DNA from: Chondrosia reniformis
Lineage: Eukaryota; Porifera; Demospongiae; Chondrillida; Chondrillidae
Assembly (NCBI GenBank): GCA_947172415.1
Contig: OX359191.1
Span: 7,797,130-7,861,129 of the forward strand
DNA: 64,000 bases
Reading direction: 5' to 3'
The translations under genes were made by a program, and so were the position numbers. The stretch's first letter is position 1. The number at the start of each line of letters is the position of its first letter. The notes under the pieces are model-generated. The model did no database searches. It saw only the letters and a list, made by a program, of their open reading frames with translations, and was not told the origin of the DNA. This document shows positions 1-64,000 of this stretch, one piece after another.

Positions 1-1055
1 GGTCATGCATACTTGGATTTTGCAAAATATCCTGCCAGAAATATTACTTCTCATGCATTTTACAGTATATAGTACATTTCAGATATACAATGCACACACT
101 ATACATTCGAAATATTGAAAGGCTATCAAACACTCTCACCAGGCCTATAACCATGGATTATATTCATTTTGATGACAATTCAAAAAAACAATCCATTTAT
201 ATAAGCACAAAACTCAATTTATTTTAATATACCAAAGCTTAACTTCCTAGCTTTTGAAGGAACATTATATACGTAGGTTTGACTTACAATGGATATTAGG
301 CAAAATAGGATCACTCCAGGATGAACCAACCGGATAGACACAGACATTTTGAAGTTTATTGCTATATAATGTCAAGTAGGTTAATATCACCATTATATAA
401 TAGATGCATGTGTTTGAATTCAAAGTAAAAATACTTAATATCTACATACTCAGTGCAGTGATTATATACACGTACATTATACTATATATACAGTATTGTG
501 AACCATATATGCATATGTGACAAAAGGGCTGGTTCTTTTGAATTCTTTTGAAAGAGAAATTAAACTATACAATATATACAGTGTAAATATATAAAGTAAC
601 AGAAAATCTTATAGACTTTTATAATAAATATACAATAGGTATATACAGTCATTAATATTTCACATTCAAATTTATACATTGCCGTTGTTTTACTTTGAAA
701 TATTACATTATTGATTATTGTTCTGTTTCAGAGGTTATATAAATCTGCCTTCTATAATTTAGCAACTACAGTGGTTGCTATCCATTACAAGCTGGGGCCC
801 ATGTCATGATCAGCAGATATTTTTGTCTCAGCACCCATCAAATTAATCATCACATTGTAAGGTTAGTGCAAACTAGTACAACTATTGATAAATATATAGT
901 GAAATTTAATATATTCATGATCACTAAGTCGTAGCAATATATTTTGAAGACTAAAACTTGTTCTGTTAGGATTATTGCATATATACGTATATACAGGAGA
1001 GTATTAGCTATATACTGCAATTTATAGGTTTATAGAGTATATATACTCAGACTCT
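1..1055. other. AT-rich non-coding stretch, probably first intron of the gene at 1056-1330
   Basis: I see no exon with coding character on either strand. The stretch lies directly downstream, on the minus strand, of a GTAAGAG splice donor, so it is most simply the start of a long first intron. Confidence 0.4.
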
Positions 1056-1330
1056 TACCACGAAATGTTGGAATACACGTATGCATAACCATCTCCTTCT
1101 TGTGTGTACAGTAAGATAGTGTCTCCGATGCGCAAAGGATCATTTTTAACAGTAGCTTGCTTTTCAGGAGAAGGTTCGAACTCTCGGCCGGCAAGAATAG
1201 GATCAGCTACAGTATTTACCTCACTACGGCCTTTGTCTGGGGTAAAATACGTAGATCTAGGACGCAGACAGGACCCTCGATATAAACGCAAAGAAGGAGG
1301 CTCAGACACTTCGTCCTGCTTCTCAGCCAT
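1056..1330 (-). CDS. First coding exon (partial gene), possibly IP3-receptor-like
   Basis: An open exon of about 91 codons starts with MAEKQDEVSE and ends at a good donor (GTAAGAG on the minus strand, just below 1060), leaving a split codon. The rest of the gene lies left of the window. The C-terminal part contains LRIGDTILLYTQEGDGYAYV, which resembles the opening beta-strands of the inositol 1,4,5-trisphosphate receptor suppressor domain (an IGD..SLYAEG type motif in the family). The preceding ~65 residues are polar and low in complexity. The frame stays open for several codons upstream of the ATG, so the start is not certain. If the assignment is right, the product is an ER calcium-release channel subunit. 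This rests on one short motif; any MIR-like or beta-trefoil protein is an alternative. Confidence 0.35.
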
Positions 1331-1344
1331 GCATTCGCGGTAGT

Positions 1345-1945
1345 TCAGGACCTGCTAACTGTGAAATAAAAGGATGCCAAGAGTATTTACCACCATTGCC
1401 AAATATGAATATCATTAAAAATCCATTACTGAGTGCACCAACAATAATATTATTATTAATGATACCTTTGGCAGGAACCACAGCACCAATACAAGCTTAA
1501 GGATAAAACATGATCATGAGTCTCTATGGTTCGGCCAATTCCTTGTAACTTTTGATCAGAGATACGGTACCCTCACATTGTATATAGTTTTTTGGAGAAG
1601 TTTGTACAGATTATACATGTGCATATATAATTCACCATATATGCATATGAAGCTGTAACTTGCTGTCAACTTTCACTGACATCCTTTAGTGTACATTTAT
1701 TGTTCTAACTTTATCAAACACCAACATATGAAGCTAATATTTGATGTCAGCATTCACAGGCATGTACGAAACATTTCCAAAGAGTTTTTGAAGATTTAAT
1801 TTATGTTCATATTTGCCCTATTTCTCATCATACATATGAGTGTATATCCTACAATATATAAAACGCAGTGGCTAGAGTACTGGTACCGGTAACGGAATGT
1901 ATTGCGTTAAAGTGCCGGTACCGGTACACAAAAAGTGAGCTATTA
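1345..1945. other. Intergenic, nothing recognised
   Basis: AT-rich sequence with no coding exon seen. Near 1875-1930 the word GGTACCGGTA occurs twice in short palindromic settings, immediately before the hairpin-repeat cluster. Confidence 0.4.
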
Positions 1946-3066
1946 AAGTGTATACAAAAGTGGTTAAGCACCGTCAAGAATTATTATAAATATATATAAG
2001 TATATATAACGGTACACCGATAAGCACCAGCTTACAAACTCCATACACATGCATTGCTGTGTTAAGGTAACCGTAATAAAACAATACTTTATAGAACACC
2101 TTAGTTATTTCTTTTGCTCGGTGAATGACAAAAGGGAAAGGAAAGAGACTGACAGTTAAGGGGGTCCAGGTGTCTGCCAACTGTCCTACACCCATCTTAT
2201 AAGCTTGCCGGTGCTTAAGTCACCTTTTGCTCTAAGCACCGGCAAGCCCCAAACTGACAGTTAAGGGGGTCCAGGTGTCTGCCAACTGTCCTACACCCAT
2301 CTTATAAGATTGCAGGTGCTTAAGTCACCTTTTGCTCTAAGCACCGGCAAGCCCCAAACTGACAGTTAAGGGGGTCCAGGTGTCTGCCAACTGTCCTACG
2401 CCCAACCTATAAGCTTGCCGGTGCTTAAGTCACCTTTTGCTCTAAGCACAGGCAAGCACTAACATAACAGTTAAGTGTATTCAGGTGTCTACCAATCGCC
2501 TCCAAAACACCATTCTATGCTACGTATACACGATTAATTTGTACCTTATCTACTTTTAACATCAGTCATCTTGCTATTAATCGTATTCATTAATGATCAT
2601 CATTATGGTAGACACACTGAAGATTAGCAGGCTTACCCACAAATTTGACACTTATCTGTCCTAAACGGATTAAAACAAAACTGTCTACATCGTCGTTCAA
2701 GGTTTCGTTCCATTTACGAGCCTAGACACAAAAGTAAAAGCTTTAATCATCGCTTGAAGAACAGCTAGACCCCGGGCTATTAATCGAACCTTTAACATAA
2801 CGCTTTCCAAAATATCTTGTTCTTCCTCTTTAAGTCAACTCTGGATTTGCTGCAGGCCATTTTAAAGAAAGAAAATGCGAACGAAAAACCTCTAGTAACT
2901 TGGCGTGAGTATGCTAACTCGGCGTTGTTACTTACAATAAAAACTTTTATTAATTATAGCTGGTGCTTAAATTTATACTATTATATAGTTGCAGTCTGTG
3001 TACTAAATGTGTACTATATTTGACGGTGCTTAACCACTTTTGTATACTAAAGTGGTTAAGCACCGT
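1946..3066. repeat. Scattered inverted-repeat halves with GGTGCTTAACCACTTT
   Basis: Around 1955-1975 and 3024-3067 the sequence carries GGTGCTTAACCACTTT or its reverse complement. At 3024-3067 both orientations face each other across about 8 bases and form a near-perfect hairpin of roughly 18 bp per arm. These look like the terminal inverted repeats of a small non-autonomous DNA element, and they share the GGTGCTTAA core with the two tandem arrays at 2148 and 3082. Confidence 0.55.
2148..2500. repeat. 105-bp tandem repeat, about 3.3 copies, each with a 15-bp hairpin
   Basis: Units start at 2148, 2253, 2358 and 2463 (the last partial and diverged), an exact period of 105. Each full unit contains GCTTGCCGGTGCTTA followed about 15 bases later by its reverse complement TAAGCACCGGCAAGC. 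Each copy could therefore fold into a stable stem-loop as DNA or RNA. There is no coding potential. Confidence 0.85.
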
Positions 3067-3081
3067 TAGCATTAGTACAGG

Positions 3082-3388
3082 AAGTATAGCTGGTGCTGAA
3101 ATTAATATAATAAACTATAACTCTATTAATGTATAAAATGTTAAGCACCAGCCATATAAGTATAGCTGGTGCTTAAATTAATATAATAAACTATAACGCT
3201 ATTATTGTATAAAATGTTAAGCACCAGCCATATAAGTATAGCTGGTGCTTAAATTAATATAATAAACTATAACTCTATTATTGTATAGAATGTTAAGCAC
3301 CAGCCATATAAGTATAGCTGGTGCTTAAATTAATATAATAAACTATTACACTATTATTGTATAAAATGTTAAGCACCAGCCATACTTA
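3082..3388. repeat. 76-bp tandem repeat, 4 copies, each flanked by GCTGGTGCTTAA inverted repeats
   Basis: Units begin at 3088, 3164, 3240 and 3316 (period 76). Each has GCTGGTGCTTAA at one end and TTAAGCACCAGC at the other, so every unit is an AT-rich hairpin with a 12-bp stem. The stem differs from that of the 105-bp array, but both contain GGTGCTTAA. Confidence 0.85.
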
Positions 3389-3419
3389 GGAACTGAATAT
3401 AGTGCATATTTATAACTAG

Positions 3420-4145
3420 TATATTTCCACTTCCATCACCACCGCGCTGGTGGCAGAGTGATGCGAGTGAGAAGCGTATAGAATAAAAGGAAGCTTCTGG
3501 AATTGGATCAATTACAACGGGTAATCAGTTTTTTCTTTTTTTTTCTTTATCATTTCACAACGTAGTTGAGTATAAATAGTCCATTTTAACATGACCATTC
3601 AGGCCTGCCAGCGTGGAGCCTCGTGTAAGGAAGTAAGTCCGAACTCGTTGGCTTGGCAGTGTCTAGGTTCCGTAGCTGCCCTGTATCGGTTGGTGCCATG
3701 GGGATGTGCTCACCAATTATCGATTTATCGATACAACGGAACCCGGGGAGGGATAAGGCCGGTTCTGTTACTCTGTGACTACCAAAGCCGAAACTGCACC
3801 AGTTAGGCGTTACCAACGATCCTGGCCCCAGACGACCAGCGATGGAAGGACGGCTCGCATTGTGGATGGTAACGTGAACTCCCTGCGTCGAGCAAAATCC
3901 AAGTCACACCTCCTCGTGGTGCTCGACGGTAACAGCAGTCTCTGCTGGCTAACGTGACTGGTTCTTTTCTTTTTTCTTATCGTCAGTATATCGCGATATT
4001 TGTTGTAACCCACTGAGAATGGACGTTTTTCTCTTTTTTCCTTATCGTTAGCATATCGCGATATTTGTTGAAGGGTCTGGGAACCCATCAGGATCCAAAC
4101 ACGCTTGGGTCGTTTTTTCTTCTTTTTTCTCGTTGTGATATTCAA
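3420..4145. repeat. GC-richer island with T-rich 65-bp duplication, unclassified repeat
   Basis: From about 3590 to 3960 the base composition shifts to markedly higher G+C than the surroundings, with no convincing open frame on either strand. It is followed by T-rich sequence in which CAGTATATCGCGATATTTG or a near copy occurs twice (around 3985 and 4050, 65 bp apart). The block at 3685-3720 (TTGGTGCCAT ... GTGCTCACCAAT) recurs at 4398-4432. The whole looks like a decayed mobile element or its terminal repeat, but I cannot name a family. Confidence 0.45.
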
Positions 4146-4823
4146 AAAAACTTTTTACAGGATGTAGACTATATTTTTACTCTTAAACTTGCTTGGAACA
4201 ATTCACTGATCTGGAAATAACGAGAAATATATAAAAAGCCCCAACCACAGCCGTTTTCATTGGATAAAACACTTCATTTAAATAGAAGCGAAAAACCTTA
4301 TATAGTAGGCCTACCTGGACACATCTCTATGGTGATTGTGGTTCCCATAGAGCTCGAGGTTGGTAGCGCTTAGACTCTGAAGCTGTCTCCTAATCAGTTG
4401 GTGCCATCGAGACGTGCTCACCAATAATCCGGATTTCGGGGGGGGTCCACGTATGTGGGATTGGCATCTGATATCTTAGGATTCACATGAGTCAGCCATA
4501 TCAAGAAGAACTGGTTCTTCTCACACAAGTGACACCCAAAGCTCAAATGAATATTATTCTCTATATAATCATTTAATTCTGGTTTATCCATATATATTTT
4601 ATATAATAATTGTTTTATTAATTTAAAAATTTGATTGTCTGTTTTATACATATGCTCAAATCATTTTTTGAATATGCATGTATTTGCATGACATTGCACA
4701 GTTTGAAATTTCAGCAAATACACAAAAAGGATGTTAAATAAGTATAGATTATAGTTGAATTCAATTTAATGATGCAATAAAAACCTTGCATAAAGTAGAA
4801 AGGCATGGACAAAACATACATGA
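4146..4823. other. Intergenic, includes second copy of a short GC-rich repeat
   Basis: Non-coding. Bases 4398-4432 repeat the block at 3685-3720. The rest is AT-rich and forms the region downstream of the PLEKHG5-like stop codon at 4824-4826. Confidence 0.4.
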
Positions 4824-7800
4824 CTAAACCCAAGTGGGTCCCTGTGAATGTCCACCATTGTTACTGTTTAAAAATGGTTCTGATATATGCTTTGCACCAT
4901 TCACGTGTGTTTTACCTTCTTTAGGAGAGTTGGTGTCAGCACCATTGAAGGAGAGGTCACTGGAAGCCAAAGATCCAGTGCTCATGTCTGCCTCTGATTG
5001 ATTCCTTGTCTTGCCCTTTTTGAGGAGCTTTTGTAATGAAAAGAAGCGTCTCAACTTCTGTGTGACAGACAAGGTTGAAGTATCCTGCTGTGTCTCGGAA
5101 GTAAGCTGACTGCTAGACATTGAAAGAGATTGTCCCTTTGACACAAACGATAATTGACCCTTCCTAAGACTGCCATTCTTCTTGTCCACCAGAGTCCAAT
5201 TTAAAGGTCTACTTATTCCAGTGACACTTGCCGGCCTTGATCCACTGCTGTTTGTAAGGGTATCTGTTTCTTCATGAATCAAAATTTCGCTACTTGAATA
5301 TCTGTTGCCAAAAAAATTTGAAGGAGTTTCTGATAGCTTGACCATTGGACCGTTGAAAAAATCCTCAGGGTCTGGTGTAGACATTCTGCTATCATTAAAG
5401 GACATGACGGCGTATTCTGTAGAGGTCTTATCACTGTCGAACCGTCTTAGAGTGACCCCGGAGGAATTGGTAAGGCCTGGTGTGGGGGATTCCCTTGGGG
5501 TTTTGCTGATGTATCTCTTAAATGCATAAACCAATGGATCTTCAGAAATTACAGCACTGCTTGAATAGTCAGCTGTTTTCGTTGAAGTGAATTCTGAATA
5601 AAGACCATTTTTTGGTGTTAAGCTCAATTGATCCAGTTGGTTTTCGTCTTGACCTTCATCAGAAAGATAATCCTTGGGCTCAATTTCATTGCCACTGTGA
5701 TCAGGTTGTAGGATTTGCTTCTCATCATTGTTCTGGGTTTCAGCTAGGATTGACAAACATCCATTTTCCAGCTCTTCACTACTTCTTGTCACTGATATAA
5801 TGGGAAGATACCTTTTGGAATCGTGGGTCAAATCCTTCTGGTCTTCTTGATCACTATCATTCTCCACATGGATTGTTGGTATGGTGATTTCATAAACCTT
5901 ACTTGATTCATTTAAGGCAATGGGACTGTGTTCTGCAGTTGAAGACTCTTCATAATAGGATTTCCTGTGCTGCCCAACAGATACGTCTTCATTCGAAAGA
6001 GAGGTCAGAAGAGGCGAAGGAGAGTGAACTTCCTTGATCAAATGGATTGAAGATGAAGACAGACATGACTCTCTCTTTGAAGGCCAAGCGACGGTGGCTG
6101 CATCATCTGACAAGGGAGTGTTGTCAACACGAGAATCATTAGTTAAGCTGTCTTCTGAGTTGGCATAGCTACTTCTATCAGGTGTGAGGACATCTTCAAA
6201 ACTATATCTCTTGAGTTGCAAAGATCTGGATGTGGGATATACCCTGGATACGGCATCAACCAGGTCCACCATCTGCATGCAATCATCATGAGACTGCAGC
6301 CTATTTGCATGTCTCAAAGTAGAAGTAGCATTTTCAGTGACCAATCTGTCATAGTACGTCTGTAGGAAAAACAATGAACTCACTGCTTACTAAACACCAT
6401 ACTACAGTATATACTGGAGAAAATTCATGCAATGTAAAACACATGATAGATATCTTAAGAAAGGATCATCTTTCGACTTTTAGAGGTCACTTAAGAAGGT
6501 CCTTGGGGTTGAAACGTCTGACAACCAAGAAGAGACAACAAAACTGCATCTTTAGACGTTCTAAAGGTTGTAAGATGATACTTTCGAAAGATAAGCTTGA
6601 TGCAGTTAGAAGAAATCCTTATTCTATTACATGTTAGACACATGCAAAACACATGATAGACACATGCAAAACACATGATAGACACATGCAAAACACATGT
6701 TAGACACATGCAAAACACATGTTAGACACATGCAAAACACATGTTAGACACATGCAAAACACATGTTAGACACATGCAAAACACATGTTAGATACATGCA
6801 AAACACATGATAGACACATGCAAAACACATGATAGACATATGCAAAAGATAGATACATACTTGCGCCTCTTCAAATTTTCCACGAAAAGCAGTTGCTTTG
6901 TGCTGATTGTCAGCCTTTAAGGTAAATGCAGCAGTAGCTAGACCAAACTCATTCACCACGACAACAAAGAACATCACTACAAAATTAACAAGGCACCTAT
7001 TTAGAGCTGAATGCATACACATATATAGTACATATACAGTATAATTTTAATTATTATTACTACATACATGTATGTAATACAATACATGTATACTAAAACC
7101 ATAAATACTGTACGTATGTAAAATATTTACACATATATATATACTACATAAGTATGTGCAACAGACATTCATGTATATTACTATGTATTAAACTTACATT
7201 GTCCTTTAGGCTTCAATTTAATCTTGTCTATTCTGTATGGCTGCATATAAGAACAAACATTATACAAGGTAAGTAAGTAATTTCAACATACATAGCTAGA
7301 AGTATATAATCCTAGTAAGAGACAATGTCAGTGTAAAGAGGTGAATGTTCCAGAAAACTGTATCTCATTAATCCTATAGTAAACTGTGACTATTTTATCT
7401 CAATAATCCTATAATAGTAAACACAGATTGATATAAGTACTGGATTTTACTCTACAGAGGTTACCCTGATGTCACTATATAAACAAGTCTTACAGCATAT
7501 CACATCTTTTAAACCACAAAAATATTTTCAATGATAACTTATTTACAACTACTATTCAAAACTAACAGAAGTACAAAGTACCCAAGCATCTTACAAAGTA
7601 CCCCCATTTATTCATACAATGTATAAGAATTGATCACTTACTGGCTTAACAATATCAAGCTTCCCTTCTGCTCCCCTTTTAAAAGACTTTGCAAGTAGAA
7701 GCATATCAGTAAAAATTAAAACTTGATATAAATCTCTGCCATTGTCATCCTTGTACTTCATGACATCCTGGTGATAGAGCATTCTGGAGTAGCATACATT

Positions 7801-10800
7801 AGTCCCAGGCATTGGGCGCATCAGGTCAACTTGCATGTACTGGTGAAGGTACTGCAAAAAGGAGAGAAATAAAGTGATTTAGTGGGGAGTATCAAAAGAC
7901 ATAGAGAGCCTATACATTTTTCATTTCAGTGTAGCTTTTACCCTGATAGTTCTAACTGCCTATCCTATATTATCTAAAAAATCGGATTTTCATGGTGTTT
8001 TGATAATCAAAGGATCAAAAATTGATCTTGTCACATGATGAAATTACGCAATGAAAGGGTCTGATTTCGTCAGACTACCCCCTCAGGCCCTGTGATGTCA
8101 TAAACTTCACACATTGAGGAAGAAGATCTTGTGGATGGAAGCTATATTATCCTGGTTTCTATACCTTATCACTGTCACTGTAGCTGATAGCAGAATAGCT
8201 GTCTATTTGTGTCATAATGTTCTTGACTTTATCCACTTCTTCCTGCTTTTGCAGTATTGTATTCACAGCATGAACAAACTCCTCAACTTCAGTAAGCTGT
8301 GAATGGAACAAGTAGAACATCAATAAAATAGTCTGCATGATATGTAGCTAAAAATATCTCTTACTATTTCTTCCATTCTATTTCTCTGGTCAGGATCTTG
8401 GACTATTTTGAAGATGTTTTTCAGGAGCAAAGGATACTTGGTCAATCTCTGCATGGGCTTGGCAAGATAATCCTTCAACCTAAGACGGGCACATTCAGGC
8501 CTGCTCTCACACCACTGAAAATACATGGAGGAGAGTAGATATAATTGGGTCATAGATACTTGACCATAAACCCAACTTGAAAGTACCTGAAGATATGATT
8601 TGAAATCAGCATTTTTCGTGGCATCATTGAGTTCTTTTAAATTCTCTGCTTCGAATATGCAATGTTGCTCGTAGATCTCAAATTGTGTACTAAACTATAC
8701 AGAGAGAGAAAGTGATAATATTCACTTCTAAGGTACTGCACCTTCAAAAGCCCCTAAAGTAATAGCAAACCTAAAGTATGCAGTTACCGTAGTTACAAAC
8801 TAATCAAACAATGATACAAATAACTTAAAGGTAATTTTTAAAAATATCTGTTCTCTCAGCCCCTTTGGATAGAGAGAAATATAAAAGGTAACTTATATGA
8901 TTAGTGAGTAATTGCATTATATCTGTGTATAAGAAAATGGTGTTTTGAACTATTCATAGACTCACGTCCACAAAATTTGAGAGTAGTAGGTCAAACTGAA
9001 AGATGGATTTTCCGGCATATGCTTCTTCCCAGCAAGGTTGTAAAGTTGTGTGCCAGAAGCTCTCATGAGCTGTGAGTATGTTCTTCATAGAACCAAAGAT
9101 ATTCTGATAGTTAACTTCTCTCATTAGACCGGCTGACATTATGTAATCTAAAGCTCTCATGAACACCTACATACGTAAGACATGAGAGTATATTACAACT
9201 GTATCTATGGGAAATCTCTGAGATATATTATGCCAAACCAGCCAAGGGACCAAGGTCTCATCTTGGCTGGGGGACCGAAGTCCTATTAAAAATGGCCACC
9301 AATGATCACCTTCCGGTCATCCAAGATGGAAAAAATCCTTAAAAGAACCACAAATAGCTGTTTCACCCTCCTTAGGGCTCATCAGTGTGGTACACTTCTG
9401 ATGTGAGTGTGGATGACTGCCTTCAGCTCTTTATTATTATCATTATCATATATTTGATTTAGTATTATCTGTCCTCTGTAGCTTAATATCGTGTAAACAT
9501 TATTCAGTTACTTGCATATTATACAACACTAAAGCAGCAACCAACACTCTTTATATGACAATTCTGATTACATAAGCCATGTTCTTTCAATGCAATATAT
9601 TCCTAATTATTACTTAGCATGTATGTACATATATTGTACGTACATAATACAGTAGTAATCAAGGCAACCTTGATCACATGTACGTATGTATGTAAGGGTC
9701 CCATCTCTACTGCAGAGAATGTGTACTTACGTACATTTACTACTATTTGGAGTTGATGGATGTGAGAGTGCTCTGTTTGGATTAGTTCCCAGATATACTG
9801 CTGCAGATCTTCCTCCCAGCCTCTCTTCTCTGTCAGAGATTTCTCAATTTCTGGTTTTACCATCTCTCTCCATGATTTAGGCTGTAATTAAAGTATATGT
9901 ATGGATGAATGCATGTTTAAACATTAATATATGAAGTCCAAGTGATAATCAAACCACAAGTAATTACAGACAAATATTATGTAGTTGAAAAAACGTGAAA
10001 GTTTCTTAATCTTGAAGCTAGAATAGCTGGTTTTGCCCACAAGTGCCCTGTTACTAAATATAAGCTACAATTGCCACAGCAATGCTCCATACATGTTTCC
10101 CCTCTTATGCTAACTACAAAGTAACTTGTTTCTATCCAAACTAAATAAATAAATACTCAGTAATCAAGGCTCAGCCCATTTACAGCTGGGAGGAGCCATC
10201 TTGATCAATTTAATACACCTAGTCATGCACTAATCGTTATCTTAATTCAACAGTTTATTTTGCAAACTTACTAGCTGTGGTAATTGAAGCTGAGGTTGAA
10301 ATCCTGATTCATACCCAGTCTCAGAGTTCATCAATGGTGTAATTCCATGATTTTCAAAGTGTGTGAGGCACTGTTGTACTGATGTAATTGAAGATGAGTT
10401 AGCCTCCATCTAAAGTAATATGTACGTGTAAGTAAAGACATACGTACTATAGGAAATTCAAATATGGCCAAAAGCTTATAAAGCAGTTTTGAGGAAAAGA
10501 TGACCAGTACATGTGACAGGTTTACTGAAAACAATATATTGTGTAATAGCCTTCATTTTGTACATATATATGATGTATTTGCATCAAAGAAGAATTTATA
10601 ACAATACAAGCTTACTTCACCACTACCCACTATTGGTTCTGGAGATCCGACAAACATATCAAAGTCCACTAAAGATATAAACAGAATATTGTATGATTAT
10701 TCAATGGGAATTCCGATGTACATATTGTATATAGATATGTAATCTACCTATATATAAGTGAGAATGAAATTCAGAAAACCGCAACAATTTTAATCATTCT

Positions 10801-13800
10801 ACAAGTAATCAAGGCAACCTCTTTGCTATTAGTTGTTCCACAACAAACATCCTAACAGACACAGTAAATGATACATACTAAGCTGCAATGAAGAGCATGT
10901 GCGCACCTTTAATATTGATCACAATATTTTGTCCCAAAACGGCCGTTACTGGAACATCCAAATCAATGACCTCATCTTTATCAACGTTTCTTGCCTCTAT
11001 TTGGTCATAGCTGAAGTTGCAATGATCAATCTGAAGCAGTATGGGATTGACAATTTCCCTGTAATTTGAGGGAGTGGGAGAAAACTGTCGGTAAACTGCC
11101 AAATTCTATACCTTTTAAAACAAAGTGAATTATTAACATTACAGTAATATTTAAGTGATGTGGCAATTCTCTTATATATTGTATATATTTCACAAATTGG
11201 TTTTGAAATGGATCACCTTTACTACCTTCTGTCTACATTTAATAAAGTGTAAAATGGTAAAAGGTCCATATTATGAGCTATGTATCTTTGAGCAATGGAC
11301 AGAATTTAAATGATTCAATGGTTCACTAGTCATATTTGACCAATTTAAAGTATTATTTGCTTCAGGAATTTACAATAAAAATGTATAAGATAGGGGATGT
11401 GTATATATTACTTATATATAATTCTGAAAAGATATGTATGCATGGCCTTGTATATTTTGACATGCTTTGTCTGTCAGTCATTGTAACAGTTATTAATATT
11501 ATTAGGAAATATTTTACAGTTCTACGTATGTCTAAGAAATACTCTACATGCATAATGTAGTAATGATTTAATAATTAACCTGACTGTCTTTTCATCCATT
11601 AGTTTTATCATTTTATGTAACAGAGGAAGACCATTCTTTTGAATTGTCAAGTAAATAGAGTCTTCAGTAATTAGATTAAGAGCTGCACACTAGCATGAGT
11701 AAACGAATAAAGAAAGGAATTAGTATAACATGAAGGCAAAGGCCAATAAATTTAATTAAATGGATATGTTACTGTAATTTCATTAGAAATGAAACTTGAG
11801 TGGCTACAATGTACGTAGCTTATAATTGGCTCCTTGGTGAATTTAGTTCTCAAGGGTCTTGCTCAGTAACTGATTGACGGATTTTTAAGAAATATCAATA
11901 GTCTTAAGAAACCAACAATAAACTACATTTTAGATTCTTCTAACTTGTTGAGACATCTCACAGATAAATAACATGTAGACATCCTTAGAGACTATTATAC
12001 TAGGCTTAAGGTTCGTCAACTAAATAGAAGAATTCCTTCCATAGAACATTTTTACATAGCTTATATTTACTGCAGATCATAACAACGGATATTATTTTAT
12101 CAGTGTATACATAAGTATACCCTAAAAACTCAGTATTATTATAAAAATACGTACGTTTGGGATACTTGGTGAATGTTGTCCATTTCTTCTTCTGAGAGTA
12201 AAATTTGAAGGCGTGATTACAGCATTTCTTCTTCGTATGTTAGTTTGTGAACTGCATTAAGAAAACAAACTTAAGGGTACTAAATCTGAATCATTTAAAG
12301 CACATAATCTGGTTATTACAAGTGACCAAATTGAAGTGATAAGTATATTTATCTAATGATATTCATAGGCTCTGTGTTCGTAGGACAACAGTGGGAGGAA
12401 CAGCATATTTGATAATAAACAGGTCAACATCATTCCAATCCAGACCACCATATGCATCAGCAGTGCAATGTATGAGTTATATAAAACACTTTTTCCTCTT
12501 TCCTACCAAGATTCTACAGTAAAAGACCTATAGAGACTAAACCTAGTGAGAGCTTTGGATGAGGATACAAGAGTTAATTTATTCTTCTGGTCCAGATAGC
12601 TGTTTCTATAGGAATACCAACCTCTTCATTAGTGACCCTGGAAGTCTTTATAGAACCACATTATATCCTTAGATCCTATGTATGTGCCCATTATGATAAA
12701 TGTGGTTATAATTAATTTATAGCTATGAATATCAAATATACCCAAGTGTATACAAAACATACGTCAATGCTTCTAGTCCTGATTCTGAAAACTGAGCTTG
12801 GCGCAACCTGGAAGGCAAACTAGAAGTCAGATCAGCTGGTTCATAAAACTCTCCACATGACTTCCTTGTTGCAGCTGTATCAGACAGAAAACATCAGATA
12901 TGTAGTCATGGTACTCTACCAGCCTCTTTGGCTGCAACAACAGGTTATCTAATAAGGCTCCATGTTGCAATGTATACCCCACTTTATATGTAACGGTTGT
13001 AGTTGCCCAATAACCACAGATACACATGTATGCACACAATTTCATCAAGGTAAGCTGTTAACATTAATAACTGTAGGCACATTGCAATCACCGATTGATT
13101 GTTTATGCTATCATCCTCTAATTTTGAATGTGCTCTTTTTTCATAAATGTTGAAGAAGGAGTAACTTCTTTGAAGTATAAAGATCAAATGATCAATCTAA
13201 CTGTATCTTTATAAGTATGTATGTAAATAATGTACAAGTAAGTTTAGATAGAGAGTATCATGATCACATGACATACGTAAACCATTTCTGATTTTTCTCT
13301 TCCCCCAATATCAAACTGTACACAAATTAAAAGCACATTGAGTGTGTTTTAAATCCCATCCTGGTATTAATATTGGTGAAATTAGCAAGATTGCTTGAAG
13401 TCTCTGAAATTTATACTGATACTGAATACTGAATACTAGCCTTTCTATATTATATACTATCAAATGGCAATTGTTATAACTCCCAATTGCAAAGTTCCCA
13501 AAAAATTCTAAAGTAAAGGGTAAATAATTTAGCAATTATTTAAAAGGATAGGATTTGAGAGGTTGTTAATTTTGCTACTTAACAGATCACCAGATGTTTC
13601 AGCTCAAGATAGGGTCTTCATCAGTGATATACAGGTGATCTAAGTTCACAAGACATAGTTCAAACACTAAGCCATACTGGTAGCTCCACACATTCCTCTA
13701 TTGTTAACAGACATGCTTCCAGGCTACTGAACTGCACATACTATTATATGGTATGGTAACAGCTGAAGATGCACTAAATGGAATTCATTTACATAACAAC

Positions 13801-16800
13801 AAGTAAGAAATGCAATCTACATATCACCAATTCCAGGAAAATGTAATATATTAAAACTTTGTTTACATTTGAGCAAAATTCTTAACAAATAAGAACTAAC
13901 TGTTTAAATAACAAATAATTACAGAGCATCTGTTAATATAATAAATTAGTTTATAAGCTGAATTTAGGCTACATTCAGCATTTTTTATAATAACAACTGA
14001 AGTTAACAAAATTTTCATACATTAAGGAGAGAAATTAACAGGAAACTGTACTAGCTGGGAATCAAATATCTAGGTTAATTGGTTTAAGCACAGTGAGTAC
14101 TCTTTCACTGAGCTAAGATTATCACTGAGTCCAACCAAGTCTCACATTTATACTATATACAAACAATTAATGATTTATCCACATTCTAAATAATTTTTGT
14201 TTTCTAATTAATTAATAAGTAATTCACATTAATTAATAGAGTGGATAATTGGACCAGAACAGTAAGTATATGATAGAATAGCGATTCATTGCTTTGATAT
14301 TGATTGTTTCGCCCTGTTACGGAAAGCTCACTAATTCCTTTATCATAGTGTCTGTTTATTTTCTTGGTGGAAACTGGGTAACTCGAAGTGTGTTCTTAAA
14401 TATAATTTAGGATAAGCCTATATCATACTGTATATATACAAACAAACATAATATTATTCAGAACTGAAAGTACAACACACAACATATTACGCACTAACAT
14501 ACATAGCTATATGTACACTTGAACTTCATTATAAATGTTTACAATTAATGTGTTAATTGTACTCACGAAATGGCACTGCCTTTTTATCATCTGTAGTTGA
14601 TATTCTCTTCCAAACTGACTGCAGAAGACAGAAATAAGTATGTTAAATATGTTGTGTTTATCTATCCACACTTTGGTGTGTAGTGTACATAAAGATGGCA
14701 AAGCAGTTGGAATACCACCTTAGTGCATAAGGTATAAAGGTATTAAATGTAGTACAGTATATCACTTGTGGTTACATCTGTCTCTGTAATACTTATATAT
14801 AGCCTCAAGATATGAGCAAGACATGTGGACATACTATAAAGAAACCAACAGTGGGAAAGTGTGGGGGATCAGGAGTCACAGAAAATTCTCCACTTTACAA
14901 CAGATATACAGTAATACACATCTACACTATAACAAAGTGATGAACTGTATGTGTGTGTATAATTATGCAATTTCCATGTGCATACTTTACATCAAAATAG
15001 ATATATAATATCCTTCAATGCTCCAGCACAAAGACTATTATCATGTTAACTACATCAATCATAGTTATTGACAGTCTCAAGTTTCCTTCCCACCAAGGGG
15101 GTGACGGTTAGTTGAGGTAATATCAAAGGATTATGTAGGAGTAGATTGTCAGGTGTCTAACAGCTCCCTATCATTTCACGGCCTATTAATCCTAGACCAT
15201 TTACATTAAGCTCTCTAAACATTCATCTACAGTACTTCTATAGGTGACACAACATCTCAAGCCTGATCTTAATCCAGCCACCAGAAAAGCTATAAAACTG
15301 CTAGAATTAGGGAGACAGTCATATTACAATGATATGTATCGAAAGGTTAACTTAACATGGTTTAATGTAGATCAGTTGTATTCAAAACATTAGCAGTTTA
15401 CATATCCTACGTATGTGATGTCACTGGCATAGTTGATATCCATTAACCTTCTTTTGCATGTAAACTCTACTCTACTACAAAAAACTAGAAATAACTTCAC
15501 CACTGTAGAATGCTGTTGCTATAGCCAGAGCATGAAACAGAGTATATAACAAGTTTTCAATAAAGATAACATTTTTATGTAGCTGCACTAGTCTCTAGAA
15601 AATGGTACACCAAATTACTTGACTGCCAAGAGAAGTGATGTGCTTGATGATAAAACATAAACGTATACATACATCCCAATTGCTTTGTCTAAGACCTTCA
15701 ATTGCAAAGTTATAGTGCATGGACCTTGCTTCGGCTACAATTTTTAATTATCAGAGCAAGTAGTTAACATACAACTTATTTCAATAAAATATTAAAAAAC
15801 ATAATATTTATCTGAACTCTTAGCAGTAAGCTGGCCCACAAGCTTCTATTTATCAAGGGATGTGTCTTTTGGTCAGACACACCACTTCATTATAATTCCA
15901 CTCGACTGCTTATGCAAACTCCTAGTGTTAAACTCTATCACATTAATAAAAGAAAGCAAGTTTTACCATCAATCACTTCTAGCTATGAAGTAGCTAATAG
16001 ATTAAAATTCTCTTCACCTTCACCAAGAGAAGAGGCAAAATGGGTAAAGTATCAGATTCTTTAAATAATTTAATGCTCACTGCTTCTGTTAAAGAATCAC
16101 TTATCCTTCTAAATGCACTTCTGACAGGCAATAACAAAGTAGCTGAAGAAGAACTGGGTGATTTTCTTAAAGTTCTCTTTGCAGGGAACAGGTTCTGACC
16201 ATCAGACTGTTGCATCTCCGGTTCAAAAGCTTCAAATAAAGGTTTTACGTGACCCAGCTATAAATGACTACTGCCGCTACTGCCACACAACATCATGAAT
16301 TTCATTATATACATCTATGAATGCTATTAAATCTAGCAGCTGTAGATTACACACTGGAAAGAACTCAATGGTACAATTATACTCTGTAAGATATACATAT
16401 AAATGTGAAATGCTACATATAGACATTTGATTCCTTAGACATAGACATTCATTCTATGAATTCATTTAACTTAACCACCTGCAAGGCTAAAAGCTCATTC
16501 AGGTAAAACAGCTGGCTTAATGGTATTCACCATCAGTCACATATTTTGATGTGGTTAATTTGCTGATGGCAATGGGATTTTTAGGAGCAAGGATCTTGCC
16601 CGGAGTCCCCAGTTGTAGCACCTGCTCCATTAATTGCGTTTATTCTCGCAGTGAATACATATTCACTAAAACCATAGATACTCTGTGACTACGTAACGTT
16701 ACGTAGTCACAGAGAATCTATGCTAAAACCAAATGCTCTGAATGGTGTGACTTGAGTGCAAAGAAGGCTTCTACTTACATATGTAAAGTATTTGCGTAAA

Positions 16801-17155
16801 CTGTGCTCGTACCCGACCACAAACCCCACTACTAGACACGTAAAGCTAAAAATTTATCAAACTTTACAACGATAGAGGTTACTTCTAATAATGTATGTGC
16901 CGCATTGGCAAAAGTCAATAGTATCTGCTGTCATAAGATTATACAGTACTAAATACCGTCTATTGGTAGATGACATACTGTATTAAGGATCTAACCAAAA
17001 GTATTGGCTACAAACTGCTTGTGCGAGTGCAATATAAAACAACAATGAAGTAAGTAATATGATCTATTTGGAATGGAAAGAGTTGCATAGGCTTAGGCGT
17101 ACCGCAGTTTTAAGTTAATCTTTCTATAAACTGCGGTGATCCCACTCACCTTCAT
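4824..17155 (-). CDS. PLEKHG5: PLEKHG5-like Rho guanine nucleotide exchange factor (RBD-DH-PH), 18 exons
   Basis: A RhoGEF of the PLEKHG5/Syx family, which activates RhoA at the membrane and junctions. Coding exons by coordinate, in gene order: 17150-17155, 16024(or 16018)-16257, 14567-14618, 12763-12874, 12155-12251, ~11580-11689, 10907-~11095, 10616-10668, 10272-10409, 9735-9881, 8966-9166, 8587-8694, 8365-8514, 8165-8296, 7642-7851, 7198-7240, 6861-6976, 4824-6359. The product is about 1,210 residues (human about 1,060). The exon at 10907-11095 encodes a ubiquitin-like Ras-binding-type domain (NYREIVNPILLQIDHCNF). The DH domain spans roughly residues 350-570 and includes KPMQRLTKYPLLLK. 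The PH domain (~600-700) includes VLIFTDMLLLAK and VVVNEFGLATAAFTL. The 511-residue tail is Ser/Thr-rich and probably disordered. Order and spacing follow vertebrate PLEKHG5 closely. The phase does not close cleanly between the ~11580 and ~11095 exons, so a microexon or an alternative site there is likely. The first exon carries only Met-Lys, making the start tentative. Confidence 0.88.
6484..6629 (+). repeat. Interspersed repeat family B, copy 1, with degenerate hammerhead-like 5' end
   Basis: Lies in the last PLEKHG5-like intron. It matches, over about 145 bp and in opposite orientation, the copy at 51896-52040 in the Mi-2 gene; both end in GCAGTTAGAAGAAATCC followed by TTATTCTAT. Its 5' end reads GTCA-CTTAAGA-stem-GAAAC-GTC-TGAC, the order of a type I hammerhead with two substitutions in the CTGATGA box. 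Confidence 0.6.
6629..6851. repeat. 22-bp tandem repeat, about 10 copies
   Basis: Unit TTAGACACATGCAAAACACA plus TG (period 22), with GATAG/GTTAG variants, within a PLEKHG5-like intron. On the minus strand it gives spurious Met-Cys-rich open frames. Confidence 0.9.
9346..9392 (-). ncRNA. Hammerhead ribozyme-like motif (type I layout)
   Basis: Read on the minus strand: ACCACA, CTGATGA, a GCCC/GGGT stem II with a UAAGGA-type loop, GAAAC, AGCT, ATT, TGTGGT. Stem I (ACCACA with TGTGGT) is a perfect 6-bp match. The CTGATGA and GAAA core boxes are intact. The cleavage triplet is AUU, which fits the NUH rule but replaces the usual GUC and weakens the already minimal stem III. It sits in the intron between exons 8966-9166 and 9735-9881 of the PLEKHG5-like gene, inside a mildly GC-richer repeat-like patch (9230-9430). 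Activity is untested. Confidence 0.55.
12500..12660 (-). repeat. Interspersed repeat family A, diverged copy
   Basis: Matches, with many substitutions, the family seen at 29093, 29938 and 33140, including the 'TATAGAGACTAAACCTAGTG' and 'AGCTTTGGATGAGGATACA' type stretches. On the minus strand the hammerhead-like core is damaged (CTAATGA instead of CTGATGA; GAAAC retained). Confidence 0.6.
13589..13630 (-). ncRNA. Hammerhead ribozyme-like motif, weak stem II
   Basis: Minus-strand order ATCA, CTGATGA, a poorly paired stem II of about 17 bases, GAAAC, ATC, TGGT. Stem I ATCA/TGGT pairs with one G-U. The core boxes are intact, but stem II is weak, so this may be a decayed copy. It lies in the PLEKHG5-like intron 12875-14566. 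Confidence 0.35.
16672..16723. repeat. Near-perfect loopless palindrome
   Basis: The inner 34 bp, 16681-16714, are a perfect palindrome centred at 16697/16698. The arm is CTCTGTGACTACGTAAC. Arms extend outward with one mismatch (CATAGAT.CTCTG). Such a sequence can extrude a cruciform. It sits in intron 1 of the PLEKHG5-like gene. Confidence 0.9.
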
Positions 17156-17550
17156 TTGTATTTCCTTTGTAATAGAGTCCGGAGTCCAGACGTTGTTAAT
17201 ATTCTGCTAGAGCCCTGGTTTAAACAAATGTTTAGCGGATTAACAGTAGTACTTTCAGGCATATAAATTATATACAATTTTTCGACTAAATTAATAGAAC
17301 CATCGGAGCATAATTATAAGATAAACTAGCTATAATCATTAGCTTACTGCCACGTATGTTCTATCTTCACAGTAATCTTTATTACAAAATTGTCATTCGC
17401 TGTCCCCGAAGCAGAAAATGTTTCGAAAACTAACAAACACCATCGTCCCTAATTACTTGAATCTGATTTTTTTGACCAAAGCAAATATAAATATGCTAGC
17501 TTTTGCTGCTGTATTCGTATAAGCGCATGTATTTATATTCAATGTGAAAA
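17156..17550. promoter_or_regulatory. Probable bidirectional promoter, PLEKHG5-like (-) / MIC10 (+)
   Basis: The two start codons are 395 bp apart and point away from each other. No TATA box at a convincing position was recognised. The promoter role is inferred from gene arrangement alone. Confidence 0.45.
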
Positions 17551-19593
17551 ATGGCTTCCGAGAGAAGCGAAGACGAACTCGGTCAAAAATGGGACAGATG
17601 TATTGCTGATACAATAGTGAAAACTGGTATGTAAAGTGAAGATAAATTAGACCTAATGTTTGGAGAACTATCTAGACTGGTGGGTCTCGACTAATTCGTG
17701 TGCAAAGAAGTATGCATCAAAGCTACAATCAAAGTCAATGTATCATGTAAATTTAGAGTAGAAAATTCATGTAAAACAATCTGTAAATATTGCAACAAAG
17801 AAGCATTGCATCTGAGAGTTGTCTATGTAGTGTTTCTCCTTAATTACTGAGACTAAACAGATTCAGTTTAAATTGTGTTATGTATGTAGAGAGATAAGGC
17901 ATTTGGTCATTTTTAAGTCAAAGTACTGGTGTTCAATCTCTTTATTCGATGGGAACTGGATGTCTAAAAATGTGCTTTAGTTATAATAGTCAACTGGTCT
18001 GTTGGTTTATGATGTTGTGATGATGTAATAATCCAATTTCAGGTGGTCTCTAAAGTCTAAATATTATATTATATTACATTGCCTCATTTTTAACTCATTG
18101 AATTCTACTGAATCACACCAGCTGCAAACCATTTCCTACTTCTATTGATTGAATTAATTATCTATCTCTTGTCCTCTGGTTGCAGCGGATTCATAAGTTT
18201 CATATTTAAATCATCTTATGGCTGGCACTGCACTATAATACCATATATGGTAAGCACCCTATAAAAGGAGATCTACTGACAGTTGTGTACATGAGTATAC
18301 TTGGAACTTAGGAAGTTTAATGAAAGATAAGTGAAAGATTTGGATTGTGTGGTTGGTTGTTGGGAAAAGGGTTTATTTATTGACTTAACAATACAATGTT
18401 AATGGGGATAATTGGTATAATTTTATATCCCAGATAATTGGTATAATTTTATATCCCAGATAATTGGTATTTATATCATTTGGGAAGATTTATAGATGGT
18501 ATTTAGGTGTAGTGTCTTCAAAGTAAATTATCAATCATAAGATACATTGTCATAGTTTTCTTAGAATTTTCTTTTTCATTAGTGGTCATTTTGACCATCT
18601 CCCTTATATGCTGATAAGGAACCACTAAATTTTAGCTCCTGGGAGTACTTATAAGTAGTGCGGCCATTACGAATGAATGCCATACTGATGAGTCCTAACA
18701 AGGACTAAAACAGCTGTCTACGTCTTGCTACCATTACTACCCTCTGACACCTTTGAACTTACAAACAAAGTCCCCATCAAGTCTTTAAAGTTAGTTTTGA
18801 TTTTTTGTATACCTGATGAAGCTCAAGAATGGTGAAACGTTGTATTGAAGTTATTTGAAGTGAATAAGACGTGTGTTAAAAGTCCTAATAATACCATCAA
18901 CTATACAAGTAGCATGTCTAATAATAATTTCCATTTAATAACACACTACTGTTTTTAGAATTGCAAAGGGGAGATTTTGGTTCCCATTAAGTGGACTTCA
19001 GTTCCACCCACTAGCTCCTTGTGTTCCTCAGGAGCAACGAGTGAGTGGGTAGGTACATCCTGAGTCAAATATTATCCAAAGCTTTTAGATATGCCTCAGA
19101 TCCTAAAGTCACATATTTTTAGCTACACATGTACTTTTATAGGTGCTGGATTTGGAATAGGAGCAGTCCTCTCATTACTTTTGTTTAAAAGTAAGTTGCT
19201 GTATACATGCATGAATCACACTGCATTTGCTATCATACTATGTCTTTGTATGTACGTACAATTTTGTTGCACTTTTTTTCCTTTTTTCTCTTTTACCACA
19301 ATTCTCTTATGAAGGACTTAAGGTGTTAACTTAGTCTCCTTATAAGGAGAAGAGCTAGCTACTATTGACTGCTATATTTAAACCTGTATTAAAAGTGTTG
19401 TGTGTCATCATTCCCATTTCTTGATTCTCCTTATTTAGGGCGTCCCTGGCCAATGTCTTTAGGGTTTGGATTTGGTCTAGGTTTTGCCATGTCCAACTGC
19501 CAGCATGACTTTAAAAGAGTTCAAAGCCTGTATCTCAAGCCCATAAAGGTTTTTATGCACTACACCACTATTTTAGTAGGCTTAAGGCGATAG
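17551..19593 (+). CDS. MICOS10: MICOS complex subunit MIC10
   Basis: A small inner-mitochondrial-membrane protein that oligomerises to bend cristae junctions. Exons: 17551-17626 (MASERSEDELGQKWDRCIAD...), 19143-19190 and 19439-19593, all phases closing. The family signature is clear: ELGQKWDRCIAD, then two transmembrane hairpin halves carrying the glycine motifs GAGFGIG and GFGFGLG, then SNCQHDF. If translation reads through, the protein ends MHYTTILVGLRR with a stop at 19591-19593. Alternatively a weak donor (AAG, then GTTTTT at 19549) could splice to a strong acceptor at 19906 and end DPKD with a stop at 19919-19921. Length is about 94 or 80 residues, compared with 78 in human. Intron 1 (1.5 kb) carries two hammerhead-like motifs. 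Confidence 0.93.
18421..18472 (+). repeat. 26-bp direct repeat, about 2.5 copies
   Basis: The unit ATAATTGGTATAATTTTATA plus TCCCAG is repeated in MIC10 intron 1. Confidence 0.85.
18679..18728 (+). ncRNA. Hammerhead ribozyme-like motif with 4-bp stem II
   Basis: Order: GCCATA, CTGATGA, stem II GTCC/GGAC closing TAACAA, then TAAAAC (consensus GAAAC), AGCT, GTC, TACGTC. CTGATGAGTCC...GGAC closely matches known metazoan hammerheads. The G12 position is changed and stem I pairs only in part, so it is probably inactive. It is 130 bp upstream of a second such motif on the same strand. Confidence 0.5.
18807..18850 (+). ncRNA. Second hammerhead ribozyme-like motif in MIC10 intron 1
   Basis: Order: ATAC, CTGATGA, ~14 bases with poor stem II, GAAAC, GTT, GTAT. 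Stem I ATAC/GTAT is perfect. The direct arrangement with the motif at 18679 recalls the paired ribozymes in the terminal repeats of retrozymes and Penelope-like elements; that reading is inference. Confidence 0.4.
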
Positions 19594-20032
19594 CTGCTTT
19601 AACAAAACTGGCTGAATTACCTAGACTGAGGAATGCACAATGATTGCAAAACTGATTTCATCAGACTAACGTATACCGTATGCAGTAATTATTATACATT
19701 GGACTCAATTTTTAATCCTTACTATGAGAATAACACAGAATACTTGATGTACCTGATAAAATACATAAGTTCAAAAATTACATTTCTCATAAAATATTCA
19801 ATTTATACTAAGTGATTCACTGCTTGAATTAAAGACACTCCATTGCTGTAGTTGTAGTTAATGCTTTGTATACTATTTTGACAGTCCGATGTTCTCTTTT
19901 CTACAGGATCCTAAAGATTAGAAAACCCATACAGACATCTTATTATCTTTTCGTTTAGTGTCGTTGTAAACATTTTCGTTAATTACCGTTTCTTAACAGT
20001 TTTGAATAGAAATTTCGGGAAGAAGCATAAAT

Positions 20033-23000
20033 ATGTTCCCTCGACACTTTATGAAGAAATTTGAAAGTGACCCATTTTTCAGGTAATTTCAATTCTTCAA
20101 TTATAATTCTGTCGCGAATAATACTGGAATGAGGTCGAATACATACGTATGGTTGTTTCGTAGGGAAGACGGTATTACGCATCCATTCTGCCAGTTTCCC
20201 GGAGGTTTACAGGACATGCATCACAGGAGAGCTCTTCAGGGACACCAGCCGCAGGTACTCTGTGCCAGAACTAGTAACCATATAAACTTATCCGAACGAC
20301 TAATGTTTATTTTCTAAATAACTAGGCAATTATTCATTTTTATTTTCACACCTTTTTTCTGTGTGTCTGTCAAGTATTGCGGCCTAATTAAGGTGCTGTC
20401 TTTTCCATCCTCTCATTCAGAACCAGATAGCTATTCAAAATGGTTTTATGAGTCCCTTCAGTATGTGGCCATTCGGCGGCCGCGATCCTTTCAGTTCGAT
20501 GATGGAGGACATGGAGAAGATGAAGAACAACCCAAATGCTCATGTTTACTCATCGAGCTCCGTCATGTCCTACTCCTCTGGTGGAGCAGGTCAACAACCA
20601 AAGATGTATCGGGCAAACTCAACCACTGTGCAGGGTCCTGGAGGGGTAGGCAGAATGCATGCATCCAACTGTGTAGTGAGGCATTAGGACATAGAACTAT
20701 CACTAGCTAGCATCACTGTAACCTCTGTGTACGTATATCTGGTTTAATTCTATATCTCTAGCACACCCTAATTAAAGGCATACGTCACATCCTAATTAAA
20801 GGCATACGTCACATCCTAATTAAAGGCATACGTCACATCCTAATTAAAGGCATACGTCACATCCTAATTAAAGGCATACGTATGTACGTACTAGATAGTG
20901 GAAATTTTCAAGGAGAGGATTCTGTTCAAATTGGAAATATTTCTACTGCACACTATATATAGGTTAAGCAATAGATCAAGGAATTGGTCTATTTTAGGTG
21001 TTTTGTTAGCCTTATATTGATATCAACATATTGATATGCGTACATTTTTTTGGACTGTTTAGATTATTCATGCGTATACATACATATATATATAATATAT
21101 TAAGTATAACACAGATAATTGTAGCCCTTGGTCTACTTCATATATTTTGGCTGTTTTGCCCCTATATGGCTGGGGTGTGGTTTTCACATAGCAATGCCTG
21201 TATACGTAGTCTATAGTCAGATGTTTCTATGACCAAAATGTCTGACCATCCAGCAATCAAAGGGTTGGGTTGTCTTGTAGGTGTTGCTTTAAAGGTATTC
21301 CTGTAAACCTACAGTAGATCTTATTTCAAATGCATAAATTTGACACCTTGACGTTGACCAAACTAATTTTTCCTTTTTTGTTTCTTTGGTGCTTAGTATC
21401 AATGTGCGCATTCTAGTATATTAGTGAACCTTCTAGTATATCAATGGATATTCTAGTATATCAATGGATATTCTAGTATATCAATGGATATTCTAGTATA
21501 TTAATGGATATTCTAGTATATCCTCTATGTTTGTGTTTTCATAGGTAAAAGAATCCAGACAGAGTGTTCAGGACAGTCAATCAGGCGTAAAGAAGATGGC
21601 CATAGGACACCACATTGGAGACAGATCTCACACTATAGAACAGCTGGAGAATGTAAAGACTGGTCACAGAGAAGAGAGACAAAACTTTGTCAATTTGGAT
21701 GACAGTGAGTTGGTACTGCTGGTGATCTGTATCAAATGTAGTCTCCAAATTCTTTACCTTGCCTTTCAAGTGTGTAATCCTCTGTATGTAACTTCTAGAT
21801 ATTTGATAATGTTTACAGAAATGAGCAGTTTTGAAATGTATGCTCTAGCATCCTCAACCCTCTACCCTACCTTGCCTTGTCCTCCCCCACCCTGCCTCGT
21901 CCTCTCCCACCCTGCCTCACCTCTCCCACCCTGCCTTGTCCTCTCCCACCCTGCCTCGTCCTCACCCACCCTGCCTCGCCCTCTTCCACCCTGCCTCGCC
22001 CTCTTCCACCCTGCCTCGCCCTCTTCCACCCTGCCTCGCCCTCTTCCACCCTGCCTCGCCCTCTTCCACCCTGCCTCGTCCTCTTCCACCCTACCTCGTC
22101 CTGCCTCGTCCTCCCCCACCCTGCCTCGCCCTCTTCCACCCTGCCTCACCTTGTCTCTATGATCTAGTAGCTGGTTATCATATTGTGAATGTTATTTTAT
22201 TACTGTATTGCCTTGTGTATTCAAAACTAACTAATCTTGTGGATTAGTGCATTAGTACTCAATTATTGAGATTATTCCTTGTCCCTGGCCTTCCTACATG
22301 ATCATTTTTTATGATGTACTTAACATAAGGATATGAGTGCTTTGTTTCAATGCCTTTGTCCATTTGAACCCAACCAGTCATGTGAAGCTTGGGTCTGTTC
22401 CACTATAGCTTCATGCTCTTGGTACTGGTGGATGAATGTGTTGAATGCAGCATTCCCTTTACGTCTGTTGATCCACAGATAAAGGCTACCTAAAAGAGAT
22501 AAGAATATTTGTATGAGCCGTAGGAAGCCTTTAACAATTCTACCCTTATGTCAACCTTTAACTGCTTAATGCAATTTAAAATGTCTGCCATAGTTGCATT
22601 ATTGAGAGCATTTAGAGTGCGATCTGTCACATTGTTACAATGATGACTGTTTACTTCATATCTGGTTGTTTTATTTTGCCACTTGTCTTATAGAGCCTAA
22701 TTGACAAGGCTTTGTAGCACCTTTTTATTTTGGCAACTCATGTTGACTTGAGCATGTCCTGGATTGTGATTGAATCTTGATCACTGAATAGGAAGGCTTC
22801 AGCTCCTTAAAGTCACATTAAAATTACTTTTTAAGTTTAATTTAATCATTTATTACTTATTAGATTAATTTTGTCATTGTTAACAGATGTTACTCTAAAG
22901 GGTGATCTAAGAGAGAAACCATTTTTATTTTTGTTGAGGAAATGTGCCACAAAGTGATCTGTACATTTCTGGCGGTGTTAGGCCATCCAAGTAGCCATTC

Positions 23001-23394
23001 AGTCTGACTTCCTACATTTAATATTTCTTTTTTTCCTTTTTCACCAGTGGAGAGCTCAGCATTTGACAAGGAATGGACTCAAAAGACTCAGTCATTGAAC
23101 CGTGGACTAGGAAGAGTCCGTAATACTCAATTAGGTCCCTCTGACATCGACAGGAAGGCCCTACCCCCCACCCCCAGGGAAACGGTGCCACACACTCGAA
23201 AGCATCCACCCCATGCCCACCCCGACTCCTCAATTCAACATAGGGGCAAGAGAAAGCATAAATCTGAAAGGGTTCAGTCCCCTGTTGAAGAGGACCGTCA
23301 TAGGAGGAAGGATCGTGTTGAGCCAAGTGAAATGGGAACCGATTCTAACTGGCAGCCTTCAAAGAAAGGGAAGACAAAGCGCCGGCCACTCTAA
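20033..23394 (+). CDS. MLF1: Myeloid leukemia factor (MLF) homologue
   Basis: Exons 20033-20082, 20164-20254, 20421-20645, 21545-21704 and 23048-23394 join in phase to about 290 residues (human MLF1 268). Family marks, in order: an N-terminal DPFFR segment, SPFSMWPFGG, NPNAHVYSSSSVMSYSSGG, the PGGVKESRQSVQDSQSGV segment, the hallmark KKMAIGHHIGDRSH, TGHREERQNFVNLDD, FDKEW, and a basic tail. MLF proteins shuttle between nucleus and cytoplasm; the fly homologue stabilises a RUNX factor. Whether this is MLF1- or MLF2-like cannot be decided, because a non-vertebrate has one ancestral form. Three minisatellites lie in its introns. The gene follows MIC10 in tandem. Confidence 0.95.
20760..20892 (+). 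repeat. 24-bp tandem repeat, 5 copies
   Basis: The unit CATCCTAATTAAAGGCATAC plus GTCA is repeated in MLF intron 3 with almost no divergence. Confidence 0.9.
21410..21525 (+). repeat. 20-bp tandem repeat, about 6 copies
   Basis: The unit TTCTAGTATATCAATGGATA is repeated immediately upstream of the MLF exon at 21545. Confidence 0.9.
21850..22152 (+). repeat. 20-bp C-rich minisatellite, about 15 copies
   Basis: Unit CTCTTCCACCCTGCCTCGCC with variants, in MLF intron 4. The strong strand asymmetry (pyrimidine-rich on +) gives long spurious open frames in several frames; none is a gene. Confidence 0.92.
22153..23047 (+). other. Remainder of MLF intron 4
   Basis: No coding exon or recognisable element. 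It ends in a T-rich tract and the CACCAG acceptor used by the last MLF exon. Confidence 0.5.
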
Positions 23395-23642
23395 TAACAT
23401 CTCTTTTTCTTAAATTGCACATATTATTCGCTGAAACTTAATGTAAACCTTTGAATTACATTTTAAATTGCTGTAAAAAATTTTGACGGGTTGCTCGAAA
23501 TATTTTATATGGGGTGTGGGAAGCCGTCGAAGTGTCGATGAGGTTAGGTGCAAAGGATCGTAATATATCGCAATCACTAATCCACCGGCCGATTTAGTCA
23601 GATCACAATAGAGTTCGTCTTTTCTGTGCAAGTATCTGAGAT

Positions 23643-26600
23643 ATGGACACGGATTCGTCCTCACAAGATGGAGTGTTGGATAATGGCCCAGAAGGGCCCA
23701 AGGAAACTAAAGTTATTTATCATATGGACGACGAGGATACGCCGTATTTGTTCAAGATTCCTAAACCTCCTAGCCAGGTGACGCTGGCAGATTTTAAGGC
23801 TCAACTTAATAGACCAGCTATAAAGTTTTTCTTCAAGTCAAAAGATGAAGAAGTTGGGTAAGTACTTTTTGTTGAAAGAGCAGCGTTAGTTTTTAAAAGC
23901 GTGTGATTGCATAATATTTATGTAGCAAGCTTTATCGTTAAAGACACTTGTTATGCATTGCAACAAATATATCAAGAGTAAATGGGAGAACCTCTATACG
24001 TTTTTAATAAAGGTTACTTTGGTAGCTGTTTTCTAGTGTGGCAAAATGTGATGCATCTTTGTGACGTATCCTTCACTGTGTCGCCTGCTCATGTATTGTT
24101 GACGAGTGGACCTGTAATAGAGCCCTCATTGTGTTAGTTTTCACTCTGCAAGTGATACCGTCTCCTCAAACGAGTGGATTTGCTCTTATTAACGTGTGTA
24201 TATTACCCTTCTAGTGGGGTAACTCTTTGAGAGGAAAACAAGTAAATATTTCCAATTAATGAGATTTATAGCTGGCATTGGAAAGCTGTGTAGATTGCTT
24301 GTAATTCCATTCACTCGGTAATAGTAATATTGAGCTATAAATGTACGTATATTCTGCTACATACATACATGCAGTCTATATGTTGTGTATATGGCTTGTA
24401 TACGTATATATGCAGTATAGACAACTGGCCCTTGTTTTTTACTTATAAGTGAAGGTCATTGGAAGTACGTATATATTGAATTAAGATACATAATTGTTTA
24501 AGAATTATTGTAGAGAGTTGTTACAGCGGCTTGGTTAATTTGATGTGTCATTCGATAGCTTTGACTTCTACACACGCAATCTGTTAGGAAACCAGCTGAG
24601 GTTTCAGTCTACAATCTGATTGGGTGATGGAAATCTTTAGCTAAGCCAAGCTAATGTGCTTATTCTAAATTAATTATAGACTCATTCGATGTCACATTGA
24701 CATGAACCCATGGTCCGTTAAAGGGCTATCCAGAAGTGAGATCACAAGTACCAGTGTCAGTTTAGTTACATAATGCTTACCTGGTTGTTGCCATTTTCAA
24801 AGAGGATGTAATGTGACAGCATTCACAAACATCTATAGTTTTAAAAATTGATGTCAAACACTATTCCACTATATACATTACAATGTTTATTTTAAAAGAG
24901 CTGTTTCATTAATTCTTTGCGTGTGTATATTATAGTATAGAAGGCTATATATAGAGTGTAATGTATTAGAAGGCTATACAGTTAAGTATATAGAGTGTAA
25001 TGTATTAGAATGCTATACAGTTAAGTATATAGAGTGTAATGTATTAGAATGCTATACAGTTAAGTATATAGAGTGTAATGTATTAGAATGCTATACCGTT
25101 AAGTATATAGAGTGTAATGTACTACTTTGAACTTCCTCAAAAGAATGTATGGAACTTATACAATGATGTGAATATGAATATCCTTAAAGTATAATCTTGC
25201 TTGCAATGTTCCTAGTATATTTGTGGAGACTAAGACTCTTATTGTGAGGCTGAATGTCAGGTTGTTATTACCTTAGCGCCTCCCACTACTAGATTGGTGT
25301 TGACCATGAACTATTTGCAGCTTACATTGGACATCAACTCTGACAGTTGGCCCTCCTCTTTGACTGGCACAAATGAAAGGATTGTTACATATAGTCAGGC
25401 TGTCACCATTTGTGTGAAACTGTAGAATTGTACATATAAGTAATAATTCACTCTATCACTGGAAAGGAAGAGTATTGAATTACTAGATTACTCTAAGGCA
25501 CTCCTAAGTATATATAGTACCTCTTAGTGTGGTATAAGGCACTCCTAAGTATATATAGTACCTCTTAGTGTGGTATAAGGAACTCCTAAGTATATATAGT
25601 ACCTCTTAGTGTGGTATAAGGCACTCCTGAGTATATATAGTACCTCTTAGTGTGGTATAAGGAACTCCTAAGTATATATAGTACCTCTTAGTGTGGTATA
25701 AGGCACTCCTGAGTATATATAGTACCTCTTAGTGTGGTATAAGGAACTCCTAAGTATATATAGTACCTCTTAGTGTGGTATAAGGCACTCCTGAGTATAT
25801 ATAGTACCTCTTAGTGTGGTATAAGGCACTCCTAAGTATATATAGTACCTCTTAGTGTGGTATAAGGCACTCCTAAGTATATATAGTACCTCTTAGTGTG
25901 GTATAAGGAACTCCTAAGTATATATAGTACCTCTTAGTGTGGTATAAGGAACTCCTAAGTATATATAGTATTAGTGAGAATGAAGGAATTCAATACTGTC
26001 TGTTTAGAGTTGGGTTGAGCAAGGTACTGTCAAGTCAGACAGTTTCTCTTAAGTAATTGTGTTATCTCAGATAGGGTAAGTTCTGTAATGTTCTGCCTTT
26101 GAAGTGATATATATGCTTACTAGTGCAAACCTCAAATGTAGATATTTACAGTGTGTCAGCAACTGGTGTTATAGAATAGAATCCTTTGATGTCTCCAAAT
26201 AGTAGTTAATGGCCTCTTTGATGTCAAGCTGATGTCATCATTACTTGGAATATTATCTGCCAACTTTTATGAATATATATGTATTTCCTTATTTGGTGAA
26301 CCTTGACTGAATTATATAGTGATACGGATATATTTATTAACATATACATATATACGTACATATAATCCTAAAGAGTGGCTAAACTGTGTATCACAATTTT
26401 AAAGTTTCCAGTTTAACAGTTATTTCATACGTACATACGTACATACGTAGTCATATCTTTTCATTAGCTACATGTACACACGTACTTAAGCATTAGAATA
26501 TTCCATGATGACCCTGTAATGTTAAACTAACACACACTCACATAACAGGCCTTCACCAGAATTCTTTGATACATACAAAATGCAGTGGTTCTTAAAGACT

Positions 26601-29600
26601 TTACACTAACAAGTTGTTTGTTTTGGTTGAAAGAAGTTATTTTGTGTAAATTAATAGAGCAATTAATATTTAAATTACATAAACACATTTTTTCTTTGTT
26701 AAAGTGTTAGGTAGTGTAGATCATTCTATAAGTACGTATATAAAATGTTTCTGTACATAAGTTATAGTAATTCAATATCATTGAAAGTGAACTCAAAATA
26801 TATAGTTACATCAAAGGCAAACTAAACTTCTTTGATCTTATTACATCAAAGTATTTGGAAAGTTCTAATATTTAAACCTGTTTATATTGTAAATGTATAC
26901 ACAATTATTGCCCATAACGGGAAATTGTAATTGGAGTGAGCTGGTGATGCAATCTAGCTGAAAAGAAGTTTTACAATTGGTTACTACGTATTCATGACCT
27001 TAATCCGATTGGACTGTTAGAAGGTAGCCACAATGAGAAGCTGTATAGGCTGTCAGCTACTTTGAAGTTTAATTAGGTTTTCTTTGCATGTGGGACCTTG
27101 CACATAAGGCTTTATTAGATGTTGTACATAATTATGTCTCTTGATTTGTACATATGTGTGTATCACCTATGAATTTGATAGCTTCACACCGCCCACACAA
27201 GTTAAATAGTATACTGCAAGTCCCCAAGCACCCAACCGGAATAGGCTGTCTTAATTGGGGCTGGCTTGCAGAGAATGAATGTTATTTATTTGCTTCCTAA
27301 AGCATATGCTCTTAGGAATGTAGTAGCATTCAACCCCAGTCTTATAGGCCAAGTGAGAATTCTTTATTTCTTTGTAAGGCCAAGCTACCAAATGTAACTC
27401 CTTCAAATTACCATTCCACTATATTTTGGGATGTAAATCAGGAGTGCCATCTGTGTTACTTAAGAATGAAGATATCATTTGTACGTACGTACATATAAGC
27501 TGTGAAACTTCATTAATTAAAACCAATGTGGGACGAACTAATTAGCTACACTTATTTAAATTAACTATTGTCTACGTACGTATGTGATGTGATTATATCA
27601 TATTGGAACATTTATGAGTATTCTTTTAAATTAAAATATTTTATAAATTTAATCAGACTTACAATTAGCATGTTGAGTTAGAGAAATGGTAGATGTTGCT
27701 AGCACTCATAAATGATAAAAGGGTTTAATATCTATTCAATTGGTTAGTGAGACATAATAGTGATATATATACGTATTTTCATCTATATTACACTTACCTA
27801 CCTACCTACGTATATTACATATGTATACGTATATTACTTTATACAGAATTGTAAAGGAGGAGGTTACTGATGATAATTCCAAGCTGCCTCTTTTCAATGG
27901 CAGAATAGTATCATGGGTAAGTTATACATAATGTATCTACATCGTGCTCGCAGTATTATTGTATGAAGATAATTTAGGGACTTTTCGTTTCACTTTTAGT
28001 TGCTTTATGTTTGTATCTATGTACGTAGCTTGTTAGTGGAGAAGGATCAGGATCTGATACCAAATCAGATAAAGCTGGGAATGACAAGAGATCGTAAGTT
28101 TGTGGCTCTTCTGTTCTTCCTGTTCATACCACCCGCCCTCCCGCCCTCCCATCCATCCACACATCCACCCTACCCATCCATCCATCCACACATCCACCCT
28201 ACCCATCCATCCATCCACACATCCACCCTACCCATCCATCCATCCACACATCCACCCTACCCATCCATCCATCCACACATCCACCCTACCCATCCATCCA
28301 TCCACACATCCACCCTACCCATCCATCCATCCACACATCCACCCTACCCATCCATCCACACATCCATCCACACATGCATTTACTCATGAATCCATCCACC
28401 CACCCACCCACCCACCCACCCATCCATCCATCCACCCACCCACCTTCTTTGTTACTCAGACATAAAGGAAATGATGAAGACTTGTATGACGATACAACAA
28501 CGCTTGCTTCAGGAATCTCTGGAGGTATGTGTGATTATACTCATAAGGCATATATTATCCAGCACCCCTGCAATATTTGCTGGAACCTACACATATTTTC
28601 ATATACACACAAATATGTACACATGCATTATTATGTAAGTATGTGCAGAAATCTCATTGTGGAGTAGTAATCATCATATTTTCTGTACTTTTACTAGTAC
28701 CTCGAAAGCACAAACCTCGGCGCAAGCACCACCATAAGCGACCGGCTACCGACAGTGTATCACAGTATGGTACTACTGACACAGGAACTGAGATTGAAAG
28801 TGTGTGGGATGATTCTGACCTCTCTAGTATGGCATCTTTCTCAACGATGACAAGCATTTCAACTATTCAAAAGAATAGGCGAAAGGTGTTCAAGAAGACG
28901 AGACCCACCATGCCAAGGGTGTACTCCTCAACGACACTCGCTGAGTCCACTATTTCAGAATCAATGCAGATTATAACTACAGTACTGAAAATGGGTAATT
29001 TAACATTTGCTCATATATATACATATACTCATGTACGTACATACATATGACACAGTACGTATATTACTTTCCCTATCATTTTATGTACATGAAAAATCTA
29101 AGATACCATTTTCCTATATGCTATATGCCTATTCTGTAAAAGAGCCTATAGGGGAACTAAACCTGAAGAGAGCTTTTGGATGAGGATACAGGAGTCTTTT
29201 CTTCCTTCTTCTTTTCCCTTCTTTCATCTTCTTCTCCACTGGGTCAGACAGCCGTTTCTGGGAATTCCACCCTTCATCAGTGATCCTGGGAGTCTTTGTC
29301 ATTTTCTTTTTCTTTATCTTGATCTTCTGTGAATCCTCATGTTATACTATACACAAGTATAGCTGCCTTGAGTAGTTTTCAATTAATATAAGGGTTGGGG
29401 TGGTTGCCCCTCTCCTTTGAATATATTATATATGTATACATAATATACGTAGAGAAGGTCAAATTGTCAATTTCTGATAGCAAACAAGCACATTGAACTA
29501 CGTACATACGTACGTAGGTCACTAAGGTGACCCTCTCAAAATTTCATTTTGCCCCCTTCCCTGTCTAAAAGACACTCTAAATGTGCTATGTACGTATGTG

Positions 29601-32600
29601 CATACATATCTTTAGTGTTTAAGTGTGTGTTGTTAGTAATCCTTAGAGCTGTCAGTCCTATGGGAAAGATGTAGAACTGTGTAAAACAAAATACAATATG
29701 TAATTTGAGTGTGTTGGAGGTAGGAAGTACGTATGTTCATTACTCTGTTCGGCCAAAGTCTCCTTTTGAAGTTAGCTGATCCATGAAGCTACTTTGTTGT
29801 TGCAATCTTCTCTGGTTCCCCTCACCATTGTAGCCCCACTGTGCATGTAATTTTTCATTGTCTTACAGATGCTATCAGTTTCTTGGGTATCAACATAATT
29901 AATAAGTGTAGAATAACTGTCTTTCAATTTGTATACGCGAAAAATTTAAGATTCCATTTTCCTACATGCTATATGCCTATTCTGTAAAAGAGCCTATAGG
30001 GGAACTAAACCTGAAGAGAGCTTTGGATGAAGATACAGGAGTCTTTTCTTCCTTCTTTTCCTTTCTTTCATCTTCTTCTCCACATGGTCAGACAGCTGTT
30101 TCTGGTAATTCCACCCTTCATCAGTGATCCTGGGAGTCTTTGTCTTTTTCTTTATCTTTATCTTGATCCTCTGTGAATCCTGACATATGGCATACATATA
30201 CATATTTTCCTATTCACACACATAAATAGGTAAATGTTGTTTTAGGGTATTTAGGGTATTTAGGTAATTTTCGTTGTCTCCTGTTGTTTCACAGATGCCA
30301 TCAGTTTCTTGGGTATCAGTATAATGGGACAAACAGTGGAGGATGGAAGTGGAGGCATATTTGTGGGGTCCATTATGAAGGGGTAAGTTGTGAAGTATGT
30401 ACGTACATATGGTACAAATTATTGAAACGTGAACGTTGGTCGGGTATGGTACATTTATGTATAACACTTAAGGATCAGGTTATGTGTACATACGTATGCA
30501 TGTCTATGTATAGGTATACACACACTACACACATATGTACGTACGTGTGTAGTCAAATTGAATTTTGTAGTCGCAATGTCTGGTTGTGTTGTGGTTGATT
30601 ACCTTTCATTATTAACACAGACTGTAAAATATACACTGCAGCTTCCTACATACGTAACTACATTAGTGACATTACATGGTTATATACCTCCCAATTTAAT
30701 AACTAAACAGTAATGTTGTAAGTATGTACAGTATGTATTAATGTATGTAAGTATATACGTACCTGTATATTTTGGTGTTTGTATGTTTAACTGAATATCT
30801 AGCTCACCAGTAGTGTATGTACGTATGTATTCCGCTGCACTTCTGTCAAACCTGAATGTTTAGCTTTATTGGTGGCATGTACGTATGTTCTTCCTAATAT
30901 ATACACAGACAATCCTATTCATGTAGTTTGTAGTTATCATTTTTGTCTCATCACAGAAGTACTGAGACATAGTAGCAGTAATAGTACAAACATATGTGTA
31001 CCTTTAATGATATTCATGACATTGAACACATGTGACATTAAGACATTGCATAATTATAGACCATAGAGATCCTACAATTGAGCTATGGTATTATTATACA
31101 GACTCAGAACTTGAAGGTATTCATTGATAGAGTCACATAGGTATACGTAAAAGGCACTTTTAACTTTTCATGAACAAAATTAGTCTAGGGGTGCCTAATT
31201 CCACACATCTTCATTTTCTTGCTGTCTTGTCAGCACTTGTGTGTGTCTGGTTCTGTAGAGGTGCAGTTGCAGCAGATGGTAAGATACAGCCAGGGGATTT
31301 ATTGCTAAAGGTGAACGAGATCAACTTTGAAAATCTCACCAATGAAGAGGCTGTCAAAGCCCTGAGAGAGGTGGTCCAACAGTCTGGTCCCATCACCCTT
31401 ACAGTGGCCCGGCCAGTGTATGACCCCATTGAGGACTATAACTTTGAACCAAGGAGTAAGTCAACGTGCACTTTCTATTGCAGCTTTACTGATGATAATG
31501 TTAGATTGCGGATTATACACTTAATATTGCCTGGATATGTTGTTACATACGTACGTATCTCAGTTGAATTTGTATGCATTCAATGTTAGAATGCTACCCT
31601 GATATATGTATATACGTAAATACACATGTACATATATAAAATGGATCAGAGCTGTACTTTCTTTCAATAGATGAACCTATTCAACCAATGGATCCTGGGT
31701 CCTGGGTTCTACAGACCAATCAAATGGCAGGAAAACGTAAGTAGTTTCAGGACCTCCAATTTCCTACTTCTCTTCTTCGCCACTGGGCCAGACAGCTCTT
31801 TCTGGGAAGTCCACTCTTCATTAGTGACTCTGGGAATCTCTGTCGTCTTCTTGGTCTTTGTCTTCCTATGTACGTACGTATGTATATCTGTTTATATACA
31901 GTTTTGTAATTGTAACTTCTGTTCTTATTGCCTTTAGAGCCAATTTCATTTTCTCATGGACGGAGCCCCACTATGAGTACTATGACTTCAGATTCTGGTA
32001 GCCAAGCAACCAGTAACTCTATGCCTGAATCTGAACGTAAGGATATTGGTAAATTGTACATTTCTTGTACGTACGTATATTTAAATTTGTATGATTATAC
32101 ATATGTACATATAGTATTTTTGTATTACATACAGCAGGGTTCCATTTAAGGGATGGGAGACATGCATTCACCCATATTTCAGCATAACATGGTTTTGCTC
32201 CCCTTGAAAATTTCCTCCTAAATGACACTCTATTCACTTTTTGTATTGTAGGTGACTTAGTGACAAAGCTGACTTTGGCCACCCCGATTCACATTGTTGC
32301 TCGGGTAATGTCCTCTCCCAACTCTGGTCTGGAACGCAAGGACCACAAATGGCTCAAAATGGTCATACCAAATTCATTTCTAGGTAAATTAATAGCCTGT
32401 GACATACGTGTGTATGTACGTACGTAGGTGGTGATTACATTATCTCTTGTCTATGAAAATCTTCTGATTTTACATAAATTGCATACCTACGTACGTACAT
32501 AGCCTCCCATTTCTTGTTCAAAGGAAGGCATAGATTATGTATGCATGTATACAAATGCTAGTCTTAGATACGATATCAGTGAACATGCATGTGCATATAA

Positions 32601-34308
32601 TTTGACTAGACCTCTATTCTAATATAATGGTAAACTAAATTCTTAATCAGAAACAGCTATACCATGTCTTACTTAAATAATAGACTTGACTTTTGTATTT
32701 CTAAAGCAATCCTGTATATAACATTACATATTAATCTACAGGCTCAGTGGCTGTGGATTGGCTCTTCTCAAAGGTAGAGGGATTTATTGATCGGAGACAC
32801 TCCAAGAAGTATGCCAGTTTGATGCTGAAGGACGGCTACATTAAGCACACAGTCAATAAACTGTCGTTTTCAGAACAATGCTACTATGTATTTGGTGACG
32901 TGTATGCACCAGTAAAGAAGAAGTACGATGCTGATGCACTACAGAAAGGTGATTGCAATATTAAGTGTTTTGGCACATGCGTTACATTAGCAGAGAATGC
33001 CTTAGTTATGGCTTAAATTATCAATAGTTTCATTTGATTTCCCAGTCAAAAATTTATGTATAACACTTAGGATCAGTTTATGTGTACACACGTACATATA
33101 CATGTCTATGTATAGGTATATACCTATGTATGTACATATGAAAAATCTAATATACCATTTTCCTACATGCTATATGCCTATTCTGTAAAAAGAGCCTATA
33201 GGGGAACTAAACCTAAAGAGAGCTTTAGATGAAGATACAGGAGTCTTTTCTTCCTTCTTTTCCCTTCTTTCATCTTCTTCTCCACTGGGTCAGACAGCCG
33301 TTTCTGGGAATTCCACCCTTCATCAGTGATCCTGGGAGTCTTTGTCTTTTTCTTTATCTTGATCTTCTGTGAATCCTTGGCTCTCTATGCTAAATATGTA
33401 CTGTACGTGTGTAGTCAAATTGAATTACTAATATCTTTGTGTTATGTATACATTATCTTTACTCTTCTTTTACTTCACAGAGTTGAGTCACGTAGCCATT
33501 AGCAGTGAGGGTGGAGGTGACAATGATACCATCAATGGACTACCCTCTGCAGTCCCATGGACCTCTTCTGACGAGCACCTCCCCTCTTACAGCGAGGTGA
33601 GACACGGGTCCAAAGGTCGCACTGGCACGCCAGACTCTGCCAGTAGCTCTGCCAGCAGCAATGGAGGGAGAAAGAGTGGCGGAAAGAGTAACAAGTTGGC
33701 CACTGTCAGAGAGCGCCAAGGGAGTGTGATGAGTCAAGCCAGCACGAACTTCACTAGTGTGTCTCAGCAAAGACCTGGAGGAAGACCAATGCCTGATGTA
33801 GATCAAGTGAGAATGTCAACCATTGCTGCATTATGTGTAGAATATTGCTATAATTTCCAAATTTGTATGTACGTACGTACGTACGTGCATAAGAAAGAGT
33901 TTCTGAAAAAATGTGCAGTAATGTATAAACCAATATTATGTATGTATGTACACTACATTAATCCCAAATAATTTTTAGTGTATACGTATACGTAATTGGC
34001 TTTTACTGATATTACAGCAGTAAGTGTGAGATTGAAAGAGTGAGAGGGTAATATTTACACTACATACGTACGTATGTTATACATATACGTATACGTAATT
34101 CCATAGCACAATTTGTATACAATATAGTGTATGTATACCATATTAATGTGATTCATTGCACAGTTCTCTGCTTCCCCATCTCATGCTCTAGGTGAGTATT
34201 GTCAGTTCAAGAAGTATAGCACAAATGAGGAACATGTGTGCCTCCAGAGTCAGTTTCCAGGCTGCCTTAGAGAACAGCCCCTGTGAATACTTTATTGACT
34301 ACATGTAG
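23643..34308 (+). CDS. DVL: Dishevelled (DIX-PDZ-DEP), 13 exons
   Basis: Cytoplasmic hub of Wnt signalling that links Frizzled to Axin and to planar polarity outputs. Exons: 23643-23857, 27847-27916, 28029-28093, 28460-28524, 28698-28994, 30295-30382, 31259-31455, 31671-31736, 31938-32036, 32252-32383, 32742-32948, 33481-33806 and 34192-34308. All phases close, giving 647 residues. The DIX domain (~residues 20-95) has [14 protein letters not shown] and [12 protein letters not shown]. Ser- and Arg/Lys-rich linkers follow. The PDZ domain (~227-318) has the FLGISIMGQ carboxylate loop and [12 protein letters not shown]. The DEP domain (~395-480) has [18 protein letters not shown]. The C-terminus EYFIDYM resembles the conserved Dishevelled end (EFFVDVM). 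Intron 1 is 4 kb with minisatellites. Confidence 0.97.
24925..25125 (+). repeat. About 40-bp tandem repeat, 4-5 copies, in Dishevelled intron 1
   Basis: Unit TTAAGTATATAGAGTGTAAT then GTATTAGAATGCTATACAG, nearly identical copies. Confidence 0.88.
25490..25970 (+). repeat. 41-bp minisatellite, about 11.5 copies
   Basis: Unit GGCACTCCTAAGTATATATA then GTACCTCTTAGTGTGGTATAA. Three variants (GGCACTCCTAAG, GGAACTCCTAAG, GGCACTCCTGAG) alternate in the middle as GGA-TAAG / GGC-TGAG pairs. That points to expansion by an 82-bp dimer. It lies in Dishevelled intron 1. Confidence 0.93.
25971..27846 (+). other. Remainder of Dishevelled intron 1
   Basis: AT-rich with many TACGTA words (for example 26430-26460, 27480-27490, 27570-27580, 27800-27835). 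No exon recognised. Confidence 0.5.
28130..28450 (+). repeat. 29-bp CCAT-rich minisatellite merging into (CCAC)n
   Basis: The unit CCATCCATCCACACATCCAC then CCTACCCAT is repeated about 8 times, then runs of CCAC. It is in Dishevelled intron 3, ending a few bases before the acceptor at 28459. It produces His-Pro-Ser/Thr-rich spurious open frames. Confidence 0.92.
29093..29345 (-). repeat. Interspersed repeat family A with hammerhead-like core (29241-29286)
   Basis: Copy of a ~240-bp repeat found also at 29938, 33140 and, in part or diverged, at 12500, 31741 and 54650. On the minus strand the core is GGATCA, CTGATGA, a stem II built on GGG/CCC, GAAAC, GGCT, GTC, TGACCC. Stem I pairs GGATCA with TGACCC with one mismatch. 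The copy lies in Dishevelled intron 5. Confidence 0.75.
29869..29987 (+). pseudogene. Decayed duplicate of the first part of the Dishevelled PDZ exon
   Basis: A TTACAG acceptor followed by 31 bases is almost identical to the start of the true exon at 30295 (4 mismatches), encoding DAISFLGI like the real one. Similarity also extends into the intron upstream (TAATTTT...TTGTCT). Homology is lost after ATAAT. The frame continues 38 codons from the split codon into repeat family A and ends in TAA at 29985-29987. Use of this acceptor would truncate the protein after the DIX domain. Confidence 0.75.
29938..30182 (-). repeat. Interspersed repeat family A, second copy, hammerhead-like core 30085-30130
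   Basis: About 90% similar by eye to the copies at 29093 and 33140, between the decayed and the real PDZ exon of Dishevelled. The core on the minus strand is CTGATGA ... GAAAC, AGCT, GTC. The stem III sequence is the palindrome ACAGCTGT. Confidence 0.75.
31741..31862 (-). repeat. Interspersed repeat family A, partial diverged copy
   Basis: Retains the ACTGGGCCAGACAGCT ... CTTCATTAGTGACTCTGGGA part. The core box is CTAATGA and GAAAC became GAAAG, so a ribozyme would be dead. It begins four bases after the Dishevelled exon ending at 31736. Confidence 0.65.
33140..33378 (-). repeat. Interspersed repeat family A, third full copy, hammerhead-like core 33287-33332
   Basis: In Dishevelled intron 11. 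The core is GATCA, CTGATGA, GGG/CCC stem II, GAAAC, GGCT, GTC, TGACCC on the minus strand. Confidence 0.75.
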
Positions 34309-36659
34309 CTGTATTACCAGGGCAACCATTGAATGCATGCTGCAAGTCAACATTTTCAAATTTTGAAATCAGTTACCAAACTATTCCAGCACTCCTTATT
34401 CATTAATATTATAATTACTCTCTTTTCAAATATTTCATCCCATATAATTATTTCTTCACCTGGTATCACAAATTCATTTCTGTATTATCAGTAATATGTA
34501 TATTTGCAAATTTATGAATCAATATACACTAATTTATGGTGAGAGACAGAACAACTATTAATTTTCCAAGTTCATAAGATAAAAATTAATAAGTGATTGT
34601 TGGTATAGTACACCAATTTTGCAAGGTCTCTCAATTCATGGGATTGTTCTGCTGAAAAATTGAATATGTATAATAAACAAGAGAAAATAGTTCACACAAT
34701 ATATGTATATTGTGATAGTCATGCATGCATAATATGCAGTTAAGGTCTTTTTTGAAGAATACAATTGCAAATTTCAATATACACAATTGTGGCTATTGTA
34801 ACAAATATCATTCCCTGTCATAGGACAGTTACTGAGTTGCTTTGCACTAGACCTGCCATTGTTCTTTGTTATTCCCCATAACTGTTCATAACAATAATCT
34901 GGACTAGAACATTCTAACAAAGTTCTCTAAGTAATAATATAAATATAATCTGAAATGATTATCACACAAAAAAAAACAAACTAACCATAAGGTACCAGGC
35001 CCCAGGGCTTTACTTTAAACTAAAATTGGAACAATTAAAGATCTCTATGAAACCCAAGGAGCTAATTATACAGGAACAGCCAGATACCTGGCTCTCCAGG
35101 GCATAGAGACACTTTAAACTAATTGCTGACCTATTAAATGGCTTGTACGTGGCCAAGGAGCTCTCCAGCTCTGAGCACTGCTGCATGTCTGGTTTGGCTG
35201 GAGAACATTAGCTAAGAGCTATGGACTAAAGCCAAACTGTATGAAAAAACAAGTTCCTTCATCACTTTAAGACACAAAAATTTAAAAATTATAGCTAGTG
35301 TTATGGAAACAAAAAATGAAACTCACAGTAGTATGAACCTGGGAATAAAATGTATTGGCCTGGACTGATATAGGCAACTATAAGAACAATTCTTATCATT
35401 CTAGTCAGACTTGAGGAAAACATGCCTGACAAAATGTTCATACAACCAACCAAGTCAAAATTACCATGGTTATATCTAAATAACAAGATTGCCATAGCTA
35501 CAGCTGCAATCCATCCAATCAATTCAGGCTGCATGAGAACAATTAATAATAATCTTGTTCAAAGGGATTGCACAATTCTTAACCAAATAGCAAGGTAAAC
35601 TGTTCTATAGGATACAGAGAACCTGTTAAACATGTACTACACACCTTGCCTAACTGAATTACACTAGCTGGGAGTTACTATAGTTACTAGGGACTGGTAG
35701 ACATGCTAGATCTTGTGGTCCCATTGAACAGATGTATGTAATCCAGGACCTTTACAGCTGTTATACTCACTGTAAATTTCATGTAAATATTCCCTTGATC
35801 CAACACTTTCTTTCACTATCTTTTCCCACCTGAATGGGTTAAGCCAATAACTTTAATAATAATTGCACTCAGGCCTCCTTGTTTCTTTTAATTGGACATG
35901 TTGCTAGGTAACTGATATTTCAATTCCATGACAATGCTATAAATAGATGAATATACAGCAAATCAAGAATATAGGCTGCACAATAAGACATATACTTGTC
36001 TAATCAAAATTTAATGTTAAACGTTAAGTACAAATTACATTTTGAACAGTCTCACAAGAAAAAGGTATTTTACACGAGGTAAAGATGCTGAAAGAAAAAG
36101 AAACGTTATAGACTTCATTTATAGTAGCTATATAGTTTGTCTGATTCTCTAAACAAGATGACCTACCAATGAGTGTAGTTTAGGACATGGACAACGCCAA
36201 AGTTTCAGCAACGGCCATTTTGGATTCACAAATTGATTGGGCAATAACACAATGGCGCTAGCTAAACCAGACATACTTGACTATTACACTTTGTTATAGT
36301 GACTCGTGGGCCGGACTTGGCCTAGTGCTGCCTTTTTAGTTTATAGCATTTGTCACTTTAATAAACAATTGTTATTATTAAAATATGTATTTCTTGTAAA
36401 GAAATATCCTTGACGTTGTTCTGTGTTGTGCATGAAACCATAGATATACGACTCCTGAAGCATGTCGATTGACATGTCGATTCATGCGCTTGCAGGAGTT
36501 TGTGAAATAAACGATCACTGCTGAAATAATCAAAGGTTCATTAAGCTATTGATAGCTTGTTTATTAATTAAGCATTTCTATTCATGGGGTCACTGTACAT
36601 TTTATGATTTGCTTCACTGGATAGCCATGATTGATTTTTAGTCTAAACTCAATAACAAT
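34309..36659. other. Gene-poor AT-rich stretch
   Basis: No exon that I can support. A minus-strand open frame at 35301-35534 is hydrophobic and follows a TTCTCATGCAG acceptor-like sequence, but neither neighbours nor a family match support it. Confidence 0.4.
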
Positions 36660-37660
36660 AACAACTTGCTGAATAGGCCGGGTCGTGTTCTGCATGTTGT
36701 CTATTGTTCTTGAAAAGGACCTCGAAAACAATAAGCAAAATTTTAATTCCATGATTTTCCGCCAAGTTCACGATGTTTCCCGCCGACCATTTCTAATAAA
36801 TAGTCGAGGACATTTTCAGTCTTTGGCCTCCGGGCTATCAACTCTGGAGGTCTACTTTGGTGTGGATCGATGCGCCAACCGTGGTAGGAGCACGACCATG
36901 GTACCATGCGACGAAGGGTCATCGGTGTTCGTATAGTGGGGTGGTCTCTCTACCTATGGGTTAGTGCCTGGAGATGTATCTCACTATTAATCCTGCTTGT
37001 GTGTTAAATTGGCACTTGCGGATTCTTGCTATACGACCCGTACCTGGAGGAGCGTGGGCCCAGTGCCACTACGTAGTCGGTCGGGAACCCCTGTTGTAGG
37101 CTGCAGCTTCAGGTTGGTTTGGAAGGCATTTGCATTTCAATTTGTATTCAATTTTCCTATCCATGCATCAATGTAGTATTTCATTGTATATCATGTATTT
37201 TGAATTCTTTTCTTATAGTTCATTGAACTGATGGGTCCCTACTCTAAAGCGCCTGGCCGATCCCAATGAGTTAAAGTCTGTGTGCAGTGTTCCCAAGCTA
37301 CGTTGTGTGCACATGATGATTCTCATTGGTGGGAGTTTGTGGTCCGCCAGGGTCGGGCTTGTTCTGTTCGTAGCGTGGCAGGGCAAGACTAGTAACTGGT
37401 CAGAGGTCGGTCAGGTACGCCGGATCGCTCCCGTGCAACTTCTCTTACGACGCAAGTAGTGGAAGTGTCAAACAGAGTTGAGAAACCGGAGGCCATTTGG
37501 GGCACGAAGTACTTCTACCTCCTCGTGGTGTGCCCTGGGGTCACCTTTACTACACTCAGTAAAGTGATGCGAAACGAAGTACTGCAGCACCGTTCCAGTA
37601 ACACTCAAAAGGATCGAGAAGATACAGCATGGTCTCTTTACAACCATGAAGAACTTGTTT
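36660..37660. repeat. GC-richer island, unclassified, possibly decayed retroelement
   Basis: Base composition rises sharply (for example 36780-37120 and 37260-37620) with no long open frame of recognisable kind. The word CCTCCTCGTGGTG at 37519 recurs in the island at 3590-3960. It lies just upstream of the Penelope-like fragment on the same strand and may be part of the same dead element, which is inference. Confidence 0.35.
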
Positions 37661-37959
37661 AAGAACATTGTTTGAACATTTTTTTTATTTAAAACCATGT
37701 ACATATATATTTCAAAATTTTCAAACAAAATGATCATTGTGCACTGATTATAATAATCGCAATTGTCGATGCATGAGATTGGTATAATAGATATAATAGG
37801 TCATCGCAAATGTATCTATATATACATTCAGTATACTCTTGTAAATTATTGCATAACAGGTACATGTATTATAAAAGTCCAAAGTGTCCCTTAGAATTCG
37901 GCAACGTTGCAGGACATAGATATGTATCATAAATGCCATTCGCGTTGAAATTAAGCAAG

Positions 37960-38065
37960 AGAATTAAGGAAAGTAAACGAAAAAGAAAAAAAGGAAAAAG
38001 GAGGAAAGTAAACGAAAAAGAAAAAAAGGAAAAAGGAGGAAAATAAACGAAAAAGAAAAATGTAT
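37960..38065 (+). repeat. Purine-rich ~35-bp tandem repeat
   Basis: The unit GAAAGTAAACGAAAAAGAAA then AAAAGGAAAAAGGAG is repeated about three times, directly 5' of the endonuclease fragment. Confidence 0.85.
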
Positions 38066-38104
38066 TCTCCATGAATGTGTAGTCCAGAGAATAAAAAGAG
38101 AAGG

Positions 38105-38439
38105 GTAGTATACCAAGTCCCTTGCAAGGACTGCAACAGGACATATAGGTGAGACGAAGAGGACTCTTAAAGGTGAGACTTGGGGAGCACAAACAGGAAG
38201 CGAGGAGAGGTGATCCTAAAAATGGCATTGCTGTACATGCCCATGAAACCCAGCATGAGATTGACTGGGACAATGCCAGAGTTAAGAGTACTACACCTAA
38301 ATACTGTCAGAGAAGAATCATGGTAGCCATACGGATTAAGACCAGTGGTGGGGTGATGAATTGGACAGCGGTATATGCAACTACTAAGTACAGTGTGGAA
38401 CCCTGTACTTATTCCACCCTAACACTCAGTATGAATTAG
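38105..38439 (+). mobile_element. Penelope-like retroelement fragment: broken GIY-YIG endonuclease domain
   Basis: Three overlapping frames together give the GIY-YIG order of Penelope-like elements: VYQVPCKDCNRTY, then YIGETKRTL, then KVRLGEHKQEARRGDPKNGI, AVHAHETQHEIDW, and KYCQRRIMVAIRIK. The frame changes twice within about 25 bases (around 38145 and 38170), and the sequence ends in a stop at 38437-38439. No reverse transcriptase domain was found upstream. It is therefore a dead 3' fragment. Established knowledge: Penelope-like elements fuse a reverse transcriptase to this endonuclease, and many carry hammerhead ribozymes. Confidence 0.8.
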
Positions 38440-38908
38440 TTATGGTTGTCATGTCATTCATTTAACCACCAATTTATTTTATTTTGTACGTATTGAATTG
38501 TGATAATATAAACTAATTAATGTATGGCAAGAGACATAGGACAAATATATAGTTGTTTAACTACACATATTATACTAATATAGTCAAATATATTTCATAT
38601 TTCCTGAGAAATTCAATGGGCATATAGAGAAAGACAAGTTATCAGTGGAGGTATATAGAATAAGAGCAGAGACTCTGATACTGTGGCCAAGGAAACCTTA
38701 CTATTATAATATTATGACTTACAATTTATATAAAAAATTAATATCACGTACCCTGCAGAAAATGAAAACATTAATATTCTATATTGAGACAGATTGGTTA
38801 GACCATACTTACAACTCCCCCATGCATATGTAAGAGTAAATGGGTATGTATATATATGCATATGTGTATAATCTTAGTGCATAAAGTATTATTAAAAGTG
38901 CATGGCCG
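38440..38908. other. Intergenic, nothing recognised
   Basis: AT-rich, upstream of the membrane-protein gene. It includes the likely promoter of that gene, but no specific site was identified. Confidence 0.4.
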
Positions 38909-40712
38909 ATGAATCCTACTGCTGTAACAATTTTGTATCGGTCAGTACTCTTGGGAATAGTATTACAGTCTGTTGTATCTGGTGTACAAGGAGGCCAGTT
39001 CTACAACTACACTTGTCAGCCTCACAACATATGTGACATTGCTGATGATATTATAACAGCTATCATCTCTGATCCAGATAACTATCAAAGATTGATGAAG
39101 GTCTTCCACCCTTTTAACCACGCAGTACCTCAGTTTGTTACATTCTTATTCTTCACTAATGGAACTCCTATTTCACAGCCAGTGTGCAATCATATACCAT
39201 ATGTAGGGATCACCACAGAACTCAATGGAATAGAGAACATTTATTCAACTATGTGGTATTCGTCATCTACTTATTTACTTTCCTCGGGGGCTATACTCAA
39301 TGAATTTGCACTGATGGTTCCTCAGATAATTTCAGGAGTCTTCTTTAAAACTAATCTCATTATAACTGATTATCCTTTTGCTTGTTTGACCGTGCCCTTT
39401 CAAATACCACCAAGCAATTCACTTAAACTTTCAGTCACCTTATCTGTGAGTATATTGATGTTTAGAAATAATCCTTCTTCTGAGTACAAAAACATTGTAA
39501 TATGCATCCCACATATGTATATATGTAATAATAATTATTCCCTGATGCTTTGCATGGGAAGTTTATATAATTGATAAAAAGATTCAATTTATATAGTGAG
39601 ATCTTGGTTATATATATATATGCAAAGGTTTTAAAATGTAATTTCCTTAGAATAAATTAATTATGCAGTAATTGATGAATAATTTATTGTATAAATTTTA
39701 TTAGATAGCTGAAGCTGCAGAGAAAAGGAATTTCAGTATTAGCACCTCTATATATGCTGATTCAATTGGATATAGTTGCATAGTTCCTGAGGAAGAAAGA
39801 AACCTTTGCAATTTAGAATGTATTCCAAGGACATCAGTTGGGTATTTAAATAATTTCATACTTGCTGTAATGCTGATCTGGCCAACTGCATTATTAATTA
39901 TTGCAGTGAAAATAAAGAACAGTAACAGCATAAGCCTATCTACTATCAGTGATTCCTTTTTCAATGCAACTTGGGGAATAATAATGTCCTCAGTTATCTT
40001 TAATGTTTTTATTTTAGTCAAATTTATGGTACTTGCAATTGCATTTATCAAATCTACCTGGCATTGCTATGAGCTCGGACAGTTTATGCATGGCTTTGGA
40101 TTTCTTTTGATAGTGCCTGTCGTGTTTATATTTGTAGCCAGCATTGTGGAAACCGCAAAAATGGACCTACCATTTCATTTACCAGTACCAAGGTTCCTGA
40201 CAAGTTGCATAAGGCTTATCACACTTTATCTGGTGAATTTCGAAAAAGCTAAAAAAAGTATTATTTTATTTGGAGTTTGGAATACAATAAGTGTTTCAAT
40301 TGGATACATCTGTTTCCACATACCCATTGCTATAATAGCTATACTAACAGATCCATACAGAAACGGGTTTCTATTTGCTTCTGAAGTATCACTTGCCTGT
40401 GGAATCATCTCTCTCTTTTCAGCATTTGTCACTTTAGATCAGATATTCACTGCAGACAAGAGAGTGATGGTAGGTTGGAGAGAAGGCTCAAAGAAATGTC
40501 TATTCTGGCTGTTCCTCACTTTTTTAGCATTGTGTGTAGCTACTTTCTTGGTATCCATCCACTGCCTAATACTCATGGACATCAAACTGCCTCTGAGGTA
40601 CAGCATCAACTTTTCATGGTTCTTTTCAGTCATAACAACCACCCTTATCCCAACTCTTACAATTTACTTGAAAACTGTCATTGCTAAACTAAATCATATT
40701 GTTCTTACATAA
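38909..40712 (+). CDS. Uncharacterised multipass membrane protein with secreted-type N-terminus
   Basis: I do not recognise this gene. Exons 38909-39445 and 39705-40712 join in phase 0 to 514 residues. Residues ~5-28 form a hydrophobic signal peptide. Residues ~30-225 form a Cys-containing extracellular-type region (C36, C42, C204, C214, C218) with N-glycosylation sequons such as NYT and NGT. After that come about eight hydrophobic segments (roughly 228-249, 269-295, 308-328, 340-357, 363-393, 398-424, 442-470, 480-504) and a short tail. The layout of a ~200-residue ectodomain plus a 7-8 helix bundle is receptor- or channel-like, but no DRY, NPxxY or pore motif was seen. The gene is convergent with WDR70, whose stop is 189 bp away. 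It is probably a lineage-specific family. Confidence 0.8.
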
Positions 40713-40901
40713 CCTTAAGCATTTTGTAAAGAATATATTCATAAAAATCAATTCCATTGTAAAATGTGTCCGTTTAGCCAGATAATTCTTAACTGAGTCT
40801 GTAGTTCTAAAATTAACACTGCATAGGTAAATATGACTTTGTTGTTACAATAATCGGTAAGTAATAGTATTTGAGCTAGGGTCTATTGTATATAAAGTAA
40901 C

Positions 40902-43900
40902 TTAATCATCTTTCTCTTCTTCACTATCACTCTGATGGGCTGAAAAAATGGGTTCTGGTTGAGTTCTATAAATCAACAAGACACAAATATCATACACTTC
41001 AGACAATAAACATATACTGTCATGCACTGTTAATGGTGGTGAATATTGAAGTAATGTTTGACTGAAATTTCAATTTTTTCAGCTTTATGAAAGTCATACA
41101 CCATGAAAAGATTTATTAATCTGCTACAGTTTGGGCACATTCTGGTGTACGCTTTTCAAATTTCAATCAAACATCACTTTAATTTTCTTAGAAGCTCTGT
41201 GAAATTAAGCATATCATAAAATATAAACTAAGTAATAAAATTATTTATAACATTCATATGACTGATTTATATAATGACCGATTGAATGAGATGAATATTA
41301 TATTATATAAAATAGCATCATTGGGCAGGATAGCTGGTTTAACATGTAACTGCAACAATTGTCAGAAACTATAATGTATGGACCATCTTAAGCACACATG
41401 CATAATTGCATTAACTTACTGTTTGTACGCTGGAGCTATAAAGTAAGGGTCATCCTCAGCTACCTACATGAAAGTATATGTACGAAATAAATTAACAATA
41501 TACTGGATACAACATTTTATTGCTATTCGTAATAACCATCAACACTATATACCATAAATCAAGACATTCATGTGTGCATCTAATTCGTGCGTATTCGCGC
41601 GAGGCATCTCAGCATGCATGCACGAATTACATACATCAAACAGTATTTCCCCCATACGTAATTACTGTAACATACTGTATAGTATTGCAAATTTGCATAA
41701 ATTACTTTTTCTAAAAATCATCTTTAAACTAAAACCACATGACTTTAATGCAGTATGAACTTCATGATTTATGGTATAGTCCAATGTATGTATGTATATG
41801 CATCTGAACAGTTGGTGCTGCGTATCATACATACAAACAGTATTTAGCTAAACCTCTTACATAGCTAGATCTATAGGAAGACCATGGCAACAAAAAGGTT
41901 GTCTCTGTAGCACCCTCTAGAGAATATCTTACTTTTGCATATTTTAAAACAGCTTCTCTGGGATCATCTAAGTTTTCTGGTTTCTCCATTGCACTTATCT
42001 TCCTCACATAGGCCCCCAATGAACTTCCTACTCCAAGACGCCCTCCAACACCTGTATAGGAACAGTTCCATTTTTACAGCAATAGAGACTGCAATCTTAC
42101 ATGAGAAACTGTGATAAGCAAACCACAAGTAATCACAGACGAACATCATAGAGAGTTAAATACGTATATGTGCTACTATAGGTAGCTTGGACTTCAATTA
42201 ATTTTAGTTTTTGAACTTCTTGCAGAGTAAACAATTATAAAGTTTTAAACAGTTAGTCCCAAAGCATATGTCTGTTTAATATAATATATGTATTTACTAA
42301 TTTAAAAGCAACAGTGATAAAATAAATGACAGTTATTAAAAAACCTTATACCTCAAGTGGTAAATACATATACACTGTCACAGAAAGGCTATCATCGATG
42401 TAAAGTTAATAAGTTTGCTCTCAATAATATTTCTAGTTTCTTGAGATTGAACTTTGGCTGTCAACTTGGTAATTCGATTCTGGCACCAATTCAACTTTCT
42501 GACACAGATAAAGAGGATGCTGGACTTGGCAGTTGATATATCTTGAACCTCTGTTGGCGTTAGAGCAGATAGTATCTCATCGTTATCCCTTAACTCTTGC
42601 TGCACAATATCTTGAACACTCTCTTGGTGTCTTTGTGCAGAATCTTTACATGTGACCAATAATGGCTCCAGATCCTCTTCAATAATTTCTTTTATATCAT
42701 TCAAGTGCCTCACAATTCCATCATATATAAATCCCTTCAGAAGGGGAAATCTTTTAGCAAACTCAGCCAATTCAAAGTTCATTTGAACAATGATGTGATG
42801 AACTGCTACTAATTGGTCTTTGCTTGCATCATGAAGCTTGCTGATACTTTCAAAATCTGGCAGCAATTTTTGCAGACTAGATCTCTCTATTCTGTAGGAT
42901 AATATAAATTTATTATAAAATGACTTTACTCCCAGGGTAATATTCTGTAGTAGCGTATCCTGAGATGTGTTGCATGCTTTAAGCTTCTGGAGAGCAAGGA
43001 TAATATCCACAATTTCATTAAATGTAGCCGAGAGCTCAAAATAAATTTTTCTCAAATCACTTTCAATCTCTGAAGACTGATTTTTGGACTTGGCAGTTTG
43101 TTCCAATTCATCCACTTTATCACCAAAGAAGATGAGAAAATCTCCCACGACCTTCTGTTTCTCTCTCAATTTCTGCTGAAGGTTGACTACAGCTGTGAAG
43201 AATTGCTTTTTCTCCGCTGGTGTATCTCTGTCTGACACATCTTGTTTCCTAGTAAATAATTTAATATCATCATAGCAGCGAACACAGCAGTATAGCCATG
43301 ACAATCCTTTCGGAATGGCAAGTGGTTCGTTGAAATCTTTAAGAGCCCATTTGCTTTCATTTTGGTCGCCCGTGTAAAGTGCCAGGGTTTTAGTAGCATG
43401 CCTGTGGCAGTGCATCGCTCCACACAGCCGACAATGGATCTTTGATGAAAAGCGAGACAGCTTATTCTGACAGTAGCCACACTGCCTGGAATCCTCGAGG
43501 TGTGGCCATATGTTGGATTTCTGCCAATCCAATTCGCCTTTTCGTAGGTGCACCGATCGACCCCTCTGCGAGTAACTAACAAGTAACTGTTCCAATCGCC
43601 TCAACACGGTTTTATCGTGATCTGAGCTGTTGAATTTCCGTAAATTCGGTAAAGTTTCCAATGATAAACGTTCATTCGGTTTAAGCGTTCCCCTCAGAGA
43701 AGAAAACTTTTCAAAATGGGAATGATACACTCCCATAGGTTGCACCAGGCTGCCATCCTCTGAACAGTTTAAACAGACGGGACAACTTACGCCAGTTCTA
43801 CTGGGCTTACCGTTACGATCTAGTCTCCTTCTATAAACCAAACACGACTGACAAAGGACTTCTCCGCAATGGTAACAGTGTTTCTTTGGTGATTTCAACC

Positions 43901-44763
43901 GGCTGAATAATATTTGGCACTTTGAACAGTGTGATCCATCTTTCCAATTTCTCCTGTTACGAATGATAAAGATGTTACTGTGGTATAGCTTCAGAATACC
44001 CTCAAAGAAAGGAAGATCTTGATCTCGCTGGAATTGAAATTCGAAATCCGAGTGAATATTGCTGGTACCCCAAGGCACCAAGAAGGTATATCGGTTAATC
44101 TTCGTCTGTGGGACTGCCATGGCTGTAGAGGCATGTGTGATAATCCAGGAAACGTTTCCCACTTAATGATTCGGTGCATCGCCCAGGACCACGATATAAG
44201 GAATTACAAATTTGGAATCAATCCGGCTCGCGTACGGGAATTAATTTCTCGGTTAATTAGTACTTGTATCATGTACATTGTAATAAAGATCTATGACCAG
44301 ACTAAAATCGACTGTCAGTCGTCCTACTTAATTCTGTAAAATAAACAATGCAAGCCATATCGCTTAAAAGGCAACAATTTTAGTGAAATAAGGATGATAT
44401 AGACGAAACAATTGAAGATGGAGTTACATAACTTAATAATTTTATTTAAAGTCCTACCGTGTTTTCCGATAGGTGCTTCTGGCTTCTTTGACAACATAGG
44501 GTCTGCTCTTTCCTTTTCACGTTTCCTCTTCAAACTTCTTGGTTTGTCTTCTTGAAACATTGGCAAAGCATGGGCTATAGAGAAAGTACAGACACTCATG
44601 TCAACAAGGTATCTCCCAGTGTTCTACAAAATGTAAATATTTATACTAACGTGTGATAATCTGTACTTGATCAGGTACACCATATACAAGATTCCTTCTT
44701 TTCTTTGGCTTGGCTATGCATAACTTCAGGCCCCTGAAATATAGGATTGTAGAATTATGATAA

Positions 44764-44805
<42 letters not shown>

Positions 44806-47800
44806 TTTTTATTAATGTGACATGCTATTCTGAAAAAAAAAATCAGCCAGGAATAGCCCAACCCATGGTGGGTTTACAATATACGTATGGAGTACTTGAC
44901 ATGCAAGAGGCATTAATGAATTGAAGTACAAACTCACTTTGCACTGTGTGTATCACTATAGTAACCTTTAATTACACCACTGGCACTCCCAAGGAATATC
45001 TGATTGAGCTTTGGGTGCCACAAACAGCTTATTACACTCTATAGAAACAGAAATAGATCATTATAGAAGTATAATCTCCTAGCTTTGATATATTTAAATT
45101 CGGAATCTGTCTACCCACACTGAGTTCGATGGATCTACATGTAGTTGTGTCTGTGTTAGAGTCATTGCTAATTACTTTAAGAACATACTTACAGCATCTG
45201 ACACTGATACTTCACGAAGTTTATTTAAACTACGATCAAAGAAGACCAATTTACTGGTACCCTAAAATGTAAAGAAAAGATGCATAAACAAAATTGCATT
45301 CCTAAATACTGTATTTGTAGTAGGAAAGGAAAGCAGGAAAATGTAAGTATTTATGAGATATGTATGTATAGGGTTAAATAAGGGCATCCTCTAGTGATGC
45401 ATATTGTGTGTGTCAGCAAGCAGAATTCATAAAGAGGAGCTCTGTACAGGTATTTTACCTTTCCTTTCCTCACAGATGTTCCCGTAGCAACAACCTGGTC
45501 ATCTGGACTGAATGCACAGGTTGTCATGGGAAACAGATTCTCCAAATCACCAGCCACATTGATACATTTCTTAAAATTTCGGATATCCCATAACTTCATA
45601 GTGTCATCACCTATATCAAGGTAATTCAGAGACAACATTAAAATTTGAGGACAGGAGGAGAAACAATATGAGGGGTAAGGAGGGAGGGAGGGGAGGGAGA
45701 GGGGGGAGGGAGGGGAGGGAGAGGGGTAAGGAGGGAGGGAGGGGAGGGAGAGGGGGTAGGGAGGGGAGGGGGAGGGGGGAGGGAGGGGAGGGAGAGGGGG
45801 GAGGGAGGGGAGGGAGAGGGGGGAGGGAGGGGAGGGAGAGGGGGGAGGGAGGGGAGGGAGAGGGGGAGGGAGGGAAGGGAGAGGGGAAGGGAGGGGAGGG
45901 AGAGGGGGAAGGAGGGGAGGGAGAGGGGGAAGAAGGGGAGGGAGAAGAGGAAGAGTGTGAAATGTGAAGATAAAGAAATCATATACACACAAAACACTCA
46001 CCTCCCCTTGACAGAAGGGTATGACCATCTGCAGCAAAGCACAAACAAGAAGTTTCACTTCCGTTTCCATGTGCATCTGATTGGCAGTAGGGAGGTCTTG
46101 CCTTTGACAAGGGAATGTGTATACACACAAATAACCATTGCAGTACAGTCACTGAGAATCATGTAAGCTTTAACAGTTCACTTATGCAGTTATGCAGCTC
46201 AAGTAGTAACGTAGTACTCTGGAAAGCTAGTCTGCTAATGTATGCTCTGTTACTAATCCTAGTACTCACATAGGGACCATTAGAGTTCCAAATCTGTATG
46301 CTCCCATCAGCCCCTGCAGCACCTATCAATTTCCCATCACGACTGTAACAACATGTGGTGACAGCAGTTTTACGACCTACAATTTATCAGGGTAAAGGAG
46401 TGAACCAATGCTAGCCTACAATCCATCTGACTGACCATGCTTGTCCTTCGGCTTCATAATCTGATAATGCTTCTTCATTCTATAAACATCCCATATCCTC
46501 AGCGAACTATACAGTCAAGTCATCAGAAAGTTGAACAATAAACGGTTAATTAAAGGGTTCCCCCCTTGCTTACCAATCATTAGAGCAGGTGATGAAGACA
46601 TCCTTCTCCCTAGGATGCCAGCCGGCACAGTTTATCATTGCTACGTGTCCGGTTGTGTGTGCCATATCCGATATATATCTGTACCCCCAGGGAGATTCAG
46701 CAATCATGTGACCTTCCCTATCCAGTACCTTAACCTGTACCAGGGGTACATGTTTGTGCATGCTTAATTCTCATACAACCGGACCCCTTTATGAGGTCAC
46801 CCATTACCGCCATTTTGTTATTTTACCAGGTCCTCTCTTGTGCATCACCCTACTCACTTGTGCATCGCCCTACTCACTTGTGCATTGCCTGATGCTAGGA
46901 GAATTGCATCTCCACTTGGACTAAATGGCAGTGCTTTGATCTGGTGACTGGAAGAAGGAGAGCAAGAAAAAAAGACAAAATTGACAAAAAGTAGAATGGT
47001 AAACAAGACACATTATTTTCTCCATATACACTATACCAGCATACTTTTCACATGGCGATATTGTTCTGAAAGATTTTAATGTCTCATCCATAGAATTAAA
47101 ATCAAAAAAGTTGATCTAAAGAAGCAGATTCATACATTATTTCTACATACGTACATGGAGACAAATCAGGGAGCAGATCTCAAGTTTGGTACATATGTAC
47201 TTGTGAGTCATAGGAGCCAGATATCATCCTTGCTCCTGCCGGGTCAATGGAGAGAGCAGAAACCTACAGAATATGAAATGGGCAACCAAGAGATATCAAT
47301 TATTATCAATACATTAGGATATTTGAATAGTGAATATGCTTGATAAGCATAACCACAACTCTTTACCTACTACTGGCTTACAGGTTTAACTCCATGCTGC
47401 AATACAGCTTCATGTGTAATTGGCATACGCCTGTCTCTATCCTATAGGAAGATCAAAATGCAGATATTAGCTGTCACATGACTTGTCACATGATCAGTCA
47501 CATGACTTGTAGGTAAGTTGGTCCACATACATTATTATCCATTACGTCGTCTTCATCATCCTCAGAATTATCATCATCATAAGCAACTCTGTCTTGTACT
47601 TTATCAGTTGAAGATCCTTCACTAGGACCTTCCTGGAGGGAATAGCTGAAACCAGGTGGCAGAGGTGGACCTATATCGTCTCCTTCTTCCACCAGTGCAG
47701 TTATTCTCTCTTCATCATGAGCTTGTGAAGTAAATTGGTCACTCACTGTATAATTGTTACATTAGTGACATGTACATGTTAACATTAGTGACATGTACAT

Positions 47801-48371
47801 GTTAACATTAGTGACAAGTACATGTTAACATTAGTGACAAGTACATGTTAACATTAGAGTACAAATAATAATAGGCAATAATTATTGATCCAAAGACCTT
47901 CAAGCAAAACAAAAATAACATGAAGAAGGAAATTATTTAATAGGACAAAATACTTATTGCTAACACATTACAAAACTACTTACATACATGTAGGAGGAGG
48001 AATTTACCTTTGTTCCGCTCTTTAGCTGTCCTTTGCGCCTCTTGAAATATTTCTTCCAAATTAAACTTTCGTGCTTCTTTCTTGGCTATCGTCAAAACCA
48101 TTGAGTGTGTGTTCATTTGTAGAGCATACAGACATGTACATAAACTATTATTAGATGTGTATATAGTGTTAGTAGGTACATGAGTGTAAGTGTTACAATA
48201 GCTATGAACAACCACATGCAAGTATTTATACAGCAAATAAGAGTCATATTCTAAATACCAGGTGAAGATATAACTACTGCTATAGATATTCACGGTTAGG
48301 TATTCGCTTACAGTATCGCAATATGCACAATTTAAGCTGCATTATAAAATCATACCTTTATCGGCATCCAT
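40902..48371 (-). CDS. WDR70: WDR70, WD40-repeat nuclear protein, 19 exons
   Basis: Exons in gene order: 48356-48371, 48008-48085, 47531-47745, 47382-47441, 47201-47263, 47045-47115, 46878-46947, 46574-46734, 46436-46506, 46270-46376, 46002-46101, 45459-45610, 45193-45261, 44938-45038, 44651-44733, 44458-44574, 41933-42051, 41420-41463 and 40902-40965. Every phase closes, giving 586 residues (human 654). Family marks: ARKFNLEEIFQEAQRTA near the start, GPPLPPG, VSALSIDPAGARMISGSYD, ADGSIQIWNSNGPY, DDTMKLWDIRNF, CAFSPDDQVVATGTS, CLWHPKLNQI, PHALPMF, DPREAVLKYAK and YKQTQPEPIF. WDR70 homologues are linked to H2B ubiquitination and DNA double-strand-break repair. The acceptor of exon 46002-46101 (CAAAG) is atypical. 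The intron 42052-44457 holds a separate gene. Confidence 0.96.
42378..44162 (-). CDS. Intronless double FYVE-type zinc finger protein, rabenosyn-5/Vac1-like, nested in WDR70 intron
   Basis: A single open frame of 594 residues lies wholly inside a WDR70 intron and on the same strand. Finger 1 has the eight-ligand FYVE pattern (C79xxC82, C96xxC99, C104xxC107, C127xxC130). Finger 2 (C228xxC231, C244xxC247, C252xxH255, C293xxC296) is FYVE-like with a histidine replacing one Cys and a long insertion. Neither has the full RR/KHHCR basic patch: finger 1 shows KKHCYHCG, finger 2 KIHCRLCG. The remaining ~290 residues are helical and charged, with VVNLQQKLREKQKVV after the second finger. Two FYVE fingers plus a helical tail match yeast Vac1/Pep7 and resemble rabenosyn-5, a Rab5 effector on early endosomes. 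Phosphoinositide binding is uncertain. The lack of introns suggests a retrocopy origin or relocation. Confidence 0.75.
   Translation of the reverse strand: MGNVSWIITHASTAMAVPQTKINRYTFLVPWGTSNIHSDFEFQFQRDQDLPFFEGILKLYHSNIFIIRNRRNWKDGSHCSKCQILFSRLKSPKKHCYHCGEVLCQSCLVYRRRLDRNGKPSRTGVSCPVCLNCSEDGSLVQPMGVYHSHFEKFSSLRGTLKPNERLSLETLPNLRKFNSSDHDKTVLRRLEQLLVSYSQRGRSVHLRKGELDWQKSNIWPHLEDSRQCGYCQNKLSRFSSKIHCRLCGAMHCHRHATKTLALYTGDQNESKWALKDFNEPLAIPKGLSWLYCCVRCYDDIKLFTRKQDVSDRDTPAEKKQFFTAVVNLQQKLREKQKVVGDFLIFFGDKVDELEQTAKSKNQSSEIESDLRKIYFELSATFNEIVDIILALQKLKACNTSQDTLLQNITLGVKSFYNKFILSYRIERSSLQKLLPDFESISKLHDASKDQLVAVHHIIVQMNFELAEFAKRFPLLKGFIYDGIVRHLNDIKEIIEEDLEPLLVTCKDSAQRHQESVQDIVQQELRDNDEILSALTPTEVQDISTAKSSILFICVRKLNWCQNRITKLTAKVQSQETRNIIESKLINFTSMIAFL
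44764..44803 (+). repeat. (AAT)n microsatellite
   Basis: About 13 AAT/ATA triplets in a WDR70 intron. Confidence 0.95.
45660..45960 (+). repeat. G-rich purine tract, ~30-bp imperfect repeat
   Basis: About 300 bp almost purely purine on the + strand (GGGAGGGAGAGGGGG-type units with GGGTAAGG interruptions) in a WDR70 intron. Such mirror-symmetric polypurine tracts can form triplex DNA, and the transcribed strand would be polypyrimidine in the WDR70 pre-mRNA. The Pro/Leu/Ser and Gly/Arg/Glu open frames across it are artefacts. Confidence 0.93.
47755..47850 (+). repeat. 23-bp tandem repeat, 4 copies
   Basis: Unit CATTAGTGACATGTACATGT then TAA, in WDR70 intron 2. Confidence 0.88.
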
Positions 48372-48662
48372 TTTAATACATTGCATAATTAATAGGGGAT
48401 TTCCCTATTTGTCCATGCCTATGAGCATAGAGTTTGAGAAGGTTCATCTGCAAACTACAACTGTCAGATTTCAGGTTGTAAAGGAGCTGTTGCATTCCCT
48501 ATCAACATATGCCAAGCGTATAACTACTCAAATTGTCCTGAATATGTACGTCTATTGGAAAACAGCACGTTGTATTTCTTAGTCGTGTCAAGTTTACGCC
48601 CATCTTTATTACAGGGATATCCCCAGCCCATCTCGTGGTATTGTCAATTGGTCTAAACAAAG
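48372..48662. promoter_or_regulatory. Probable bidirectional promoter, WDR70 (-) / SSR3 (+)
   Basis: The start codons are 291 bp apart in divergent orientation. The interval is not obviously repetitive. The promoter role is inferred from position. Confidence 0.5.
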
Positions 48663-50545
48663 ATGCCGAGTTCGAAAAAGTGGACTAAAGAGGAAGAGCG
48701 CATGTTTATTGAGAGTAGCCAAGACGTATCTTGGTCAACTCAAGCACTATTTTATGGAAACGCATTTATCGTTTCCGCGCTGCCCATATGTAAGTGAACA
48801 AAAGGCATTAGCTTTATTGTACGTATACTCAGTTTGCATGTGTATGAATGAATTGTATTTAAAAAGACTTTCGCAATTGGGTAGATGGTCTATTGTTCTA
48901 TACCATGCTTTCTGTTTGGTGAATTGTAGGGTTGTATTGGAGGGTGCAGATGATGGACATGTTGTTCTTCTCTTGGCTCTTCATCGCTATGACCGGACTG
49001 AGTACCTTTCTCGTGTCCTTTGCTTACAAGAAGGTCAAGTTTGGGTTGCGACACAAGTAAATGTCTTGCACTGACTACTTGTATCACCTCCATTTTTATC
49101 CAATGTACAAATAGAGATTTGTGTGAGCATAGCAATTGTAAATGTCGCTAAGTGATCCAATTGTGATCCACTGTTTTGTGAACTGTTATATGGACATGTG
49201 TGATTGCAGTGAATGATTACCTCTGGTAGCTTGATTTGGGTTAGAGCCTACTGTATCACTGATTAAATGAGAGGTACGTGTCTTGGTGACTTTGTGTAAA
49301 ATGTGTGTTTTATGGTTGTGTGTTAGAATTGCTATCAAGCGGGAGAGTGCCGTTTCTAAGGAGGTTATGAGGGACCTGAATGACTCTAGTGCAGGGAAGA
49401 AGATGACCAAGACTGAAAAGGATGCACAGTGAGTCCATTTTGGCAAAGCAAACACTCCCATCCTGCATCCTCTATATCTTCTCTTTACTAGACAGGAATA
49501 GATAATGGTGTATGTAGATTGTTTATTATTTATATTTTATTTAATCTCATCATTGTAGTGTCTCTCAGCGTAAGAATGAGGTGGCAAATAATGAAGCTAC
49601 ATCTTTCTCCATTTTCTACAACAATTCTCTCTTCCTCTTCCTCTTTCTACTGTTTGCCTACTTCTTTAGGCTGCTCCATCCAGCTGTGTATCCTCAACTC
49701 AATGTACACACTGTAAAGGTTGTTTCATATTGAGACAATTAAGGAGGTCATCATTTATATCTTTGATACAAGTAGCTCTATGTGCTAAAACAACACCAGG
49801 GGTAGGGGGAGGGGAGAGGTGTACCCCTTTTAGCAGAAGTGTGAACTCTTAACGTTTGTACCATTTGGTGACGTGATTATAAGTCTCACATTTCTTGACC
49901 TAATGCTATGCCATCTACTCTCTACCAGACTATATATGTGATTGCTATGCCATCTACTCTCTACCAGACTATATATGTGATTGCTATGCCATCTACTCTC
50001 TACCAGACTATATATGTGATTGCTATGCCATCTACTCTCTACCAGACTATATATGTGATTGCTATGCCATCTACTCTCTATCAGACTATATATGTGATTG
50101 CTATTCCATCTACTCTCTATCAGACTATATATGTGATTGCTATTCCATCTACTCTATCAGACTATATATGTGATTGCTATGCCGTCTACTCTATCAGACT
50201 ATATATGTGATTGCTATGCCATCTACTCTATCAGACTATATCTTTGTAAGTGGTGATGAGCACTATGAGCCCACATTTCCCTAAATTGTTAATAATGGGC
50301 GTTTTCCCCTGTAGGCCTAGGGCAATTTAATATATAATATATCAATTAAAATTAATAATATAACCAATTAATTTAAAGTAAGGTCTGTACATTGCGTTCA
50401 TTTGTTGTATGTTTCATGCCGTACATAGGCGTTCAATTTAGACATCCATTAATATAATATGTATCCTTGACTGTATCCTAGCAACTATGGAATATCTGTG
50501 GGTGGAGCTGCCTTCTTGCTAGCGCTACTGTCAACTGGAGCCTAA
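48663..50545 (+). CDS. SSR3: Translocon-associated protein subunit gamma (TRAP-gamma, SSR3)
   Basis: Exons 48663-48789, 48930-49056, 49327-49428, 49559-49687 and 50482-50545 join in phase to 182 residues (human 185). TRAP-gamma is the four-helix membrane subunit of the TRAP complex beside Sec61 in the ER. Family marks: [20 protein letters not shown] (TM1), TGLSTFLVSFAYKKVKF (TM2), the cytosolic KRESAVSKEVMRDL loop, NEATSFSIFYNNSLFLF (TM3), and NYGISVGGAAFLLALLSTGA (TM4). The last exon is easy to miss. Reading through the donor at 49688 gives an in-frame but truncated end without TM4, while splicing restores the conserved fourth helix and C-terminus. Intron 4 contains a 39-bp minisatellite. 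Confidence 0.95.
49905..50245 (+). repeat. 39-bp minisatellite, about 8 copies, in SSR3 intron 4
   Basis: Unit GCTATGCCATCTACTCTCTA then CCAGACTATATATGTGATT; the last copies lack a CTCT. Because 39 is a multiple of three, it yields an open frame of 13-residue repeats (MPSTLYQTIYVIA), which is not a gene. Confidence 0.93.
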
Positions 50546-51245
50546 TGGAACGAAAAGTTTATTGAATTAAACATTTATAAATTATAGGAACCAATGTTAA
50601 TTAATTGCATTCATGATTTGTTTGATTGTGGGTGGAGTTTGTGTGGTGAGTCACTTGATAAACACGTGGTTAAAAATGGTGGCTTAACCACAAAGTGTTT
50701 GAAATTTGGTGAGTCCAAGTGATACATTTCTGGTTTAGAATTACTGGGGTTTCAGAGAATAGCTTCTCTATCATTTGCATTATCAATATCCATCTTTGAG
50801 ATAGATAGGACTTACTGTGTGTAAGTTGAATGTATTCATTGTGTGTCATAATTGAAATATAGGTAATTTGGAAATTTTACTTTAATAAAATTGGAGAAAA
50901 GGTTAACTTTTGTATTTAGTATTATTGACATGTTTAACGTTGTTTTATGTATTTAGTCATTCGTCTAAGTGTCACCCTGCATACGTATATTAGTGATTTA
51001 CCCTCGTACGAATACCACAACACATCACATATTGGCCATTTACGATGAGGAGAACATGGTCGTTACATTTGATCTTAATCTTGATCTTAAAACAATTGGA
51101 ATTCAACAACGTTAGCATTCACAGATTAGCTTACTTGTTAGCTAATTTCAATCCCTATGGTACTACGTAAATACATAGGCTCAATAAATATTCATTTCTT
51201 TACTTTTCTCTAGGATTGTGAATATAAGTATCAACGTAGCATAGA
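50546..51245. other. Intergenic, SSR3 3' side to Mi-2 5' side
   Basis: AT-rich, no coding exon or named element. It should hold the SSR3 3' UTR and the Mi-2 promoter and 5' UTR. Confidence 0.4.
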
Positions 51246-63590
<12,345 letters not shown>

Positions 63591-64000
63591 GTAACATACG
63601 TAATATCAGCTTTAGATAAATTTTGTTTTAGCACACAATATGCTTGGCTGATGGCTTAGAACTCCTTTACAAGATGTTTTTGCAGTAACGCTGCTTAACC
63701 AACCAATGATCTGTGTCACCTTGTGGGAAAAACGAATAACATCCTGTAAACAATGTGTACTGCATGGTGATTGGGCATCTGTTTTTAGAAACATAACAAA
63801 AACAGTCAGTATACTGAGTCAGTATACTGAGTCAGTATACTGACTGTTACATATGTAGTTTGTGTGACGAATATATGCATAGGAGTAAGCCAAGTATACA
63901 AGATCCAGTTCATAATGGAATCTGCAATGTTAGGAGATAAAAACACTTAGCTTTTTGAGAGATTGGTGGATACCAATGAAAGAATTTCAAATTTATTCTC
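63591..64000 (+). other. Start of Mi-2 intron 32 to window edge
   Basis: Begins with the donor GTAACA at 63591. Bases 63806-63850 hold a near-palindromic triple repeat of GTCAGTATACTGA. No further exon was found before the edge. Confidence 0.5.

Follow-up and report, generated by a model that had tools for sequence, protein, structure and literature searches.

A variant hammerhead-like motif in the pseudo-LTR of a Penelope-like retroelement of Chondrosia reniformis

Repeats of family A in a stretch of Chondrosia reniformis DNA carry, in order, the parts of a hammerhead ribozyme, and the question they raise is what kind of element they belong to and whether the motif cuts RNA. The window, that is, the whole stretch analysed, is 64,000 nt long (GCA_947172415.1, OX359191.1, positions 7,797,130–7,861,129 of the forward strand). 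Taken as a whole, the observations are best explained, with a probability that we put at roughly 60%, if family A is the pseudo-LTR (pLTR) of a Penelope-like element of Naiad domain order that contains a variant hammerhead and gives rise to copies with two main 5′ ends.

Family A and its parent element

Family A is a genuine repeat; across the 117-Mb genome there are 1743 occurrences of a 20-nt marker from the pLTR, and two subfamilies, represented by a young and an older sequence, were used as references. The three copies named in a preliminary description of the window (at 29093, 29938 and 33140) are present on the minus strand with 92.6–100% identity to the young sequence. They comprise a young, 5′-truncated pLTR copy at 33140–33395 with its 3′ end at 33140 (100% identity over 256 nt) and pLTR copies at 29091–29337 (93.5%) and 29939–30181 (92.6%). 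A truncated copy placed at 54650 was likewise found, as an older-subfamily copy at 54623–54747 (minus strand, 91.6% identity) whose start lies some 8 nt to the 5′ side of the bond predicted to be cleaved. Two diverged copies placed at 12500 and 31741 also exist, at 12522–12649 (minus strand, older subfamily, 77% identity, only 23 of 46 motif matches) and at 31771–31865 (minus strand, older-subfamily fragment, 90.6% identity to the older sequence), but in the alignment both read CTAATGA at the core and have lost the invariant G5. PDZ and DEP exons were confirmed near family A copies in the window.

Larger copies are built as pLTR–ORF–pLTR, the pLTR pairs lying 3.46–3.50 kb apart around one ORF in which a GIY-YIG domain precedes the reverse transcriptase (RT; loci L031–L035). 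The GIY-YIG match falls exactly at the Pfam cut-off (22.6 bits), the RT was identified by a PADLOC model (E = 8.4e-8), and nine of the endonuclease matches listed lie in frames open for 997–1010 codons; the RT frame stops upstream of the 3′ pLTR. A tandem pseudo-LTR arrangement (L031–L033) is accompanied by a 5′ truncation series. The 3′ end is fixed, being common to all 30 loci read, and the 3′ flank starts with AT at 29 of 30 loci. The parent is an autonomous Penelope-like retroelement whose domains are ordered as in Naiads, and family A is its pLTR; the earlier suggestion of a terminal repeat is borne out by this anatomy. For the clade, Naiad is a putative name, given on the domain order.

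Order, core and stems of the motif

On the sense (minus) strand the motif reads GGRTCA, CTGATGA, GGG/CCC, GAAAC, RGCT, GTC and TGRCCC. This order had been described as exact in three copies. A structural scan recovered it complete in two of them, at 33287–33332 (core at 33326, predicted cleavage at 33293 (C17)/33292) and at 29241–29286 (core at 29280, predicted cleavage at 29247/29246), both on the minus strand, but the third, at 30085–30130 on the same strand (core pattern at 30098–30124), was not recovered by the full scan and has one extra broken pair in each of stems I and II (TGACCA in stem I and GGG/ACC in stem II, from the alignment). Applied to 60 dinucleotide-shuffled versions of the window, the structural scan gave no match to the full order, and such an order is expected by chance in 4–7 per 100,000 random 250-nt elements.

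The motif was aligned in 74 copies (threshold 36 of 46 matches; 10 of the 60 sampled copies and the copy at 12500 excluded). The conserved core CUGANGA ... GAAA ... UH is present in order, hammerhead-conserved positions are 93–100% uniform over these copies, and CTGATGA and GAAA are kept in the family consensus. Since A replaces the invariant G5 in just 5 of the 74, the CTAATGA of the copies at 31771 and 12522 looks like private decay, and CTAATGA as an ancestral dead core was rejected.

In a standard type I hammerhead a Watson–Crick pair at 10.1–11.1 closes stem II. In family A both positions are occupied by A (in 73 and 72 of the 74 copies, respectively), so that stem II closes on A·A with no Watson–Crick pair. 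As to stem I, that of the older subfamily is fully paired (six pairs, one of them U·G), whereas that of the young subfamily has one A·C mismatch; the unpaired stems that the preliminary description named as telling against its reading are thus seen in part, in one of the two forms. In their stems the subfamilies differ only by U·G becoming U-A and by G-C becoming A·C, neither of which is compensatory, and stem covariation was not found. Nor is the motif significantly better conserved between them than the remainder (3 of 46 against 16 of 171 positions changed). Both forms fold no better than shuffles; the minimum-energy structure of the young form is not a hammerhead fold, and the older form has the same fold topology as family B, a canonical hammerhead family of this genome.

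The Rfam hammerhead models gave no match over family A in the window at E up to 5, and none at E up to 10 when 14 of 20 older-subfamily loci and a full element were searched; no family A match reaches the curated cut-off of the RF00163 covariance model. The absence of a covariance hit is a result that the preliminary description had itself said would tell against its reading. Because of the A·A-closed stem II, the missing Rfam match and the A·C mismatch in the young stem I, the motif is non-canonical and not a canonical type I hammerhead. What stands of the earlier designation is the order of the core and the existence of copies starting at the predicted cut; against it are the A·A closure and the lack of a covariance-model match.

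Copy starts at the predicted cleavage bond

Candidate copies start at the predicted bond in 114 places, as against 14 at offset 1, 8 at offset 4 and 21 at offset −1. Among the 114 are two tandem arrays, with at least 8 places near C2:757 kb and 3 near C7:5308 kb, as well as ten places in a row at C2:2.55–3.52 Mb, probably a single insertion that was amplified. The excess at the bond is the strongest evidence for activity of the motif, and self-cleavage of the RNA at the predicted bond is likely, as judged from the genomic copies. Clear flanks were seen at 24 of 40 bond starts (all plus-strand places), at 7 of 14 at offset 1, 6 of 8 at offset 4 and 12 of 18 at offset −1, where three of the 21 places, from a likely duplicated run, were left out. 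By blastn, 11 of the 40 bond starts are preceded by element sequence; one of these, L183, is a young copy inside an older copy, and its start at the bond may be genuine. Also within the bond-start set, L178 duplicates L177, L155 has its near flank in common with L154, internal rearrangement seems to explain L146 and L149, and L159 has just 2 nt of flank.

In a sample of 60 copies, three start at the bond; the sampled short copies mostly start about 80–95 nt upstream of the predicted cut. Short family A copies are pLTR retrocopies, mostly starting near a TATA-spaced start. Copies with the older-type (intact) stem I made up 17 of 26 at the bond and 12 of 25 at control offsets (p = 0.26, not significant; tallied by eye, with L155 and L159 among the 26).

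The most serious competing explanation, which we consider unlikely but well short of negligible, keeps the same Penelope-like pLTR and takes the motif as dead or fortuitous, the pile of 5′ ends arising from TG/CATG-like target microhomology or from RT stopping at folded RNA. It agrees with the A·A in stem II, with the Rfam result and with folds no more stable than shuffles. Likewise in agreement, CA precedes TG in 45 of the 89 non-tandem bond starts among those listed, and because of this CA|TG target microhomology the end of the copies is uncertain by 1–2 nt. Family B, although canonical, leaves no such footprint, as 0 of its copies start at its own cleavage bond, a genuine result against a general rule, though ill-normalised for want of a family B total. 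Against this explanation, two other TG starts number 8 (offset 4) and 6 (seven bases downstream of the bond, in the young subfamily only) against 114 at the bond. RT stopping at the entry to stem I predicts starts near AGTGG, and the one such start tested, TGGAG, is rare; a fortuitous motif has to contend with the improbability of the order by chance.

That family A might instead be a non-autonomous retrozyme, spreading as a small circular RNA from a canonical type I hammerhead, is improbable. High copy number, short copies and the hammerhead order would fit, as would the stem III segment in common with family B, which itself looks like a retrozyme and folds better than shuffles (z = −3.3); GAAAC-AGCT-GTC is common to both families and GAAACAGCTGTCT is shared. 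This option, also raised in the preliminary description, is largely refuted by the ORF, since long copies encode their own endonuclease and RT; the upstream starts of most sampled short copies and the lack of an Rfam match also oppose it. Families A and B were also compared for compensatory change, but stem II is out of register in their alignment and the homology of the two is not established; no conclusion was taken from it. Least probable is that the motif is coding sequence merely resembling a hammerhead: an open frame crosses it in the young sequence, but the RT frame is over before the 3′ pLTR and the four changes in or beside the motif between subfamilies (ACT/ATT, ATC/GTC, CGG/CAG, GAC/GGC), read in that open frame, all alter the amino acid.

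Proposed mechanism and related systems

For the pLTR with a variant hammerhead, the following course may be envisaged. The probable transcription start lies within the pLTR, some 30 nt downstream of a TATATAAG box, and the variant hammerhead, about 90 nt from this start, would cut a fraction of the transcripts between GTC and TGRCCC. The RT of the element would copy RNA from the fixed 3′ end GATTTTTC into AT or ATG sites, and the cDNA would extend as far as the 5′ end of the RNA, wherever that lies. Most new copies would therefore begin at the start site, some would begin at the ribozyme cut, and the remainder would be truncated at scattered positions.

More tentatively, at a little under even chances, a Penelope-like lineage with an N-terminal endonuclease has a working hammerhead variant (stem II closed by A·A), whose cuts set the 5′ ends of some new insertions. 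If so, self-cleavage in living cells could be read from the genome alone, and ribozymes would extend to a clade not known to have them. Family A, which has more than 1000 copies and whose 5′ ends cluster sharply at a start site and peak again at the predicted cut, makes the role of hammerheads in Penelope-like elements directly testable.

Hammerhead motifs of Penelope-like elements were reportedly described by Cervera and De la Pena in 2014, and the hammerheads of this class have a very short stem III. Naiad elements, the subject of work by Craig et al. in 2021, are said to have an N-terminal GIY-YIG domain, a CxC linker, an RT and pLTRs; the clade is reportedly without canonical hammerheads. 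The parent of family A resembles Naiads in its N-terminal GIY-YIG, CxC linker, RT and pLTRs, and differs from them in bearing a non-canonical hammerhead-like motif. A literature search of incomplete coverage found no paper on hammerheads in Naiads.

With PAc of Anolis (PMC11167929), a canonical Penelope-like element, the parent of family A shares tandem pLTRs and a hammerhead motif placed in the terminal repeat. The endonuclease of PAc is C-terminal, whereas the parent of family A has GIY-YIG before the RT and an A·A-closed stem II. Cleavage of PAc was dispensable in vitro and RNA reads neither began nor ended at the cut (PMC11167929); in family A, by contrast, genomic copies start at the cut or within 1–2 nt of it. 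With animal retrozymes (PMC7229834), family A has in common a high copy number, short units and the segment shared with retrozyme-like family B, but it differs in its autonomous, ORF-bearing parent and in short copies that mostly start at a promoter-like site.

Upstream of the older copy L230 no RT fragment was seen, and upstream of another, L229, lies one with 74% DNA identity. In the 3′ regions of three candidate distant relatives, L226 and L227 gave no family A match, and L228 has the motif with one change in stem II.

Family A copies and their parent element

Three copies of family A lie in the window (C3:7797130-7861129), at 29091-29337, 29939-30181 and 33140-33395, all on the minus strand. 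The adjoining exons code for PDZ and DEP domains, which suggests a Dishevelled-like animal gene beside the copies. The 33140 copy was used to search the whole genome (117.4 Mb, 15 contigs), and in the best 40 of 1832 candidates, which were scored, identity was 100% after rounding in every row. All 30 loci that were read finish at the same 3' sequence, ...TTAGATTTTTC (sense being the minus orientation), followed directly by AT in 29. Their 5' ends are variable, lying ∼240-246 nt from the 3' end in 11 loci and farther upstream in others, the longest extending past the 1.74 kb read and reaching the RT reading frame.

At three loci (L031-L033), two repeat copies lie 3.46-3.50 kb apart with an ORF in between, encoding in order GIY-YIG, a CxC-motif linker and an RT with YIDD. 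Pfam placed GIY-YIG at residues 126-159, with a score exactly equal to the cut-off, and up to E 1 listed no family of RTs; a search of PDB sequences gave no credible match. The C-terminal part of the protein is matched by a PADLOC RT model (E 8.4e-8). The endonuclease piece has 152 matches in the genome and, among the matches listed, at least nine are inside frames open for 997-1010 codons. Naiads reportedly have the same layout, and the parent of family A takes this clade name from its domain order rather than from a tree. The motif and the Penelope-like terminal repeat proposed in the preliminary description are both real.

A hammerhead-like motif in family A

The complete hammerhead-like order is present in two of the three window copies, the remaining one having an additional broken pair in each of stems I and II. 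A structural descriptor recovered these two complete sites and found none in 60 shuffles of the window. In random sequence the descriptor matched 63 times in 758 Mb (window dinucleotide composition) and 85 times in 601 Mb (pLTR dinucleotide composition), a rate of 4-7 hits in every 100,000 250-nt elements with both strands counted, which serves as a guide and not as a p-value, the descriptor having been designed post hoc with the motif already known and the odd stem II allowed.

The older subfamily (20 loci) reads GGGTCA CTGATGA AGGGTGGAATTCCCA GAAAC AGCT GTC TGGCCC, and the young subfamily has GGATCA, GGCT and TGACCC instead. Over 74 aligned copies, of which 20 are older-subfamily loci, 50 come from the sample of 60 described below and four lie in the window, hammerhead-conserved positions are 93-100% uniform. 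Stem I is fully paired in the older form, and the young form has a single A·C mismatch there; stem III consists of two pairs around AGCT or GGCT, and the palindrome ACAGCTGT would allow dimers. The two forms differ at 3/46 motif positions and 16/171 elsewhere (p 0.77, no significant difference), and their alignment is gap-free in the motif with gaps on either side.

The GGG/CCC of stem II lies above A·A, at a position that is a Watson-Crick pair in standard hammerheads. In RNAfold, the older form shares its topology with family B, a canonical hammerhead repeat of the same genome, and the young form takes another fold. Stability does not exceed that of shuffles for either family A form (z 0.0 to 1.2) but does so for family B (z -3.3). 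The Rfam hammerhead models reported no match over family A, and its stems gave no evidence of covariation. Of the type I hammerhead originally described, the core order stands, but the closing pair of stem II and the score against the covariance model fall short, so that the motif should not be filed as canonical type I.

Copies beginning at the predicted cleavage site

An exact 20-nt marker, located only downstream of the predicted cut (GTC|TGRCCC), occurs at 1743 places genome-wide. Sixty marker copies were sampled: 40 consecutive listed places on C1 (one skipped) and 20 more, including five older-type places picked out of order. In three (L086, L106 and L108) the 5' end coincides exactly with that of TGRCCC, immediately past the predicted cut; it lies 5-66 nt from the cut in 13, 79-95 nt in 25 and at least 109 nt in 19. 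The 79-95 nt cluster is a start-like, promoter-like site, where transcription would begin; TATATAAG lies ∼30 nt upstream of CCAAGGATTC, at which short copies begin.

Genome-wide, starts were counted where the marker was intact and both preceding bases were unlike the family. There were 114 at the bond, against 14 one base upstream, eight four bases upstream (at another TG) and 21 one base downstream; a further TG seven bases downstream gave six (young subfamily only, a raw count without flank screen). For flank inspection 40/114, 14/14, 8/8 and 18/21 were fetched, respectively, and by blastn the flanks were element-unlike and unduplicated in 28, 8, 6 and 12. Reading by eye removed four at the bond (two internal rearrangements, one shared flank, one with too little flank) and one near-duplicate at one base upstream, retaining 24, 7, 6 and 12 clear starts. 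With obvious arrays set aside, this gives ∼50-70 clear starts at the bond versus 6-14 per neighbouring offset. A recognisable 3' end was present in 19 of the 24 clear bond starts and was nearly always the usual one, so these copies look like retrocopies of a 3' cleavage product.

Microhomology with the target could also place ends here. CA directly precedes the bond in 45 of 89 non-tandem places, among the matches listed, and family A targets are often CAT or CATG; the T or TG may therefore be the target's, and the end is certain only to 1-2 nt. Next-base starts whose flank ends in T would enter the bond count, and by eye 14/24 start-site copies have such flanks, which might explain ∼20-40 bond starts, not obviously all. 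The two TG controls (8 and 6 starts versus 114) argue against microhomology alone. No consensus copy of canonical family B begins at its own bond, hence the footprint is no general property of hammerhead repeats, and its cause in family A is inferred. The intact-stem-I subfamily made up 17/26 at the bond versus 12/25 at control offsets, which is not significant. Taken with the motif order and the chance estimate, with which it agrees, the footprint suggests that the family A motif probably works like a hammerhead.

Local tandem duplications inside family A copies, the second unit starting exactly at TGRCCC, were seen at L156, L158, L164, L166, L170 and L184.

Other ribozymes and repeats

The hammerhead model RF00163 gave 73 scored matches on the genome, 51 over cut-off; among 14 control genomes it matched in 11 and exceeded the cut-off in none. 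A sequence pattern recovered 29 of the 30 family B loci read. The family B units are ∼350 nt, sometimes tandem, with stems mostly GCCATA/TATGGC and GTCCT/AGGAC and a (TGA)n-like tail, and resemble animal retrozymes as described in PMC7229834. GAAACAGCTGTCT is common to family B and the older form of family A.

Within the window, a degenerate family B copy lies at 18601-19071 (plus strand; motif 18679-18724), its G12 position reading T, and a degenerate copy of a second, L037-like family B subfamily at 9222-9394 (minus strand). The CTGATGA...GAAAC pattern occurs six times versus 0.09 expected; two of these strings, at 13596-13624 (minus strand) and 18813-18838 (plus strand), match no other window stretch or fetched locus.

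An HDV-like ribozyme (RF02682, HDV-F-prausnitzii) was matched in this animal window at 3887-3959 on the plus strand (47 bits, cut-off 44, E 1.5e-5), and a second, weak match at 37499-37574 (24.7 bits) is under cut-off. The mir-297-like Rfam matches at 62668-63490 are due to an (ACAT)n array of 823 nt.
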